A stretch of DNA of 64,000 bases from Rhodopseudomonas palustris HaA2. Its GTDB lineage: Bacteria; Pseudomonadota; Alphaproteobacteria; Rhizobiales; Xanthobacteraceae. This document shows positions 1 to 64,000 of the stretch, piece after piece. The DNA lies in assembly GCF_000013365.1 (NCBI RefSeq), contig NC_007778.1:3410001-3474000 (forward strand). The letters run 5' to 3'. A model generated the notes under the pieces. The model was not told the origin of the DNA, did no database searches, and saw nothing but the letters and a program-made list of their open reading frames with translations. The translations under genes were made by a program, and so were the position numbers. Within the stretch, counting starts at the first letter, position 1, and every line of letters starts with the position of its first letter.

Positions 1-144
1 GACCAGCCCACGCGCAGCCCGGCCCTCGGCGTGAATCGAGGAGGGGTTGCCTGCCAGCTCCATCGCCGCGGCCATCGCCGCCCGCGCCTGCGGCCGCAGC
101 GGCGTCGTCGCATTCCAGTCGAGATACACCCGGTCGGCCGTCAC
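1..144 (-). CDS. cysteine desulfurase (NifS/IscS-like), N-terminal fragment
   Basis: Only the first 48 codons lie in the window; the gene runs off the left edge. Reading leftward from a GTG at 144, preceded by an AAGGA ribosome site, the protein begins [18 protein letters not shown] and continues with [14 protein letters not shown]. These are the hallmark N-terminal blocks of class V PLP-dependent cysteine desulfurases (YLDxNATTPxRP and GNPSSxHxxGRxAR), which take sulfur from cysteine for Fe-S cluster or thiolation pathways. The catalytic lysine and cysteine are outside the window, so NifS-, IscS- and SufS-type members cannot be separated. It diverges from the hydrolase gene at 388; the 243 bp between them show no clear signal. 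Confidence 0.85.
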
Positions 145-387
145 GAATTTCCTGTCCTTCTGTAACAGCCTGAGCCGGTTCCATTTTTTAGAACCCGCGA
201 TCCGGGGTCGGATCTGGCGCGCTGCCCTGTTCAATATGCTTGCAATTGGCCCTGCGCTCCATGCTAGAACGCATCTCCCCGTTCATCCCGCCGTTGCCTG
301 ATCTGCCGGACGGCGGCCAACGGCCGTTTTGGCAGGGCCCGCGTGCGCCCGACGCGCCGGCCCACCCCAATCTACCAAGGATCGCTG

Positions 388-1035
388 ATGCCTGAAGTCA
401 TTTTCACCGGTCCCGCAGGCCGCCTCGAGGGCCGCTACCACCCCGCCAAGCAGAAGAACGCGCCGATCGCGATGGTGTTGCACCCGCATCCGCAGTTCCG
501 CGGCAGCATGAACCACCCGATCGTCTATCAGGTGTATTACGCCTTCGTGGCGCGCGGTTTCTCGGTGCTGCGCTTCAATTTCCGCGGTGTCGGCCGCAGC
601 CAGGGGTCGTTCGACCACGGCACCGGCGAATTGTCCGATGCTGCCTCGGCGCTCGACTGGGCCCAGACCATCAACCCCGAGGCGCGCGCCTGCTGGGTCG
701 CCGGCTTCTCGTTCGGCGCCTGGATCGGCATGCAGCTCCTGATGCGGCGGCCCGAGGTCGAGGGCTTCATCTCGATCGCGCCGGAGCCGAATCGCTACGA
801 TTTCTCGTTCCTGGCGCCCTGCCCGTCGTCCGGCCTGATCGTGCACGGCGAAAAGGACATCGTGGCGCCCGCCAAGGACGTCAACACGCTGGTCGAAAAG
901 CTGAAGACCCAGAAGGGCATCATCATCGACCAGCAGACCATCCCCGGCGCCAACCACTTCTTCGAGGACAAGATGGAGCCGCTGATGGAGACGGTGACGT
1001 CCTATCTCGACATGCGGCTGGCCAACGTCCGCTGA
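388..1035 (+). CDS. alpha/beta hydrolase (COG2945-type)
   Basis: A 215-residue single-domain alpha/beta hydrolase. The ATG at 388 is chosen because CAAGG precedes it and the fold starts at once (MPEVIFTGPAGRLEGRY); a longer in-frame extension to 343 has no family support. Visible motifs are HPHPQFRGSMNHP with the oxyanion-hole region, the nucleophile elbow GFSFGAW (serine near residue 112), an acidic loop HGEKDIVAP and the terminal GANHFF histidine. COG2945 members are soluble cytoplasmic esterase/hydrolases of unknown substrate. It stands alone between a divergent cysteine desulfurase gene and a palindromic repeat. The fold is secure; the substrate is not known. Confidence 0.88.
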   Translation: MPEVIFTGPAGRLEGRYHPAKQKNAPIAMVLHPHPQFRGSMNHPIVYQVYYAFVARGFSVLRFNFRGVGRSQGSFDHGTGELSDAASALDWAQTINPEARACWVAGFSFGAWIGMQLLMRRPEVEGFISIAPEPNRYDFSFLAPCPSSGLIVHGEKDIVAPAKDVNTLVEKLKTQKGIIIDQQTIPGANHFFEDKMEPLMETVTSYLDMRLANVR

Positions 1036-1045
1036 CGCTTCCGCC

Positions 1046-1199
1046 CGTCATTGCGAGGAGCACCCGGATCGGCGCTGCGCGCCGTCCGGGCACAGGCTCC
1101 GCGACGAAGCAATCCAGCTCCGTGCACTGCGCTCTGGATTGCTTCGCGGAGCCTGTCATCGGGCGGCGCTTCGCGCCGACCCGTTGGCTCGCAATGACG
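1046..1199. repeat. intergenic palindromic repeat, about 154 bp
   Basis: The element opens with CGTCATTGCGAG and closes with its exact reverse complement CTCGCAATGACG at 1188-1199. Inside is a second long inverted pair: ACAGGCTCCGCG...GAAGCAATCCAG (about 1090-1115) against CTGGATTGCTTCGCGGAGCCTGT (about 1134-1156), with a 2-nt bulge. Repeats with these ends are dispersed in Bradyrhizobium and Rhodopseudomonas intergenic regions. It sits between two converging genes (hydrolase and anmK), where it could also act as a transcriptional barrier; that role is inference. Confidence 0.8.
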
Positions 1200-1207
1200 C
1201 AGAAGGA

Positions 1208-2311
1208 CTACGGTCGCGCCAGCAGCCCGCCGGTCATCGGGAACGACACCCCGGTGGTCGCCGGATAGCTGAGCGGCAGGCCTTTCAGGCCGCGCGCGGC
1301 CAGGAATCCAAAGGCCTGCGCCTCCATCGCATCGGCCGACCAGCCGAGCGCGTCGGCGCTTTCGACCCGCGCCGGCTCGAGTTGCTCGCGCAGCATCCGC
1401 ATCATCGTCAGATTGCGCGCACCGCCGCCCGTGATCACGAAGCTGGTCGGCGGCTTCGGCAGCAGCGGCACGATGGCCGCGATCGCGCCCGCGGTAAACG
1501 CCGTCAACGTCGCCGCGCCATCGGCCGGCGACCAATCGCGCAATCCCAGCGAGGCGAAGTCGTTGCGGTCGAGCGATTTCGGCGGCCGCTGGGCGAAGAA
1601 CGGATGCTGCAGGGCGTCCGCGATCCAGCCTTCGTCCGCTGTGCCCTGGGCCGCGAGCCGGCCCTCACAATCGAACGGCTTGCCGATCGCGCGGAACACG
1701 AAATCGTCGAGCAGCGCATTGCCAGGCCCTGTATCGCAGGCGATCAGCGCATCGTTTCCGTCGATATAGGTGACGTTGGAGACGCCGCCGATATTGACCA
1801 CCACGATCGGCCCATCGCGGCCGAGCGATTGCGCCAGCGCGCGGTGATAGACCGGGACGAACGGCGCCCCCTGCCCGCCGGCCGCGACATCGGCCGCGCG
1901 AAAATCGTGCATCACCGGAATCCGGATCGCCTTCGCCAGTGCCTGGGCGTCGCCGATCTGCACCGTCAATTTGGCCGCGGGCCGGTGCAACACGGTCTGG
2001 CCGTGGAAGCCGACGATGTCGATGGCGCCGGCGGTGATCCGGTTCTGCGCGACGAAGGCCGCGACCGCCTCGGCGTGTGCGATCGTCACTGCGCGCTCGG
2101 CCTCGGCGAGGATGCCCGGCCGCGCGTCACGGCGGTCGAGACCGGTCGCCTCCGCCAGAGCCTGGCGCAGCAGGCCGCGCTCGGTCTCGGTATAGGGGCG
2201 ATAGCCGGAGGGGCCGAGCGCCGCCACGTGCCGGCCGTCGGTCTTGATCAGGGCGACGTCGACCCCGTCGAGCGACGTCCCGCTCATCAGTCCGATCGCC
2301 GTCATCATCAT
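1208..2311 (-). CDS. anmK: anhydro-N-acetylmuramic acid kinase
   Basis: A 367-residue kinase of the AnmK family, which phosphorylates and opens 1,6-anhydro-MurNAc recovered from peptidoglycan turnover to give MurNAc-6-phosphate. The N-terminal phosphate-binding motif GLMSGTSLDGVDVAL is intact, followed by GFHGQTVLHRP, NIGGVSNVTYI, CDTGPGNALLDD and the C-terminal TGGGARNLTMM ATP-site loop. The ATG at 2311 is preceded by GGAAAGG; a TTG further upstream has no ribosome site. Length matches the family (about 370). It is divergent from tyrS, as in many alphaproteobacteria. This is cytoplasmic wall recycling, consistent with the amidase, transglycosylase and M23 genes elsewhere in the window. Confidence 0.95.
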   Translation of the reverse strand: MMMTAIGLMSGTSLDGVDVALIKTDGRHVAALGPSGYRPYTETERGLLRQALAEATGLDRRDARPGILAEAERAVTIAHAEAVAAFVAQNRITAGAIDIVGFHGQTVLHRPAAKLTVQIGDAQALAKAIRIPVMHDFRAADVAAGGQGAPFVPVYHRALAQSLGRDGPIVVVNIGGVSNVTYIDGNDALIACDTGPGNALLDDFVFRAIGKPFDCEGRLAAQGTADEGWIADALQHPFFAQRPPKSLDRNDFASLGLRDWSPADGAATLTAFTAGAIAAIVPLLPKPPTSFVITGGGARNLTMMRMLREQLEPARVESADALGWSADAMEAQAFGFLAARGLKGLPLSYPATTGVSFPMTGGLLARP

Positions 2312-2348
2312 GGCAACGCGCCTTTCCGGCAGCCGAGGAAGGTCCAAC

Positions 2349-2375
2349 TTGTGTCAAACACCCAGTTCTTATAAT
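2349..2375 (+). promoter_or_regulatory. candidate sigma-70-type promoter of tyrS
   Basis: A consensus -10 box TATAAT lies at 2370-2375 in the anmK-tyrS gap. The upstream region offers only weak -35 matches (CTTGTG at 2348 with a 16-nt spacer or TTGTGT at 2349 with 15). Transcription from here would give a leader of roughly 85 nt before the tyrS ATG. Confidence 0.4.
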
Positions 2376-2468
2376 GCCACACGGTAACGCGATCGAAAGC
2401 CCTTGCAGGCATTCCGCGCTGCCGATCTGCGGCGAGCGTGAAATAACAGTGATCAGAGATCCAAAAAG

Positions 2469-3725
2469 ATGACCGCATTTAAGTCTGATTTTATGAACGT
2501 GCTCCAGCAGCGGGGCTTCGTTCATCAGATGTCCGACCCGGAATCGCTGGACGCGCTGGCAGCGCGCGGCGAGGTCGTCGCCTATGTCGGCTACGACTGC
2601 ACCGCGCCGTCGCTGCATGTCGGTCATCTCTTGTCGATCATGATGCTGCACTGGCTGCAGGCCACCGGCAACAAGCCGATCGCGCTGATGGGCGGCGGCA
2701 CCACGCGCGTCGGCGATCCGTCCGGCCGCGACGAGACCCGCAAGATCCTCACCTACGACCAGATCGACGCCAACAAGGAGTCGATCAAGGGCACGTTCGC
2801 GAAGTTCATCAAGTTCGGCGACGGCGCCAGCGACGCGCTGATGGCCGACAACGCCGAATGGCTGACCAAGCTGAACTACATCGAGATGCTGCGCGACATC
2901 GGCCGCCACTTCTCGATCAACCGCATGCTGACGATGGATTCGGTGCGGATGCGGCTCGAGCGCGAGCAGGAGCTGTCGTTCATCGAGTTCAATTACATGA
3001 TCCTGCAGTCCTACGACTTCGTCGAGCTGGCGCGGCGCTACAATTGCAACCTTCAGATGGGCGGCTCCGACCAGTGGGGCAACATCGTCACCGGCGTCGA
3101 CCTCGGCCGCCGCATGGGGACGCACCAGCTTCACGCGCTGACTTGCCCGCTGCTGACGACATCGTCCGGCGCCAAGATGGGCAAGACCGCCGCCGGCGCG
3201 GTCTGGCTCAACGGCGACATGCTGGCGCCCTACGACTACTGGCAGTACTGGCGCAACACCGAGGACGCCGACGTCGGCCGCTTCCTCAAACTGTTCACGC
3301 TGCTGCCGATCGACGAGGTCGAACGGCTGGCGAAGCTGCAGGGAGCCGAGATCAACGAGGCGAAGAAGGTGCTCGCCACCGAGGCGACCGCACTGATGCA
3401 CGGCCGTGAGACGGCGGAGAAGGCGGAGGCGACGGCGCGGACGACGTTCGAACAAGGCGGCACCGCGCAGGACCTGCCGAGCATCGACGTCACCCGCGCC
3501 GAGCTCGACGCCGGGATCGGCGTGCTCGCGGCGTTCGCCGAGAAGGCCGGCCTCGTCGCCTCCAACGGCGAGGCGCGGCGGCAGATCAAGGCCGGCGGCC
3601 TGCGGGTCAACGACGTCCTCGTGACCGACGAGAAGATGACGCTGACCCCGGCAGATCTCACCCCTGAGGGCGTGATCAAGCTGTCGATGGGCAAGAAGAA
3701 GCACGTCCTGCTCAGGCTCGCATAG
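2469..3725 (+). CDS. tyrS: tyrosine--tRNA ligase
   Basis: A 418-residue class I aminoacyl-tRNA synthetase that charges tRNA-Tyr. The Rossmann domain carries the HIGH-type motif HVGH (residues 50-53) in [19 protein letters not shown], the tyrosine-binding region [11 protein letters not shown], and the KMSKS-type loop as KMGKT (residues 236-240), the variant normal for this bacterial clade. The C-terminal 65 residues form an S4-like RNA-binding domain ([16 protein letters not shown]). The start gives the usual family N-terminus; the ribosome site is only a weak AAAAAG. The gene stands alone after a divergent anmK. Confidence 0.97.
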
Positions 3726-3802
3726 CCCCATTCGCCGGCGGCGCTGTTCATTCCGGCGGAAACGCGCTCCATGGAGCCAACGTTTTCGGGAAGGACCGCA
3801 CC

Positions 3803-5029
3803 TTGGACCAGCGCGCATCGCAGCGGACCGGCCTCGTCGTGCTCGGCGTGTGCTTCGTGCTGTCGCTGCTCGGCCGCGGCCTGGGCGAGAGCTTCACCGT
3901 CTTCCTGCTGCCGATCTCGCAATCGTTCGGCTGGGACCGCGCCGAGGTGGTGTCGATCTATTCGCTGACTGCGCTGTGCAGCGGCATCGCCTCGCCCTTC
4001 GTCGGCCGTCTGTTCGACCGCTCCGGCCCGCGCCTCGTCTATATGCTCGGACTGCTGCTGCTCGGCGGCGCCTTCCTCGGTGCGGCCATCGCGCAGCAGC
4101 TCTGGCAATTGCAGCTCGCCGTCGGCCTCTGCGTCGGGCTCGGCATCGCCTTCACCGGCACCGTGCCGAACTCGATCCTGCTCGGCCGCTGGTTCGGACC
4201 GCGGCTGCCAACCGCGATGGCCGTGGTGTATTCCGCGACCGGCGCCGGCGTGCTGCTGCTGCTGCCGATCGCCCAGCTGCTGATCGAGCGTTCCGGCTGG
4301 CGCGGCGCCTACGAGTTGCTGGGCGCGGCGATGCTGCTGCTGCTGGTGCCGCTGCTGATGCTGCCGTGGCGGCGCTATGCCCAGGGTGCGCCGGGCGGCA
4401 TCGCGGCGCACGCCGCCTCGCTCGACGCACCCGACGACGGCTGGACGCTGCGCGCGGCGATGCGGCACCACGCGTTCTGGGCGCTGTTCGCGACGTTCTT
4501 CTTCACCGCGATCGGGATGTACGCGATCGCAGCCCAAGTCGTCGCCTATCTGATCGACGCCGGCTTTCCGCCGCTGCAGGCGGCGACCGCCTGGGGCTTC
4601 TCCGGCGTGGTGCTGGTGATCGGCATGCTCGGCGTGAGCTGGCTCGACGGCGTGATCGGCCGCCGGCCCTCGATCCTTTTCTCCTATGCGGTCTCGATCG
4701 CCGGCATCGTGATGCTGTGGCTGCTGAAATCCTATCCCGACTACGTCCTGCTGACCGGCTTCGTCGTCTGCTTCGGCAGCATGATCGGCTCGCGCGGCCC
4801 GCTGATCACCGCGACCGCGATGAAGCTGTTTCGCGGCCGGCACGTCGGCCTGATCTACGGCACGATCGCGATCGGCAGCGGGCTCGGCTCGGCGTTCGGC
4901 TCCTGGTGCGGCGGCCTGATCCACGACCTCAGCGGCAGCTACGACCCGGTGATCGGCTTCGCGCTGGTCGCCGTGCTGCTCGGGATGATTCCGTTTCTGG
5001 TGGTGCCGGCGCTGCGCGAGCGGTCCTGA
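3803..5029 (+). CDS. MFS transporter
   Basis: A 408-residue major facilitator superfamily permease with about 12 hydrophobic segments. The motif-A-like loop GRLFDRSGPRLVYMLG follows the second helix. TTG at 3803 is taken as start because a strong GGGAAGGA site sits 8 nt upstream; no in-frame ATG fits better. The repeated glycine-rich helices (GVCFVLSLLGRGLGESF and FSYAVSIAGIVMLWLL) resemble oxalate/monocarboxylate-type MFS members, but the substrate cannot be read from sequence. It follows tyrS by 77 bp and is probably transcribed separately. Confidence 0.88.
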   Translation: MDQRASQRTGLVVLGVCFVLSLLGRGLGESFTVFLLPISQSFGWDRAEVVSIYSLTALCSGIASPFVGRLFDRSGPRLVYMLGLLLLGGAFLGAAIAQQLWQLQLAVGLCVGLGIAFTGTVPNSILLGRWFGPRLPTAMAVVYSATGAGVLLLLPIAQLLIERSGWRGAYELLGAAMLLLLVPLLMLPWRRYAQGAPGGIAAHAASLDAPDDGWTLRAAMRHHAFWALFATFFFTAIGMYAIAAQVVAYLIDAGFPPLQAATAWGFSGVVLVIGMLGVSWLDGVIGRRPSILFSYAVSIAGIVMLWLLKSYPDYVLLTGFVVCFGSMIGSRGPLITATAMKLFRGRHVGLIYGTIAIGSGLGSAFGSWCGGLIHDLSGSYDPVIGFALVAVLLGMIPFLVVPALRERS

Positions 5030-5221
5030 TCCGAGCACCTGCAATATATTCGCAAAAACGCATGTTATCGCCGGCGGATTGCGGCAATGCGACGCCGCCA
5101 ATCAGAAAATCGTGTACGGCGATTTGCGCTCGATCAGCGCCCCGGCGCTCCCGGCGCGCAAGATAGCGTAGCGGCTATTCGCGCCGCTGCCATTCGCGCG
5201 CCCAAACTGTTCGGAGACATC

Positions 5222-5788
5222 ATGACCACGACCACCTTTGAATCCACGGGGAAGAGCCCGAGCACGTATGGCGGCTTCGCCGTCGCCCTTCATTGGCTGA
5301 TCTTCTTCGCCGTGATCGCGCTGTTCGCCTCCATGAATTATGCCCAGGGCCTGGAGAAAGCCGACCCGCTGCGCGGCACGCTGTACAATTGGCACAAGGC
5401 GATCGGCACGGTGGTGCTGGGCCTCGCGGTGCTGCGCGTTCTGTGGATCAGGATCCACGGTGCGCCGGACCTGGTGCCGTCGCCGCGGATCACCGAGGTG
5501 ATCGCCCGGATCAGCCACGGCCTGCTGTATCTGCTGCTGATCGCCCTGCCCGCCACCGGCGTCGGCATGACGCTGTTCTCCGGCCGCGGCATCGATCTGC
5601 TCGGCATCCCGCCGCTGCTCGAAGCCAACAAGGCGGTGGCCGGCGCACTGCACGCGGCCCACGGACCGCTGTTCCTGGCGACGGTCATCGTGGTGTTCAT
5701 CCACGTCATCGGCGCGCTGTGGCATCAATACGGCCGCCACGACGCCACGCTCGGCCGCATGGTGCCCTGGCTGCGCGTCAAGGAGTGA
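5222..5788 (+). CDS. cytochrome b561 family protein
   Basis: A 188-residue inner-membrane di-heme cytochrome b with four hydrophobic helices. Heme-ligand histidines sit where the family places them: VALHWLIFF in helix 1, WHKAIGTVVL in helix 2, and ALHAAHGPLF plus VVFIHVIGALWHQY in the later helices. The ATG at 5222 has GGAGA 5-9 nt upstream. Prokaryotic b561 proteins pass electrons from quinol or act as membrane superoxide oxidases; the role here is not fixed by context. It is convergent with the AsmA-like gene, 36 bp away. Confidence 0.92.
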   Translation: MTTTTFESTGKSPSTYGGFAVALHWLIFFAVIALFASMNYAQGLEKADPLRGTLYNWHKAIGTVVLGLAVLRVLWIRIHGAPDLVPSPRITEVIARISHGLLYLLLIALPATGVGMTLFSGRGIDLLGIPPLLEANKAVAGALHAAHGPLFLATVIVVFIHVIGALWHQYGRHDATLGRMVPWLRVKE

Positions 5789-5824
5789 GCGCCTCGCGCC
5801 TCACCACGACGATTGCATTGCGGA

Positions 5825-8800
5825 TCAATTCGGCGGCGCCGGGAAATCGGCGCCGCTGTTCTGCCGGCCGGTGTTGAATTCGAAGATCTTGCGCAGCACG
5901 CCGGGCGCCATCGCCGAGATCGGATTGACGCGCAGCACCGGCTGCCCCGGCGTCCCGACGACCTCATAGGTCACGCCGATCAGGCCCTCGTTGCTGCCGC
6001 CGCCGAGAAACAGGCCGACGATCGGGATCTGCCCGAACATGTTGTTCAAACCATACATCGGCACGAAGGTGCCGCTCATCCGGACCTGGTTGGCGGGATA
6101 GTCGATCGAGCCCTCGATCGTCGCACCGATCGTCGGCCCCTTCACCACGCCGTCGCGCACCGACAGCTGGCCGTTGTCCCGGGTGAACTCGGCCCGCAGC
6201 CGTGAGAACGCCACCCCCGTCGACGTGCCGCCGGGCGCGCCGGCGGCGGCGCGCTCGAGGGCGGCCTCTCCCTTGACGGTGAAGTCGCGGACGTTGATCA
6301 GCCCTTCCTTCTGGCGGGGCTCCGCGGTCGGCGGCTCGACCGCCAGCGCAAGCTGGCCGCCGTACATTTTCGAGTAGGTGTCGGAGAAGCGCAGGAATGC
6401 GCCGGCGTCGTTGGTCTCGAGAGCGATCACCTCGCGGCCGCGATTCTTGCCGCGCAATTCGGCGGTGATCGGCGTATCGCGGCCGAGCTTGCCGCTCAGC
6501 GTGAAGGTGCGGAATGCACCGTTGCGGCGGACCATTTTGACGTCGAGGCTGCGCAGCGCCTCGCCGAAATAGCCTGCGACAGCGCCGAGCTTGAGATCGA
6601 GATCGAAATCGAGGCTCTTGGTCTTGGCCTTCGGTTCGGCCTGGGTGCCCGACAGCGCCGACTTGATGAAACCGCGGCCGTCGAACACGTCGCCGCGCAT
6701 CACCACCTTGAGCACGCCGTCCTGGCCGCGCTCGGCCTTCAGCGTCGTCTTGTCGCCTTCGGAGGGCGAATACACCGGAAAGTTCGCGTTGATCAGGTCG
6801 CCGTCGCCATCGACTTCGAGCGAGCCCTTGATCAGCGTGCCGTTGCCTTCGATCTGAATGTCCTCGAACCGGATCGCCTGCGGCTTCTGAATGACGTTGA
6901 ACGTCGCGCGGGTCGTCTTGCCCGACGGCTTGGTCCAGCCGGGCAGGATGTTGTCGAGCTTCAGGGCGGTGAGGTCCGCGTCGATACCGAACTTGGTCTC
7001 GTGGTCGCTGTCGCCGATCTTGCCGACCAGCTTCACAGGCACGGCGCCGGAAACCGCGCTGCCGAGATCGAGCCCCAACTTGGCGCGACTGGCGTCATCC
7101 AGCGTCGACTGCAACCGGACATCGGCCTCGCCCTGCGCCGGCTTGCGATAGTCGAGCGTCGCGGGCTGCCCGTTGATCTTGACGTCGCCCTTGACCTGAT
7201 AGCCCTGATTGTTGGCGTTCACCTTCAGCGTGTTCGCCTCGAGCTTCTGCCCCATCACCAGCTTGTCGGCGGAAAAGCCGGTGACGTCGGCATTGATCGA
7301 ATAAGTGGTGTCGGCCTTGGTCAGTTCGCGCTGGATCGGCATGCCGAGCATGACCTGCGCGCTGACGGCGCCCTTGCTGGTGTTGGGATCCATCGGGACG
7401 TCGCTGACGTCGCTGAGCCGGCCCGACGACAGCACCTCGGCGACGGCCGGCACCGGTGCGTCCAGCTTGAACTTGATCCGCGACGGCGACGGCTTCGGCG
7501 CCATGTCCGGCACCTCGAACAGGATATCCGATAGCGCGATCTTGCGGCCGCTGGGCGTATCGGCGCCGGCTTGCGCGATCGCGACCGCAGCGGTGCGGCC
7601 GGTGACGCGAACCCGCATATCTGCGTCGCGCACCCAAGGCATGCCGTCGACCGGGTGGATGGTCGCACCGGTGCCGATGATATTGACCAGCAGCCCTTCG
7701 TCCGGAATCGGCGGCCCTCGCCGCGACAGGTTTTTCACCGGTGAATTGACGGCGATATCGATGCTCTGGATCGATCCCTTGTCGATCCGCTCATAGACCC
7801 ATTCCCGAACTTCCGGCACCACCAGGATCGGCCACATCCGCTTCAGCGCCGACACCGACATCGGCGTACCGGCCAGTCCGAGTTGCAGTCGCGGCTCGCC
7901 GCTGTAGTCGATGCTGCCGGAGCCGGCGACGCCGATCTCGCCGTTGTTGATGTCGGCCTGGGTCAGCAGCACCCGGCGATGGTCGGTGTCGAAGCTGACT
8001 CGAACGGCGATGCGGTTGAAGATCAGCGGCGCTTCGCCTTCCGCGCCGGGCAGCACGATGGTGCCGCCCGACAAAGCGAGCCGCCAATCCGGTGTACTGC
8101 CGTTCGGCGGCTCGAGCGCCGCCAGCAGCGTGACGCGGTTGGCGCCGGCGATGATCTTGAACGGCGCCATCAGCACGCGGCGGTTGGCATCCCATTCGAA
8201 ATTGAATTCCGCCTGATCGATCGCCATCGGATAATCGGGCGTGTCGTAATCGATCACGGTGCCGGCGCCGGCGACCAGCTTGCCGCGGAAATAGGTCGGC
8301 AGACCGTCGCGACCGATTTCACCCTTGAGATCGCCGGTGAGCGGGAAGTCGGCGCCGTAAGTCAGGTTCTTCAGCCGCAGCGCCAGCAGGATGTTGCGCG
8401 TGGGCACCTGATTGGCGTGCAACTCGACGGTGCGCACGCCATCCTGAGGCGGACCGACCTGAACCCGCAGCGACCACGCCTTCGCCCCCTCCTCGCCGAA
8501 GCTGAGCGCGACGCCGCCGCGGCTGGGACGGCGCAGGCTGAGACTGATGTTCTCGAAGCTCCAGCGATTGCCGCGCTGCTGGTCGTCGACGACGAGATTG
8601 CCGTTCTTCAGGCCGATCTCGTTGAGGTTCTGGCCATCGAGCCCCGTCAGGCTCAGGCTGTCGAGCCAATCGAGCCCGGCGAGCAGGCTCTTCATCGCAT
8701 CGCCGTCCCGGTCGGCCGCAGCGGGCGGCGCCGCACCGCCCGGCTGCGCCGGCGACACTGTGCCGTCTTGTCCGGGCGCCGTGGCAGCGGCGGGCGACTG

Positions 8801-9472
8801 GCCCGGCAAGGTGAATTCCGGTGGCTTGCGAGTCGAGGCGACGCCAGTCGCAATCGGCCGCTCGGTGTCGCCGGTCGACACCGTCACCTGGCCATCCGGC
8901 GTGATCCGGATCGCCAGTTCGGCATCGACCAGGCGCAGACTCTCCGCGCGCAATTTGCCGATCAGCAGGGCGCGGCCCGACAGCCGGACTTCCGCTTTCG
9001 GCGCAGTGGCAACAACCACATGGTCGCGGTCGCGCACCACGATATCGCGGATCCGAACCGCGACGCGAATCCGTCCGACCCGCTCGATCTGGGTTCCGCC
9101 GACCTCGACGGTGTTGCCGTTGCCGATGTTCTCTTCGATCGCGTCGGCCAGCCAGGGCGTCGCCATATCGAGATTGATCGGTCCGGCACCGAGCCGCAGC
9201 CACAGACCACCAAAACCGGCCGCCAGCACGAAGCCGACCACCAGCAGTGCGATCGCCATCCGCCTCAACCAGGGGGCTCCCGACAATCGGTGCTGCCAGC
9301 GCCGCATCGAATCGTCCACCCGGTGAAAGCCGAGCCCCCGTCTCGCCAGCAATTTGCGGGCGCGATGGCGCCCGGCCTCCTCGTGCTCGGGATCCCAGCC
9401 GCTCTCCTGCCAATGATCGGCGTCGTGGTGGGGATGCGGCCCGGATGCGTTTTGCGATGGGTCGCTGGCCAT
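5825..9472 (-). CDS. AsmA-like (YhdP/DUF3971-type) envelope protein
   Basis: A 1,215-residue protein with a charged, histidine-rich cytoplasmic N-tail (about 70 residues), one transmembrane helix (MAIALLVVGFVLAAGFGGLWL) and a very long beta-rich periplasmic body. The C-terminal 150 residues match the AsmA-like C-terminal region of YhdP homologues: VKGPTIGATIEGSIDYPANQ, SGTFVPMYGLNN and GLIGVTYEVVGTPGQPVLRVNP. Such proteins are thought to form groove-shaped bridges that carry phospholipid between inner and outer membrane. The start is uncertain: ATG at 9472 has GAGAGG very close to it, while an in-frame ATG at 9559 would add 29 residues. It is divergent from the peroxiredoxin gene. Confidence 0.85.
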   Translation of the reverse strand: MASDPSQNASGPHPHHDADHWQESGWDPEHEEAGRHRARKLLARRGLGFHRVDDSMRRWQHRLSGAPWLRRMAIALLVVGFVLAAGFGGLWLRLGAGPINLDMATPWLADAIEENIGNGNTVEVGGTQIERVGRIRVAVRIRDIVVRDRDHVVVATAPKAEVRLSGRALLIGKLRAESLRLVDAELAIRITPDGQVTVSTGDTERPIATGVASTRKPPEFTLPGQSPAAATAPGQDGTVSPAQPGGAAPPAAADRDGDAMKSLLAGLDWLDSLSLTGLDGQNLNEIGLKNGNLVVDDQQRGNRWSFENISLSLRRPSRGGVALSFGEEGAKAWSLRVQVGPPQDGVRTVELHANQVPTRNILLALRLKNLTYGADFPLTGDLKGEIGRDGLPTYFRGKLVAGAGTVIDYDTPDYPMAIDQAEFNFEWDANRRVLMAPFKIIAGANRVTLLAALEPPNGSTPDWRLALSGGTIVLPGAEGEAPLIFNRIAVRVSFDTDHRRVLLTQADINNGEIGVAGSGSIDYSGEPRLQLGLAGTPMSVSALKRMWPILVVPEVREWVYERIDKGSIQSIDIAVNSPVKNLSRRGPPIPDEGLLVNIIGTGATIHPVDGMPWVRDADMRVRVTGRTAAVAIAQAGADTPSGRKIALSDILFEVPDMAPKPSPSRIKFKLDAPVPAVAEVLSSGRLSDVSDVPMDPNTSKGAVSAQVMLGMPIQRELTKADTTYSINADVTGFSADKLVMGQKLEANTLKVNANNQGYQVKGDVKINGQPATLDYRKPAQGEADVRLQSTLDDASRAKLGLDLGSAVSGAVPVKLVGKIGDSDHETKFGIDADLTALKLDNILPGWTKPSGKTTRATFNVIQKPQAIRFEDIQIEGNGTLIKGSLEVDGDGDLINANFPVYSPSEGDKTTLKAERGQDGVLKVVMRGDVFDGRGFIKSALSGTQAEPKAKTKSLDFDLDLKLGAVAGYFGEALRSLDVKMVRRNGAFRTFTLSGKLGRDTPITAELRGKNRGREVIALETNDAGAFLRFSDTYSKMYGGQLALAVEPPTAEPRQKEGLINVRDFTVKGEAALERAAAGAPGGTSTGVAFSRLRAEFTRDNGQLSVRDGVVKGPTIGATIEGSIDYPANQVRMSGTFVPMYGLNNMFGQIPIVGLFLGGGSNEGLIGVTYEVVGTPGQPVLRVNPISAMAPGVLRKIFEFNTGRQNSGADFPAPPN

Positions 9473-9749
9473 GGCCTCTCGGTGCACGCGCTTTGTCGCA
9501 GCCTGATCGCCGAGGGAGGGTTTTGCGCCGACGCGCAGGATACGCTCCTGTGGCGGCATTTCTGCCCGATCCTCGGTTGAACTCTTGAACTCGCCCGCCG
9601 GCCCGCGGCCGACGCAACAATCGGGTGGTCTGGACGCCGAATCCTTGCAACCATATCCCGAGGCCGGCGGATTTGCCCAGCAGCGGCAGTGCCGCAGCGA
9701 ACTCCGGAGCGCCTTGTTTGACCCGTCGAAAGCGACGAAAGGAAGGCGT

Positions 9750-10418
9750 ATGTCCAAGCAAACGCGCAAGAATCCCTCGAAATCCGAAAGCCTGAAGACG
9801 CCGGCGGCGAAATCGGCAGCCGCGGCCGGAATGGCTGCCAAGTCGTCCCCTACCAAGAAGTCGTCCCCCACCAAGACGACCAAGGCCAAGGCGAAGCCGG
9901 CGAGCCCGGCCAAGGCCAAAACGCCCGCGGCCAAACCCGCCGCTCCGGCTGTCGCCGGTCTTGCCGAGGGCGCCCAGGCGCCGGCCTTCACGCTGACCCG
10001 CGACGGCGGCGAAACCGTCACACTGGCAAGCTTTTCCGGAAAGAAGCTCGTGCTGTTCTTCTACCCGCGCGCCAACACGCCGGGCTGCACCAAGGAGGCG
10101 ATCGACTTCACCCGACTGAAGCCCGCCTTCGAGACCTGCGGCGCCGCGGTGGTCGGCGTCTCGGCGGATTCGGTCAAGGCGCAGGATTCCTTCCGCGACA
10201 AGCACGGCCTGGCGACACCGCTGCTGTCCGACCCCACTCACGCGATGCTCGAAGCGTACGGCGCATGGGGCGAAAAATCCTTATACGGCCGAAAGTTCGA
10301 GGGCATTGTTCGCAGTACGGTTCTGATCGGCCGCGACGGTAAAATCGCGCGGGTGTGGCGCAATGTGAAGGTCGACGGCCATGCCGATCAGGTCCTCGCC
10401 GCCGCGCAATTGCTGTGA
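9750..10418 (+). CDS. Bcp/PrxQ-like peroxiredoxin with histone-H1-like N-terminal tail
   Basis: A 222-residue protein. ATG at 9750 follows a GGAAGG site. Residues about 72-222 form a thioredoxin-fold peroxiredoxin: LAEGAQAPAFTL, LVLFFYPRANTPGCTKEA with peroxidatic Cys113, then VSADS and KHGLATPLLSDP. Residues 1-70 are a low-complexity Lys/Ala/Pro/Ser/Thr tail with tandem KSSPTKKSSPTK and AKAKPASPAKAK, resembling H1-like DNA-binding tails. The resolving Cys found 5 residues after the peroxidatic one in E. coli Bcp is absent; the only other Cys is Cys130. Thiol-dependent peroxide reduction is expected from the fold; nucleoid binding by the tail is inference. Confidence 0.88.
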   Translation: MSKQTRKNPSKSESLKTPAAKSAAAAGMAAKSSPTKKSSPTKTTKAKAKPASPAKAKTPAAKPAAPAVAGLAEGAQAPAFTLTRDGGETVTLASFSGKKLVLFFYPRANTPGCTKEAIDFTRLKPAFETCGAAVVGVSADSVKAQDSFRDKHGLATPLLSDPTHAMLEAYGAWGEKSLYGRKFEGIVRSTVLIGRDGKIARVWRNVKVDGHADQVLAAAQLL

Positions 10419-10506
10419 CTGCGTTCTCCGAAAATTAACCATGAGGGGGTCAAATCTGCCCGCGCATTGAGCCGACGACCTGTATCCGTCCGGCGCGGGA
10501 GTATCG

Positions 10507-11880
10507 ATGCCCTACCGTTCTGGCCACCATTCCGACCATCCGCAGCACCACGCACCGCATCACGGCCGCCAAGCGCCGTACCGGGCTCGCCGCCCGCAGC
10601 CGGGGCCTCAGCCTCAGATCGCAGCGGAGGCCTCGAGCTACACCTTCGCTCACGCCGGCCGGCAGGTGCGGATCGGGCCCGTGCTGTTCTGGATCGTCGT
10701 CGGCACCATCGTCGCGCTCGGCTGCTGGTCTGCCGCCACCGCCACCTATTTCGCGTTCCGCGACGACGTCCTGACCCGGCTGATCGCCCGCCAGGCCGAG
10801 ATGCAATACGCCTACGAGGACCGCATCGCCGAGCTGCGCGCCAAGGTCGACCGCACCACCAGCCGGCAGTTACTCGATCAGGAGCAGTTCGACCAGAAGC
10901 TCGACCAGGTGATGCGCCGCCAGACCATGCTGGAATCGCGCGCCAGCGCGATGAGCACCCTGCCCGACGTCGCCGTCACCGGCAGCATCAAGAGTTCACG
11001 GACGCCCGCACCGGACAGCACGCCCGCCGGCCCGCTGAAGCCGTCGCCGATCAACGACACGGTGATCTTCGTCGCTCCGCCGGATCGTGAAGCGCGGCTG
11101 GAATCACGCTCCCCCGCTGCAGCGCCGTCGCTGCCGACGACGCAATACGCCAAGGCCCAGGGCCTCGACACCGCGCTGACGAAACTCGAGCAGTCGCTCG
11201 ACCAGGTCGAGAAGCGGCAGATCGCAACGCTCGGCTCGGTCGAGGAAAGTTTCGAGTCCCGCGCGCGCCGGATGCGCGGCGTGCTGGCCGATCTCGGCCT
11301 CGCCGCCCGCGGTCTGGAAGCCGCGGCGCCCCGGGCCGGCGTCGGCGGTCCGTTCGTGCCGCTGAAAGCGCCGTCTGCCAATGCCAGCGCGTTCGACCGC
11401 CAGCTCTATCGGATCAATCTCAGCCGATCGCAGCTCGACCGCCTCAACCGCGCGCTGACGCTGGTGCCGTATCGCAAGCCGGTGGTCGGCGAGGTCGAAT
11501 TCTCCTCGGGCTTCGGCGTCCGCACCGATCCGTTTCTCGGCCGTCCGGCCATGCACACCGGCCTCGATTTCCGCGGCAACAGCGGCGACCCGGTCCGCGC
11601 CACGGCGATCGGCAAGGTGGTCAACGCGGGCTGGCAGGGCGGCTACGGCCAGATGGTCGAGATCGACCACGGCAACGGCCTGTCGACGCGCTACGGCCAT
11701 CTGTCGAAGATCATCGCCAAGGTCGGCCAGAGCGTCCAGATCGGCCAGATGATCGGCGAGATCGGCTCCACCGGCCGCTCCACCGGCCCGCATCTGCACT
11801 ACGAAACGCGCATCGACGGTGAAGCGGTCGACCCGCAGAAGTTTCTGCGCGCGGGGGTGCGGCTGGCGGGGGCGGGTTAG
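10507..11880 (+). CDS. M23 family metallopeptidase (murein endopeptidase/LytM type)
   Basis: A 457-residue membrane-anchored protein. A basic, histidine-rich N-tail (about 55 residues) precedes one transmembrane helix (LFWIVVGTIVALGCWSAATA). A long, partly coiled-coil periplasmic region with KLEQSLDQVEKRQ follows, then the LytM/M23 domain. Zinc and catalytic motifs are intact: MHTGLDFRG (HxxxD), EIDHGNGLSTRYGHL and TGPHLHYE (HxH). It should cut peptide cross-links or activate amidases such as the AmiC-type enzyme encoded at 17721-19031. A GGGAG site precedes the ATG at 10507. Its stop overlaps the stop of the convergent transporter gene by 3-4 nt. Confidence 0.92.
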   Translation: MPYRSGHHSDHPQHHAPHHGRQAPYRARRPQPGPQPQIAAEASSYTFAHAGRQVRIGPVLFWIVVGTIVALGCWSAATATYFAFRDDVLTRLIARQAEMQYAYEDRIAELRAKVDRTTSRQLLDQEQFDQKLDQVMRRQTMLESRASAMSTLPDVAVTGSIKSSRTPAPDSTPAGPLKPSPINDTVIFVAPPDREARLESRSPAAAPSLPTTQYAKAQGLDTALTKLEQSLDQVEKRQIATLGSVEESFESRARRMRGVLADLGLAARGLEAAAPRAGVGGPFVPLKAPSANASAFDRQLYRINLSRSQLDRLNRALTLVPYRKPVVGEVEFSSGFGVRTDPFLGRPAMHTGLDFRGNSGDPVRATAIGKVVNAGWQGGYGQMVEIDHGNGLSTRYGHLSKIIAKVGQSVQIGQMIGEIGSTGRSTGPHLHYETRIDGEAVDPQKFLRAGVRLAGAG

Positions 11881-12803
11881 GATCGCTCGGTCCGCCACCG
11901 GCGCGCTTCGATCCATGCCAAGGCTCGGCCGTCGATGATAAGAAGCGCGCTGGCAATCATGCTGCCGCCCATCAGTTCACGAAGGCCTATATCTTCGTGC
12001 AGCACGACGGTGCCGAGCAGAATGGCAGTGACTGGGATCAGGAGCGTCACCAGCATGACGTTGGTCGACCCGGACCGCGCGACAATCCGGAAGAACAGCA
12101 CGTAGCCGAGCGCGGTCGAGAGCGTGCCGAGCGCCACCACAGCCAGAATGACCGACAAGCTCGGAACCGGCAGGCTCAATGGCTGATCGACACACGCCGC
12201 GACGACGCCCGTGATGATGGCCGCCGCCAGCATCTGCGAAGTCGCCGTGGTCAGCGGCGCGAAACCGATCAGAAGCCTTCGGGCCAGTAGCGCCGACAGC
12301 CCATACGAGAGCGCCGCGCAAAGACACAGTGCCACGCCGATCCCCGTCTCGGCTTCCCGCAGGTCCAGGCCACGGAGGACGGCGACTCCGACCACGCCAG
12401 CCACGACTCCGATGACACGCCGTGCCGTCAGCCGTTCCTCTCCGGCCGCCGCCATGACGACAACGGTGAACAAAGGTGTCGTCGCATTGAGCACGGACGC
12501 CAGTCCGGTCGAGATGAATGTCTGACCGGTCACGAGACAGGAGAACGGAACGACGAAGTTGAGACAGGCCATTCCGACAAAGGGCCACCAGCCGACGACA
12601 CCGCGCGGCATCGGAATCCTGCGGACCCAAACGATCAGGAACAGGACCAGCGCCGCGATCGCGGCCCGAAGAAAAACGATGGTGAAAGGCGGCAGCTCTT
12701 TCAGGGCCACGCCCACGAAAAAGAACGATGCGCCCCACAGGATCGACAGCGCGATCAGCAGCGTCCAATCCCGTGGATGAATAGGATGAATTCCTGACGC
12801 CAT
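11877..12803 (-). CDS. EamA/DMT family transporter
   Basis: A 308-residue inner-membrane protein with about ten hydrophobic segments arranged as two EamA repeats (starting DWTLLIALSILWGASFFFVG and ALCLCAALSYGLSALLARRL). A GAGGTG ribosome site precedes the ATG at 12803. The proline/glutamate element VVLHEDIGLRELMGG near the C-terminus is characteristic of drug/metabolite exporters of the RhaT/YdcZ-like group. Substrate unknown. It overlaps the end of the M23 gene tail to tail, so the two transcripts converge without a spacer. A second, distinct EamA protein is encoded at 46573-47469. Confidence 0.9.
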   Translation of the reverse strand: MASGIHPIHPRDWTLLIALSILWGASFFFVGVALKELPPFTIVFLRAAIAALVLFLIVWVRRIPMPRGVVGWWPFVGMACLNFVVPFSCLVTGQTFISTGLASVLNATTPLFTVVVMAAAGEERLTARRVIGVVAGVVGVAVLRGLDLREAETGIGVALCLCAALSYGLSALLARRLLIGFAPLTTATSQMLAAAIITGVVAACVDQPLSLPVPSLSVILAVVALGTLSTALGYVLFFRIVARSGSTNVMLVTLLIPVTAILLGTVVLHEDIGLRELMGGSMIASALLIIDGRALAWIEARRWRTERS

Positions 12804-12906
12804 GATCGCACCTCGCGACGCCAGTCATCCTGCAGAGAGTGTCACGCCGCCACCCGAATTCCGAAAGCCGGTTGCGCACGGCCGTTCAACGGCGCGGTGC
12901 CGGGAG

Positions 12907-13794
12907 TTACTCGCGCGGGCGTGGCTTCGAGACGATCTCGACGATCTTTGCCTCGTCGTCGTCGGGCGCGGCATCGGTCGCGTGCGCATAACTCGCGACC
13001 GCTGCGAGCGACAGCGGCAGCTCCAATCGCAGCGCTTTCGCCAGTTCGATCGCGTAGCGCGCGTCTTTGTGCCGGAGCCCCGCGGTAAAGGTGGCGTTGG
13101 TGAAGTCGCGGTCGATCATCCGAGGTGCCTGCCGCAGCACCTGCGGACTGGCAACGACACTGCCCGCGATCGCTTCACGCACCAGTGCCATGTCGAGTCC
13201 GGCGCGCTCCGCGATCGCGATGCCTTCGGCAAGGCCGGCGATCTGGATCGCGCCCATCAGATTGTTGATCAGCTTGTAGACAGTGCCGGACCCGACCGGA
13301 CCGAAATGCCGGATCGTCCGGCCAAGCGGCGCAAGATAGGGGCGCGCCGCGTCGAGATCGTTCGGCTCGGCGCCAATCAGCAAGGTGAGTTCGCCGCGTG
13401 CGGCAGCGTCGGGCAGGCCCGTGACGGGACAATCGATGTAGATCAACCCACGCGCGCGCAGCGCCGCGGCGAGTTCGAGCGCATGTTGATGCGAGACGGT
13501 CGAACATTCGATCGCGACAGCACCAACCTTGGCCGTCGTCGCGACACCATCGGCGCCGAGCCAGACGGCTTGCGACGCTTCGTCATCGGCGACCATGGTC
13601 ACGATCGCATCGGCGGCGTGTGCGGCCTCGGCCGGCGTCGCAGCGCGGCGCGCGCCGCGGCTGATCAGAGCGTCGGCCTTTGCCGGATTGCGATTCCATA
13701 CCGCGACGTCGAAGCCGGCGTCGAGCAGCCGGCCGGCCATGCCATGGCCCATCTTGCCGAGACCGATGAAGCCGACCTTTGTGGGAGCGCCCAC
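12907..13794 (-). CDS. NAD(P)-dependent beta-hydroxyacid dehydrogenase family oxidoreductase
   Basis: A 295-residue 6-phosphogluconate-dehydrogenase-fold enzyme (3-hydroxyisobutyrate / tartronate semialdehyde reductase family). The Rossmann motif GFIGLGKMGHGMAGRLL is at the N-terminus, followed by the substrate loop CPVTGLPDAAARGELTLL (family consensus DAPVSGG) and the catalytic lysine in GSGTVYKLINNLM. GTG at 13794 is chosen because the domain starts right there and it lies 2 bp after the prfB stop. That spacing suggests translational coupling to prfB. CPVTG in place of APVSG is an unusual substitution and may mean an altered substrate. The precise reaction cannot be assigned. Confidence 0.85.
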   Translation of the reverse strand: MGAPTKVGFIGLGKMGHGMAGRLLDAGFDVAVWNRNPAKADALISRGARRAATPAEAAHAADAIVTMVADDEASQAVWLGADGVATTAKVGAVAIECSTVSHQHALELAAALRARGLIYIDCPVTGLPDAAARGELTLLIGAEPNDLDAARPYLAPLGRTIRHFGPVGSGTVYKLINNLMGAIQIAGLAEGIAIAERAGLDMALVREAIAGSVVASPQVLRQAPRMIDRDFTNATFTAGLRHKDARYAIELAKALRLELPLSLAAVASYAHATDAAPDDDEAKIVEIVSKPRPRE

Positions 13795-13796
13795 GC

Positions 13797-14928
13797 TTAG
13801 TCCACGTCCTCGACACTGCCCGGCCCCGTGCCGAACGCGCGCTGCGCCAGGGTCGCGGCCATGAATTCGTCGAGGTCGCCGTCGAGCACGCCGGCGGTGT
13901 CGGAGGTCTGCACGCCGGTGCGCAGGTCCTTGACCATCTGGTAGGGCTGCAGCACGTAGGAGCGGATCTGGTGGCCCCAGCCGATTTCGGTCTTGGCGGC
14001 CTGATCGGCGGCAGCCTGCTCTTCGCGCTTCTTCAGCTCGATTTCGTAAAGACGCGCGCGCAGCATGTCCCACGCCTGGGCGCGGTTCTTGTGCTGCGAG
14101 CGGCCGGCCTGACAGACCACCGCGACGCCGGTCGGGACGTGCGTCAGGCGCACCGCGGATTCGGTCTTGTTGACGTGCTGGCCGCCGGCGCCGCCGGAGC
14201 GCATCGTGTCGACCCGGACGTCGGACTCGGCGATGTCGATCTTGATCGAATTGTCGATCACCGGGAAAATCTGCACCGACGAGAACGAGGTGTGCCGCCG
14301 CGCGTTGGAATCGAACGGCGAGATGCGCACCAGCCGGTGCACGCCGGCCTCGGTCTTGAGCCAGCCATAGGCGTTGTGACCCGAGATCTGGATCGTCGCC
14401 GATTTGATCCCCGCCTCTTCGCCCTCGGATTCTTCGAGATACTCGACCTTGAAGCCGTGCTTCTCGGCCCAGCGCGTGTACATCCGCAGCAGCATCGAGG
14501 CCCAGTCCTGGCTCTCGGTGCCGCCGGCGCCGGCGTGGACTTCGAGATAAGTGTCGAAGCGATCGGCCTCGCCGGACAGCAGCGCTTCGAGTTCGCGCCG
14601 CGCGACTTCCTTCTTCAGCGCCTTGAGCGCAGCCTCGGCCTCGCGGACGACGCCCTCGTCGCCCTCGGCCTCGCCGAGTTCGATCATCTCGATATTGTCG
14701 CTGAGCTCACGCTCGACCTTGCCGATGCCGGTGAGCGAATCCTCCAGCGAGGTGCGCTCCTGCATCAGCTTCTGGGCCTTCTGCGGATCGTTCCAGAGGT
14801 CTGGATCCTCGGCGAGCTTGTTCAGCTCCGCGAGGCGGACGGTCGACTGGTCGACGTCAAAGATGCCTCCTCAGCAGCCCGACTGACTGCTTGATCTCTT
14901 CGACGAGGCGTTCGATTTCTGCGCGCAT
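13797..14928 (-). CDS. prfB: peptide chain release factor 2 (programmed +1 frameshift)
   Basis: RF2 terminates translation at UGA and UAA. The gene is split over two frames: codons 1-23 from ATG at 14928 ([20 protein letters not shown]...) end at an in-frame UGA at 14857-14859, and after a +1 slip translation continues [18 protein letters not shown]. The product of 14928-14860 joined to 14858-13797 is 376 residues, normal for RF2. The stop-codon tripeptide SPF ([12 protein letters not shown]) and the catalytic GGQ loop ([13 protein letters not shown]) are intact. It should not be annotated from the internal ATG at 14765, which loses the N-terminal domain. The next gene begins 2 bp after its stop. 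Confidence 0.96.
14856..14871 (-). promoter_or_regulatory. prfB programmed +1 frameshift site
   Basis: On the coding strand the site reads AGG AGG CAT CTT TGA C. It contains an internal Shine-Dalgarno AGGAGG, the slippery CUU codon and the weak UGA C stop context, spaced exactly as in E. coli prfB (AGG GGG TAT CTT TGA C). When RF2 is scarce the ribosome slips from CUU to UUU and makes full-length RF2, an autoregulatory loop. Confidence 0.95.
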
Positions 14929-15034
14929 GGAATCTCTGCTGGGCGGCGGCCACCGCGAGGCGACCGCGAATGTGTCAAACGCGATTTAGCGGGCGACGCG
15001 GCAAAGCGCAATCGCCCGTTGGGCCGGAAGGCGG

Positions 15035-17527
15035 TCAGTACAGTCCGCCGGTGCCGGGGCGGAAAAATCCGCGATCGTCCGGCGGCGGCGCCTGCTGCTG
15101 GCGGCCATCGGCATCGGCGACGCCGATCACCGAATAATTGTCGGGCGGCGCGGTGCCCGGCTTGAACGCCTCGAGGATGGTGCGGCCGCCGTCGCCCGGG
15201 CCGGCGCGCATCCCGCTCTTGGCGTCGACGCGGACCAGCTTGATTCCCGCCGGCACGCGGAACGGCACCGCCGGCTTGTCGGCGAGCGCGAGCTTGAAGA
15301 AATCCTTGGCGACGGGGGCGGCGAGATGGCCGCCGGTGGCGCCGCGGCCGAGATTGCGCGGCTTGTCGTAGCCGAAATAGATCCCGACCACGAGGTCCGG
15401 CGAGAACCCGATGAACCAGGCATCCTTCTCGTCATTGGTGGTGCCGGTCTTGCCGGCGATCGGCTTGCCGACCTCGCGCACCACCGTCGCGGTGCCGGCC
15501 TGCACCACGCCCTCCATCATCGACGTGATCTGGTAGGCGGTCATCGGATCGAGCACCTGCTCGCGACGGTCGACGAGCTGCGGCTCGGGCTGGTTCTTCC
15601 AACCCTCCGGCGCATCGCAGCCGCGGCATTCGCGGGCGTCGTGCTTGAAGATGGTGCGGCCGTAGCGATCCTGAATGCGGTCGATCAGCGTCGCCTTCAC
15701 CCGCCGTCCGCCATTGGCGAACATCGAATAGGCGGTGACCATCCGCATCACCGTGGTCTCGCCGGCGCCGAGCGCATAGGACAGATAGTTCGGCAATTCG
15801 TCATAGACGCCGAAGCGCTTGGCGTATTCGCCGATCAGCGGCATGCCGACGTCCTGCGCCAGCCGCACCGTCACGGTGTTGAGCGAGCGCTGCAGCGCGT
15901 TGCGCAGCGTGACCGGTCCGTAATATTTGCCGGTCGAATAGTTCTCCGGTCGCCACACGCCGGCGCCCTGCCCCTGATCGATTTCGATCGGCGCGTCGAT
16001 CACCACGGTGGACGGCGTATAGCCGTTGTCCATCGCCGCCGAATACACCAGCGGCTTGAACGACGAGCCGGGCTGGCGATAGGCCTGTGTGGCGCGGTTG
16101 AACTGGCTCTGGTCGAACGAGAAGCCGCCGACCATCGCCACCACGCGGCCGGTCCAGGGATCCATCGCCACCATCGCGCCCGACACTTCGGGGATCTGTC
16201 GCAGCCGGTACTGGCCCTCGACGGGCTTGCCTTCCTTGTCGAGCAGCGAATCCGCATAGATGACGTCGCCGGCCGCCAACACCTGCGACACCGAGCCCGG
16301 CGTCCGGCCGCGCTGCGGACCCGCCGCGGCTTTCGCCCATTTCACGCCGTCGAGAGCGATCAATCCGGTCTCGCGCTTCTTCGACACCGCGCCGCCGAGT
16401 TCGCGGCCGGGCTGGAAGCCGATCCGCGCCGACTGGTCGGAGGTCTCGAGCACCACAGCCATGCGCCACGGCGAGATGTCGGACAGCGATTTGACGTCGG
16501 CCAGCTTCACACCCCAGTCGCCGCTGATATCCAGCTTCGAGACCGGCCCGCGCCAGCCCTGCGCCTCGTCGAATTTGACGAGGCCCGCGGTCATCGTCTT
16601 GCGCGCCTCGACCTGCAGCTTCGGATCGAGCGAGGTGCGGACCGACAGGCCGCCTTCGTAGAGCTTCTTTTCGCCGTAGCGCTCGAGGATATCGCGGCGG
16701 ACCTCCTCGGCGAAATACTCGCCGGCGAACGTGTGCGCGCCGGTGCCGCGGCTGGTGACGGTCAGCGGCTCCTTGCGCGCCTTGTCGGCGTCGGCCTGCT
16801 TGGTCCAGCCGTTTTCGACCAGGCGGTCGATGACGTAGTTGCGGCGCTCGACCGCGCGATCGTGGTTGCGGATCGGGTGCAGCGCCGCGGGGGCCTTCGG
16901 CAGCGCCGCCAGATAGGCCGCTTCCGACAGGGTCAGTTCGTTGACCGATTTGTCGAAATACACCAGTGAGGCGGCGGCGACGCCGTAAGCGCCGAGTCCC
17001 AGATAGATCTCGTTGAGATACAGTTCGAGGATGCGGTCCTTCGAATAGGCCCGCTCGATCCGCATCGCCAGCAAGGCTTCCTTGATCTTACGGGTGAACG
17101 ACACTTCGTTGGTGAGCAGGAAGTTCTTGGCGACCTGCTGGGTGATCGTCGACGCACCCTGCGGCCGCCGGTTGGACCCGATGTTCTGCGCGTACAGGAT
17201 CGCGGCGCGCGCCATGCCCTGATAGTCGATGCCGCCGTGCTCGTAGAAATTCTTGTCTTCGGCGGCGAGGAAGGCGTTGATCACCAGCTTCGGCACGGCC
17301 TGGATCGGCAGATACAGCCGTCGCTCTTTCGAATATTCGCCGAGCAGCGAGCCGTCCGTCGCATGGACGCGCGTCATCACCGGCGGTTCGTAATCCTGGA
17401 GCTGAGAGTAGTCGGGCAAGTCCTTGGAAAAATGCCAGATCATCCCGGCCGCAGCGGCCACGCCGACCAGGAACACGATGGTCCCGGCTGCGAACAGAAA
17501 GCCGAAAAACCGCAGCAGCAAGCGCAT
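15035..17527 (-). CDS. mrcA: penicillin-binding protein 1A (class A PBP)
   Basis: An 830-residue bifunctional murein synthase. One N-terminal membrane anchor (FLFAAGTIVFLVGVAAAAGMI) precedes a GT51 glycosyltransferase domain with catalytic Glu90 in AAEDKNFYEHGG and the QGASTITQQVAKNFLL motif. The transpeptidase domain has GSSFKP (active-site serine near residue 487), SLN near 545 and KTGTTNDEKDAWF near 690. An OB-like insert separates the two domains, as in gammaproteobacterial and alphaproteobacterial PBP1A. It lies upstream of prfB on the same strand (about 106 bp gap) and downstream of amiC, giving a wall-enzyme cluster. All catalytic motifs are present. Confidence 0.95.
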   Translation of the reverse strand: MRLLLRFFGFLFAAGTIVFLVGVAAAAGMIWHFSKDLPDYSQLQDYEPPVMTRVHATDGSLLGEYSKERRLYLPIQAVPKLVINAFLAAEDKNFYEHGGIDYQGMARAAILYAQNIGSNRRPQGASTITQQVAKNFLLTNEVSFTRKIKEALLAMRIERAYSKDRILELYLNEIYLGLGAYGVAAASLVYFDKSVNELTLSEAAYLAALPKAPAALHPIRNHDRAVERRNYVIDRLVENGWTKQADADKARKEPLTVTSRGTGAHTFAGEYFAEEVRRDILERYGEKKLYEGGLSVRTSLDPKLQVEARKTMTAGLVKFDEAQGWRGPVSKLDISGDWGVKLADVKSLSDISPWRMAVVLETSDQSARIGFQPGRELGGAVSKKRETGLIALDGVKWAKAAAGPQRGRTPGSVSQVLAAGDVIYADSLLDKEGKPVEGQYRLRQIPEVSGAMVAMDPWTGRVVAMVGGFSFDQSQFNRATQAYRQPGSSFKPLVYSAAMDNGYTPSTVVIDAPIEIDQGQGAGVWRPENYSTGKYYGPVTLRNALQRSLNTVTVRLAQDVGMPLIGEYAKRFGVYDELPNYLSYALGAGETTVMRMVTAYSMFANGGRRVKATLIDRIQDRYGRTIFKHDARECRGCDAPEGWKNQPEPQLVDRREQVLDPMTAYQITSMMEGVVQAGTATVVREVGKPIAGKTGTTNDEKDAWFIGFSPDLVVGIYFGYDKPRNLGRGATGGHLAAPVAKDFFKLALADKPAVPFRVPAGIKLVRVDAKSGMRAGPGDGGRTILEAFKPGTAPPDNYSVIGVADADGRQQQAPPPDDRGFFRPGTGGLY

Positions 17528-17720
17528 CGATTGAGTTCCGTTTCACCGAGGACCGCGCGACGCGGCGAAATTCCCTTGAACGAGATTGGCACTGTCCGCA
17601 ACCAGTCCCCCGTCTTCGCCGGGGCCGGCCTCGTTTCGTCACCGAAATCGCGAACTGCAACGTGGTCTTATAGAACTTCCGCTGTGGCCAAACTAGGGCC
17701 CGGCCACGCGCAATGCCGCG

Positions 17721-19031
17721 TCAGTTCGGCTTTCCGGCCGAGACCAACCGCCTGGCGAAAAACGAATCGATCGCCTGGGAGACCGCGCCGACGGTCTTGG
17801 TGCGCCACTGTTCGGAAATCAGCTGCTTGAGGTCGCCTTTGTTGGAGACATAGCCGAGTTCGATCAGCACCGACGGCACGTCGGGCGCCTTCAGGACCCG
17901 GAAGCCGGCGGATTTGAGAGGATTCTTGTGCAGCCGGGTCGCGCCCTTCATTTCCCGCATCAAGGTCCGGGCGAAGCTGTTCGAGAACGTCTTGGTCTCG
18001 CGCTGCGCGAGGTCGATCAGGATATCGGCGACCTCGGTCGGCTCTTCGGTCAGATCGACCCCGCCGATCGCGTCGGCCCTGTTTTCGGCATCCGCCAGCC
18101 GCTGCGCCTCGGCATCGGAGGCCCTGTCGGACAGCGTGTAGATGGTGGCGCCCTGGGCATCGCCCTCGCCGCGCGGCAGCGCGTCGGCATGAATCGACAC
18201 GAACAGCGCGGCGGACTGCGCGCGCGCGATCTTCACCCGGTCGTTGAGCGGAATGAAGGTGTCGTCGGCGCGGGTCAGCACCACGCGGTACTTGCCGCCC
18301 TTTTCCATCTGGTCGCGCAACGCCAGCGCGAAATCCAGCACCAGCGTCTTCTCGGCGATGCCACTGGCGGATTGGGTGCCGTTGTCGATCCCGCCATGTC
18401 CCGGATCGAGCACGACGACCGGCCGCGGATCGTCCTTCGCCGCATCGGCAGCTGGCACTGACGAGGTCGCATCCGCCATACTGACCGAAGGTCGCAGTTC
18501 GGGCGCCTTCTCGGCACTAAGCGCCGCGACGAAGGCCGTGCGGTCAACCGAATCGAGTTCGATCACCAGCCGCGCCGGCTGCCCATTGGCTGCGTCGAGC
18601 ATATCGGCCTTGGCGATCTTCGCCGGCCCCGCCAGTTCGAGCACGATCCGCGAGCCGCCGGGCATCACCAGGCCGTACCGAAAAGCCTTGATCAGGCCAC
18701 GACTTGCACCATTGGCGGCCGACGGCAGGCGGAAATTGATCTGCGGCAGATCGATGACGATGCGATACGGATCCGCCAGCGCGAACGCGCGGATCGGAAC
18801 CTTGGTGTCGAAATCGACGATGAACCGGGTCTGCTTCTCGTCACCCGCCAGACGGGCATCGGACGCGATCGGAAAGCCGTTTGTGACCGGCGCTGCAGTG
18901 CTTTGGGTTGGGGTCGAGGGGGCAGGCAGGGCTTCCACGGCCCACCCCTGGGTCGGCGACGCGCACATCCATGCTGCAGCGCACGCGAAGACGGCGCTGA
19001 ACAAAACAAAATGATTTGCGCGCCCCTGCAA
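17721..19031 (-). CDS. amiC: N-acetylmuramoyl-L-alanine amidase (AmiC type)
   Basis: A 436-residue exported amidase that cuts the MurNAc-L-Ala bond during cell separation. After a signal peptide (FVLFSAVFACAAAWMCASPT) comes an AMIN domain (about residues 55-165) for envelope targeting, then an Amidase_3 domain from about residue 200: VVVLDPGHGGIDNGTQ with a zinc histidine, SIHADALP with another, and VLIELGYVSNKGD with the catalytic glutamate. The predicted start is TTG at 19031 with GAGAGGGG about 10 nt upstream. It is the first gene of a leftward run toward the PBP gene, and its partner LytM-type activator may be the M23 protein at 10507. It diverges from rne. Confidence 0.93.
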   Translation of the reverse strand: MQGRANHFVLFSAVFACAAAWMCASPTQGWAVEALPAPSTPTQSTAAPVTNGFPIASDARLAGDEKQTRFIVDFDTKVPIRAFALADPYRIVIDLPQINFRLPSAANGASRGLIKAFRYGLVMPGGSRIVLELAGPAKIAKADMLDAANGQPARLVIELDSVDRTAFVAALSAEKAPELRPSVSMADATSSVPAADAAKDDPRPVVVLDPGHGGIDNGTQSASGIAEKTLVLDFALALRDQMEKGGKYRVVLTRADDTFIPLNDRVKIARAQSAALFVSIHADALPRGEGDAQGATIYTLSDRASDAEAQRLADAENRADAIGGVDLTEEPTEVADILIDLAQRETKTFSNSFARTLMREMKGATRLHKNPLKSAGFRVLKAPDVPSVLIELGYVSNKGDLKQLISEQWRTKTVGAVSQAIDSFFARRLVSAGKPN

Positions 19032-19730
19032 CGAATCCCGACCCCTCTCCGCTGGTCCTTTTACTGCATTAGAAGTGCGTGGTTAATCGCGGCTTAAGGC
19101 GCGCGATTCGAATAATAGGCAGTGTTGCCGGGCAGCGACGCTCTCCTTGCAAGCGAGACCCAATCCACGTATGTATCTGGTGCTGACGGTCTAATCTTCC
19201 GGTTGTGTCGCGTTCAGCCTATCGGCGCAGCGCCAAATCCCTCGACAATCAAGCAGTGGGGTTTAGCGTTTTTCCGTCCCCTCCGAGCCAGCGCAGTGCG
19301 CGGCCAGGCAGGTGCGTCGGTTCAGCCCGAGCGGCTTCCGGTCCCCGGGCCTCTATCCTACCAGGGACGGTTCAGACTCTTCATGACCGACCAGTCCGGC
19401 CTTTCGGCCGGATGATCCATGCCGGTGAGCGCTTCGGCGCAAGGCCGGTCCTTCAGCAAGAAGACACGGCGGATGCTTTGCCGCCACTCGTTCAGACGGG
19501 CCGACGCTTGATGCGCCATATTGCGATGCCGAACCGGACCCACGCAAAGGCCGCGCCGCCGCGAAGCAACAGCTTCGCCACGCGCACCGCCTCGGGTTCG
19601 ACGCCGGCACGGCGCGGTGAAGTGCGTTTCGGCCTTCCCCTCACCCCCGAATCAGGTGGACCGTCGCGTTATCCGGTCGCGCTTATTGCGCTGGCCGTCT
19701 CGCGCGCTTTCCGCCGCCAAGAGTTCAAAA
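19032..19730 (+). promoter_or_regulatory. amiC-rne intergenic region / long rne leader
   Basis: About 700 bp with no credible gene. It must hold the divergent promoters of amiC and rne. A perfect 7-bp GC stem with a TTTC loop, TCCGGCC-TTTC-GGCCGGA, lies at 19395-19412. In enterobacteria a long structured rne leader lets RNase E trim its own message; a similar role here is inference. No convincing -10/-35 pair was found. Confidence 0.4.
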
Positions 19731-22700
19731 ATGCCCAACAAGATGCTGATCGACGCCACCCACCCGGAAGAGACCCGGGTGGTCGTGGTCCGCGGCAACC
19801 GCGTCGAAGAGTTTGATTTCGAGACCGCACAGCGCAAACAACTGCGTGGCAACATCTACCTCGCCAAAGTGACACGGGTCGAACCGTCGTTGCAGGCCGC
19901 CTTCATCGAATACGGCGGCAACCGGCACGGATTCCTCGCTTTCAGCGAAATCCATCCCGACTACTACCAGATCCCCGTCGCCGATCGTCAGGCCCTGATC
20001 GAGGCCGACGAGCGGGCGCATCGCGAGGCCGAGGAAGAAAACGAGCAGCGCTCGACCCGCCGCCGGTCGAGGCACCGCAGCCATCGCCGCCGCGGCAGTG
20101 GCGAACGGGTCACCAGCGAGATCGTCGAGGCTTCCGCCGGCGCCGTGGCCGAGCCGCACGATCAATTCAGCGATCTTGCCGACAGCGATCCTGCCGACAA
20201 TGGACACGCGCACGCCGACCACGAACGGCCGATGCACGACATTCCTGCGGATGACGCCGGCGATGTGACGCAGGCCTCGGCGGACAATGCCGAAGGCCAC
20301 GACGGTCATCACGACGCCGAGCGCCAGGGATACCATGCGGCTTCGGCTGAGTATCTCGACGAGACGGCGGTCGCGCCGAGCATCGCCGACGGCGAGCAGC
20401 CCACCCTGCCCGACTTCGGCGCCACGCCGCACGCCCAGACCCTCTCCCAGGACGTTGAAGAGAATAGCGGTCACGCCGAAGATGCGCCGTTCCCGATCGC
20501 CGAAGGCGCTGAGCAAGAACATGGCGATGACGCCGGCGACGAATTGAACGACGCGGATGGCGACGCGGACCTGGAGGACGCTGCCCGGTCCGACACCGAA
20601 GCAGACGACGAGGATGAAGACGAGGACGAGGACGACGAGGCCGAGGAAGACATCGTCGAATCCGTCGGCGGCGACGATGTGCTGGAAGAAGTTCCCGAAC
20701 GCGCCTTCCGGCCGCGCCGGCAGTACAAAATCCAGGAAGTCATCAAGCGCCGTCAGGTGATGCTGGTGCAGGTGGTCAAGGAAGAGCGCGGCAACAAGGG
20801 CGCGGCGCTGACGACCTACCTGTCGCTCGCCGGCCGTTACGCCGTTCTGATGCCGAACACCGCGCGCGGCGGCGGCATCAGCCGCAAGATCACGTCGGCG
20901 CAGGATCGCTCCCGCCTCAAGGAAGTGGTTCAGGATCTCGACGTGCCGGAAGGCATGGGCATCATCCTGCGCACCGCCGGCGCCTCGCGCACCAAGCCGG
21001 AGATCAAGCGCGACTTCGAATATCTGATCCGGATGTGGGAGACGGTCCGCGACGTCACGCTGAAGTCGCAGGCGCCGACGCTCGTCTACGAGGAAGGCTC
21101 GCTGATCAAGCGCTCGCTACGCGATCTCTACAACAAGGAGATCGACGAAATCCAGGTCGCGGGCGAAGCCGGCTACCAGGAAGCGCGCGACTTCATGCAC
21201 ATGCTGATGCCGTCCAACGTTCGCGCGGTGAAGCTGTATCGCGACGGGCAACCTCTGTTCTCGCGAATGGGAGTCGAGAGCCAGCTCGACGCGATGTTCT
21301 CGCCGACCGTGCAGTTGCGGTCCGGCGGCTACATCGTGATCAACCAGACCGAGGCGTTGGTCTCGATCGACGTCAACTCCGGTCGCTCGACCCGCGAGCA
21401 CCATATCGAGGACACCGCGCTCAAGACCAACCTCGAGGCCTCGGAGGAAGTCGCGCGGCAGCTGCGCCTGCGCGACCTCGCCGGCCTGATCGTCATCGAC
21501 TTCATCGACATGGACGAGAAGCGCAACAATCGCGCTGTCGAGCGCAAGCTCAGCGATTGCCTGCGGCAGGATCGCGCCCGCATCCAGGTCGGTCGGATCT
21601 CGCATTTCGGCCTGCTCGAAATGTCGCGCCAGCGCATCCGCGCCAGCGTGCTGGAAAGCTCGACCGAGCCCTGCCCGCATTGCGGCGGCTCCGGCCACGT
21701 GCGGTCGGTCTCGTCGGTGGCGCTGCAATTGCTGCGCGGTCTCGAAGAGATCCTGATGAAGGGCGCGACCCATAATCTGATCGTGCGCACCCGCGCCGAT
21801 GTCGCCCTCTATGTCCTCAATCAGAAGCGCGGGCACCTGCGCGATCTCGAAACCGGCTTCAGGGTGACGCTGTCGGTCGTGTCGGATCCGACCGTGACCG
21901 GACAGCAGTCGTTCGTGATCGATCGCGGCGAGCAGGTTCACACGTTGGAATCCGCCAAGGCGCTGCTCGCGGCGCAGGTCGCGGCCTATCCGGTCCAGGC
22001 CGAAGAGCCTTTTGAGGACGACGAGGGTTACGAGTTCGAGGCCGAGATCGAAACCGACGAGACCGTCGGCCTGGCCGATGAGCACGCCAGCGACAGTGGC
22101 GAAGGCGAAGGAGAAGGCGACGCCCGCAAGCGCAAGCGCCGCCGCCGCCGCCGCTCGCGCACCGGCGAGGCCCGTGAAGCGGGCGCGCCGCGCGAGGACG
22201 GCGATGCTGCGCTCGTTCCCGAGGTTTTGGAAGCCGTTTCCGAAGACGACAGCGAAGACGGCGACGACAGCGCCGACGGCGCTGAAGGGGACGGTGACGC
22301 GCGGGCCGATCAGGCGAATGGCGAGCGTCGTCCGCGTCGCCGTGGCCGCCGCGGCGGTCGCCGCCGGCGTGGCGCTGCCGAGGGAGGCCTCGAAGAAGGC
22401 GCCTCCGGCTCGATCGTCGACGACATCGGAGAGTTGGAGACCTCGGAGGCCGCCGAGGCGGCCGCCGATATGGACGGCGGTGGATCGGACGGACGCTTGC
22501 TCGGCAAGCGGCACGAGCCGGACATCGATGACGATGAGATGGCAGAGCCGGTCACGGCTACGCTTTCCCCCGTTGCCAGCGAGCCGGAAGAACGCGCAGA
22601 GCCGGTGCAGGCGCAGCAGAGCGAGCCGGTCGCCTCGGCCCCCGCCCAAGACGCCGCTCCGTCGGCGCAGGCCCAGGACGACGCCGCAGCCGAGCGCGCC

Positions 22701-22913
22701 GCCGCACGCCGCCGGTCGACGGTGCGCGAAAAGGTGAATTTCGGGTCCTCGGAACCGAAGGTGGAGGCGTCGACGCCGCTGGCGATCGAGCCGGCAGCGC
22801 AGCAGCCCGAACCGGCACCGGCCATTCCGGAGCCACAGGCCGCTGCCGAGCCGGCTCCCGAACCTTCCCGTCGCGCCGGATGGTGGTCGCGCCGCTTCGG
22901 CGGCGGCAACTGA
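19731..22913 (+). CDS. rne: ribonuclease E
   Basis: A 1,060-residue endoribonuclease, core of the RNA degradosome. The start MPNKMLIDATHPEETRVVVV is the alphaproteobacterial RNase E N-terminus. The S1 domain (GNIYLAKVTRVEPSLQAAFIEYGG) is interrupted by an insertion of about 220 residues (roughly 105-325), first Arg-rich and then strongly acidic, before the domain resumes (KIQEVIKRRQVMLVQVVKEE). Catalytic aspartates are in SIDVNSG (about 544) and VIDFIDMD (about 588), and the zinc-link is CPHCGGSG (about 648). The C-terminal 350 residues alternate acidic and Arg/Lys-rich low-complexity stretches that bind RNA and partners. A hairpin terminator follows the stop. Confidence 0.96.
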   Translation: MPNKMLIDATHPEETRVVVVRGNRVEEFDFETAQRKQLRGNIYLAKVTRVEPSLQAAFIEYGGNRHGFLAFSEIHPDYYQIPVADRQALIEADERAHREAEEENEQRSTRRRSRHRSHRRRGSGERVTSEIVEASAGAVAEPHDQFSDLADSDPADNGHAHADHERPMHDIPADDAGDVTQASADNAEGHDGHHDAERQGYHAASAEYLDETAVAPSIADGEQPTLPDFGATPHAQTLSQDVEENSGHAEDAPFPIAEGAEQEHGDDAGDELNDADGDADLEDAARSDTEADDEDEDEDEDDEAEEDIVESVGGDDVLEEVPERAFRPRRQYKIQEVIKRRQVMLVQVVKEERGNKGAALTTYLSLAGRYAVLMPNTARGGGISRKITSAQDRSRLKEVVQDLDVPEGMGIILRTAGASRTKPEIKRDFEYLIRMWETVRDVTLKSQAPTLVYEEGSLIKRSLRDLYNKEIDEIQVAGEAGYQEARDFMHMLMPSNVRAVKLYRDGQPLFSRMGVESQLDAMFSPTVQLRSGGYIVINQTEALVSIDVNSGRSTREHHIEDTALKTNLEASEEVARQLRLRDLAGLIVIDFIDMDEKRNNRAVERKLSDCLRQDRARIQVGRISHFGLLEMSRQRIRASVLESSTEPCPHCGGSGHVRSVSSVALQLLRGLEEILMKGATHNLIVRTRADVALYVLNQKRGHLRDLETGFRVTLSVVSDPTVTGQQSFVIDRGEQVHTLESAKALLAAQVAAYPVQAEEPFEDDEGYEFEAEIETDETVGLADEHASDSGEGEGEGDARKRKRRRRRRSRTGEAREAGAPREDGDAALVPEVLEAVSEDDSEDGDDSADGAEGDGDARADQANGERRPRRRGRRGGRRRRGAAEGGLEEGASGSIVDDIGELETSEAAEAAADMDGGGSDGRLLGKRHEPDIDDDEMAEPVTATLSPVASEPEERAEPVQAQQSEPVASAPAQDAAPSAQAQDDAAAERAAARRRSTVREKVNFGSSEPKVEASTPLAIEPAAQQPEPAPAIPEPQAAAEPAPEPSRRAGWWSRRFGGGN

Positions 22914-22936
22914 TCAGCCGCAGTCAACTCGACAAG

Positions 22937-22966
22937 AAACCGCCCGGCCATCAGGCCGGGCGGTTT
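22937..22966. terminator. bidirectional rho-independent terminator between rne and dctA
   Basis: A perfect 13-bp stem AAACCGCCCGGCC (22937-22949), loop ATCA, and GGCCGGGCGGTTT (22954-22966), ending in TTTT on the plus strand with A residues on the other side. It lies 23 bp after the rne stop and 24 bp before the convergent dctA stop, so it can end both transcripts. Confidence 0.93.
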
Positions 22967-22989
22967 TCGTTTCAGGCAGCAACGACCGA

Positions 22990-24327
22990 TCAGCCGGTGG
23001 TGACCGCAGTCTCGACGTCCGACGGGTCGATCGTCTTGTCGAGATTGGCGTGCAGCCGATCGTGGTCGAGCTCGCCCTCCCACCACGACACGAACACGGT
23101 GGCGACGCCGTTGCCGGTGATGTTGGTGAGCGCGCGCACCTCGCTCATGAACTTGTCGATCGAGAATACGATCGCCATGCCCGGCACCAGAGCCGGATTG
23201 ACCGCGGCGAGCGTCCCCGCCAGCGTGACGAAACCAGCGCCGGTGACGCCGCTGGCGCCCTTCGAGGTCAGCATCGCAACCAGCAGGATCGTGACCTGTT
23301 CGGAGAACGACAGCTCGATGCCGAGCGCCTGCGCGATGAACAGCGTCGCCAGCGTCATGTAGATGTTGGTGCCGTCGAGATTGAACGAGTATCCGGTCGG
23401 CACCACCAGGCCCACAACCGACTTCGAGCAGCCCAGCCGCTCGAGCTTCTCCATCAGTTGCGGCAGCGCGCTCTCGGACGACGAGGTGCCGAGCACGATC
23501 AACAGCTCGTCCTTGATGTAGCCGAGGAACTTGAAGATGTTGAAGCCGACGAATTTGGCGATCACCCCCAGCACCACGAACACGAACAACGCCGCGGTCG
23601 CATAGAACAGCGCGACCAGGCCGATCAGATTGCCGAGCGCGGCCGGGCCGTATTTGCCGATGGTGAAGGCCATCGCGCCGAAGGCACCGACCGGCGCGGC
23701 CTTCATCACGATCGCGATCACGCCGAACACCGCATGAGCGGTGTCGTCGATCACGTCGCGCAGCCGATGCCCGCGCTCACCGAGCGCCATCAGCGCGAAG
23801 CCGAACAGGATGGCGAACAGCAGCACCTGCAGGATGTCGCCCTTCGCGAACGCGCCGACGACGCTCTCGGGAATGATGTTGAGAAAGAAGTCGACCGCGT
23901 GCATGTGGCTGGCCTGGTCGACGTACTTCGCCACGGCTCCGGCGTCCGGCTTGGCTGCGAGCCCATGCCCGACCGGCAGAAGATTGCCGACGACGAGACC
24001 GAGGATCAGCGCGAACGACGACACCACTTCGAAATACACCAGTGCCTTGATGCCCACCCGGCCGACCTTGCGGGCGTCCTGGATATGCGCGATGCCGGAG
24101 ACGACCGTGCAGAAGATGATCGGCGCTATCACCATCTTGATCAGTTTGACGAATCCGTCGCCGAGCGCCTTGATCCACGGATTGGTCGCCAGATGCGGAG
24201 ACAGCCAGCCGACCAGCACGCCGAGCACGATCGCGATCAAGACCTGGATATAGAGCACCTTGTACCAAGGCTTGGCGTTGGACGGTCGCGACGTTTCAGG
24301 AACGCCGACATCGGTCATCGTCGACAT
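22990..24327 (-). CDS. dctA: C4-dicarboxylate transporter DctA
   Basis: A 445-residue proton/sodium-coupled symporter of the DAACS family that imports succinate, fumarate and malate across the inner membrane. Signature segments are [20 protein letters not shown] at the start, [17 protein letters not shown] in helix 3, the serine-rich hairpin [17 protein letters not shown], and [18 protein letters not shown] followed by [19 protein letters not shown]. Length and order match DctA rather than GltP. No dctBD regulators are adjacent, and no -24/-12 promoter with correct spacing was seen upstream. Confidence 0.96.
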
Positions 24328-24435
24328 GGCATCACTCCAATGGTCTCGATGTGCCTGTCTTGACGACGACGTCGGGACGACCGCAGGCAGACCGGTCGGC
24401 CAAATCGATTCAGAATTGAACGGAGCCGTGCCGGA

Positions 24436-25056
24436 TCACCCTCGCCGGCCGTCGGCCAGCCGCCGGACCGTGGGCAGCATCGCCGCGCCGAGCGCGTTCT
24501 TGACCAGCGCCCCCGCGAGGAAGGGAACCACGCCCACCGACCACGCCTTCGCCGCGCCGAGATGCAGGCCGTAAGCGAGCCAGCCGAAGCCGAGCGCAAG
24601 GATCGCGATGTGACCGAGCGCCATCGCCACGAACAGCCTGGGCACGGAGCGATCCCAGCCCCGTTCGGCGAACCAACCGACGACGACGGCGGCGGCGACG
24701 AAGCCCGCCAGATACCCGGCTGTCGGCCCCGTCAACGGCGCCAGACCGCCGGCCGGTCCGGCGAACACCGGCAGGCCGAGCGCCCCCGCGGCCAGATAGG
24801 CCAGCACGGTCGCACCACCCAACCGCGCGCCATAGGCCGCGCCGATCAGCAAGACCACCAGCGTTTGAAGGGTCATCGGCACCAGCGGCAACGGCAGGTT
24901 GAATTTCGCCGAGGCGGTCAGAAGCACGGCGCCGACGGCGATCAGGGCGATCGCGCGCCAAATGGCTGCGGACTGTCCCGCGCGCTGCGGCCACAGCATC
25001 GCGGCAAGCGCGGCGTGCCGTCCCGAGGACGGCGGCGCGGACGAAGCGATCTGCAA
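24436..25056 (-). CDS. bioY: biotin transporter BioY
   Basis: A 206-residue substrate-binding S-component of the biotin ECF transporter, with about six transmembrane segments. Typical BioY motifs are FNLPLPLVPMTLQTLVVLL, GAAYGARLGGATVLAYL and AGALGLPVFAG. The TTG at 25056 is taken as start because GGAGA lies 8 nt upstream; an in-frame ATG at 25134 would add 26 residues of non-family sequence. No ATPase (BioM) or EcfT (BioN) gene is adjacent, so it is a solitary BioY, which some bacteria use alone. It follows an aminotransferase gene on the same strand by 99 bp. Biotin supply would serve the AccB protein encoded at 31692. Confidence 0.9.
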   Translation of the reverse strand: MQIASSAPPSSGRHAALAAMLWPQRAGQSAAIWRAIALIAVGAVLLTASAKFNLPLPLVPMTLQTLVVLLIGAAYGARLGGATVLAYLAAGALGLPVFAGPAGGLAPLTGPTAGYLAGFVAAAVVVGWFAERGWDRSVPRLFVAMALGHIAILALGFGWLAYGLHLGAAKAWSVGVVPFLAGALVKNALGAAMLPTVRRLADGRRG

Positions 25057-25155
25057 GGGATTTCTCCAGGAAGGAATTAGTCGCGGGTGCCTATAGCGAC
25101 GAAATGCCGCTGAGAGCAACCCTCGAATCTGCATTCCACCGTCACATTGCCGGAT

Positions 25156-26343
25156 TTACGCGAGCCAGGCCGCAATCCGGCGCACGGCTTCGCGCATATC
25201 GTCGGCCGAGCGGGCATAGGACAAACGGACGAAATTCATGCCACGCACCGGATCGAAATCGGTCCCGGGGGTGGCTGCGACATGCGCTTCCGCCAGCATC
25301 CGCTTGGTGAAGACGAAACTGTCGGAGGTGAATTTCGAGACGTCCGCGTAGAGATAGAACGCGCCGTCGGCCGGCAGGAAATCCGTCAGGCCCGCTTGCG
25401 GCAAACCGGTGATCAGGATTTTGCGGTTCTCCTCGTAGCCGCGTTTCACCGCCTCCATCTCGGCACCGCCCTCGAACGCCGCTTCGGCCGCGATCTGCGA
25501 CAGCGTCGGCACCGAGATCGCCAGATTCTGCTGCAGACGTTCGACCGGCCGCACCAGCGGCTCGGGCAGCACCATCCAGCCGACCCGCCAGCCGGTCATG
25601 CAGAAGTACTTCGAGAACGAATTGATCACGACGGCATTCGGCGACAGCTCGGCCGCGGTCACCGCCGGGAATGCGTAGTCGAGGCCGTGATAGATTTCGT
25701 CGGAAATGAACCGGATGCCCTCGCTCTCGGCGACGGCGATCAGTTCGGTCAGCGCGGCACGCGTCATCATCGTGCCGGTCGGATTCGCCGGGCTGGCGAC
25801 CAGCACGCCCTTCAGCGGCGCCTTGCGATGGGCGGCGAGCAGCGCCTCGCCGGTCAACGCATGTCGCGTCTCGCTGTGGGTCTCGATCAGCACCGGCTCG
25901 CAGCCGAGCGCAGTGAGGATGTGGCGATACGGCGGATAGCCGGGCACCGTCACCGCGACCCGATCGCCGGGTTCGAACAGCGCCAGGAACGACAGGATGA
26001 AGGCGCCGGAGGACCCGGTGGTGACGACGATGCGGTCCGGATCGACGTCGGCGCCGTAGACGTCGCGATAGTGCCGCGCGATCCGCGCGCGCAGCGAGGG
26101 AATGCCGAGCGCCGACGTGTAGTCGATGCGGCCCTGCTCCAGCGCCTGATGCGCGGCGGCGAGCGCCGTGCGTGGTGCCGACGCCCACGGCTGACCGACC
26201 TCCATGTGGATGACGTGACCGCCGGCGGCCTCGATCCGTTCCGCGGCCGCCATCACGTCCATCACCATGAAGGGCGGCACATCGCTCCGGGCGGACGCTG
26301 TCAACGATCGAATCGCCGCGGCTGTCGTGGTCGCATCGCGCAT
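25156..26343 (-). CDS. class I/II PLP-dependent aminotransferase
   Basis: A 395-residue fold-type I aminotransferase of the aspartate/aromatic group. The PLP lysine is in NSFSKYFCMTGWRVGW; other landmarks are the N-terminal VIHMEVGQPW, the PLP phosphate-binding TTGSSGAFIL, ASPANPTGTMM with the cofactor-contacting asparagine, and ISDEIYHGLDY with the ring-nitrogen aspartate. The C-terminal arginine that holds the substrate carboxylate is in FVRLSYARS. A GGGAG site precedes the ATG at 26343. It could be the first gene of a pair with bioY, but no biotin-pathway function is implied. Substrate not assignable. Confidence 0.9.
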   Translation of the reverse strand: MRDATTTAAAIRSLTASARSDVPPFMVMDVMAAAERIEAAGGHVIHMEVGQPWASAPRTALAAAHQALEQGRIDYTSALGIPSLRARIARHYRDVYGADVDPDRIVVTTGSSGAFILSFLALFEPGDRVAVTVPGYPPYRHILTALGCEPVLIETHSETRHALTGEALLAAHRKAPLKGVLVASPANPTGTMMTRAALTELIAVAESEGIRFISDEIYHGLDYAFPAVTAAELSPNAVVINSFSKYFCMTGWRVGWMVLPEPLVRPVERLQQNLAISVPTLSQIAAEAAFEGGAEMEAVKRGYEENRKILITGLPQAGLTDFLPADGAFYLYADVSKFTSDSFVFTKRMLAEAHVAATPGTDFDPVRGMNFVRLSYARSADDMREAVRRIAAWLA

Positions 26344-26451
26344 TGAAATCTGCTACTCCCGCGCGGTTCGGTTCGGCGAAACCCGGCGGCGTCGCGCTGC
26401 TGCCGTATTGCTGGGCTGATCAGGGGATATCCGTTATTCGAACCTCGGCCA

Positions 26452-27879
26452 ATGCCCAATGTGATGATTGAAACTCTGCCCGGAGGATTGCGCCGGAAGG
26501 CCTGCGCGCAGGCGTCGCGGCTGGTGGCGATCCTGAGCGCCGCCGCGCTGGCGCTCGCCCCGGTTCCCGGCCTCGCGCAGGCGCCGCAGCCGAAGGGGCC
26601 GCCGCTGCTGCGCGACACCGAGATCGAGAATCTGCTGCGCGACTATACGCGACCGATCCTGCGCGTCGCCGGCCTCGAAAAGCAGAACATCCAGATCGCC
26701 ATCATCAACGATCCGAATTTCAACGCCTTCGTCGCCGACGGCCGCCGCATCTTCGTCAATTACGGTGCGCTGATGCAGTCGCAAACCCCGAACCAGTTGA
26801 TCGGCGTGCTGGCGCACGAGACCGGCCATCTCGCCGGCGGCCATCTGTCCAAGCTCCGCACCCAGCTCGCGCAAGCACAGACGCAGATGATCGTGGCGAT
26901 GCTGCTCGGCGTCGGCGCGATGGTGGCGGGCTCCAAGGCCGGCCCGAACAGCGGCGCCGGCAATATCGGTGCGGCCGCGATCTCGGCGCCGCAGGAATTG
27001 ATCCGGCGCAATCTGCTGTCCTATCAGCGGCAGCAGGAAGAGAACGCCGACAAGGCCGCAGTGAAATTTCTCGACGCCACCGGCCAGTCGGCGAAGGGCA
27101 TGTACGAAACGTTCCGTCGTTTCACCGACGAGAGCCTGTTCGCCGCGCGCGGCGCCGATCCTTATGCGCAGTCGCATCCGATGCCGGCCGAACGCGTCCG
27201 CGCGCTGGAAGAGCTGGCGCGCTCCAGCCCGAATTGGGACAAGAAGGACGACGCCGCACTGCAGCTCCGCCACGACATGATGCGTGCCAAGACGTCCGGC
27301 TTCATGGAGCGTCCCGACACCGTTTACCGGCGCTATCCGTCGTCGAACACCAGCCTGCCCGCGCGCTACGCCCGCGCCATCTCGACCTATCTGCACGGCG
27401 ATCCGCGCTCGGCGCTGGCCCAGATCGACGGCCTGATTCAGGCCGAGCCGAACAATCCCTATTTCTACGAGTTGCGCGGCCAGGCGCTGCTCGAGGGCGG
27501 TCGGCCGCAGGAAGCGATCGCGCCACTGCGCAAGGCGTTGTCGCTCAGCCGCAGCGCCCCGCTGATCGAGATGCTGCTCGGCCAGGCGCTGGTGGCCTCG
27601 GGCAGCGCCGCCTCGACCGAAGAGGCGATCCGGATTCTGAAGTCGGCGCTGTCGCGCGAGGCTGAAGCGCCGCTCGGCTACAGCCAACTCGCGATGGCCT
27701 ATGGCCGCAAGGGCGACTACGCCGAAGCCGATCTCGCGTCGGCCCAGGCGGCCTTTCTGCGCGGCGACAACAAGACCGCGCGCGCACTCGCGGCGCGCGC
27801 CAAGACCCGCTTCCCGGTCGGCTCGCCGGGCTGGGTCAAGGCGGACGATATCGTCGAAGCGAAATCAACATCCAAATAG
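26452..27879 (+). CDS. periplasmic M48 metalloprotease with TPR repeats (BepA-like)
   Basis: A 475-residue exported protein. A cleavable signal peptide (LVAILSAAALALAPVPGLAQA) is followed by an M48 domain with the zinc motif HETGH (residues 122-126) and a downstream EENADKAAVKFL carrying the third ligand. The C-terminal half is tetratricopeptide-like (NPYFYELRGQALLEGGRPQE and following). BepA-type proteases assist or degrade outer-membrane proteins such as LptD during assembly. The stop is followed by a stem-loop. The ORF starts at the ATG at 26452; an ATG at 26464 is an alternative. Confidence 0.92.
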   Translation: MPNVMIETLPGGLRRKACAQASRLVAILSAAALALAPVPGLAQAPQPKGPPLLRDTEIENLLRDYTRPILRVAGLEKQNIQIAIINDPNFNAFVADGRRIFVNYGALMQSQTPNQLIGVLAHETGHLAGGHLSKLRTQLAQAQTQMIVAMLLGVGAMVAGSKAGPNSGAGNIGAAAISAPQELIRRNLLSYQRQQEENADKAAVKFLDATGQSAKGMYETFRRFTDESLFAARGADPYAQSHPMPAERVRALEELARSSPNWDKKDDAALQLRHDMMRAKTSGFMERPDTVYRRYPSSNTSLPARYARAISTYLHGDPRSALAQIDGLIQAEPNNPYFYELRGQALLEGGRPQEAIAPLRKALSLSRSAPLIEMLLGQALVASGSAASTEEAIRILKSALSREAEAPLGYSQLAMAYGRKGDYAEADLASAQAAFLRGDNKTARALAARAKTRFPVGSPGWVKADDIVEAKSTSK

Positions 27880-27883
27880 CGCA

Positions 27884-27910
27884 CTGCGTGTGATTGCGGA
27901 TCACACGCAG
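27884..27910. terminator. stem-loop after the M48 gene
   Basis: A perfect 11-bp inverted repeat, CTGCGTGTGAT (27884-27894), loop TGCGG, ATCACACGCAG (27900-27910), begins 5 bp after the stop codon. There is no T-run, so it may be a rho-independent-like barrier, an RNA-stability stem, or an operator. Confidence 0.5.
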
Positions 27911-28037
27911 CATCGGCCGCGCACGGGCGCAGTCTGGGCCATGTCAAATACATCGCGGCGACAAAGTGTCTCGATGTTTGCCATGCTGCGCCCTCGCGCC
28001 TAGAGTCGCGCGGCGACCAAAAGAGGGAGAGACATCC

Positions 28038-28439
28038 ATGATGAAATCGAGGACGCAAGACGGCGGCACTGCGCGCAAGCTGATCACGCGCGCGTTGGCG
28101 GGCGTCATGCTGCTGACGATGTACGGCTTCGGCATGATCGCGACCACGGGCTTGGCGATGACGGCGAGCGTGACGCCGGCCCACGCACAGCGCGGCCGCG
28201 GACGTGGCGGAGGACGCGGTGGTGGGCGTGGACGTGGCTGGGGTGGCGGCGGCAATGCCGGCGCAGCGATCGGGCTCGGCATCGGCGCCGCGATCATCGG
28301 CGGCGCGATCGCGGCAAGTGCCGCGGAAGAGTCCCGCCGCCGCGATGCGATCGGCTACTGCGCGCAGCGCTACCGCTCGTTCAACCCGGCGACCATGACC
28401 TATATCGGCAACGACGGCCGGGCTCGCCCCTGCCCGTAG
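28038..28439 (+). CDS. small exported Gly/Arg-rich protein with BA14K-like C-terminus
   Basis: A 133-residue secreted or envelope protein. AGAGGGAGAGA precedes the start; two ATGs (28038, 28041) are in tandem. A long signal/anchor segment (LMTMYG-type hydrophobic stretch, about residues 18-47) ends in AHAQ. Next come a Gly/Arg block (GRGRGGGRGGGRGRG), a glycine-zipper-like segment (AAIGLGIGAAIIGGAIAAS), and the C-terminal block YCAQRYRSFNPATMTYIGN ending in RPCP. That last block is the BA14K-family signature (YCxxRYxSYxPxTxTYxGxDGxRHPC). BA14K was described in Brucella as an immunoreactive, lectin-like protein. A glycine-rich relative is encoded at 45908. Confidence 0.85.
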   Translation: MMKSRTQDGGTARKLITRALAGVMLLTMYGFGMIATTGLAMTASVTPAHAQRGRGRGGGRGGGRGRGWGGGGNAGAAIGLGIGAAIIGGAIAASAAEESRRRDAIGYCAQRYRSFNPATMTYIGNDGRARPCP

Positions 28440-28479
28440 TCGAAATGCGTGGTTGATCTGCGTTGAAAGCACTGACCAC

Positions 28480-28521
28480 GGTGCGCGATCGTTCGCTATA
28501 ATGAAGTGGTGATCGCGCACC
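28480..28521 (+). promoter_or_regulatory. inverted repeat enclosing a TATAAT box upstream of the peroxiredoxin gene
   Basis: Perfect 11-bp arms GGTGCGCGATC (28480-28490) and GATCGCGCACC (28511-28521) are separated by 20 nt that contain the consensus -10 sequence TATAAT at 28497-28502. No strong -35 is in register. It lies 124 bp before the peroxiredoxin ATG. The layout suggests a promoter under repressor or structural control, but the binding protein is unknown. Confidence 0.5.
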
Positions 28522-28644
28522 GCGCCGCCTCGATACGGCTCGAGCCGTTCCCGCTTTCACGGTGCCAAAAAGCGTCGCTACTGTCGGGCTTCCCCGCGCC
28601 GCGCGCGGGCTTGCTCATTTCATAGGCACACAGGAGTTCGATCA

Positions 28645-29274
28645 ATGTCTCTCCACATCGGCGACACCGCGCCCGATTTCACCGCCGACACCACCCAGGG
28701 GCCGATTTCGTTTCACGACTTCATCGGCGATTCCTGGGTCTTCTTCTTCAGCCATCCCGCCGACTTCACGCCGGTCTGCACCACCGAGATGGGCAGAACC
28801 TCGAAGCTCGCGCAACAGTTCGCCGCCCGCAACGTCAAGCCGATCGGGCTGTCGACCGACACCGTCGACGAGCACCTCAAATGGATCGCGGACGTCAACG
28901 ACACCCAGCAGACCGATCTGCAATTCCCGATCGTCGCCGACAAGGAGCTGAAGGTCGCCAAGCTCTACGACATGATCCACCCGAACCAGAGCAACACCGC
29001 GGCGGTGCGTTCGGTGTTCATCATCGATCCGAACAAGAAAGTCCGCCTGACCATGACCTACCCGATGAATGTCGGGCGCAACTTCGACGAGATCCTGCGC
29101 GTGATCGATGCGCTGCAGATGGCCGACAAGTACACCGTCGCCGCGCCGGCCGACTGGCGCCCAGGCGACAAGGTGATCATCCCGCTGTCGCTGCAGGGCG
29201 AAGACGCCGTGAAGGCATTCCCCCAGGGCTGGGATGCGCCGCGTCCCTATCTGCGCCTGACCACCGTCAAGTAG
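28645..29274 (+). CDS. 1-Cys peroxiredoxin (Prx6/AhpC-TSA family)
   Basis: A 209-residue thiol peroxidase. The peroxidatic Cys45 is in FSHPADFTPVCTTEMG with the conserved His and Thr, and no other cysteine is present, so this is a true 1-Cys enzyme. The C-terminal extension (PADWRPGDKVIIPLS, LRLTT) is the Prx6-type dimerization arm. A CAGGAG site precedes the ATG at 28645. It reduces hydrogen or organic peroxides in the cytosol. An inverted repeat enclosing TATAAT lies upstream. Together with the Bcp-like and DsbA-like proteins it adds to the window's thiol-redox genes. Confidence 0.95.
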   Translation: MSLHIGDTAPDFTADTTQGPISFHDFIGDSWVFFFSHPADFTPVCTTEMGRTSKLAQQFAARNVKPIGLSTDTVDEHLKWIADVNDTQQTDLQFPIVADKELKVAKLYDMIHPNQSNTAAVRSVFIIDPNKKVRLTMTYPMNVGRNFDEILRVIDALQMADKYTVAAPADWRPGDKVIIPLSLQGEDAVKAFPQGWDAPRPYLRLTTVK

Positions 29275-29297
29275 CCCGCGGCACCCCACAGTCAGAC

Positions 29298-29331
29298 GGC
29301 GCCGGCGGTCGTGACGACGAACGCCGGCGCC
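29298..29331. terminator. GC-rich stem-loop after the peroxiredoxin gene
   Basis: Perfect 10-bp arms GGCGCCGGCG (29298-29307) and CGCCGGCGCC (29322-29331) with a 14-nt loop, starting 24 bp after the stop. It lacks a T-tract, so termination is only a suggestion. Confidence 0.4.
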
Positions 29332-29494
29332 GGCCCCGATCGCCACCGCCGCCGCCGCATCGCGGCCGGCGGGTTTTCGGCGCGCCTGACCGACACGTGT
29401 TCACAAATTGCGCGTATTTGGGCGGGAAAAGCGCTATGAAGCACACGAATCCGTGCGCCGATCGTGTCCGATTTCTGCCCTGAAGGGATTGCCC

Positions 29495-30262
29495 ATGCCG
29501 TCGTTCCGTCCGTTTGCCGCCGCCCTGCTCGCGCTCTTGTTGGTCGGCGCGCCAGTTGCCGCCGCGGCGCAGAAATTCTCCGACGAGCAGCGCAGCCAGA
29601 TCGAACAGATCATCAAGGACTATCTGGTGTCTCACCCCGAGGTGCTGGAAGAAGCGTCCGACGAATTGGGCAAGCGGCAGGCCAACGCCGCGGCCGAAAA
29701 GCACCAGGCCGCGATCAAGGACAACGCCGAAGCGATCTTCAATTCGCCGCGCGGCATCACGCTCGGCAACAAGGACGGCGACGTCACCTTCGTCGAATTC
29801 TTCGATTACAATTGCGGCTACTGCAAGCGCGCGATGACCGACATGATCGCGCTGATGAAGGAAGATCCCAAGCTCAAGATCGTGCTGAAGGAATTTCCGG
29901 TGCTCGGCCCGCCCTCGGTCGAGGCGGCGCAGGTTGCGATCGCGGTGCGGATGCAGACTCCCGATGGTAAGAAGTATCTCGACTTCCACCAGAAGCTGAT
30001 GGGCGGCCGCGGTCAGGCCGACAAGGCCCGCGCGATGGCGGCCGCCAAGGAGGCCGGCTTCGACATGGCCCGGCTCGAGAAGGACATGGCGAGCCCGGAA
30101 GTCCGCGCCACCATCGAGGAGAGCTTCAAGCTCGCCGAAGCGATGGGCATGAACGGCACGCCGAGCTACGTGATCGGCAAGCAGGTGGTGGTCGGCGCAG
30201 TCGGCCTCGACACGCTGCGCCAGAAGGTGGCGCTCGCCCGCTGCGGCAAGGAGAAGTGCTGA
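29495..30262 (+). CDS. DsbA-family thiol:disulfide oxidoreductase
   Basis: A 255-residue periplasmic protein. GAAGGGA precedes the ATG at 29495. The signal peptide (FAAALLALLLVGAPVAAAAQ) is followed by a helical N-segment (about residues 25-85, SDEQRSQIEQIIKDYL) as in ScsC/BdbD-like DsbA proteins, which use such a segment to oligomerize. The thioredoxin domain has the CGYC active site in FFDYNCGYCKRAM and the cis-proline loop MNGTPSYVIG. Two further cysteines at the very end (CGKEKC) are unusual for DsbA and could form a second disulfide. Upstream helix plus CGYC favour a ScsC-like isomerase or oxidase, but the direction of activity cannot be read from sequence. Confidence 0.92.
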   Translation: MPSFRPFAAALLALLLVGAPVAAAAQKFSDEQRSQIEQIIKDYLVSHPEVLEEASDELGKRQANAAAEKHQAAIKDNAEAIFNSPRGITLGNKDGDVTFVEFFDYNCGYCKRAMTDMIALMKEDPKLKIVLKEFPVLGPPSVEAAQVAIAVRMQTPDGKKYLDFHQKLMGGRGQADKARAMAAAKEAGFDMARLEKDMASPEVRATIEESFKLAEAMGMNGTPSYVIGKQVVVGAVGLDTLRQKVALARCGKEKC

Positions 30263-30378
30263 GCCCTGCGGGATCCGCGGGCGACCCGACGACGTCGCTG
30301 ATTGGGAACTCCCGAGGTCGCCGCCTCACGGCGATCTTGCGCAGGCGGTGTTGCGGCCATCGTGTCGAGTCCGGTCGT

Positions 30379-30591
30379 CTACGACGGAAAATCGGCCTCT
30401 GCGACATGGACACGGTCGGCATGGAGCGACCATTCCTTCAGCCGCTCCATCTGACAGAATTTTTCTTTGGCGATCTCGGTCGCGTCGCGGCTGTTCGCCG
30501 CCTCGATCTCCAGGGAGCTCTGGCAAATCTCGGCCTGCCGGCCGTTCTCGCCGAGGATGTCCTTCATGAATCGCACAGTATAGCGGGCCAT
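30379..30591 (-). CDS. small conserved hypothetical protein (70 aa)
   Basis: A 70-residue protein with a strong GGGAGG site 5 nt before the ATG at 30591. The sequence MARYTVRFMKDILGENGRQ...ICQSSLEIEAAN resembles small, uncharacterized Bradyrhizobiaceae proteins with a compact alpha/beta pattern. It has no signal peptide or membrane segment. It is convergent with the DsbA-like gene. Function unknown. Confidence 0.7.
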   Translation of the reverse strand: MARYTVRFMKDILGENGRQAEICQSSLEIEAANSRDATEIAKEKFCQMERLKEWSLHADRVHVAEADFPS

Positions 30592-31188
30592 AGTGCCTCC
30601 CGTTTAAGCGTCTTCTTCATTCAAGACACATGCCTGATATCAGGCGCGTCCGACCGCGGGCATGTTGCTCGGGCGGTGGGGCATCGTGCGCATCGGCGCG
30701 TCGGAGACGCGCCGGATCGTCATTTCGGAGACTACGCCTCCCGTTTCCGGATGCCAAAACAAAACCGCGACAACGCTCGTCAAGTTTGGTCGCGGCTGCC
30801 GGATCGGCGCTGGTCTTTCAATGAAATGATCTCGCCCTGCGATTGTTCCACGCGAACCCCGCCGATCGGATCGCCGCCCGCAAGCGAAGATGCGAAATCG
30901 GGACGAGCAGACGGCATTATCTGTGTGCCGATCAGCCACCCACAACCGCTCTCGCGGAGCCCTCTGCAAACGGATCGCAAGCACTTCCCGGCGCTTGCCT
31001 CGGCATGCTCGTCCAAAGCATCACCCGATTCAGGCTCCGCTGGACCGTGTTCAGGCTTCCCCTCAGCCGTGAGGTTACCTATAACGCCGACAATCAAGTG
31101 AATTTTGCCCGGACCGGTGCTGCAGCGCCGGATTTCGGCCCGACGGCGCGTCCGCCGGAGACCTTCGCTGACATTGCCGGAAAGTCGG
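30592..31188. other. 597-bp intergenic stretch without a recognised gene
   Basis: Reading frames on both strands show no familiar motif and lack a good start context. The one clear feature is a perfect 14-bp palindrome GCCTGATATCAGGC at 30632-30645, 41 bp upstream of the small hypothetical gene, which could be an operator. The right part must hold the promoter of aroQ. Confidence 0.5.
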
Positions 31189-31644
31189 ATGCCTCAAACG
31201 ATTTACGTGCTCAATGGCCCGAACTTGAATCTGCTCGGGACCCGGGAGCCGGCGATTTACGGCCACGCGACGCTGGCCGACGTCGAACGATTGTGCACCG
31301 AGACCGCTGCCAGTTGTGGTCTTTCAGCCGTTTGCCGGCAGTCCAACCACGAGGGCGAGTTGATCGACTGGATCCACCAGGCGCGCGACGAGCAGGCGGT
31401 GGGAATTGTGCTCAACGCCGGCGGCTACACCCACACCTCGGTGGCGCTGCATGACGCGCTCGTCGGCGTGCAGATCCCGGCGGTGGAAGTCCACGTCTCC
31501 AACGTCTTCGCCCGCGACAGCTTCCGCCATCATTCCTTCATCGCGAAGGCCGCCTTTGCCAGCCTGTGCGGCTTCGGCATCGACGGCTACCGGCTGGCCA
31601 TCCTCGGCCTCGCCGCGAAAATCGGTACCAGCGCCAAGGCCTGA
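31189..31644 (+). CDS. aroQ: type II 3-dehydroquinate dehydratase
   Basis: A 151-residue enzyme of the shikimate pathway that dehydrates 3-dehydroquinate to 3-dehydroshikimate. The catalytic tyrosine is in [42 protein letters not shown] and [17 protein letters not shown] supply the remaining active-site residues. The ATG at 31189 gives the usual [17 protein letters not shown] start. It heads a probable operon with accB (47 bp downstream) and accC, an order seen across alphaproteobacteria. Confidence 0.97.
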
Positions 31645-31691
31645 CCCGAGGCCGGACCCGCCCCACTCACTCAAGACATCTGGATCGAAAC

Positions 31692-32204
31692 ATGGCCCGC
31701 CAGCCTGACACCAAGACCGCCGCCAAGCCGAAGGACGCCGCAACCGAGGACAAGGCGGCGATCGACGACAGCACGCTGATCCGCGATCTCGCGCTGCTGC
31801 TCGACGAGACCAACCTCACCGAGATCGAGATCGAGCGCGCCGGGCTTCGCGTCCGCGTCGCCCGCAACGTCAGCATCGCCGCCTCGGTGCCGATGGGCTA
31901 CGCCCCGACGTCCGCCGCAGGAGGCGCGATCACTGCGATCGAGACCGCGGCGATCGACATCGCCAAGCATCCTGGCGTGGTGCCCTCGCCGATGGTCGGC
32001 ACCGTGTATTGGGCACCCGAGCCCGGCGCCAAGCCGTTCATCGAGGTCGGCTCCCGGGTGTCCGCCGGCGAGACGCTGTTCATCATCGAGGCGATGAAGA
32101 CCATGAACCAGATCCCGTCGCCGCGGGCCGGCACCGTCACCCAGATCCTCGTCGAGGACGGCCAACCGGTCGAGTTCGGCGAGCCGCTGGTGGTGGTCGA
32201 ATAG
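31692..32204 (+). CDS. accB: biotin carboxyl carrier protein of acetyl-CoA carboxylase
   Basis: A 170-residue BCCP. The C-terminal lipoyl/biotinyl domain begins at [20 protein letters not shown] and carries the biotinylation site in [12 protein letters not shown] (EAMKTMN; EAMKMMN is commoner). Before it are a charged N-tail, a short helical domain ([20 protein letters not shown]) and an Ala/Thr-rich linker. The protein carries carboxybiotin between AccC and the AccAD transferase in fatty acid synthesis. It is followed by accC after a 103-bp gap that holds an inverted repeat. Confidence 0.97.
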
Positions 32205-32210
32205 CGAGTC

Positions 32211-32280
32211 GCGAATGGCGAGTGGCGAATAGAGCTGCATCGCAACGCCATCCGCCCCCCATTCGCCACTCGCCATTTGC
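32211..32280. repeat. inverted repeat between accB and accC
   Basis: A 20-bp arm GCGAATGGCGAGTGGCGAAT (32211-32230) and its complement ATTCGCCACTCGCCATTTGC (32261-32280), one mismatch, enclose 30 nt. The arms are themselves made of GGCGA(A/G)T units. Such elements look like small dispersed repeats. Located inside a probable operon, the RNA hairpin could tune accC relative to accB. Confidence 0.8.
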
Positions 32281-32307
32281 AATTCGCCTCTCAATCCGGT
32301 GGCCCCG

Positions 32308-33663
32308 ATGTTCGATAAAATTCTCATAGCCAATCGCGGCGAGATCGCTCTGCGGGTTCTGCGTGCGTGCAAGGAACTGGGCATTGCCACGGTCGCCGTG
32401 CATTCGACCGCCGACGCGGACGCGATGCATGTCCGGCTCGCGGACGAAAGCGTCTGTATCGGCCCGCCGCCGTCCAAGGACAGCTATCTCAACATCCCGG
32501 CGCTGCTGGCGGCCTGCGAGATCACCGGCGCCGACGCGGTGCATCCGGGCTATGGATTTCTATCCGAGAATGCCCGTTTCGCCGAGATTCTCGCCGACCA
32601 CAATCTGCATTTCATCGGCCCCAAGGCCGAGCACATCCGGCTGATGGGCGACAAGATCGAGGCGAAGAAGACCGCCAGGCGCCTGGGCATCCCCGTGGTG
32701 CCGGGCTCGGACGGCGCGGTCGGCCCGGACGACGACGCGATGTCGATCGCCAGGGAGATCGGCTTTCCGGTGCTGGTCAAGGCCGCCGCCGGCGGCGGTG
32801 GCCGCGGCATGAAGGTCGCGCACACCGCCGAAGACCTGTCGATGGCGATCTCGACCGCGGGCAACGAGGCCAAGGCCGCCTTCGGCGACGCCTCGGTCTA
32901 TCTGGAGAAGTATCTGCAGAAGCCGCGCCACATCGAAATCCAGGTGCTGGGTGACGGCCGCGGCGGCGCGATCCATCTCGGCGAGCGTGACTGCTCGCTG
33001 CAGCGGCGGCACCAGAAGGTCTGGGAAGAGAGCCCCTCCCCGGTGATCAGCGCGGAAGCCCGCGCCCGGATCGGCGGCATCTGCGCCAAGGCGATGCAGG
33101 ACATGAGCTATGTCGGCGTCGGCACCATCGAATTCCTCTACGAGGACGGCGAATTCTACTTCATCGAGATGAACACCCGGATCCAGGTCGAGCATCCGGT
33201 CACGGAGATGATCACCGGGATCGATCTGGTGCTGGAGCAGATCCGGATCGCCGCCGGCGGCGACCTGCCGGTGTCGCAGGACGAGATCGTGCTCAACGGC
33301 CACGCCATCGAGTGCCGGATCAACGCCGAGAATCCGGTGAGCTTCCGGCCGTCGCCGGGCAAGATCGCGCGTTATCATCCACCCGGCGGCCTCGGCGTCC
33401 GGATCGATTCCGCAGTCTTCCAAGGCTACACCATCCCGCCTTATTACGACTCGCTTGTCGGCAAGCTGATCGTCCACGGCAAGACCCGCGGCGAGTGCCT
33501 GATGCGGCTGCGGCGGGCGCTGGACGAGATGGTGGTCGACGGCATCGAGACCACACTGCCGCTGTTCCGCGCACTGGTGCGGGAACCGGGGATCATCGAC
33601 GGCGATTATCATATCCACTGGCTGGAGCAGTATCTCGCCGGCGTCGCCCTCGAGGGCCGCTGA
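32308..33663 (+). CDS. accC: biotin carboxylase subunit of acetyl-CoA carboxylase
   Basis: A 451-residue ATP-grasp enzyme that carboxylates biotin on AccB using bicarbonate and ATP. The N-terminal domain begins [20 protein letters not shown]; the glycine-rich nucleotide loop is [15 protein letters not shown]; metal and catalytic residues lie in [18 protein letters not shown]; the C-terminal domain ends [14 protein letters not shown]. The ATG at 32308 is the family start. Third gene of the aroQ-accB-accC set. Confidence 0.97.
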
Positions 33664-33779
33664 AGAATATTTGCGTCGGGCGTGGAACCAAGTTCCGGCT
33701 CCCGCGTTAGCGTGGCTGCAGATTTGGCCGCCTTGCGGGGATTGTTCTTGCTTTGTTTCAAATGGTCGGAGACCGCGCG

Positions 33780-35312
33780 GTGACGCCGGAATCCACGCGG
33801 CGACGCGCTTTCATCCAGATCACGTTGCTGTCGCTGTCTTTTGCCGTGCTGGTTCTGATCAGCGTCGCCTCGGTGTTTCTGTTGCAGAAAGCCCGGGAGG
33901 ACAGCGCCTGGGTCGCCCACACGCTCGAAGTCGAGAACCAGATTTCCCTCGCCCAGCTGCAGATGCGCCGTGCCGAAAGCGCGGAGCGAGGCTTTCTGCT
34001 GACGAGTCAGCCTGAATTCGTCGAAGAGTTCGAGAATTCCTCCGGCCAGGTGGTGCCGATGCTGCAACGCCTGCAGCAGCGGGTAGCCGACAATCCGGTG
34101 CAGCGCGGGTTGGTCGACAAGAGCATCGTCATCGCACAGGCGAGGATCGAGCGGTTCAGGGAACTGATCGCGCTCGCGCAGGCGGACCGCGCCGAGGAAG
34201 CTCGGCGCATCGTGCGCGCCGAAAGCGGCCGTGAGGCCATGAACCAGTTCGCCAACTTCATGGCGGCGATGCGGGCCGAAGAAAACAAGCTATTCGTGAT
34301 GCGGACGGCGGCGGCCGATCGCAGCCAGTCTCTGGCGTCGATCGTCACCACCACCGGCTCCGGCCTGGTGCTGGTGCTGGCCGGGCTCTCGATCTTCCTG
34401 GTGCGGCGCTCCGCGCGCGCCCGTGACGACGCCGAAGCGCTGCTACGCGAGAACAATCTCAACCTCGAGAGCACCGTGTCCGAGCGCACCGCCGACCTGC
34501 GCGAGGCCAACGAAGAGATCCAGCGCTTCGCCTATATCGTGAGCCACGATTTGCGCTCGCCGCTGGTGAACATCATGGGATTCACCAGCGAGCTCGAAGA
34601 ACTGCGCAGCGACATCTTTCGCCGCATCGCCACGCTGAGCCGCGAAGTCGCCGACAAGCAGATGCCGGAGAAGGCCGACAGCGACGGCGAGCCGGAGCTG
34701 CAGCCGGCCGACCAACAATTGTCGGAGGACTTCACCGAGGCACTCGCCTTCATCAAATCGTCGATCGGCAAGATGGACCGGCTGATCAGCGCGATCCTCA
34801 ACCTCACGCGCGAAGGCCGCCGTCAGTTCCAGCCGGTTTCGATCGACACCCGGGAGCTGATCGAGAACATCGTCTCGACGGTGGCGCATCAGGCCGCCGA
34901 GGCCAACGCCGAGATCCGCATCGAGCCGTTGCCGGAAATCGTCAGCGACCGCCTCGCGCTCGAACAGATCTTTTCGAATCTCATCGACAACGCTCTGAAA
35001 TATCTCAGGAACGGTGTCCCCGGAGACATCCGGATCCGCGGTCGCCAGAAGCTCGGCTTCGCGATCTTCGAGATCGCCGACAACGGACGGGGGATCGATC
35101 CCAAGGACCATCAGAGAATCTTTGATCTTTTCCGCCGTGCCGGTACACAGGACAGGCCGGGTCAGGGGATCGGGCTCGCTCATGTTCGCGCGCTCGTGCG
35201 CCGCCTGGGTGGAACCATGTCGGTGTCCTCGGCGCTCGGCGAGGGCTCGACCTTCACCATCACCTTGCCGATGAAATGGACCACGGCCACCAAACGGGAA
35301 CCCCGCTCATGA
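33780..35312 (+). CDS. CHASE3-domain sensor histidine kinase
   Basis: A membrane histidine kinase of about 510 residues. GTG at 33780 has GGAGA 8 nt upstream; an ATG at 33762 without a ribosome site would add six residues. Two transmembrane helices (LLSLSFAVLVLISVASVFLL and GSGLVLVLAGLSIFLV) flank a helical CHASE3 sensor (QMRRAESAERGFLL). Then come a short coiled coil, HisKA with the phospho-histidine in YIVSHDLRSPLVNIMG, and HATPase_c (IFSNLIDNALKYL, EIADNGRGIDP, GQGIGLAHVRALV). About 60 residues are inserted between the two helices of the dimerization domain. Its stop overlaps the next gene's ATG (ATGA), so the three signalling genes form one operon. Confidence 0.9.
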   Translation: MTPESTRRRAFIQITLLSLSFAVLVLISVASVFLLQKAREDSAWVAHTLEVENQISLAQLQMRRAESAERGFLLTSQPEFVEEFENSSGQVVPMLQRLQQRVADNPVQRGLVDKSIVIAQARIERFRELIALAQADRAEEARRIVRAESGREAMNQFANFMAAMRAEENKLFVMRTAAADRSQSLASIVTTTGSGLVLVLAGLSIFLVRRSARARDDAEALLRENNLNLESTVSERTADLREANEEIQRFAYIVSHDLRSPLVNIMGFTSELEELRSDIFRRIATLSREVADKQMPEKADSDGEPELQPADQQLSEDFTEALAFIKSSIGKMDRLISAILNLTREGRRQFQPVSIDTRELIENIVSTVAHQAAEANAEIRIEPLPEIVSDRLALEQIFSNLIDNALKYLRNGVPGDIRIRGRQKLGFAIFEIADNGRGIDPKDHQRIFDLFRRAGTQDRPGQGIGLAHVRALVRRLGGTMSVSSALGEGSTFTITLPMKWTTATKREPRS

Positions 35313-35752
35313 GTAACCCAGTCACCATCATCATGATCGAGGACGACGAGGGCCACGCGCGCCTGATCGAGCGCAATATTCGCCGGTCCGGCGTCAACAA
35401 CGAGATCGTTCCGTTCACGTCCGGTACAGCCGCGCTGAACTACCTGTTCGGGGCCGACGGCTCGGGCATCGAGCATCAGAATCGCGCGCTCCTGGTGCTG
35501 CTCGATCTCAACCTCCCCGACACCAGCGGCATCGATATTCTCCGGCGCGTCAAGGAAAACGATCATCTCAAATGCACGCCCGTCGTGGTGTTGACCACCA
35601 CCGACGACGCGCAGGAAATCAAGCGTTGCTACGAGCTCGGCTGCAACGTCTACATCACCAAGCCGGTGAACTACGAGAGCTTCGCCAACGCGATCCGTCA
35701 GCTCGGCCTGTTCTTTTCCGTGATCCAGGTCCCTCAAACCGAGGCTCCATGA
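35309..35752 (+). CDS. single-domain response regulator (Rcp1-like)
   Basis: A 147-residue CheY-like receiver without output domain. Acidic pocket IIMIEDDEGH, phospho-acceptor Asp in LLDLNLPDTSG, the Thr switch in VVVLTTTDD and Lys in VYITKPVNYESF are all present. The extra loop LFGADGSGIEHQN is typical of Rcp1-type regulators paired with phytochromes and related kinases. It overlaps both neighbours by ATGA junctions, and is likely the phosphorelay partner of the CHASE3 kinase and/or the fusion protein that follows. Confidence 0.93.
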   Translation: MSNPVTIIMIEDDEGHARLIERNIRRSGVNNEIVPFTSGTAALNYLFGADGSGIEHQNRALLVLLDLNLPDTSGIDILRRVKENDHLKCTPVVVLTTTDDAQEIKRCYELGCNVYITKPVNYESFANAIRQLGLFFSVIQVPQTEAP

Positions 35753-36834
35753 CTCCTGCTGCTGCGCCGACTCTGCTGTATATCGACGACGACGAGGCGC
35801 TCGGGCGCCTGGTCTCACGCGGCCTGAAGCGACAGGGTTTCTGCGTCGAGCACGTGCTGAGCGGCGAGGCGGGGCTGGAGCGATTGCGCAAGGGCGGCGT
35901 CGACGTGGTGGCGCTGGATCAGTACATGCCCGGCCTCGACGGGCTGGAAACGCTGGAGCAGATCCAGAACATTCCGGATGCGCCGCCGGTGGTCTTCGTT
36001 ACCGCATCGCAGGATTCCAGCATCGCCGTGACCGCGCTGAAGGCCGGCGCCGCGGATTATCTGGTGAAAGATACCCAGGGCGACTTCGTCCCCCTGCTCC
36101 AGGTCGCCGCCGATCAGGCGCTGCGCCAAGCCGTGATCCGCAAGGCCCGCGACGACGCCGAAGCCGAAGTCCGCGCCTCGCGTGATCGCTATGCGGCGCT
36201 GGCCGCAGAGCGCGAAATGCTGCTGCGCGAGGTCAACCACCGGGTCGGCAATTCGCTGCAGATCATCGCGTCGCTGCTGCATCTGCAGGCTTCGTCCAGC
36301 AAGGAGAGCGAGGTCAAGGCGGCGCTCACCAACGCGATGGGCCGCGTCGCTGCGGTGGCGCAAGTCCACCGCCGGCTCTACACCTCGCACGACCTCAAGA
36401 GCGTGATGCTGAACCAGTATCTCGAAGCGTTGCTCGAGGATTTGCGTCGTTCGGCCGAAGGCAACCGGATGTCGCGCCTGACGCTCGATGCGGAGGCGGT
36501 CGAGATCGATCCCGACCGCGCGGTCGCGATCGGCATCGTCGTCAACGAGTTGGTGATGAACGCGGTGAAGTACGCCTATCCGGAAGGCAAGGGCCCGATC
36601 CACGTGGTGCTGAAGGCCCAGGGCGACGACCTCGAACTCGCAATTTCCGATGACGGCGTCGGTCTTGCGGTCAAGGCCAATCCGCACTCGACCGGCATGG
36701 GCCAGCGCATCGTCAATGCGATGGCGACCAAGCTCGACGCCAGCGTCGAGCGCGACCCCGCGCATGCCGGCACCCGCATGGTGCTGCGATTCCGCCGCAC
36801 CAACATCGCCGCGCCGACGCCGGCCATCGCGTAG
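35749..36834 (+). CDS. receiver-histidine kinase fusion (HisKA_2/HWE-type)
   Basis: A 361-residue cytoplasmic protein. Residues 1-120 form a receiver domain (LLYIDDDEALG, phospho-acceptor Asp in VVALDQYMPGLDG, VTASQDS, KDTQGDF with a variant KP switch). A coiled linker (ARDDAEAEVRASRDRYAALA) joins to a HisKA_2 domain with the phospho-histidine in LLREVNHRVGNSLQIIASLL and an ATPase with VVNELVMNAVKYAYP and SDDGVGL. This layout is common in Rhizobiales sensors that link a upstream kinase to general stress or light responses. The Lys-Pro pair of the receiver is replaced by Lys-Asp. Confidence 0.92.
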   Translation: MTPAAAPTLLYIDDDEALGRLVSRGLKRQGFCVEHVLSGEAGLERLRKGGVDVVALDQYMPGLDGLETLEQIQNIPDAPPVVFVTASQDSSIAVTALKAGAADYLVKDTQGDFVPLLQVAADQALRQAVIRKARDDAEAEVRASRDRYAALAAEREMLLREVNHRVGNSLQIIASLLHLQASSSKESEVKAALTNAMGRVAAVAQVHRRLYTSHDLKSVMLNQYLEALLEDLRRSAEGNRMSRLTLDAEAVEIDPDRAVAIGIVVNELVMNAVKYAYPEGKGPIHVVLKAQGDDLELAISDDGVGLAVKANPHSTGMGQRIVNAMATKLDASVERDPAHAGTRMVLRFRRTNIAAPTPAIA

Positions 36835-37069
36835 TCGGCCGCCCCGCCAAATCGGGCCACGAATCCGGCCGCACTATCCCAAAGCCGCCTTGCCATTTTG
36901 CCGGAGCTCGGGCAGGTTCCGCGCGCGCCGCTGCGGGAACGCGGCGGAATCTTCTCATCACATCAGGGACTTTGCTTTCGCAGGCAGGGCTCGCGTGGCA
37001 TCGCTGCGTCGATCACGCCCGGGCGAACAAACTCTCCAGTCGCGAGTCCGCGCGAAGGGCCAAGCGCTT

Positions 37070-38290
37070 GTGACGACTCCAGTCCTGATCCTGGGCATTC
37101 CGCTCGACTTCTTCCTGTTCGGGCTGACCCTCTTGGGGGTTGCGATTTTCCACCGCCACACGTTGTGGATCGCACTCACCGGCCTCGCCGCCACCATCGC
37201 TTACAAGCTGATGTTCACCGGCTTCGCGACCGGCCCCGGGCTGCTCGGATTGACGCTCCATCTCGGCCACGAATGGGTGACGCTGACGAATCTGTTCCTG
37301 TTGCTGATGGGCTTCGCGCTGCTGTCGGCGCATTTCGAGAAGAGCGGCATTCCCGACGAAATGCCGGCGCTGCTGCCGAACGATTGGAGGGGCCCGGTCG
37401 TGCTGCTGGGCATCGTGTTCGTCTTGTCGAGTTTCCTCGACAACATCGCCGCCGCGCTGATCGGCGGCACGGTGGCGCGGCACGTCTTCCGCGGCAAGGT
37501 CCATATCGGCTACCTGGCGGCGATCGTCGCGGCTTCCAACGCCGGAGGGGCCGGCAGCGTGATCGGCGACACCACCACCACGATGATGTGGATCGCCGGC
37601 GTCAACCCGCTCAGCGTGGTCGAGGCCTATGTCGCTGCCGGCACCGCGCTGCTGGTGTTCGCCGTCCCGGCTTCGATCCAGCAGCACAACTTTGCGCCGA
37701 TCGTCAAGGACGCGCCGCGCGGGCTGAGGATCGAATGGGTCCGCGTCGGCATCGTCGCTGCGATCCTGATTGCGGCGCTGGCCGCCAATATCAGCGCCAA
37801 TGTCTATTTCCCGGACCTGCTTCACCGGCTTCCGTTGCTCGGCCTCACCATCTGGGCGGTGTTGCTACTGACCGCGCCGATTCGCCGGCCGGATTGGAAG
37901 CTGATGCCGTCGACCTTCAAGGGCACCATCTTTCTGCTGGCGCTCGTCGTGATCGCATCGCTGATGCCGGTCGAGCGGCTGCCGGCCGCAACATGGCAAA
38001 CAGCGCTCGGCCTCGGACTCGTCTCGGCGGGTTTCGACAACATTCCCCTCACCGCGCTGGCGCTCAATCAGGGCGGCTACGACTGGGGATTCCTCGCTTA
38101 CGCCGTCGGCTTCGGCGGCTCGATGATGTGGTTCGGCTCGTCCGCCGGCGTCGCCCTCACCAACATGTTTCCCGAAGGCAAGTCCGTTTATCTATGGCTG
38201 CGCTTCGGCTGGCCCGTCCCCGTGGCCTATCTCATCGGCTTCTTCGCATTGCTGACACTGGTCGGCTGGAATCCCGATCCGATCCGCTGA
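37070..38290 (+). CDS. NhaD-like / ion-transporter-superfamily permease
   Basis: A 406-residue protein with about eleven transmembrane segments. The motif [20 protein letters not shown] closely matches the NhaD sodium/proton antiporter signature, and a second discontinuous helix is [21 protein letters not shown] at 37070 is used (AAGGG about 11 nt upstream); no closer ATG exists. Paired with the upstream signalling operon only by proximity (235-bp gap, same strand). NhaD-like is the best family guess, but related ArsB/citrate carriers share the fold. Confidence 0.82.
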
Positions 38291-38364
38291 CCGCGCTCCG
38301 GTCCCAATCGGCATTCGCTTCCGCCCCGGCTCGCGACCTCCGTCCCGCCCTGCTATGCTCGGGC

Positions 38365-39039
38365 ATGACATCCCGCGACTCCGCCGCCGCCGAGATCACC
38401 CCCGAAGTGCTGCTGCGCGCTTATGCCTGCGGCATCTTTCCGATGGCCGAAAGCGTCGACGATCCGACGCTGTTCTGGGTCGAGCCGGAATTGCGCGGCA
38501 TCATTCCGCTCGGCGGCTTTCGCGTCGCCTCCCGGCTCGCCCGCACGGTGCGGTCGGACGCTTTCACCGTCACCGTCAATCGCGACTTCAAGGGCGTGAT
38601 CGACGGCTGCGCCGCGCCGCAGCCAGGCCGCGACGACACCTGGATCAACCGCCGGATTCGCGAGCTGTATATCGGCCTGCACGGCATCGGCCATTGCCAC
38701 AGCGTCGAGGTCTGGCAGGACGGCGACCTCGCCGGCGGTCTGTACGGCGTCAGCCTCGGCCGCGCCTTCTTCGGCGAGAGCATGTTTCACCGCGCCCGCG
38801 ACGCCTCCAAGGTGGCGCTGGTGCATCTCGTCGCCCGGTTGCTTGCAGGCGGTTATGAACTGCTCGACACCCAGTTCGTCACCGACCATCTGCGCAGCTT
38901 CGGCGCAATCGAAGTCCCGCGGCAACGCTACCGTTCGATGCTCGACGACGCACTGCAGGGCATCGCCGCCTTCGATGCGCTGCCGGTGGATCAGCCCGTG
39001 ACGGGCGCCAAAGCGCTGGAGATCATCGCGGCGCACTGA
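38365..39039 (+). CDS. aat: leucyl/phenylalanyl-tRNA--protein transferase
   Basis: A 224-residue transferase that adds Leu or Phe to proteins with N-terminal Lys or Arg, marking them for ClpS-ClpAP. Family motifs are [77 protein letters not shown] and [15 protein letters not shown]. The ATG at 38365 yields the usual short N-terminus. In many alphaproteobacteria aat follows accC directly; here about 4.7 kb of other genes lie between. Confidence 0.96.
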
Positions 39040-39078
39040 GCACGGCGATCAACGATCCCTCTGTCAGACCGGGAGCGG

Positions 39079-39999
39079 TTACTGCCGGAATGCCGGCAAA
39101 GGCGGCGGCGGCGCCTGCTGGGTCTGGCGCGGTGGCGGCTGGCGGCGGCGCTGCTGCTGCTGCGGTTGTGCAGCGGCGGGCTTCGGCGCATCGGGTTGGG
39201 CGCTGACGACCGGCGTCTCGGGGTTCTTACAATCGGTCAGCCAGATATCGTAGATCGGATGCTCGACCGCGTGCAGGCCGGGACTGGCGGCGAACATCCA
39301 GCCGGAGAAGATCCGCTTCACCTCGCCCTGCAGCGTGATCTCGTCGACCTCGACGAAGGCGTCGGTGTTGGCAGCCTCGGTCGAGGGCCGCGTGTAGCAG
39401 GCGTCGGTCTTCACGCGCAACGCGCCGAACTGCACCGTCTCGCCGATGTCGGCGTCGAAATTGATGGTGCGACCGGTGATCTTGTCGAGGCCGGTGAAGC
39501 TCGCCTTCTTGTTGACGATCTTCTGCGCCGGCGGCTCGGTGACGATCTCGTCGCCGGGCTGCAGCGTCGCCGGCGTCGGCGGCGCGCCACGCGGCTGGCG
39601 CTGACCGGGCGGCAGGCCCGGCAGCGGATTGGCACCCGGCGGCGCGTTGGCGACGCCGCTGTCGGGCTGGCCGGGCGGCACGTTGGCCGTGGCCGGCGGG
39701 GTCTGCGGAATGATCGTGGTGCCGGGCGGCGGCGGCAGCGGCTGAGACTGCACCGGGCCTGGAAGTGCCGAGCCCTGCGGCGGCCGGGTCGGCGCCGGCA
39801 GCACGCGGCCTTGCGGCGGCAGGTCGGGAACCTCTTCCTCGTCGTCCATCTGCGGCGCGCCACGCGGGATCGCACCGGGCGGACGCGGCGCCGGGTCGGA
39901 GAAAATATTGCCGATCTGCGCCTGCGCCGGCGGCGCGAGCGTGATCAACGGGGCGGCGATCAGCGCCGCAAGACCGACAAAACAGAGGCTTCGGGACAT
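39079..39999 (-). CDS. DUF2155 domain-containing exported protein
   Basis: A 306-residue exported protein, start taken at ATG 39999 because the signal peptide (SLCFVGLAALIAAPLITLAP) begins there; an ATG at 40059 would add 20 residues. After a proline-rich region (PPQG, PPGQ repeats, about residues 30-165) comes the DUF2155 domain: ASFTGLDKITGRTINFDADI, ACYTRPSTEAANTDAFVEVD and FSGWMFAASPGLHAVEHPIYDIWLTDC. The C-terminal tail is Gln/Arg/Pro-rich. The family is uncharacterized and typically neighbours aat and an NDUFA12 gene, which here lies 5 kb away at 45260. Confidence 0.88.
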   Translation of the reverse strand: MSRSLCFVGLAALIAAPLITLAPPAQAQIGNIFSDPAPRPPGAIPRGAPQMDDEEEVPDLPPQGRVLPAPTRPPQGSALPGPVQSQPLPPPPGTTIIPQTPPATANVPPGQPDSGVANAPPGANPLPGLPPGQRQPRGAPPTPATLQPGDEIVTEPPAQKIVNKKASFTGLDKITGRTINFDADIGETVQFGALRVKTDACYTRPSTEAANTDAFVEVDEITLQGEVKRIFSGWMFAASPGLHAVEHPIYDIWLTDCKNPETPVVSAQPDAPKPAAAQPQQQQRRRQPPPRQTQQAPPPPLPAFRQ

Positions 40000-40230
40000 T
40001 CCGCGCGGCTTCAATGACGAATCAGGCTTGCGACATTCTACAGCTTCGGCCGCTTGCATCGGTCCCGGTTAACACGCCGAATACGGCGGGGGAAGGGCGA
40101 CCCGCCGGCGGCCTGCCCGCTGGCCATCCGCCGCCGCAGCTGAAATAATCGTCGCAGGCGCAAGCGCGGGATCAACCCGACGCCGCCACCATTCCGGATC
40201 GAACCGGAAGGAACCGGGGAGACGACGGGC

Positions 40231-41010
40231 ATGACCGACCGAATTCGGCTGGACGGCAGGGTGGCGCTGGTCACCGGCGCCGCGGGAGTGATCGGCCGCG
40301 CGACCATCGACCTGCTCGCAGAACGTGGTGCCCGGATCGTCGCCATCGACCGCGATCGGACGGCGCTCGATCAGGCGGTCGCCGCCCTGCCCGCCTCGGC
40401 GCAACCGCTGGCGCTCACCGCCGACGTCACCCAGGAAGATCAAGTCGCGGCCTATGTGCGCGCCGCGCTCGAGCGCTGCGGGCGGATCGACGTGTTCTAC
40501 AACAATGCCGGTATCGAGGGTGATATCGCGCCGATCGTGCGCACCTCGCTCGACGCCTTCCGCCGCGTGCTCGACGTCAACGTCGTCGGCGTGTTTCTCG
40601 GCATGAAGCACGTGCTGCCGGCGATGCTGCAGCTGGGCTCCGGCAGCATCATCAACACCGCCTCGATCGCCGGATTGATCGGCTCCAACGACATCATCGC
40701 CTACACCGCCAGCAAACACGCCGTGATCGGCATGACGAAAACGGCGGCGCTGGAATGCGGCGACAGCGGCGTGCGCGTCAATTGCGTCTGCCCCGGACTG
40801 ATCGACAGCCGGATGCTCAGCGCGATCGTCGAAGGCCGCAATCCCGGCCCGACGCCGGTGCCCAACGACAAGATCGTCGACCGGATTCCGGCGCGGCGGC
40901 TCGGTCATGCCGCGGAGGTCGCCTCGGTGGTGGCGTTTCTCGCCTCCGACGAGGCGAGCTACGTGTCGGGCGCGGCCTACACCGTCGACGGCGGCCGCAC
41001 CGCGAGCTGA
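40231..41010 (+). CDS. SDR family oxidoreductase
   Basis: A 259-residue classical short-chain dehydrogenase/reductase. The cofactor motif TGAAGVIG, the structural NNAGIEG, the catalytic Ser in NTASIAGL and YTASK (Tyr and Lys) are all intact. An acidic residue at the end of beta-2 (VAIDRD) favours NAD over NADP. A GGGGAG site precedes the ATG at 40231. It is followed after 30 bp by an esterase gene, with which it likely forms an operon. Substrate unknown. Confidence 0.93.
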   Translation: MTDRIRLDGRVALVTGAAGVIGRATIDLLAERGARIVAIDRDRTALDQAVAALPASAQPLALTADVTQEDQVAAYVRAALERCGRIDVFYNNAGIEGDIAPIVRTSLDAFRRVLDVNVVGVFLGMKHVLPAMLQLGSGSIINTASIAGLIGSNDIIAYTASKHAVIGMTKTAALECGDSGVRVNCVCPGLIDSRMLSAIVEGRNPGPTPVPNDKIVDRIPARRLGHAAEVASVVAFLASDEASYVSGAAYTVDGGRTAS

Positions 41011-41040
41011 TCGTTCTCTCTCACCAGGTCCAGCAAAACC

Positions 41041-41985
41041 ATGCCAGCAAAACTCGATCCCGATGCCGCCGCCGTCTACAAGGCGTTCCAGGACGCGGGC
41101 CGCCCCGCCTATGAAGATCTCACGGCCGAGGAAGCGCGCGCGTACTACGACGCCGCCCGGCTCGTCAGCAATCCCGACCCGCGCGAACTCGCCTCGATCC
41201 AGTCGATCGCGATCCCTGGACCCGCAGGCGACATCCCGGCCCGCGTCTACACGCCGAAGACACTGCGTCAGGACAACGGTCTGGCGCCGGCGCTGGTGTT
41301 CTTTCACGGCGGCGGCTGGGTGATCGGCAATCTCGACACCCATGACGTCGTCTGCCGCGCCATCGCCGACGAAGGCCAACTGATCGTCATCTCGGTCGAC
41401 TACCGGCTCGCCCCCGAGCACAAATTCCCGGCCGCCGTCGAGGACGCGATCGCGGCGACCCAATGGGTCGCCGACAATGCGCGCAAGCTCGGCATCGATC
41501 CCGAACGCATCAGCGTCGGCGGCGACAGCGCCGGCGGCAATCTGTCGGCCGTGGTGACGATCCACGCCCGCGACCATGGCGGGCCGATGCTCGCCGGCCA
41601 GGTGCTGATCTATCCGGCCACCGACTTCGCGATGGACCATCCGTCGCACAGCGAACCGGAGACCAGCGTGCTGCTGACGCATTCCGTGATCAGATGGTTT
41701 CGCGATCACTATCTCGGCGGCGCACCGGTCGAACAGGACTGGCGCGCCTCCCCGGCCCGCGTCGAAACCCTGGCCGGGCTGCCGCCGGCCTTCGTCATCA
41801 CCGCCGGCGCCGACCCGCTGCGCGACGAAGGCGACGAATACGCGCGTCGCCTCGCCGATGCCGGCGTGCCGGTGACGCATCGGACTTATCCCGGCCAATT
41901 CCACGGCTTCTTCACCATGGGCAAGCTGCTGCCGAAGGCGAACGACGCGGTCGTCGAAATCGGCGATTGGCTGAAGGCGCTGTAG
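41041..41985 (+). CDS. alpha/beta hydrolase (HSL-type esterase/lipase)
   Basis: A 314-residue enzyme of the hormone-sensitive-lipase family. The oxyanion-hole motif FFHGGGWVIGNLDTHD and nucleophile motif GGDSAGGNLSA are diagnostic; the aspartate and histidine are in ITAGADPLRDEG and PGQFHGFFTM. No signal peptide, so cytoplasmic. It follows the SDR gene by 30 bp and precedes a glycoside-hydrolase-like gene. Typical substrates are short-chain acyl esters; the natural one is unknown. Confidence 0.94.
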   Translation: MPAKLDPDAAAVYKAFQDAGRPAYEDLTAEEARAYYDAARLVSNPDPRELASIQSIAIPGPAGDIPARVYTPKTLRQDNGLAPALVFFHGGGWVIGNLDTHDVVCRAIADEGQLIVISVDYRLAPEHKFPAAVEDAIAATQWVADNARKLGIDPERISVGGDSAGGNLSAVVTIHARDHGGPMLAGQVLIYPATDFAMDHPSHSEPETSVLLTHSVIRWFRDHYLGGAPVEQDWRASPARVETLAGLPPAFVITAGADPLRDEGDEYARRLADAGVPVTHRTYPGQFHGFFTMGKLLPKANDAVVEIGDWLKAL

Positions 41986-42085
41986 CCAGCGCGGATTGAC
42001 CGGCGTCAACGTCGTCGCGCGCCGAACCGGCGAGGTTGGCCCCCCGCAATCAGAGGGCCGCCGACGCGCGGCGCAACGGCGTTCG

Positions 42086-43441
42086 ATGACCGACATTCCG
42101 AGAACCCGCTGGGGCGGCCTCGCCGAAGACAAGGCTGCGGCCACCGGCTTTTTCCGCGTCGCGCAGATCGACGGCGTGTGGTGGTTCATCGATCCGGACG
42201 GCGGCCGCTTCCTGTCGAAGGGCGTCACCGCGGTGAATTTCGACCACGACAGTATCAAAGGCACCGAGCGTCACCCCTATCGCGAGGCGAGCCTGCACAA
42301 ATACGGCAGCCGCAACGCCTGGCGCAGCGCCGTCGCCGATCGCCTGCACCGCTGGGGCTTCAACACGATCGGGGCGTGGTCGGAGCCGGAGGTGGCATCG
42401 GCCGGCTGCGCCCCGCTGGCCTCGGCCGCCGGCGTGGTCTATCTCGCCACCGCCTACAGTGACGGCCGCGGCTGGCCGCAATCCGATCCGTTCGCTCCGG
42501 CCTTCGAGACCTTCGCGCAGCAACGCGCCCGCGAGATCTGCGCGCCGCGGCGTGACGATCCGAGCGTGCTCGGCTGGTTCATCGACAACGAGTTGCAATG
42601 GGGCCCGGACTGGCGCGGCGAGAACGAACTGCTGCCGGTGATCCTGCGCGACAACGCGGCGCCGCATTCACGCCAGGTAGCGGTCGACCTGCTGCGCCGC
42701 CGCTACGCCAGCGTCGCAGAGTTCAACACAGCGTGGCGATGCTCTGCATCATCGTGGGACGCGCTGGCGACCGTGCCGATCGCGGCCCCGCCCTTCACCC
42801 GCAATTTCTTCACACATGATCACGCGCAGGAACGCGATCCGTTGCGCGGGCGTTACTTCGCCGATTGCGATGCCTTCGCCGGGCTGCTCGCCGAGCGCTA
42901 CATGGCGGTGAGCGCCGCGGCGATCCGCGCGGCCGCGCCGCATCATCTCGTGCTCGGCAGCCGCTTCGCCTACGCGCCGCAGCCGCAGGTCATCGCTGCC
43001 GCCGGCCGGCATTGCGACGTCATCAGCATCAATTGCTACGACGCTTTGCCCGACGCAGTGATCGACGCCTATGCCGAATGCGGCCGGCCCTGCCTGATCG
43101 GCGAGTTCTCGTTCCGCGGCGACGACGCCGGGTTGCCGAACACGCAAGGCGCCGGGCCGCGCGTCGAGACGCAGGCGGATCGCGCCGCAGGCTTTGCGCG
43201 CTATGTCGGTGCCGGCCTGCGCCACCCGAACCTGATCGGCTATCACTGGTTCCTGCACGCCGATCAGCCGGCGGAAGGCCGCTGGGACGGCGAGAATTCC
43301 AACTACGGCGTCGTCACCATCGACGATGAGGTTTATGTCGAACTGACCGAGGCGATGACGGTGGTCAATGACGACGCCGAATGGCTGCACGCCGGCGCAG
43401 CGCAGGTCCGGCGACACATCGCAACGCCGTCGGCGGCCTGA
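42086..43441 (+). CDS. glycoside hydrolase-like protein (GH50/agarase-like, clan GH-A)
   Basis: A 451-residue (beta/alpha)8-barrel enzyme candidate without a signal peptide. The likely acid/base is the Glu of LGWFIDNELQWGPDW and the nucleophile is the Glu of CLIGEFSFRGDD, in the order expected for retaining clan GH-A enzymes; WFVDNELSWG and IGEFHF are the corresponding motifs in GH50 agarase-type proteins. The opening FFRVAQIDGVWWFIDPDGG also fits that group. The start at 42086 has a weak ribosome site; an upstream extension is possible. Agar is an unlikely natural substrate here, so the real glycoside is unknown. Last gene of the SDR-esterase run. Confidence 0.75.
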   Translation: MTDIPRTRWGGLAEDKAAATGFFRVAQIDGVWWFIDPDGGRFLSKGVTAVNFDHDSIKGTERHPYREASLHKYGSRNAWRSAVADRLHRWGFNTIGAWSEPEVASAGCAPLASAAGVVYLATAYSDGRGWPQSDPFAPAFETFAQQRAREICAPRRDDPSVLGWFIDNELQWGPDWRGENELLPVILRDNAAPHSRQVAVDLLRRRYASVAEFNTAWRCSASSWDALATVPIAAPPFTRNFFTHDHAQERDPLRGRYFADCDAFAGLLAERYMAVSAAAIRAAAPHHLVLGSRFAYAPQPQVIAAAGRHCDVISINCYDALPDAVIDAYAECGRPCLIGEFSFRGDDAGLPNTQGAGPRVETQADRAAGFARYVGAGLRHPNLIGYHWFLHADQPAEGRWDGENSNYGVVTIDDEVYVELTEAMTVVNDDAEWLHAGAAQVRRHIATPSAA

Positions 43442-43451
43442 TCAGGCCGCC
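43432..43451. terminator. 20-bp perfect palindrome spanning two convergent stop codons
   Basis: GGCGGCCTGATCAGGCCGCC reads identically on both strands and holds the TGA of the glycoside hydrolase gene (43439-43441) and the TGA of the convergent regulator (43442-43444). Both proteins therefore end in Ala-Ala. It may act as a bidirectional terminator or be a by-product of convergent gene ends; no T-tract follows. Confidence 0.4.
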
Positions 43452-44380
43452 CGCGCCGCCCGGCGCAACGCCTGCGGCGGCTGGCCGAAGGCGCGAAGGA
43501 AGGCGCGGCGCATCCGCTCCGGATCGCCGAAGCCGGTCGTCCTTGCGACCTGCTCGATCGCTTCGCCGGACGCCTGCACGCGGCTCTTCGCCGCCTCGAC
43601 CCGCAGCCGCTCCACCGCTTTCGCCGGCGTCGACCCGGTCTCGGCGATGAAGGCGCGGGTGAAATGTCGCGCGCTCATGCCGGCCTGCTCGGCCAGCCGC
43701 TCGACGGTGAGGTGTTCGCCGAGATGTTCGCGCACCCAGCCGAGCAAGGCCGCGAACCGTCCGGACGGCGCCTGCAGCTCCAGCAACGATGAGAATTGCG
43801 ACTGCCCACCGGCGCGGCGCTGTGCCAGCACCAATTGCCGCGCGGTGTCGCGCGCGATGGCGTCGGAATGCTGCTCGGCGATGATCGCCAGCGCCAGGTC
43901 GATGCCGGCGCTGATCCCGGCCGAGGTCCAGACCTCGCCGTCGCGGACGAAGATTCGGTCCGGCTCCAGCCGCACCCGCGGATAGCGCTCGAGGAAATCG
44001 CGGGTGCGACTCCAATGCGTGGTCGCACGCCGACCGTCGAGCAGCCCGGCCTCGGCGAGCAAGTATGCGCCCGAACAGACACTGGCGATGCGGCAGCCGC
44101 GCGCTGCCGCGGCCCTCAGGAACGCCAGCGTCCGGGAGCAGCCGGCGGCCGCGCGCACCCCGTCGCCTCCGGCGATGATCAGCGTCCGCATCGCCCGGTC
44201 GTGCCGCAATCCGCGCGCCAGCATCTCGACGCCGGACGAACTCCGTACCGCACCGGGCGTGGCGGCGATGGTTCTGATCGGCTCGGTATTGCGCGCGTAG
44301 CGGCCGGCGATTTCGAACGCGGCGATCGGACCGGCCGCGTCGAGCAACTGGAAATCGGGATAGATCAATACGCCGATCAT
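43442..44380 (-). CDS. GlxA-type transcriptional regulator (DJ-1/PfpI + AraC)
   Basis: A 312-residue regulator. GGAGGGGG precedes the ATG at 44380. The N-terminal DJ-1/PfpI-like domain (MIGVLIYPDFQLLDAAGPI, IASVCSGAYLLAEAGLLDG with the nucleophile-elbow cysteine) probably senses a small ligand. The C-terminal third is an AraC double helix-turn-helix (LTVERLAEQAGMSARHFTRA and AIEQVARTTGFGDPERMRRA). It is divergent from the isonitrile-hydratase-like gene, and an inverted repeat sits between them, consistent with local control. Confidence 0.92.
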   Translation of the reverse strand: MIGVLIYPDFQLLDAAGPIAAFEIAGRYARNTEPIRTIAATPGAVRSSSGVEMLARGLRHDRAMRTLIIAGGDGVRAAAGCSRTLAFLRAAAARGCRIASVCSGAYLLAEAGLLDGRRATTHWSRTRDFLERYPRVRLEPDRIFVRDGEVWTSAGISAGIDLALAIIAEQHSDAIARDTARQLVLAQRRAGGQSQFSSLLELQAPSGRFAALLGWVREHLGEHLTVERLAEQAGMSARHFTRAFIAETGSTPAKAVERLRVEAAKSRVQASGEAIEQVARTTGFGDPERMRRAFLRAFGQPPQALRRAARAA

Positions 44381-44412
44381 CGCCCCCTCCGCCGATGGTC
44401 CACGCGACCTCT

Positions 44413-44447
44413 TGTCTGAAATCGAGGGATATATGCCATTTCGGACA
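44413..44447. promoter_or_regulatory. inverted-repeat operator candidate between the GlxA-type regulator and the DJ-1 gene
   Basis: TGTCTGAAAT (44413-44422) and ATTTCGGACA (44438-44447) form arms that match at 9 of 10 positions across a 15-nt, AT-leaning spacer. It sits centrally in the 128-bp divergent gap, 33 bp upstream of the regulator's ATG. AraC-type regulators often bind such paired half-sites; this assignment is inference. Confidence 0.55.
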
Positions 44448-44508
44448 TCAGCCGACCATGCCAGGATCGCCTCGTCAAGCGCCGACCCAGGCATCGAGGA
44501 GGACCCCC

Positions 44509-45213
44509 ATGGCCCAGTTGCAGATCGGACTATTGCTGTTTCCCAACCTCACCCAGCTCGACCTCACCGGGCCGCTGCAGGTGCTCTCGCGCATTCCCGG
44601 CGCGACCGTGCATCTGATCAGCAAGACGATGGCGCCGGTGCCGAGCGACGCGGTGCTGTTGCTGCCGCCGACGATCACCTTCGCGGACTGCCCGCAGCTC
44701 GACGTGATCTGCGTCCCCGGCGGATACGGCACCGACGACCTCGTGGGCGACGACGACACGCTGGACTTCCTGCGCCGGCAGGCGGAAGGCGCGCGCTATG
44801 TGACCTCGGTGTGCACCGGTTCGCTGGTGCTCGGCGCGGCGGGACTGCTGCGCGGCTATCGCGCCACGACGCATTGGTCGGCGATCGACGACCTTGCGGC
44901 GTTCGGCGCCATCCCCGACCGCAGCCGCGTCTGCATCGACCGCAACCGCATCACCGGCGGCGGCGTCACCGCCGGCATCGATTTCGCGCTGACGCTGGTC
45001 GAACTGCTGGCCGATCGCACAACCGCGCAGGCGATCCAACTGACGCTGGAGTACAACCCGGCGCCGCCGTTCAATGCCGGCTCGCCCGAGACCGCGCCGG
45101 AGCCGGTGGTAGCGATGCTGAAAGAGCGGCTGCAGGGTGCGCGGCAGCGCCGCAGCGAGTCGGTCGCGCGCGCCGCGGCGCGGTTGCAGGCCGAAACAGA
45201 AACGGCGGCCTGA
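44509..45213 (+). CDS. inhA: DJ-1/PfpI family protein, isonitrile hydratase-like
   Basis: A 234-residue cytoplasmic enzyme of the DJ-1 superfamily. A GAGGAGGA site precedes the ATG at 44509. The catalytic cysteine is in YVTSVCTGSLVLGAAGLL, with ATTHWSAIDDL and CVPGGYG motifs as in Pseudomonas isonitrile hydratase, which converts isonitriles to N-substituted formamides. Length (about 230) and the divergent GlxA-type regulator match that enzyme's usual setting. The symbol is given by similarity only; other DJ-1 hydratases or amidases remain possible. Confidence 0.8.
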   Translation: MAQLQIGLLLFPNLTQLDLTGPLQVLSRIPGATVHLISKTMAPVPSDAVLLLPPTITFADCPQLDVICVPGGYGTDDLVGDDDTLDFLRRQAEGARYVTSVCTGSLVLGAAGLLRGYRATTHWSAIDDLAAFGAIPDRSRVCIDRNRITGGGVTAGIDFALTLVELLADRTTAQAIQLTLEYNPAPPFNAGSPETAPEPVVAMLKERLQGARQRRSESVARAAARLQAETETAA

Positions 45214-45259
45214 GCCGCCGCGGAAACAGGTCGAGACGTCCTCGGCCAGTTGCCGGACG

Positions 45260-45670
45260 TCAGCTGCCCGGCGTCCAGGGCTGATAGTCGCCGGTCGCCT
45301 TCGGCCGGCGGCCAGCCGCCAGCGTCGAGCCGGACGGGCGATACGCCAGCGGCGTGCCGGTCAGGTTGGGCTGATGCGGCTTCTGCCACTCGCGCGGCTG
45401 ATAGGTCTCTTCTGTCGGCGGCACGTCGACGATGTGATGCAGCCAGCCGTGCCATTCCGGCGGAACGCGCGTGGCCTCGGCGAGGCCATTGTAAAGCACC
45501 CAGCGCCGTTCGAAGCCGAGCGTCGGATCGATCTTGCCGCCCTTGGTGCGGAAGTATCGGTTTCCGCCCTCATCGGTGCCGACCAGTTCGCCGAACCGCC
45601 AAGTCCACACTTGGGTGCCGAACGTGAAACCGTTCCACCAGGTAAAAATCCGCAGCAAAAACAGTTTCAT
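45260..45670 (-). CDS. NADH:ubiquinone oxidoreductase accessory subunit NDUFA12
   Basis: A 136-residue protein, start taken at ATG 45670 (alternative ATG 45679). The family core is clear: FTWWNGFTFGTQVWTWRFGE, VGTDEGGNRYFRTKGG, RRWVLYNGLAEATRVPPEWH and GWLHHIVDVPPTEE. NDUFA12/B17.2 is a supernumerary complex I subunit shared by mitochondria and alphaproteobacteria that sits on the peripheral arm. The C-terminal tail is Pro/Arg-rich (YRPSGSTLAAGRRPKATGDY). In related genomes this gene follows aat and DUF2155; here about 5 kb of genes intervene. Confidence 0.95.
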   Translation of the reverse strand: MKLFLLRIFTWWNGFTFGTQVWTWRFGELVGTDEGGNRYFRTKGGKIDPTLGFERRWVLYNGLAEATRVPPEWHGWLHHIVDVPPTEETYQPREWQKPHQPNLTGTPLAYRPSGSTLAAGRRPKATGDYQPWTPGS

Positions 45671-45907
45671 GAGGATCATCCATCCGATAGCGGCAGGCTC
45701 CCCTGATGCCACCGGCGACGGCGAAAGTCCAGCCGTTGCGAGTGGATGCCAACATCGGGATTCACCTGTTCCGCAAAATGAACGCAATCCGTTCATCAGC
45801 GATACAACCGCAATCTGGGAGGCTCGTCTGAAAAGCCGGAACGACGCCAGTTCGAGCGTGTTGTGTCGGGGAAGGTTTCATTCGATTTCCCACTGATGGA
45901 GTCCAAG

Positions 45908-46513
45908 ATGTTGAATCTCAAGACATTGACCGCCGTGGCCGCGCTCGCGATGGCGATGCCTCTGGCGTCCGCTGAACTCAGCTTCGCCCAAGGCAGCATC
46001 GGTGGCGGCGGTGCCGCCGGCGGGGGTGGCGGCGGCGGCGGGGGTGGCGGCGGACCCGCGATCGGCGGCGGCGGCGCCGGCAGCATTGGTGGCGGTGGCA
46101 GCATCGGCCGCGGTGGCGGCGGTGGCGGTGGACCCGCGATCGGCGGCGGTGGATCGCGCGGTCCGGGATTCGCCGGCGGCGGCGGACCTCGCCCCGGCTT
46201 CCAGGGTGGTGGGCCTCGTCCCGGCTACCACGGCGGCGGCCCGCGTGGCCCGCGGTTTTCGGGCGGCGGCTATCGCGGCGGATATTACGGCGGTTATTGG
46301 CCGGGAGCCTATGCGGGCGCCTTCGTCGGCGGCCTCGGCTCGTCCTATTACTACAATGATCCCTATGGCTACGGTTACTACGACGAACCCTCTGTGGTCG
46401 TCGTACCGGGCGAGGATCGCGACGACGCCTATTGCTCGCGGCGCTTCAAGTCCTACGATCCGGCCTCGGGCACCTATCTGGGCTATGACGGCAAGCGTCA
46501 TCCCTGCCCGTAA
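45908..46513 (+). CDS. glycine-rich exported BA14K-like protein
   Basis: A 201-residue exported protein; GGAG precedes the ATG at 45908 and an ATG at 45896 is an alternative. Signal peptide LTAVAALAMAMPLASAELSFAQ is followed by glycine blocks (poly-Gly with PAIGGG and PRPGFQGGGPRPGYHGG units) for about 90 residues, then a tyrosine-rich part (YYGGYWPGAYAGAFVGG, YYYNDPYGYGYYD). It ends in the BA14K signature YCSRRFKSYDPASGTYLGYD...RHPCP. The glycine region is encoded by GGN-rich DNA prone to slippage. Function unknown; cell-surface or lectin-like by family analogy. Confidence 0.88.
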   Translation: MLNLKTLTAVAALAMAMPLASAELSFAQGSIGGGGAAGGGGGGGGGGGGPAIGGGGAGSIGGGGSIGRGGGGGGGPAIGGGGSRGPGFAGGGGPRPGFQGGGPRPGYHGGGPRGPRFSGGGYRGGYYGGYWPGAYAGAFVGGLGSSYYYNDPYGYGYYDEPSVVVVPGEDRDDAYCSRRFKSYDPASGTYLGYDGKRHPCP

Positions 46514-46538
46514 TCACCGGCTGCAATGAAGCTGCTCG

Positions 46539-46562
46539 AACGGCGCCCATCCGGGCGCCGTT
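46539..46562. terminator. bidirectional terminator after the glycine-rich gene
   Basis: A 10-bp perfect stem AACGGCGCCC (46539-46548), loop ATCC, GGGCGCCGTT (46553-46562), followed by TTCT. It separates the BA14K-like gene from the convergent transporter gene whose stop is at 46573. Confidence 0.8.
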
Positions 46563-46572
46563 TCTGCTTGGC

Positions 46573-47469
46573 TCAGGATCGCAAGGCCAGCGCAACGCCG
46601 GCCAGAGTCACCGTCAGCGCGATCACTTCGCGCAGCCCGAGCGGCTCGTGCAGCATCGCCGCCGCCGCCAACACGCCGACCACCGGCACCAGCAGCGTGC
46701 CGATCGAGGCCGTCGCCGCCGGCAAGCGCTCGAGCGCCACGAACCAGCAGACGTAGCAGACGCAGAACTGCACCAGCGTCATGTAGACCATCGACGCCCA
46801 GCCGATCGTCGACAGAGCCGCGAAATGCGGATCCTCGAGCGCGAGCCCGGCAACCGCCACGGGGATGCAGCCCAGCCCGATCTGCCAGGCCGCGAGCGAC
46901 AAAGGCGGCAGCGCCAGAGGGAAGTGTTTCGTCAGCACGGTGCCGGATGCGACGCAGATGGCGCCGGCGAGCGCGAACAGGATGCCGGGCAGCTTGTCGA
47001 GACTGGCGTCGAAGCCACCGCCGCCGATCAGCACCGTGATGCCGCCGAGCGAGATCAGCAAGGTGACCGCGCGAACCGCCGAGGGCCGCTCGCCGAGCAC
47101 CGGCCACGCCAGCAACACGACCCACAACGGAATCGAAATGCCGAGCACCGCCGCGTCACTTGCCCGCAGCCACAACAGCGCCAGCCCCATGCACGCGACC
47201 CATCCGCCGATCGTCAGCAGCGACACCAGGACAAGTCGCGACCATAGGCCACGCGGCACCGTGATCGTCTGCCCGCGCCAGACCGCGATCGCCCCCAGCG
47301 CGATGGCGCCGATGATCCCCGACAGGCCGCGCGAGGACAGCGGCGGCAGTTCGGTCAGCAGGTGCTTCATGATCGGGAAATTCAGGCCCCAGCCGATCGA
47401 GGCCACGCCGAGACACGCCAGCCCGAGCGGCGACATGCGGCCGCGCGAAGCGTCTTGAACCGTCGTCAT
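46573..47469 (-). CDS. EamA/DMT family transporter
   Basis: A 298-residue inner-membrane protein with about ten transmembrane segments in two EamA repeats (SPLGLACLGVASIGWGLNFP and GILFALAGAICVASGTVLTK). The motif MLHEPLGLREVIAL near the end is typical of DMT exporters. The start at 47469 gives a short charged N-tail; an internal ATG at 47436 is an alternative. It diverges from the transglycosylase gene. Substrate unknown. Confidence 0.9.
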   Translation of the reverse strand: MTTVQDASRGRMSPLGLACLGVASIGWGLNFPIMKHLLTELPPLSSRGLSGIIGAIALGAIAVWRGQTITVPRGLWSRLVLVSLLTIGGWVACMGLALLWLRASDAAVLGISIPLWVVLLAWPVLGERPSAVRAVTLLISLGGITVLIGGGGFDASLDKLPGILFALAGAICVASGTVLTKHFPLALPPLSLAAWQIGLGCIPVAVAGLALEDPHFAALSTIGWASMVYMTLVQFCVCYVCWFVALERLPAATASIGTLLVPVVGVLAAAAMLHEPLGLREVIALTVTLAGVALALRS

Positions 47470-47688
47470 CTAGGCGTTGCCCCCGACTGTGCTTTTCACG
47501 CCACGATGACTGAAAACCAATGGCGCGGCCACCGGGAAAGTGGCCCGGAGCAAGGCGGGCTATTCGTCGCGGCATCGGGCGGATCATGTCGCAGGCCCGA
47601 CTTTGCCCTGTTTTTGCCGCTGTATTCGGGTGCAAGCGGCGGGAAGCGTACGTTCCTGGACGCCGGACTGCCTTCACTTGTCTGGCCG

Positions 47689-49980
47689 ATGCTGACAGAA
47701 TCGCACGAATCGCCCGCTCACCGGGGACCACAGCGATTGCATAGCAACCGATCCATCCGACGCATCCCCCACCTCGCCGCCCTGTTGCGTGCGTCGACGG
47801 CGACGCTGGCGTTGAGCATCGGACTCAGCGGGTTTTCGATCGAGGCCCAGGCCGCTTCCAAGAAAGTCCCGCTGCCGAAGCCGCGACCGATCTCGCGCAG
47901 CATCGTGCCGAAGACCGCCCCCGCGACTGTCGCCTCCATTCCCAAGCCCTCGGCGCCGCTCGCGATCGCCGCGCCCACCGCGCCGGCGATCGATGCCGCG
48001 CGTCCGCATGCGGCGCCCCCGATGGTGACTCGCAAGCCGGCCACGCGGTCGGCAGTGGCGGCCACGGCGCAGACATCGCAGGCCGACGCCAACGCGCTCG
48101 AAAACGTCATCGAGCAGGTCCGCAAGCGCAAGGCCGCCGATGCGACGCAGATCGCGGACACGATGTCCGATCCGCTGGCGCGCAAGCTCGCCGAATGGAT
48201 CATCCTGCGCGCGGAATACAACGGCGCCAGCGTCGAGCGCTATCGCGCCTTCGTGCGCGCCAATCCGAGCTGGCCGTCGCAGACATTCTTCCGCCGCCGC
48301 GCCGAAGCCGCGCTGTGGGACGACAACCGCAACGACGACGCGGTGCTGGCCTATTTCGACAACGAGAGACCCCTGTCTGCAAAGGGCAAGCTGGCGCTGG
48401 CGCGTGCGATGCTGGCGCGCGGCGACCGTCGCACGGCGGAGCAGCTCGTGCGCGACGCCTGGCGCAACGATTCGATGTCGGCTGCGCTCGAAACCTCCGC
48501 GATCGAGATGTTCGGCGCGCTGCTCACACCGGGTGATCACAAGGCGCGGATGGACGCGTTCCTTTACGGCAACGACAATGATCCCGGACTACGCGCCGCG
48601 AAACGGCTGGGTGCCGCGCAGTTCGCGCTGGCGCGAGCCCGCCTCGCGGTCGACAACAAGTCCGGACAGGGCAAGGCTTTGCTCGATGCGGTGCCGTCCG
48701 ACCTGCACAGCGACCCGGGCTATATGTTCGCCAGCATCCAGACGTTGCGCCGCGATGAGAAGATCGCCGAGGCCGGACGCCTGATGCTGACCGTCCCGCG
48801 CGACCCCAACCGGCTGCACAATCTCGACGAATGGTGGATCGAGCGGCGGCTGCTGGCGCGCAAGCTGATCGATATCGGCGACTATCGGCTGGCCTATCTG
48901 GTCGCCCGCAACGCCGCGACGCCGACGCGCGAAGTCTACAAGACCGAGCATGAATTCACCGCGGGATGGATCGCGCTGCGGTTGCTCAAGGACCCGGCGA
49001 CCGCCGCCCAGCATTTCGCCCGGATCGGCACCGACACCACCAATCCGACCGCGCTGGCGCGCGCCGGCTATTGGCAGGGCCGGGCCGCGGAGGCGATGGG
49101 CCGGACGCAGGATGCGCGTGCGGCCTACTCGGCGGCGGCCGCCCAATCGACCAGCTATTACGGGCAATTGGCGCGCGCCAAGCTCGGCCTGCCGCAGCTC
49201 GACCTCAACGGCGCACCGTCGAGCCATGGGCGCGGCGTCGAGCGCCTCGAAGTCGTGCGCGCGGTGCAATTGCTCTACGCCATCGGTGAAGGCGACGTCG
49301 CGATCCCGATTTTCGCCGATGTCGGCGAGAACGGCGACACCGACGCCCTGCTCGGCCTGTCCGAACTCGCGGCCCGCAACAACGATGCGCGCGCGATGCT
49401 GCTGGTCGGCAAGGCGGCGCTCAACCGCGGCCTGCCGTTCGATCACTACGCCTATCCGATGGTGGGCATTCCGCAGTTCAAGCAGTTCGGCCCGGAGGTC
49501 GAGCGCAGCATCGTCTACGCGATCGCGCGCCAGGAAAGCGGCTTCAATCCGGCCGTGGTGTCGCCGGCGCAGGCCTATGGCCTGATGCAGGTGACGCCCG
49601 ACGCGGCGAAGTATGTCTGTCGCCGTCACGGCTGCACCTACGACGCCAGGCGATTGAAGGACGATTCGGTCTACAACGCCGCGCTCGGCGCGGCCGAGCT
49701 GGGCGGACTGATCGAGGATTACCGCGGCTCCTACATCATGACCTTCGCCGGCTACAATGCCGGCCGCGGCAGTGTGCGCAAATGGGTCGAGCGTTACGGC
49801 GACCCCCGCGATCCGAAGGTCGACGCGGTCGACTGGGTCGAACTGATTCCGTTCTCCGAGACCCGCAACTACGTGCAGCGCATCATGGAGAACCTGCAGG
49901 TCTATCGCGCGCGATTCGGCGGCGGCAATCGTCTGCAGATCGACGCCGATCTGCGCCGCGGCGCCGCGGCGGTCGAGTAG
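47689..49980 (+). CDS. soluble lytic murein transglycosylase (Slt70-like)
   Basis: A 763-residue periplasmic enzyme. The N-terminal basic segment and signal-like helix (LLRASTATLALSIGLSGFSI) precede a proline/alanine-rich linker (to about residue 125), a long alpha-superhelical U-domain (about 130-590) and a C-terminal SLT domain with catalytic Glu616 in YAIARQESGFNPAVVSPA, followed by YGLMQVTPDAA and IMTFAGYNAGRGSV. It cleaves glycan strands to 1,6-anhydro-muropeptides, feeding the recycling step performed by AnmK. The start at 47689 lacks a good ribosome site, so the N-terminus is uncertain. Confidence 0.92.
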   Translation: MLTESHESPAHRGPQRLHSNRSIRRIPHLAALLRASTATLALSIGLSGFSIEAQAASKKVPLPKPRPISRSIVPKTAPATVASIPKPSAPLAIAAPTAPAIDAARPHAAPPMVTRKPATRSAVAATAQTSQADANALENVIEQVRKRKAADATQIADTMSDPLARKLAEWIILRAEYNGASVERYRAFVRANPSWPSQTFFRRRAEAALWDDNRNDDAVLAYFDNERPLSAKGKLALARAMLARGDRRTAEQLVRDAWRNDSMSAALETSAIEMFGALLTPGDHKARMDAFLYGNDNDPGLRAAKRLGAAQFALARARLAVDNKSGQGKALLDAVPSDLHSDPGYMFASIQTLRRDEKIAEAGRLMLTVPRDPNRLHNLDEWWIERRLLARKLIDIGDYRLAYLVARNAATPTREVYKTEHEFTAGWIALRLLKDPATAAQHFARIGTDTTNPTALARAGYWQGRAAEAMGRTQDARAAYSAAAAQSTSYYGQLARAKLGLPQLDLNGAPSSHGRGVERLEVVRAVQLLYAIGEGDVAIPIFADVGENGDTDALLGLSELAARNNDARAMLLVGKAALNRGLPFDHYAYPMVGIPQFKQFGPEVERSIVYAIARQESGFNPAVVSPAQAYGLMQVTPDAAKYVCRRHGCTYDARRLKDDSVYNAALGAAELGGLIEDYRGSYIMTFAGYNAGRGSVRKWVERYGDPRDPKVDAVDWVELIPFSETRNYVQRIMENLQVYRARFGGGNRLQIDADLRRGAAAVE

Positions 49981-50336
49981 CAGCCCACCCGCGCCATCCG
50001 CGTTGGGGGATCAGGCCGGCTGCGGCGAGCCCCGGCCTGCGGTTCGGCAGGTTGGTCCGCTTGCGGCACGCCTGCCCCAGCTTTGCCACCGGTTTGCCGC
50101 AAGACATCGAGCGCCGCGTCGGCCCTGTCGATCGCCGACGCCGGTAGTTCGGCACCCGCCTTCCGATCGAATCGTCAATGGATTGGCATCAGCCGATTGA
50201 TGCGCCCGGGCCACACCCGGCCGGCAGCGGGCCCGCCTTCACTGCGCCGATGATTCGCCTTCGCTCCCGCCGACCCAGAGCGCCCCCCGGGGCCCCGGCT
50301 CCCGCACCTTCCGCCAAATGCTCATGCCACAACGAA
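49981..50336. other. intergenic stretch between the transglycosylase and porin genes
   Basis: About 355 bp, GC-rich, between converging genes. Short reading frames here have no recognisable motif or ribosome site. Nothing else was seen apart from the terminator at its right edge. Confidence 0.5.
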
Positions 50337-50364
50337 AAACCCCGGCGGTTGCCCGCCGGGGTTT
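50337..50364 (-). terminator. rho-independent terminator of the porin gene
   Basis: A perfect 12-bp stem, AAACCCCGGCGG (50337-50348), loop TTGC, CCGCCGGGGTTT (50353-50364). Read on the minus strand it lies 31 bp after the porin stop and ends in TTTTT, an ideal terminator for an abundant message. Confidence 0.92.
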
Positions 50365-50394
50365 CGTGACCCGTTCCTTGCGGAACGATCAGGA

Positions 50395-51837
50395 TCAGAA
50401 CACGCGCTGAACGCGGAGGTTGCCGCTCCAGGTGCCGAGGTCCTTGAGCTCGTAGTTCGCGGCCGGCTTGGTCGCGCCCGGAGCCAGGGCCACCAGACCC
50501 GAATGGCTCTGGTCGAGGTAGGTGTACATCACTTCGCCCGAGAACGTCAGGTTCTTGACCGGGGTCCAGCGGGTGACGGTGCCGATCTGAGCGATACGGA
50601 AGTCCGGGTTACAGGTGAACCCGACAGCCGTGGCGCAGATCTGGGCAGTCGCCGTGCCGTTGTAGTCGATCGAGGTGTACGAACCGAACAGCGAGGTCGA
50701 CCAGTTGGGGTTCCAGTTGTGGTTGAACGCGCCACGGACGCCCCAGGCATCGGTCTTGGTGATGCCGGTGCCGTTGATGTTGTTGGTGCCCGCGAAGATA
50801 CCATCGGCCGCACCCGCCAGAGCCAGGCTCTGGTAGCCGACGCCGGAGCTGCCGTACATCGCGAACGAGCTCGGGCTCACGCCGCCGAGCACGTAACGGG
50901 TCGCACCGTTCGAGTAGGTCGCCGTGAAGTTGATGCTGTCGCCGGGGCCGGTCGGCAGGTTCTTGAGCGAGATTGCGCCCTGCACCGCGTAGCCCCAAGT
51001 GTCGCTCGGATGACCCGAGGTCTCGAGAGCCGGCGTGTAGTAGGAAGCGCGAACCTGGTGGGCCGCAGCCGACACCTGGAACAGACCCCAGGCCTGGTCG
51101 ACGCGGATCTTACCGACGATGTCGGGGATCTGGGTACCGGCGTAGGAGTTGGTGCCGAACACGCCCGAGGCGAAGCCGGCGTTGGTCAGGCCGGAGGTGT
51201 TGTACAGCGCCGACTGCAGGTAGGACGACTGGTCTTCGAGCGAGATCGAGCCCGACACGCCGTTGCCGAATTCCGCAGTGTAGGCGACCTGGTTGATGCC
51301 GGTGACGTCGTCGTAGCCGCCGATCAGGAACGAGGTGTTGTTGCCCGGATAACCGGTCCAGGGCGTATCGAACTGCGACACGGCCTTACCGAAGGTGAAG
51401 CCGGCGAACTGGATGAAGGCGTAGTAGACGCCGAGCGTACCGCCGGCGACGGCGTCGCCCGTGGTCCAGTTGAAGGTCGCATCGAAGTAGGTGCGAACCA
51501 CGCCGTATTCAGTGGCGGTGCGGGTGTCGATGTTGATGTCCTGGCGCGAACGGAAGATGGTGTTGTTCGCGAGGCGGTTCTGCTGGCCGGCGTTGCCGTT
51601 CCAGGCCGGGGCGTTATAGGCGGCGCCACCGTACATCGTCACGTCGGCGCGCAGATAGCCGCCGAGCTTGATGCAGGTGTCGGTGCCCGGGATGTAGTAG
51701 AAGCCGGCGCCGTAGATCGAGCAAACCTTCACGTACTCGACCGCTTTGGCCTTCAACGGAAGATCGGCCGCCTGCGCGCCGCTCATGGCGACGAGAGCCG
51801 CCGCGGAGCCAAGGAAAAGGCTCTTAACCATGTTCAT
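50395..51837 (-). CDS. outer-membrane porin (Rhizobiales Porin_2 family)
   Basis: A 480-residue trimeric beta-barrel porin. GGAGG lies 5 nt before the ATG at 51837. The signal peptide ends SGAQAADLPLKAKAVEYVKV, the typical mature start (AADLPxKAKPVEYVKVC) of Bradyrhizobium/Rhodopseudomonas porins. CSIYGAGFYYIPGTDTCIKLGG holds the conserved cysteine pair, and the protein ends in ...LRVQRVF with the C-terminal Phe used for barrel assembly. GC-biased codons and the strong terminator fit very high expression. It should form the main diffusion channel for small hydrophilic solutes. Confidence 0.96.
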   Translation of the reverse strand: MNMVKSLFLGSAAALVAMSGAQAADLPLKAKAVEYVKVCSIYGAGFYYIPGTDTCIKLGGYLRADVTMYGGAAYNAPAWNGNAGQQNRLANNTIFRSRQDINIDTRTATEYGVVRTYFDATFNWTTGDAVAGGTLGVYYAFIQFAGFTFGKAVSQFDTPWTGYPGNNTSFLIGGYDDVTGINQVAYTAEFGNGVSGSISLEDQSSYLQSALYNTSGLTNAGFASGVFGTNSYAGTQIPDIVGKIRVDQAWGLFQVSAAAHQVRASYYTPALETSGHPSDTWGYAVQGAISLKNLPTGPGDSINFTATYSNGATRYVLGGVSPSSFAMYGSSGVGYQSLALAGAADGIFAGTNNINGTGITKTDAWGVRGAFNHNWNPNWSTSLFGSYTSIDYNGTATAQICATAVGFTCNPDFRIAQIGTVTRWTPVKNLTFSGEVMYTYLDQSHSGLVALAPGATKPAANYELKDLGTWSGNLRVQRVF

Positions 51838-52483
51838 GTAAACCTCCAAGTTTGCTCTCTAGGGAAGGTTCCTGACCGCAGGATGCTGTCGCATCCGCAG
51901 GGTGGTCCCCTTGTCCCAATCAAACCCGCCTAGCCGCTTCGCGCCTTCGGACACACCCGCTGAACGCGAGGGACTTAAGCGAACCACCTAATCCGGGACG
52001 ACCTCGGGATGCCCCCCTCCGTCGCAGTCACGAGAATTACCTAACCGTGATGCACACGCAACAAAGGAACGCCTCAGAACGGCTGGAGTCTCGCCGTTTT
52101 TGGGGTGGTGTTGCACAAATAACACTTGCGTTTCCACTTTGGAACTCGTTCAAGCTTTTGTTTTTATTGTACTTTTACAAATCTTCATGCAAACTCTCTA
52201 CCGCCCTGCAGCATTGGCTGGCAACATCCAGATTTGCCGTTGCACGCGGGACGCGGACGGATTCCGGCGGACCACACCCGAAATCGCTGAGAATCGAATC
52301 CTGCAACGGGCGAATCTTCCGGCTCGATCGGCGGGATTGCGTCGAGCGGCCGCCGCGGCCACCCGCCGAAACGGAACCGCCGCATTTCCGCGGCGGCCGG
52401 ACGGCCCAGGTCCGGAAGTTGCGGTTATCAAGCATGGAATCCCGCTTGCGGCCCGCGACCGCGTCGGGCATATCGGGCCAGCC
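51838..52483. other. porin leader and tRNA upstream region
   Basis: A 646-bp gap between the leftward porin gene and the rightward tRNA-Ser gene. It contains the porin promoter and leader and the tRNA promoter. A markedly AT-rich tract (about 52110-52200, with runs such as TTTTGTTTTTATTG) stands out against the GC-rich surroundings and is a likely promoter or UP-like region for the porin. Reading frames across it have no protein-like features. Confidence 0.5.
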
Positions 52484-52577
52484 GGAGACGTGGCCGAGTG
52501 GCTGAAGGCGGCGGTTTGCTAAACCGTTATAGGGTTGTAAAGCCCTATCGAGGGTTCGAATCCCTCCGTCTCCGCCA
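52484..52577 (+). tRNA. tRNA-Ser (anticodon GCU)
   Basis: Full cloverleaf with acceptor GGAGACG/CGTCTCC, D-arm, anticodon stem GCGGT/ACCGT with loop TTGCTAA (anticodon GCT at 52518-52520), a long variable arm (AGGGTTGTAAAGCCCT) as required for serine tRNAs, T-arm with GTTCGAATC, discriminator G and an encoded CCA at 52575-52577. It decodes AGC/AGU. Confidence 0.97.
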
Positions 52578-52684
52578 CTAACCATCTGACCAAAATGAAG
52601 ATTTTTATTCATAACGGAACGCGGCAACGCGTCCGCGCGATCCGGGCTGCCGGCAATCAGGGCCGCCTGCGGCGCCTGTGATTC

Positions 52685-53203
52685 TCACCGCGGCCGAGGC
52701 GCCTTTGCGGCGAGCGCGCGCGGACGCGCCAGATACTCGACCGTTTCCGGCCGCTCTTTCAGCCAGCCACCCCAGCGATTGAAGATTTTCGCCATCCGCG
52801 CGGGCTCGACGCCGAGCTGCTGCATCGCGACGCCGCCATTGACCGATTCACGGTATTCGCTGAACAGGCCGTCTCGCACGACGAAGCGGCTCATGCCGTC
52901 GATGACGACGAACCGGCCTTTGAACTGAGGTACCAGCGAGGTGAAGCTCGACAGCGACCAAGCATAACCCATGGTGCCGTCGAACACCGGGTCGAACATC
53001 TCCCAGCGATAGTCATCGTCGGCGTCGCGCCGGAACAATTCGACCAGCATGTGGGCGATCTCCTTGCGACCGCGATGCACACCATAGATGTAATCGTAGT
53101 AGACGCCATCGTCGGTGAAACAGCGGGCGAAGCGCTCGCCATCGGCTGCCTCCGCTGCGAGCGTCAATTCCGTGAGCAGGCGTCGAAATTCATCGAGGGT
53201 CAT
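52685..53203 (-). CDS. SnoaL/NTF2-like domain protein
   Basis: A 172-residue protein, start at ATG 53203 with GGAGA upstream; an ATG at 53227 would add eight residues. The N-terminal half has the cone-shaped NTF2-like pattern: LTELTLAAEAADGERFARCF, DDGVYYDYIYGVHRGRKEIA and FDGTMGYAWSLSSFTSL. Such folds act as small hydrolases, isomerases or ligand binders; no catalytic set can be assigned. It stands next to the TonB receptor gene on the same strand (99-bp gap) but no shared function is evident. Confidence 0.8.
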   Translation of the reverse strand: MTLDEFRRLLTELTLAAEAADGERFARCFTDDGVYYDYIYGVHRGRKEIAHMLVELFRRDADDDYRWEMFDPVFDGTMGYAWSLSSFTSLVPQFKGRFVVIDGMSRFVVRDGLFSEYRESVNGGVAMQQLGVEPARMAKIFNRWGGWLKERPETVEYLARPRALAAKAPRPR

Positions 53204-53302
53204 CCCGGTCTCCACGTTCGAATGCATCGCGCGGCATCGTATCGACGATTTGCAAAGCGCGACACCACCCGTCGCGGCAGCGGGGCTGTCGGAACGATCC
53301 GG

Positions 53303-55501
53303 TCAGAATGCGCCGGCCAATGTCAGCCGCACGGCCAGCGGTTCCGCCGGATGGACGTGGCGGTCGCCGACGCCATCGAGCGGCTCGCCCGGCAGGCGGG
53401 AAAGATAGTAGTACTCGATCTGGTTGGTCTTGGCGTTGAACAGGTTCAAGACGTCGAGCTGAAACCGCAGCCCGTTTTCGAAGCGATAGCCCGCACGGGC
53501 ATTGAAAATCAGTGACGCCAGCGAGCGCTCGCTGCCGTCCTCGATCAGCGGCCGGGGTCCGAAATAGCGGCCTTTCAGCGCGCCGAACCAGCCGGTTTCC
53601 CGTCCGAACGTCAGCCCGGTGCTCGCCACCCAGGCGGGCGCGCCGGGAATCAGATCGCCGGCCGGATCGACATCGGTGAAGCGAGCCCGCGTGTAGGCGA
53701 CGTCGAAATCGAACCCCAGCCACGGCAGCGGCCTGTACTGGCTGGTCCACTCGACGCCGACGCGCCGGCTCGGCCGGCTCGCCTCGGTGGTGCCGGCGTC
53801 ACCGACGAACAGCAGTTCGGAATCGAAATCGAGCACGAACACCGCCAGCGACGTGGTCAACCCAGGGACCAGGCGATTGCGGACGCCGAGTTCGGCGCCT
53901 TTCGAGCGCACCAGCAGCGGCACACGGTCTGCCGGCGTGATCTTGTCGGTCGGATCGACAGTGATGGTCGCACCGCGAATGTCGTTGCTGTGCAGGCCGG
54001 TGCCGGCATTGCCGAAGAACTCGGTCGCGAGCCACGGGCCGAGCACGATCCCGACCTTGGGACTGGTCATCGTCGCGGAGGCCGAGCCGGAATTCGCCGG
54101 CGTGTCGCTGCGCACGCGGCCGCCGACATAATCTTCGCGGACACCCGCCGTGGTGCGCAGCCAGTCGGTCCAGCGCACCGTGGTGTCGGTCCACAGTCCG
54201 AGCGACTGCTCGGTGACGTCGTCGGCGCGCACCGTCGACAGCCAATTGCGTTGCAACGTCTTGGTGAGGCCCAGATCGATACTGTCGGCGCGGCTCTGAA
54301 GCCCGACGCGCGTTTCCACCGGTAGCCCTGCGAACCGATAGTCGAAGCGCTGGGTGCCGTTCAGCCCGATCACCATGCGGCGGTCGTACTGGTTGAACTG
54401 ATCACCGTCGACCGGATCGTCGAGATAGTAAGTGAAATTGTTGTAGAGCTGCATCGACGACCGGATCACATAGGCATTGAGATCGGTCTGGCCGATGTCG
54501 CTCGAGCGCGCGAACCGTCCGGACAGGCTGAATCGGCTGGAATTGCCGCCGTCGGTCGGATCGAGCGAGCCGTAGCGGCCGATCACGCCCTGATCGATCG
54601 CGCGCTGCGCGACCTGATCGGTCGAGGTCCAGCGGTTGGCATAGGCCATGCCGGTCAGCGAGAAGCCGTCCGTTACCGTGCCCTGGCTGTAGCGCAGCAC
54701 GCCGTTCAGCTTGCGGACGTTGTCGGGCACGTCCCAGGGGCCGTTATAGGTTTGTGCTTCGAAGGCGGCGAGCACCGTCCCCTCGCCCGCCTTCGTCGAG
54801 CCGGTGCCGAGCAGCCGTCGATAGCCGAAGCTGCCCATCGTGACTTCGGCGATGGTCTTCGGCATCGCGCGAAAATAATCGATACCCACGGCGCCTGCCG
54901 AACCAAAATCGCCGACATCGGCGAAATAGGGTCCCTTGCGTAGCGTCAGGGCGCTGATCAACTCCGGAATCATGAAATTGATATCGGCATAGCCCTGGCC
55001 GTGGCCGTGCGTCGGCATGTTGACCGGCATGCCGTCGACGGTGATCGCCAGATCGGTGCCGTGGTCGAGATTGAAGCCGCGGAGGAAATACTGGTTCGCT
55101 TTGCCCTCGCCGGAGTGCTGGGTGACGACCAGCCCGGGCACCGCCTCCAGCACCTCACCGACCCGTGCGACCGGCATCGCGTTGATTTCGGCACCGCTGA
55201 TCACGCGCGCGCTGGCGGCCTGGTTCTGTGGGGCGCTGAGCGGCGCCGGCCCGGAGCTGGCGGCGGCGAGCGCCGCATCCGCGATCGCGGCTGGCGCCGG
55301 TGCGGGCACCCGACGTTCCGGGAATGTCGCGGACGGGCGTACCGGACGTCGTACCGCGCTGCGCGCCACGCGCGGCGGGGCATCGACCGCGATCTGCGGC
55401 AAGGTTTCGACCGGCGCCCGGGGTGTTTGCTCCTGCGCCGTTGCCGATGATAAGCCGCTGCTGAAAATCACACAGCCGACCGCGATGCCGCGTCCAGCCA
55501 T
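53303..55501 (-). CDS. TonB-dependent outer-membrane receptor, probably NikR-regulated
   Basis: A TonB-dependent receptor of about 732 residues (start ATG 55501; weak ribosome site). After a signal peptide and an Ala/Pro-rich linker (PAPAPAAIADAALAAAS), the plug domain has INAMPVARVGEVLEAVPGLV and QYFLRGFNLDHGTDLAITVD, with a notable histidine-containing loop MPTHGHGQGYAD. The barrel ends ...LAVRLTLAGAF with the terminal Phe for membrane assembly. It is divergent from nikR, and a NikR operator lies between the genes. Nickel (or Ni-chelate) uptake is therefore the best inference, as for nickel-controlled receptors in Helicobacter. No TonB/ExbBD genes are in the window. Confidence 0.88.
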   Translation of the reverse strand: MAGRGIAVGCVIFSSGLSSATAQEQTPRAPVETLPQIAVDAPPRVARSAVRRPVRPSATFPERRVPAPAPAAIADAALAAASSGPAPLSAPQNQAASARVISGAEINAMPVARVGEVLEAVPGLVVTQHSGEGKANQYFLRGFNLDHGTDLAITVDGMPVNMPTHGHGQGYADINFMIPELISALTLRKGPYFADVGDFGSAGAVGIDYFRAMPKTIAEVTMGSFGYRRLLGTGSTKAGEGTVLAAFEAQTYNGPWDVPDNVRKLNGVLRYSQGTVTDGFSLTGMAYANRWTSTDQVAQRAIDQGVIGRYGSLDPTDGGNSSRFSLSGRFARSSDIGQTDLNAYVIRSSMQLYNNFTYYLDDPVDGDQFNQYDRRMVIGLNGTQRFDYRFAGLPVETRVGLQSRADSIDLGLTKTLQRNWLSTVRADDVTEQSLGLWTDTTVRWTDWLRTTAGVREDYVGGRVRSDTPANSGSASATMTSPKVGIVLGPWLATEFFGNAGTGLHSNDIRGATITVDPTDKITPADRVPLLVRSKGAELGVRNRLVPGLTTSLAVFVLDFDSELLFVGDAGTTEASRPSRRVGVEWTSQYRPLPWLGFDFDVAYTRARFTDVDPAGDLIPGAPAWVASTGLTFGRETGWFGALKGRYFGPRPLIEDGSERSLASLIFNARAGYRFENGLRFQLDVLNLFNAKTNQIEYYYLSRLPGEPLDGVGDRHVHPAEPLAVRLTLAGAF

Positions 55502-55631
55502 CTGCCGGAGATCAATACCAAGCACGCCCGCCCCCACCGCGTCGCTGCGTGGCTGCAAGACGCGTGCACCCCAAATCTGCTATCGCAGGCGGTCCCGGCA
55601 GATCGCCCGAACTGGAAGCGTGGCACGGGCA

Positions 55632-55659
55632 GTATGACAATGTCAATAAATCTGCATAC
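55632..55659. promoter_or_regulatory. NikR operator
   Basis: GTATGA (55632-55637), exactly 16 nt, then GCATAC (55654-55659). The E. coli NikR operator is GTATGA-N16-TCATAC, so 11 of 12 defined bases match with exact spacing. It lies 16 bp before the nikR ATG and about 130 bp upstream of the divergent receptor gene, so Ni-NikR could repress both. A TTGACA on the minus strand (complement of 55641-55646) overlaps the operator and may be the receptor promoter's -35. Confidence 0.88.
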
Positions 55660-55674
55660 CAATAGAGGCCTGCG

Positions 55675-56094
55675 ATGCACCGCGTCACCGTCACGCTGGA
55701 CGACGATCTGATGAAGAAGCTCGACGCCATCATCGAGGCCCGCGGCTACCAGAACCGCTCCGAGGCGATCCGCGATCTGGCGCGGATCGGAATTCAGCAG
55801 ACCTCGGCGCACGCCAGTGCAGAACACTGCGTCGGGGCGATGGTCTACACCTACGATCATTCCAAGCGCGATCTTCCGCGCAAGCTGACGCAGAGCTTCC
55901 ACAATCACCACGAGCTGTCGCGCGCGACCATGCACGTGCATCTCGATCACGACCAATGCCTCGAAGTCACCATCCTCGACGGCAAGGCGAACGAGATTCA
56001 GCATTTTGCCGATCACATCTTTTCGGAACGCGGCGTGCGCTACGGCCGGCTGGTGACGATCCCCACAAGCGGCGACGGACACGCGCACGACTGA
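55675..56094 (+). CDS. nikR: nickel-responsive regulator NikR
   Basis: A 139-residue ribbon-helix-helix repressor. The N-terminal DNA-binding arm RVTVTLDDDLMKKLDAII is followed by RGYQNRSEAIRDLAR. The C-terminal ACT-like domain keeps the high-affinity nickel site in identical numbering to E. coli NikR: His76, His87, His89 and Cys95 (in HNHHELSRATMHVHLDHDQC). It diverges from a TonB receptor gene, with its own operator 16 bp before the ATG, so autorepression is expected. No nikABCDE transporter is adjacent. Confidence 0.97.
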   Translation: MHRVTVTLDDDLMKKLDAIIEARGYQNRSEAIRDLARIGIQQTSAHASAEHCVGAMVYTYDHSKRDLPRKLTQSFHNHHELSRATMHVHLDHDQCLEVTILDGKANEIQHFADHIFSERGVRYGRLVTIPTSGDGHAHD

Positions 56095-56264
56095 CAGGCC
56101 CGGGTCGTCAGGCGCCCGAGCGCGAGCCGGCACCGTCGCGGCGATCAGCGCAGCCGCGCGACGCTGTGGCGCAGAGTGAAAAGTCGGAAGCGCACCGAGC
56201 GCATTAGCAAAGCCGTAAAGCTCCGGTGGTAGACAGCCGCATATTCATAGCGTGCGAGATTGAC

Positions 56265-56606
56265 ATGACGAATTGTCTCAGGGGCTTTTACACGGCGGAA
56301 TTTGAAACGGCCCGGAAGAAGGCGCACGGGGTCGTCATGTTGCAGGATGGCCAGATCCGCGGCGGAGATTCCAGCTTCGCCTATGTCGGCTCCTATACCC
56401 AGGACGGCGCCCGCGTGTTCGGCAATCTGCGCGGCACCCGTCACGCCAACGCCGATCATCCCGATCACTACTCGGTGTTCGGCATCGATCCGGTCGACGT
56501 CGATTTCGACGGCGTCGCCAGCGACGGCTACGTCTCGATCGAGGGTTCCGCCCGAGAAACGCCGAGCCTGTCGATGCGCGCGCTCCTCAAGCGCATCGGG
56601 GACTAG
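56265..56606 (+). CDS. GrlR-like protein
   Basis: A 113-residue protein, ATG 56265. The order GFYTAEFETARKKAHGVVML, QDGQIRGGDSSFAYVGSYTQ and a following VFGNLRGTRH matches the GrlR family, a beta-barrel fold first known as a negative regulator of type III secretion that binds GrlA. GrlR-like proteins also occur widely in Rhizobiales without such a system. No secretion genes are nearby. It precedes a PilZ-like gene by 57 bp on the same strand. Confidence 0.75.
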   Translation: MTNCLRGFYTAEFETARKKAHGVVMLQDGQIRGGDSSFAYVGSYTQDGARVFGNLRGTRHANADHPDHYSVFGIDPVDVDFDGVASDGYVSIEGSARETPSLSMRALLKRIGD

Positions 56607-56663
56607 GCCGCCCAGTATCGGCCTCCGGCGCCCCCGGGCGCCACGATCTGAAGCAGGTCCGCC

Positions 56664-56942
56664 GTGGTCTCCATCCCCGAAAAGCGCAAATTCCCTCGCG
56701 TCGGATTCGATCGCGGCGTCGACGCCTGGATCATGTCGATCGACGGCACATGGCGGCTCGCCTGCAAGATGCTGGACGCCTCCGCCCAAGGCGCACGGCT
56801 GATGCCGGCATCGCTGCAAGGATTGAAGGAGAAGGAGTTTTTTCTTCTGCTGTCTTCCACCGGACTCGCTTATCGGCGGTGCGAGGTGGCGTGGGTCAAC
56901 GGCGACGAGATCGGCGTCAGATTCCTGAAGGTGAAGCGCTGA
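56664..56942 (+). CDS. PilZ domain protein
   Basis: A 92-residue single-domain protein starting at GTG 56664. The sequence opens EKRKFPRVGFDRGVDAWI (an RxxxR-type c-di-GMP motif appears as KRKFPR) and continues with LDASAQGARLMP (matching the D/NxSxxG motif) and CEVAWVNGDEIGVRFL. That is the PilZ pattern. It may bind cyclic-di-GMP and act as a small adaptor. The second PilZ motif has Ala-Gln in place of the usual residues, so binding is not certain. Confidence 0.8.
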   Translation: MVSIPEKRKFPRVGFDRGVDAWIMSIDGTWRLACKMLDASAQGARLMPASLQGLKEKEFFLLLSSTGLAYRRCEVAWVNGDEIGVRFLKVKR

Positions 56943-56960
56943 ACAGCCCGCCCGCACCTA

Positions 56961-57158
56961 TCATTTCGGCGGCTCCAGTTCCGGTGACGACAACCATCCC
57001 TGAATGTTCGCAGCGGTATCGAGCTCGCGCGCCTGCTTGATCAGGCGCTCGCGTTCGGCAGTCGGCGCGCGCTCCTCGGTCCGCTCGCGCCATTCGCCGG
57101 CTCGCTCGGGCGGCCGTTGATGCAGAGGCTTTGGATCGTGAGGCGGTGGTGAATGCAT
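56961..57158 (-). CDS. small conserved hypothetical protein (65 aa)
   Basis: A 65-residue Arg/Glu/Pro-rich protein; GGGAGA lies 6 nt before the ATG at 57158. The C-terminal block RERLIKQARELDTAANIQGW ending SSPELEPPK has the look of a conserved short helical motif in this bacterial group. The N-terminal part is proline/histidine-rich (HSPPPHDPKPLHQRPPERAG). No membrane segment. Function unknown. Confidence 0.65.
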   Translation of the reverse strand: MHSPPPHDPKPLHQRPPERAGEWRERTEERAPTAERERLIKQARELDTAANIQGWLSSPELEPPK

Positions 57159-57308
57159 CCTAGGTCTCCCTGTCATGCGCGGCGGCGGGAGCGCAACGCG
57201 CGTCGTATCACGATGGCTGCCTGACGTTGCGATGATCAGCATATGGGCCGGATGCCGGGGAATACCAGTGACAATTGAGTGCGGGAGATGCGTCAATCCG
57301 CGCGAATT

Positions 57309-58205
57309 TTACGCGCCGCCGTCGCGTCGGGCGATGGCCAGGAGATGCGGCACCTGATCGTGGATCGCCGCTGTGACATGGCGATCGAGCCGGTCCAGCC
57401 AGCGCTTCGGGATCGCGGCCGAACCATAGGTCGCGCCGGCGAGCATCGCCGCGAGTGCCCCGGTGGTGTCGGCATCGCCGCCGTGGTTGACGGTCGCGAT
57501 CACGCAATCCGCGAACGTCGTCGTGTTGAAGTAGTAGTGCAGCACGGTCTGCATCGTATCGACGACGTAGGCCGACGACTGGCAACGAAACGGCTCGAAC
57601 CTGAAGCTGCGGTGCGCTTCGACCAGTTCGTCCGCGATCACACGGGCACCAGTTCGCCCCTCGCCCGCGAGCAGTGCCTGCAGCATCCGCACCAGCGCCA
57701 GCGCCGCGCCGTCGGACAACGGATGATGATGGGTGATGTGGCCCTGAGCCACGGTCCATGCTGCCGCCTCCTCCGCCGGCCGGCCGAATGTCGCCAACGC
57801 CACCGGCAGGATCCGCATCGCGGCGCCGTTGCCAGCGTCGCCTTCGAAATACGGCCCCTCGACGGTGCCGCTGGTGATGTAGCGGCGGATGCCACGGCGG
57901 CAGGTGCTGCCGACATCGACCGGGCCGGTTCTGAGCCAGGCGGCGAACTCGTCGCAGACGTCACGCACGTCGAAGCCGCCGCAGCGGATCAGCGAGCGGC
58001 CGAGTGCCAGCGCCATGTCGGTGTCGTCGGTCACCTGCCCCGGCTTCAGCCGCAGCCAGCCGCCGCCGATGATCTCCTTGTGAACGCCGTGACGCTCGAC
58101 GATCTCGGACGGCGTCATGAATTCGACGGTGGCGCCGAGCGCATCGCCGACGGCGAAGCCGAGATAGGCCGCCAGCGCCCGATCCTCGATGCTCGGTTGC
58201 GTCAT
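57309..58205 (-). CDS. draG: ADP-ribosyl-[dinitrogen reductase] hydrolase
   Basis: A 298-residue dinuclear-manganese hydrolase that removes ADP-ribose from nitrogenase Fe protein (NifH) and so reactivates nitrogen fixation. The metal motifs are GDALGATVEF, TDDTDMALAL and HGGDADTTGALAAMLAG; GNGAAMRI is also conserved. The ATG at 58205 lies 8 bp after the draT stop, so the two antagonistic enzymes are co-transcribed as draT-draG. No nif genes are in the window. Confidence 0.95.
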   Translation of the reverse strand: MTQPSIEDRALAAYLGFAVGDALGATVEFMTPSEIVERHGVHKEIIGGGWLRLKPGQVTDDTDMALALGRSLIRCGGFDVRDVCDEFAAWLRTGPVDVGSTCRRGIRRYITSGTVEGPYFEGDAGNGAAMRILPVALATFGRPAEEAAAWTVAQGHITHHHPLSDGAALALVRMLQALLAGEGRTGARVIADELVEAHRSFRFEPFRCQSSAYVVDTMQTVLHYYFNTTTFADCVIATVNHGGDADTTGALAAMLAGATYGSAAIPKRWLDRLDRHVTAAIHDQVPHLLAIARRDGGA

Positions 58206-58213
58206 GGCGGTCC

Positions 58214-59071
58214 TCAGAAATAGCTCGCGGTGACGCGATACGCGCCGCCGATCACCAGATACTCGCTTTCGCCCTTCAAGGGATGCGCGGCGAGCAGCCG
58301 GTTGAAGAACAGGATCTTCGGCACCGGCACCCGCACGGTCAGGATGGTGTCGCCGAAACAGTCGGCGACGCTACGGTCCGACGAGAACGACGTCAGATTG
58401 TTCAGCCGCATCACCACGTGACGCTTGTCGATCCGCTGTACGATCTGGTGTTCGTCGAATGCGTTGACGCCGCGATAGAGTGTGACGTGGGTGCTGCCGG
58501 CGGCGGAAAAATGCGCCAGCGCCCATTGGCAGAATTCGAACAGCAAATCGAGCTGCACGTAGATCGCGTTGTTGTGGAAGCGGCTCGACATCTTCTCTTC
58601 GACATAGGTCGTCCATGCCGGGCTCGCGATCCGCCGGATCGCGTCCTTGTGAAACGTCGGAAAAATGCCGAACCGGCTCTCCACCCAGCCCTTCAGCACG
58701 GCGCCCTCCGGCCCGTTGCTGTCGAAGCCCCAGCCCTTGATCAGATCGAGAAACGACGAGCGGAAGCGGCTGCGGCCGTCGGCCCTGCGCACCCGTTGCT
58801 CCGCATCGATGCCGAACAGCGCGGCCATGTAGCACGAGAACGCCTCGCCAGCGTCGGCGAGATCGGCCGCCTGACCGAGCATCTCGAACAGGCTCGGATT
58901 CATCTCGCGTACGCCGGCGATGTGCAGCGGCACCGGCTGGTCGTTGAAGCCGACATCGGTGAGGAAGCCCATCGGCACGCCGACGAGGTTGGTGGAATGA
59001 CCGATGCCCCCTGTTGAGGTCAATGGTGCCGGCTCTGCCGTTCGCGCCCGCGGGCGCTTCAGTGATATCAC
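58214..59071 (-). CDS. draT: NAD(+)--dinitrogen-reductase ADP-ribosyltransferase
   Basis: A 285-residue ADP-ribosyltransferase that modifies a specific arginine of NifH in response to ammonium or darkness. Family motifs are GHSTNLVGVPMGFLTDVGFN at the N-terminus, the ART arginine in VTLYRGVNAF, LTSFSSDRSVADCFGD, and the ExE catalytic pair in GESEYLVIGG. The start is a GTG at 59071 with GGGGA close by; the internal ATG at 58970 would lose the conserved N-terminus. It is the first gene of the draT-draG pair. An AraC-type regulator gene lies 83 bp upstream on the same strand. Confidence 0.95.
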   Translation of the reverse strand: MISLKRPRARTAEPAPLTSTGGIGHSTNLVGVPMGFLTDVGFNDQPVPLHIAGVREMNPSLFEMLGQAADLADAGEAFSCYMAALFGIDAEQRVRRADGRSRFRSSFLDLIKGWGFDSNGPEGAVLKGWVESRFGIFPTFHKDAIRRIASPAWTTYVEEKMSSRFHNNAIYVQLDLLFEFCQWALAHFSAAGSTHVTLYRGVNAFDEHQIVQRIDKRHVVMRLNNLTSFSSDRSVADCFGDTILTVRVPVPKILFFNRLLAAHPLKGESEYLVIGGAYRVTASYF

Positions 59072-59154
59072 ACTCCCCGTCTAGCGGAGCCGGCTGCAGC
59101 TGCCTATGCGCATCTCGGCTAACCGTCGCACGCCGCCGCCAGGGGCGCGTCCGG

Positions 59155-60147
59155 TCAGCGCGCCCGGGCCAACGTTTCCGACGGCAATTCTCCGTGTTTC
59201 TGGCGATAGTCGTGGGCGAAATGGCCGAGATTGCTGAAGCCGCAGGCGAACGCGACCGAGGTGACCGAGCGCGACGGATCGCCCTGCAGCAGCATTTCGC
59301 GGGCCTTGTTGAGCCGCACCGTCTTGGCGAACGCCATCGGCGAATAGCCACGGTGCTTTTGAAACGATTTGAACAGGCTGCGGACCCCGACATTGGTCAC
59401 GGCGGCGAGATCGTTGATGGTGATCGCCCTGTTCCAAGACGCCGCGATGAACTCCTCCGCGACGCGAACATAGTCCGGCGCGCAGTCCGGCGCATCGCGG
59501 TCGAGCTGGTCGCTGAAATTGTGCCGCGCCACGCTGAGCAGCGACACCATCAGCGTATGTTCGAGTTCGCGCAGCATCAGCGGCGGCAGCGGGGCCTGCG
59601 CCGGATCGACATGCCGGGCGAGAAACAGGCCGAGATCGCGCAGCGCACGCGCGCCGCAATCGTCGATCCGCACCGATGGCGCGAACACCAGCCGGCCGCG
59701 CGGCTTGACACCCAGCATCGCCTCCAGCGTGGCCATCAGCTTTTCATTGGAGAACCGGATGATGAGCTGCTCGTAGTCGGCGCCGAACTCCAGCACCGTC
59801 GGCGCCCCCGGCGACGAAACACACCAGCGCGAAGGGTCGACCTCGACACTCGAGCCGCCCGAGGTGGTCCGGCCGGTGCCGCATAACGCGATCTGCAGCC
59901 GCGCGAAATCGGTTTCGGAAAACTCCGCGACAGCCTGCGAGGCGTAGCGGCAAAAGCCGAACGCCGTCACGTCGAGCTTGACGAAGCTGCCGAACCCCTC
60001 GAACCCCTCGGCCTCCGCCGAGAACGCCCGTGCACCATAGAAATTGATCAGTGCGTGGCGCATTTCCGCGATGTCTGTGGTGTGGACGACCGGGGTCCGA
60101 TTCAGCGGGTAATCGGGGACGATGGCGCTCGCGGAAGCGTCGGACAT
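59155..60147 (-). CDS. AraC family transcriptional regulator
   Basis: A 330-residue regulator. The N-terminal about 200 residues are an AraC_binding_2-like ligand domain (INFYGARAFSAEAEGFEGFG to LAVARHNFSDQ region), and the C-terminal about 110 form the double helix-turn-helix: ITINDLAAVTNVGVRSLFKS and VTSVAFACGFSNLGHFAHDY. It is on the same strand as draT-draG and ends 83 bp before draT; a link to nitrogenase control is possible but unproven. The ligand is unknown. Confidence 0.93.
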   Translation of the reverse strand: MSDASASAIVPDYPLNRTPVVHTTDIAEMRHALINFYGARAFSAEAEGFEGFGSFVKLDVTAFGFCRYASQAVAEFSETDFARLQIALCGTGRTTSGGSSVEVDPSRWCVSSPGAPTVLEFGADYEQLIIRFSNEKLMATLEAMLGVKPRGRLVFAPSVRIDDCGARALRDLGLFLARHVDPAQAPLPPLMLRELEHTLMVSLLSVARHNFSDQLDRDAPDCAPDYVRVAEEFIAASWNRAITINDLAAVTNVGVRSLFKSFQKHRGYSPMAFAKTVRLNKAREMLLQGDPSRSVTSVAFACGFSNLGHFAHDYRQKHGELPSETLARAR

Positions 60148-60485
60148 GCGGTGAGGACTCCGTCCAGAACCAGTTTTGCCCGGCTGTGACGAGCCAGGCT
60201 CGGCGCCAGCCTAGATGTCCGACACCGCTCCCACCGCTCAATACCGAACATCTTCGCTCAACCACCGCGCATATGACAAATTTACAGCAAAGTGTAGCAA
60301 TAATGCCGCAATATTGACAGACCGCTCCCTCGCGAGAGCCCCGCGCGACACAGATCGAGCGCCAATCCGATGAGCCGCCGACCCGACTGTGGCGCCGGGG
60401 ACCCGTCTCCGAGCTCTGCCGTCCCGCGATCGCGCGACGCTTCCCCCCGCCGTCGCGCTTTGCTATGCCGCTGTTGTTCCGGCAC
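60148..60485. other. upstream region of the AraC gene
   Basis: 338 bp without a gene. An AT-leaning stretch near 60270-60320 (GCAAAGTGTAGCAATAATGCCGC) is the likely promoter region of the leftward AraC gene. The right end holds the promoter of tRNA-Ser. No other feature was seen. Confidence 0.45.
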
Positions 60486-60575
60486 GGAAGGGTGGCCGAG
60501 CGGTTTAAGGCACCGGTCTTGAAAACCGGCGTGCCCGCAAGGGTACCGTGGGTTCGAATCCCACCCCTTCCGCCA
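60486..60575 (+). tRNA. tRNA-Ser (anticodon UGA), integration site
   Basis: Complete serine tRNA: acceptor GGAAGGG/CCCTTCC, D-arm, anticodon stem CCGGT/ACCGG with loop CTTGAAA (anticodon TGA at 60520-60522), long variable arm (GTGCCCGCAAGGGTAC), T-arm with GTTCGAATC, discriminator G and encoded CCA ending at 60575. It decodes UCA and others of the UCN box. The integrase gene that follows 85 bp downstream shows that its 3' end served as attachment site. Confidence 0.97.
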
Positions 60576-60628
60576 TGTCTAAGCAATTGATTTTACTAAT
60601 GTAAGAAGCATTCTAGCGACTCGATTCT

Positions 60629-60646
60629 GTTACAATTTGATGTAAC
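60629..60646. promoter_or_regulatory. inverted repeat upstream of the integrase gene
   Basis: GTTACA (60629-60634), 6 nt, TGTAAC (60641-60646), 14 bp before the integrase ATG. Its place between the tRNA and the integrase start suits an operator for autorepression or an excisionase/integrase arm site. Confidence 0.5.
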
Positions 60647-60660
60647 GTTTCGAGGCGCTC

Positions 60661-62307
60661 ATGTACCTATGGAAACGCGGCACCGTTTATTGGTTTCGCC
60701 GATCAATCCCGCAGGATCTGAAGGCTCACGTTGGCTCGAATGACGCCGCCGCGAGTCTCCGGACCGGCGACCGTAGGAAGGCCCGGAGACGGGCAATGAG
60801 GCTGGCAGTGACGATGGATGAATGGTCGGAGGCGGTCCGGCAAGCACAATTGAATGATCTGGAACAACCCGACCGCGCCCTTTTGCTGAAAATGTTCGAC
60901 GACGCGATGGGTCTCGTCGAAAGCCAGCAGGCGACCGACAGCACCCGGCAGCAGGCGGACGCAATCCAGGCAGCCATCACCGAGTACAAGGCGACGGCCG
61001 GAACTCGGGAGCGTCTTTCGGGGATCAATCAACGTATCCGTGTAATCGGCGACCGCGTAGCGGCCTTGACCGCCGCACCGGCGAAGGCTCCCTCAAGCGA
61101 GATTGCCGACCTTCGTGCCGACTTGATGAACGAGATGGCGAAGGTCCGGAATGACGTTCAAAACGCGCACAAGAATCAGTGGTCCGCCGACCTCCTGTCG
61201 ACCAAGATCGACGATTACGTTCAGGCCAAGGCCAAAGAGCTTGGCGGCACGAAGCATGTTTCGACAATTGGGCCGCGGATCAGGAATTTTCTGGAAACGA
61301 TCGGCGACAAGCCACTCCGCGACTACACACGCCAGGATTTTGAACGATATCGCGATATCTTGGACCGCACGCCGAAACGAGCTTTCGACCGGTTCAAAAC
61401 CAACAATCTTGCCGATGCCGCCGAAAGGAACGAAAAGCGCGCACGGCCCTTTGAAGTTATCGATGACAAAACCGTCGACGACGACTATCTGACACCCGTC
61501 AAAACGTTCTTCATGCATCTTGTTCGGAATCTCTGGATTCCCGCGACCCCTGCCATCGGCATCGTCTCCTCGCGGACACGCGAAAGCCGCAGGACCGACC
61601 GACCTGACGAAGGTCGGCGAGCTTTCAAGCCCGATCCGATCAATGCCTATTTCCGGTACATCGTCCAGAAACGATCGCGAGCGACAGAAGACTTTTGGCT
61701 GCCGATCCTGGCTCTATATACCGGTGCTCGCCTCAATGAACTCTGCCAGATCGAGCCGCGCCGGATTATTCTACACAATGGCCGCTGGCATATCGATTTG
61801 CTGACGATTTACGATCGAGATGAGATCGAGCGCGCGGTGAAAGGAATGAAAAAAGAGGAAAAGTCTGCTGCGAGATTGAAACTGAAGACCGCATCGGCGC
61901 GCCGACAAATTCCTATTCACGACGACCTGATCAAGATCGGATTTATTGATTTTGTCGATCAGCGGAGAAATCACCCCAAGTACACGCGCCTGTTTCCCAA
62001 CCTGCGGCCGGATCAATACGGATATTTTTCATCCGCCGTCGGGAAACGGCTAAACCGCGACATCAAGAGCGCTGGCGCGAAAACCGACGATACCTCGTTC
62101 TACAGTCTCCGCCACAATTTCGCGGCTGCATTAGAGCGGGCGCTTGTGCCCCATCGCACGAAAGACAGGATCATGGGCCACCTCGTCGTCGGAGCCCAAG
62201 GTCACTACACCGATCCCGAACTTGAGGATGTCGAAACCGCAGTCATCGAGCGCGTCAGCTTTCCGGGTGTCGACATCGCTCCATATCTTTCCCAAAAACG
62301 CTTGTAA
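60661..62307 (+). CDS. tyrosine-type site-specific integrase
   Basis: A 548-residue tyrosine recombinase. It begins MYLWKRGTVYWFRRSIPQDL, a DUF6538-type N-terminal segment found in proteobacterial island integrases, followed by an arm/core-binding region (KIDDYVQAKAKELGG to RDFERYRDIL) and the catalytic domain. Catalytic residues: Arg in LYTGARLNELCQIE, Tyr (in place of the first His) and Arg in FYSLRHNFAAAL, His in IMGHLVVG, and the tyrosine nucleophile in GHYTDPELED. About 1.5 times longer than phage lambda Int owing to the extended N-terminal half. It likely integrates and excises the element at tRNA-Ser(UGA). Confidence 0.94.
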   Translation: MYLWKRGTVYWFRRSIPQDLKAHVGSNDAAASLRTGDRRKARRRAMRLAVTMDEWSEAVRQAQLNDLEQPDRALLLKMFDDAMGLVESQQATDSTRQQADAIQAAITEYKATAGTRERLSGINQRIRVIGDRVAALTAAPAKAPSSEIADLRADLMNEMAKVRNDVQNAHKNQWSADLLSTKIDDYVQAKAKELGGTKHVSTIGPRIRNFLETIGDKPLRDYTRQDFERYRDILDRTPKRAFDRFKTNNLADAAERNEKRARPFEVIDDKTVDDDYLTPVKTFFMHLVRNLWIPATPAIGIVSSRTRESRRTDRPDEGRRAFKPDPINAYFRYIVQKRSRATEDFWLPILALYTGARLNELCQIEPRRIILHNGRWHIDLLTIYDRDEIERAVKGMKKEEKSAARLKLKTASARRQIPIHDDLIKIGFIDFVDQRRNHPKYTRLFPNLRPDQYGYFSSAVGKRLNRDIKSAGAKTDDTSFYSLRHNFAAALERALVPHRTKDRIMGHLVVGAQGHYTDPELEDVETAVIERVSFPGVDIAPYLSQKRL

Positions 62308-62859
62308 GACCGAGCAAACAGAACGCGGTTGACGGTCGCGAGGGCCGCCTACACTCGTCCCTGCGTCGAGCCCAAGGGGCTCGACGGCAGCGCCTTCTTA
62401 GGCGCGCGCTCTTGCGCGGGGCGAGCGGCCCGAACGACTAGTCACCGAGCGACGGGGCCCCATGACTATCCGAGAGTGGCGGTGCGCCGGCACGGCGCAC
62501 GAAGGCCGGGACCCGTGGCCCGGCCGAGAGCCACGAAGAATCGTCATGGGGGGAGCGAGGGAGACCGCGCTCGATCCAGCTTTGCATCGGAGCACCCAAG
62601 AAAGTATTGGCGTTCTTCCGTTCTGAAGATTCCAACTTTTGCATGACGATCGGTCATATGCTGTCGGCTGCCGACCCGTTTACCGCGATCCTCCCGAAAA
62701 TATTCTTTCCCAATGAATCGTTGGGATTTTGCGCGTTGAGCCGACCGGCACGGTCCGAGCGCGTTTGACCTGCGCGTGAGTTGATACCCACCATTGATGA
62801 CAACCCCTGGGTCTTCGCGCTTCGCAGGCGCTCGCCAGGGGTCATCAACGGGTGAGATC
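62308..62859. other. integrase-rep intergenic region
   Basis: 552 bp without a credible gene. A -35-like TTGACG near 62332 with TACACT 15 nt on could start a transcript through the hairpin block at 62361-62525. Further right are TCCCAA-N7-TTGGGA (62708-62726) and a 13-bp inverted repeat with a 3-nt bulge, TGATGAcaaCCCCTGG (62795-62810) against CCAGGGGTCATCA (62835-62847), just upstream of the rep ATG. Such repeats are typical of rolling-circle origins and Rep-gene operators. Confidence 0.5.
62361..62525. other. block of consecutive GC-rich hairpins (structured RNA or replication origin)
   Basis: Five stems follow each other without a coding frame: CGTCGAGCCC-AAG-GGGCTCGACG (62364-62386, extended by CTG/CAG), GCGCC-TTCTTA-GGCGC (62390-62405), GCGC-TCTT-GCGC (62406-62417), GTGCGCC-GGCAC-GGCGCAC (62482-62500), and GGCCGGG-ACCCGTGG-CCCGGCC (62504-62525). 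GGGGC (62418-62422) can pair with GCCCC (62457-62461) as a closing stem over a branched region. It lies between the integrase stop and the rep gene. Confidence 0.65.
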
Positions 62860-64000
62860 ATGGTCACTACAAATCTAGGATATGTCAACAATAGTCGTGG
62901 CGGTGATATCAGCCGCGATGGTTTCGATCGCGACCTCTCGATCGATGCATGCAGTCGCCCGTTTATCACATTGCCCGCCGGAATCGCCGCTGGAATCGAT
63001 CTGCTTTGGGGTGATACCGACACGACCGCCGACAGGCGGTCGCTTGCCAGTAGAGGAGCTACATTCGCGGACAACGAAAACATCAACAATCAATTGGACA
63101 ATGCCAACGAAGGACGAGGCAACGCGAAAATAGAGGAATCCAACGCCGAGGTTTCTGAGACTAAGCACCGGTACGATTTGAAACACGCCGTGGTCCGGAT
63201 GCTCCGCACCGGTCTCAGCGAAGACGAGCGCTCTCACGCAGTCTGCGGCTGCGGTGCTGCCGCTTACGACCGCGATGAAGACGACGGTGCCCGTCTCCAA
63301 ATCCCGGTTCATCGTAACGACGCAGGCCGCGCCTGGGTTTCTGGCGTCTATCGCTGCAAATCGGGCTGGCTATGTCCAACCTGCGCACCGGCCGTCGCCA
63401 GGAAGCGCCAGGAGGCTGTCCGGGAGGTCGTTAAGGCGACGACGGAAGCCGACGGCATGTTTCTGATGGGTCTGGTTACCGTACATCACGTGAAGAAGGA
63501 CAAGCTTGCGGACGTTAAGAAGCTCGTGACGGACTCTTTCGCCGCCGCGCGCCGCCAGAAGAACTGGGCGCGCGCTGCGGAAGAAGCGGGGGTTGCCGGA
63601 GTTCTAGTCGCTCCCGAGGTTACCTACGGTCGCCACGGCTGGCATTTTCACTTGCACTTCGGAGTCTCGTGCATTTCCTGCGATGGCGACGACGAACTGA
63701 CCGACGCAGAGTCGGAAGCCATTGAGGACGCAGCACTCGCCGCTGGACGCATTCTCATCGAGAATTTCCGCGCTCAAGTCGCTAAACGCGGCGGAACGAC
63801 TGTCATCGATGGCCAGGGCATCGAGATCGCCGCTAGCCCGGAGGCAGCAAGCGATTACATCGCAAAGGGGACGTCATGGGAACTGGCTGGCGGCGTCGCA
63901 CATAAGAGCGATGCCAAGGGCCAAACGATTTGGCAAATTGTCGAAGACGCCGACGCAGGCGATACCGACGCTTACGCGCGTTTCCGCGAGTACGCTGAGG
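62860..64000 (+). CDS. HUH rolling-circle replication initiator (Rep), 3' end outside window
   Basis: An open frame of 380 codons without a stop before the window edge. Start ATG 62860 (an upstream in-frame ATG at 62797 would overlap an inverted repeat). The N-terminal 115 residues are a polar, asparagine/aspartate-rich leader. Then a zinc-binding-like set appears: CGCG (Cys129, Cys131) and RCKSGWLCPTCAPAVARKRQ (Cys166, Cys172, Cys175). Next are the three Rep motifs: MFLMGLVTV (motif 1), HGWHFHLHFG with the metal-binding HUH triad (His262, His264, His266), and SDYIAKGTSWE with the candidate nicking tyrosine (Tyr333). This pattern fits pC194/pUB110-type Rep proteins that nick a double-strand origin. 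Confidence 0.85.
   Translation, partial: MVTTNLGYVNNSRGGDISRDGFDRDLSIDACSRPFITLPAGIAAGIDLLWGDTDTTADRRSLASRGATFADNENINNQLDNANEGRGNAKIEESNAEVSETKHRYDLKHAVVRMLRTGLSEDERSHAVCGCGAAAYDRDEDDGARLQIPVHRNDAGRAWVSGVYRCKSGWLCPTCAPAVARKRQEAVREVVKATTEADGMFLMGLVTVHHVKKDKLADVKKLVTDSFAAARRQKNWARAAEEAGVAGVLVAPEVTYGRHGWHFHLHFGVSCISCDGDDELTDAESEAIEDAALAAGRILIENFRAQVAKRGGTTVIDGQGIEIAASPEAASDYIAKGTSWELAGGVAHKSDAKGQTIWQIVEDADAGDTDAYARFREYAE

Follow-up and report, generated by a model that had tools for sequence, protein, structure and literature searches.

Which kind of mobile element places an integrase and a rolling-circle Rep beside a serine tRNA gene in Rhodopseudomonas palustris HaA2? The window analysed is a stretch of 64,000 nt of NC_007778.1 (3,410,001-3,474,000); coordinates are window positions, and those marked C1 are genome positions (Table 1). 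The locus is very probably a 17.6-kb IME (integrative and mobilizable element) that carries a rolling-circle Rep, and for which excision, replication and transfer are presumed. As read from the DNA, it combines insertion at a tRNA gene, a 19-bp att repeat, an empty site in congeners, an integrase, a Rep, a relaxase and a restriction-PrrC cassette, with no mating-pore gene found. The original prediction of an element of an undescribed kind goes too far: IMEs are a known kind, though this one carries a type of Rep not found described for IMEs of its lineage. Searches of open-licence papers yielded no description of a Rep_1-type IME in Alphaproteobacteria.

Table 1. Positions of the features of the element and its insertion site that lie within the window
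Feature	Position	Strand	Basis or remark
tRNA-Ser(UGA), integration target, CCA encoded	60486..60575	+	ARAGORN (TGA anticodon); Rfam tRNA
attL, 19-bp ATCCCACCCCTTCCGCCAT	60558..60576	+	exact copy is attR, C1:3488123-3488141, outside the window
15-bp TCGATTCTGTTACAA, candidate integrase arm site	60621..60635	+	inverted copy at C1:3488050-3488064, 58 bp before attR, outside the window
Tyrosine recombinase, DUF6538 + Phage_integrase	60661..62307	+	ORF and Pfam
G+C-rich non-coding stretch, possible origin or regulatory region	62308..62787	+	folding against shuffles
Hairpin just 5' of the likely rep start; candidate for a double-strand origin or for the control of rep	62788..62851	+	folding, Afipia comparison
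rep, putative rolling-circle HUH initiator, Rep_1/pC194 superfamily	62794..64000	+	runs 545 bp past the window to C1:3474545; likely start 62860

Insertion at a tRNA-Ser gene

An ARAGORN match and the printed 3' end bear out the predicted tRNA-Ser(UGA) with an encoded CCA, the latter because the printed sequence ends in TTCCGCCA. Three Rfam matches appear at E<=1, and only the tRNA reaches the gathering score. The claim of integration into the tRNA 3' end hung on a second att copy, and it stands: an exact 19-bp copy lies 17.6 kb away, bounding an element of 17,565 bp and leaving the tRNA intact, whereas the longest copy among 300 control 24-mers is 13 bp. For a related locus, L065, the control maximum of 18 equals the observed length and may be the att itself.

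Comparison with congeners reveals the empty site. The right flank is matched in 13 of 15 congeners, 12 of these matches beginning at the first att base, and at 12 loci from these 12 genomes the alignment of the joined flanks continues through the tRNA and over the junction; one such locus (L029) spans both flanks over 588 bp, and another (L038) extends only 10 bp past att. An inverted 15-bp repeat, against a longest of 10 in 300 shuffles, lies beside both att copies and may represent integrase arm sites. The integrase ORF starts at 60661, 85 bp beyond the tRNA as predicted, and scores above the Pfam cut-off for two families, DUF6538 (E 4.8e-17) and Phage_integrase (E 2.6e-9). No excisionase was recognised in the element.

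A probable plasmid-type rolling-circle initiator

The Rep frame from 62794 comprises 583 aa in the complete genome; the protein starts at TTG 62794 or at ATG 62860 in the same frame, the likelier of the two. Every motif claimed for the HUH protein can be located in this frame: the Cys cluster (CGCG at 63244, CKSGWLCPTCA at 63355), a motif 1-like GLVTVHH (63469), the HxHxH motif (GWHFHLH, 63637) and the YxxKG tyrosine motif (DYIAKG, 63853). In an alignment of nine sequences, six of them plasmid proteins, C153, C188, C194, C197, H286, H288 and Y355 are invariant, and the K358 position varies.

Family assignment by HMM holds in part: Rep_1 is the sole Pfam match (E 5e-4), but the score of 19.4-20.1 bits falls under the curated cut-off of 33.2. 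Six of 11 members of the Rep clade match Rep_1 at E<=0.01 (best E 9.8e-9), the HaA2 protein matches phrog_11698 (E 5.3e-37), and tblastn with Rep returns 17 plasmid records (best E 6e-24). The AlphaFold model is poor (pLDDT 59.9, pTM 0.58); in the confident part of this low-confidence model, the succession of strands and helices is compatible with an HUH domain on visual reading alone, and Foldseek returned no match at E 1e-3, with no HUH title among the 50 matches listed. A PDB sequence search with the Rep profile gave 0 matches. Relatives of Rep were not found in viral contigs, and a phage search returned one weak record. The plasmid matches, phrog_11698, the shared residues and the tree favour a plasmid-type protein over a transposase-type HUH protein, as had been predicted, and on sequence comparison the Rep is best described as a plasmid-type rolling-circle initiator of the pC194/Rep_1 superfamily.

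Relaxase, cargo and the phage question

Pfam scans covered 14 ORFs of the element besides the integrase, a set that takes in some but not all of its small ORFs, together with four right-flank ORFs. A MobA/VirD2-type relaxase (PF03432, E 9.4e-10, above cut-off) is accompanied by a likely accessory gene. Relaxase motif I is expected to carry a Tyr, and by eye a His occupies that position. The oriT is represented by a candidate inverted repeat only. No T4SS domain of a mating pore appears in the 14 ORFs scanned, and PF03135 (VirB4/TrbE) finds no match in the host genome. A site-specific integrase with flanking att repeats, a relaxase, and no mating-pore genes of its own found are the features that place the element among the IMEs.

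The cargo pairs type I restriction genes with prrC (PADLOC PrrC match 1.4e-137) in the order hsdM-hsdS-prrC-hsdR. The hsd-prrC locus of E. coli has the order hsdM-hsdS-prrC-hsdR; in HaA2 the same arrangement is the cargo of an IME.

Two likenesses in the original prediction, to phage-plasmids and to the AICEs of actinomycetes, are rejected because the 14 ORFs scanned show in Pfam no FtsK/SpoIIIE-type Tra domain, the relaxase being present instead, and no virion, packaging or phage-control gene above cut-off. A NikA-like ORF has one sub-cut-off phage-tube match (E 0.025). Against PHROGs, eight element proteins match integrase families and families of unknown function, and the integrase has one weak match to a head protease (E 0.012). 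That the element is a phage satellite or provirus, with the HUH protein starting phage-type replication, is hardly credible. Related Reps do adjoin blocks of genes with a virus-like look on visual reading (L063, L064, L102), and phrog_11698 is matched, but the virus-like Reps fall in the other large group of the Rep tree, a relaxase is present, and, barring the phage-tube match, no capsid, terminase or packaging domain was found in the 14 ORFs scanned.

Candidate origins and a methylation-site array

The Rep would need a double-strand origin, and two places flanking rep are candidates. On the 5' side, 62308-62860 folds better than 100 of 100 shuffles (z -5.8), and the hairpin within it is kept in Afipia, where one base pair is altered on both sides. 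Directly 3' of rep lies an unexpected array of four AAGGANTC sites, based on GANTC, the site that CcrM methylates; such arrays occur in four of 11 Rep-clade members, and although each of the four bases is seen at the middle position, GANTC itself is kept.

Enrichment of GANTC over the whole element was considered and dismissed (57 found, 65.9 expected); only the cluster stands out. With windows picked after the data were seen, random placements reach the GANTC cluster fairly commonly for the HaA2 element (0.014) and for Afipia (0.035) and rarely for two others (0.0006 and 0/20,000), and the four AAGGANTC sites of the HaA2 element are matched by 0/200,000 placements. Among 397 genomes, the triple-array pattern occurs in five and its reversed control in nine, so that the pattern is not commoner overall and only its location is telling.

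In the proposed mechanism, the integrase would excise the element as a circle. Rep would then nick the double-strand origin, at either the hairpin or the array, and copy the circle by rolling circle, sparing it loss by dilution while it awaits transfer or re-integration. The relaxase would nick oriT, an incoming conjugative element would provide the mating pore, and the restriction-PrrC cassette might shield host and element from phage or competitors. More speculatively, and less probably than not, the Rep family might mark a modular class of alphaproteobacterial integrative elements that replicate under the control of cell-cycle methylation, acting through the array of clustered CcrM sites. 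GANTC would be hemi- or unmethylated after rolling-circle copying and single-strand transfer, so that the array could register that the element has just arrived or just replicated, and GcrA or a methylation-reading Rep could couple firing to the cell cycle. The array offers a concrete hypothesis for how element replication might be timed to the cell cycle.

Related loci in other genomes

Among 397 genomes of the host order, 13 others have such a Rep, and at seven of these 13 loci it is part of an integrated element, inserted at a tRNA gene or comM, that also encodes a recombinase and a relaxase. Five share a tRNA gene, a related tyrosine integrase and a PF03432 relaxase (in four, att is repeated over 17-21 bp); one is a tRNA-Arg insertion that has a 42-bp repeat and encodes an integrase and Mob_Pre; and one interrupts comM and encodes a large serine recombinase and MobA_MobL. 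The remaining six, without demonstrated architecture, are virus-like by eye, on short contigs, weak or only cursorily read. Three further loci from the wider bacterial class have no match to the integrase or relaxase queries. A relatives search returned five of 200 genomes, HaA2 included, with L012 and L013 dropped after ORF reading and L010 and L011 kept; a genome scan for Rep gave six loci, with L024 and L025 left out of closer reading. Loci L075-L078 and L081-L087 lie outside the comparison, which for L080 covers comM and tRNA genes alone. These comparisons suggest a modular set in which the Rep family is constant and recombinase and relaxase types are exchanged.

Recurrence beside a relaxase bears on whether the Rep serves maintenance. 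Rep_1 initiators can drive mobilization, as passages on pC194-type plasmids with ICEBs1 describe (PMC5714925; PMC5357655), and the Rep might be a second relaxase with a dual Rep/Mob role, leaving the canonical relaxase redundant or suited to another helper. This is decidedly unlikely: a canonical relaxase is present here and a relaxase accompanies Rep in those seven of 13 loci, the role reported in those passages concerns Firmicutes and ICEBs1-type coupling proteins, and related Reps are found on small plasmids that are maintained as such.

An immobile remnant, in which a small rolling-circle plasmid was once captured by an integrase island and retained for its restriction-PrrC cargo, is unlikely as well. 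It would fit the host genome, which has no match to PF03135 (VirB4/TrbE), the lack of a recognised excisionase, and decay in related copies, namely the split integrase of L068 and an Afipia locus (L020) without a second att copy. Yet no interruption breaks the reading frames of integrase, Rep and relaxase, the two att copies agree at all 19 positions, and none of 15 congeners has a Rep match, which suggests that the element arrived recently.

Comparison with known systems

As a mobilizable element with its own Rep, the HaA2 element resembles SGI1 and the streptococcal IMEs in its integrase, att repeats and relaxase without a mating pore. Initiators of replication occur in some IMEs, and those named in passages of a 2017 review are Rep_3, RepA/RepC, phage-type and Rep_Trans proteins, Rep_1 not being among them (PMC5704250). 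The same review titles its section on the survival of excised IMEs "an unexplored world" (PMC5704250). Conservation of one Rep family across swapped integrases (tyrosine, serine) and relaxases (PF03432, MobA_MobL, Mob_Pre) makes that survival testable.

A comparable insertion site is that of pPDL2 of Sphingobium fuliginis, an integrative mobilizable plasmid with an integrase and an attB at a seryl-tRNA 3' end; its RepA functions together with iterons plus a dnaA box, in the manner of theta-replicating plasmids, in contrast to the Rep_1 rolling-circle type of HaA2 (PMC3516476). AICEs such as pSAM2 of actinomycetes likewise pair tRNA integration with a rolling-circle Rep, but passages of PMC3218068 describe searching for them by an FtsK/SpoIIIE-type Tra, a domain not found in the HaA2 element, which has a relaxase.

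The best plasmid match of the Rep is pRm1132f of Sinorhizobium meliloti (31-32% identity, the 32% match covering 63% of the query; the protein is annotated "hypothetical protein"). A passage of PMC10194956 cites Barran 2001 for the demonstration that this plasmid uses rolling-circle replication. Being typed MOBV, pRm1132f bears a relaxase, like the HaA2 element; unlike it, pRm1132f is a free plasmid of 7.2 kb, with no integrase named among the eight genes listed in an incomplete table. A close relative of its Rep occurs with a serine recombinase in an Ensifer comM insertion. Integrative elements bearing such Reps blur the boundary between small plasmid and island in Alphaproteobacteria.

Limits of the element and its integration site

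The tRNA-Ser(UGA) gene of the original prediction lies at 60486-60575, and the integrase ORF placed beside it starts 85 bp downstream, with DUF6538 and Phage_integrase matches. The window is part of a complete 5.33 Mb chromosome (C1), and reading further rightward yielded the second att copy that had been sought there, an exact 19-base repeat of the tRNA 3' end; the 80 kb searched held no further same-orientation copy of at least 14 bp. The element is 17,565 bp long with a G+C content of 56.2%; the figure is 60.5% for the 20 kb right of the element and 66.3% for the part of the window that precedes the tRNA. The right flank is matched in 13 of 15 congeners, beginning exactly at the first att base in 12, and the joined flanks, with the element removed, align through the tRNA and over the junction at 12 loci in the same 12 genomes (at locus L029 across both flanks, 588 bp; at L038 ending 10 bp beyond att). 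Within the element, 44 bp from attL, lies a 15-bp sequence whose inverted copy stands 58 bp from attR; 300 shuffles gave no such match longer than 10 bp. The pair is arranged as integrase arm sites would be and may have that role.

Extra copies of the att flank in some congeners make the tRNA-Ser site look like a hotspot. On a single congener contig the flank is repeated (G015:C15 117630, 141437, 180697), which suggests that islands sit there in tandem at this one tRNA-Ser. A Fic-domain protein gene (L006:527-2347), with a 75% identical stretch in congener G012, lies to the right of attR and is not part of the element.

Gene content and mobility

The element opens with the integrase, a folded stretch, rep, an array of GANTCCTT and small unknown ORFs; everything from the array rightward lies outside the window.

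Features of the element and of related loci (window position = L005 position + 58000; L005 and L006, own region read rightward; other L numbers, fetched Rep loci)
Feature	Position	Description
attL	60558-60576	19 bases, 3' end of tRNA-Ser(UGA) gene
Strongly folding stretch	between integrase and rep	0.55 kb; folding z -5.8
rep	ends L005:6545	583 aa
GANTCCTT array	L005:6602-6695	just after rep
17-nt inverted repeat	L005:8355-8396	candidate oriT, by position only
NikA-like accessory	L005:8493-8891	weak match
Relaxase	L005:8888-11014	MobA/VirD2-like
Small gene	after relaxase	also follows relaxase in the element of genome G350
hsdM-hsdS-prrC-hsdR	L005:12367-19461	opposite strand to integrase-rep-relaxase part
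Small ORF	beyond hsd-prrC block, before attR	weak ribbon-helix-helix similarity
attR	C1:3488123-3488141 = L006:123-141	exact repeat of attL; outside window
L065	tRNA-Met	integrase, relaxase, Rep; second att copy
L066, L067, L068	tRNA-Ser	integrase, relaxase, Rep; second att copies
L071	tRNA-Ser	integrase, relaxase, Rep; contig end
L070	tRNA-Arg	42-bp repeat, integrase, Mob_Pre
L062 (with L079)	in comM, gene split	large serine recombinase, MobA_MobL relaxase

Besides the integrase, 14 ORFs of the element were scanned, and none showed an above-cut-off domain for a mating pore, FtsK-type transfer or phage structure. PF03135 (VirB4/TrbE) had no match in the host genome; a control search did find it in Caulobacter. 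Since both mating-pore domains and PF03135 went unmatched, the element would probably need an incoming helper for transfer. With integrase, att sites and relaxase present and no mating pore found, it is by definition an integrative and mobilizable element (IME). When its relaxase is aligned with relatives in L065-L068 and L071, His replaces Tyr by eye in motif I (xLxxHL) of PF03432-type relaxases in six of seven rows. MOBV relaxases use a His nucleophile, and by analogy His could conceivably serve as nucleophile here.

The Rep protein and its relatives

The predicted HUH protein is borne out: Cys cluster, motif 1, HxHxH and YxxKG were all located, in a frame that leaves the window at its right edge. 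Its sole Pfam match is Rep_1, at 19.4-20.1 bits under a cut-off of 33.2; Rep_1 matches reach E<=0.01 in six of the 11 members of its clade, 9.8e-9 being the lowest value. Its tblastn matches comprise 17 plasmid records, 15 annotated 'protein rep', and its Cys, His and Tyr residues do not vary in an alignment with plasmid Reps; its structure model is of too low quality to serve as evidence. The best plasmid match, pRm1132f of S. meliloti (32%, E 6e-24), is labelled a hypothetical protein in its record; a passage of PMC10194956 cites the plasmid as rolling-circle replicating (Barran 2001).

Of the six loci from a genome scan with this Rep, that of Afipia sp. Root123D2 is closest (Rep 55% identical) and lies downstream of tRNA-Ser(CGA) and an integrase; no second att copy was found for that element. 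The Rep is matched in 14 of 397 genomes of the host's order, which named relatives suggest to be Hyphomicrobiales, own included, and all 13 other loci were fetched. Five combine tRNA, integrase, relaxase and Rep (L065-L068, L071), the second att copies of L065-L068 measuring 17-21 bp. The integrases of L067 and L071 were called from DUF6538 (in L071 also Phage_int_M) and likeness to other integrases, with no Phage_integrase match; that of L068 lies in two separate frames. YxxK is degenerate in L066-L068, so not all members need be active. The comM call for L062 is based on ChlI and Mg_chelatase domains. The Rep-bearing Ensifer locus L022 also lies in comM with a large serine recombinase, its Mg_chelatase domain broken at about the same place. 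The other six are L063 and L064 (virus-like by eye), L069 and L072 (short contigs), L074, and L073, which gave no Rep match in follow-up. Class-wide, the Rep occurs in 4 of 385 genomes, own included; at the three other loci, the 20 kb retrieved matched none of the integrase and relaxase queries.

The cargo of the tRNA-Met element (L065:2738-8932) looks like a defence-type cassette; one of its ORFs resembles a methyltransferase by eye, and another encodes a protein of 995 aa in which HEF_HK and HATPase domains were matched. Related Reps at L063, L064 and L102 adjoin mutually similar small-gene blocks, small-virus-like by eye, and an L063 ORF has a weak HerA/DUF87 match (E 4.6e-4, below cut-off); these loci are possibly an undescribed provirus group.

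In a tree of 25 Reps, from which the L071 protein, cut off by a contig end, was left out, the own Rep pairs with that of Afipia (support 100/100). Both sit in the 11-member group, which consists of eight integrated-element Reps, pRm1132f and two contig Reps; the L070 Rep falls outside. Recombinase and relaxase types vary among the 11, suggesting that modules have been exchanged around a retained Rep.

Candidate origin signals

A hairpin directly before rep is kept in Afipia with one pair altered on both sides (C-G to G-C); this hairpin and the GANTCCTT array are candidate origin signals. Direct pairs of GANTCCTT within 30 bp occur in the own genome only at the array. Of the order's 397 genomes, 5 have triple AAGGANTC arrays, three within Rep elements (own, G350 and G414) and the others in two genomes 1.4-1.5 Mb in size. 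The reversed pattern, used as control, is present in nine genomes, all of which lack a Rep match. Afipia has five copies of the repeat. Within the stretches fetched, four of the 11 clade members (own, Afipia, G350, G414) carry the array, directly after rep in three and near the right att in G414; it was not found in those of Alsobacter, Ensifer, pRm1132f, R. terrae and L066-L068.

CcrM recognises GANTC, and across the array's copies of this site all four letters occur at the middle position. The host encodes GcrA, and a 378-aa frame holds its single RAMA domain; among 14 control genomes RAMA occurs only in Caulobacter. This is consistent with CcrM, going by that protein's domain make-up. Methylation control via the array is a plausible hypothesis by analogy because, at the Agrobacterium repABC origin, GANTC sites matter for replicon maintenance (PMC11514494).

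Comparison with known systems

For IMEs, the initiators named in passages of a review are Rep_3, RepA/RepC, phage-type and Rep_Trans (PMC5704250); Rep_1 is absent from those named. In sections of a streptococcal survey, Rep_1 is named for plasmids only (PMC5357655). Among the open-licence papers listed in literature searches, none was seen to describe a Rep_1-type IME from this lineage, which does not prove that there are none. Within Alphaproteobacteria, Paracoccus islands carry Rep_3 (PMC6209633), and pPDL2 resembles the element as an integrative mobilizable plasmid with a seryl-tRNA site but differs in its iteron-type RepA, in contrast to the Rep_1-type Rep found here (PMC3516476).
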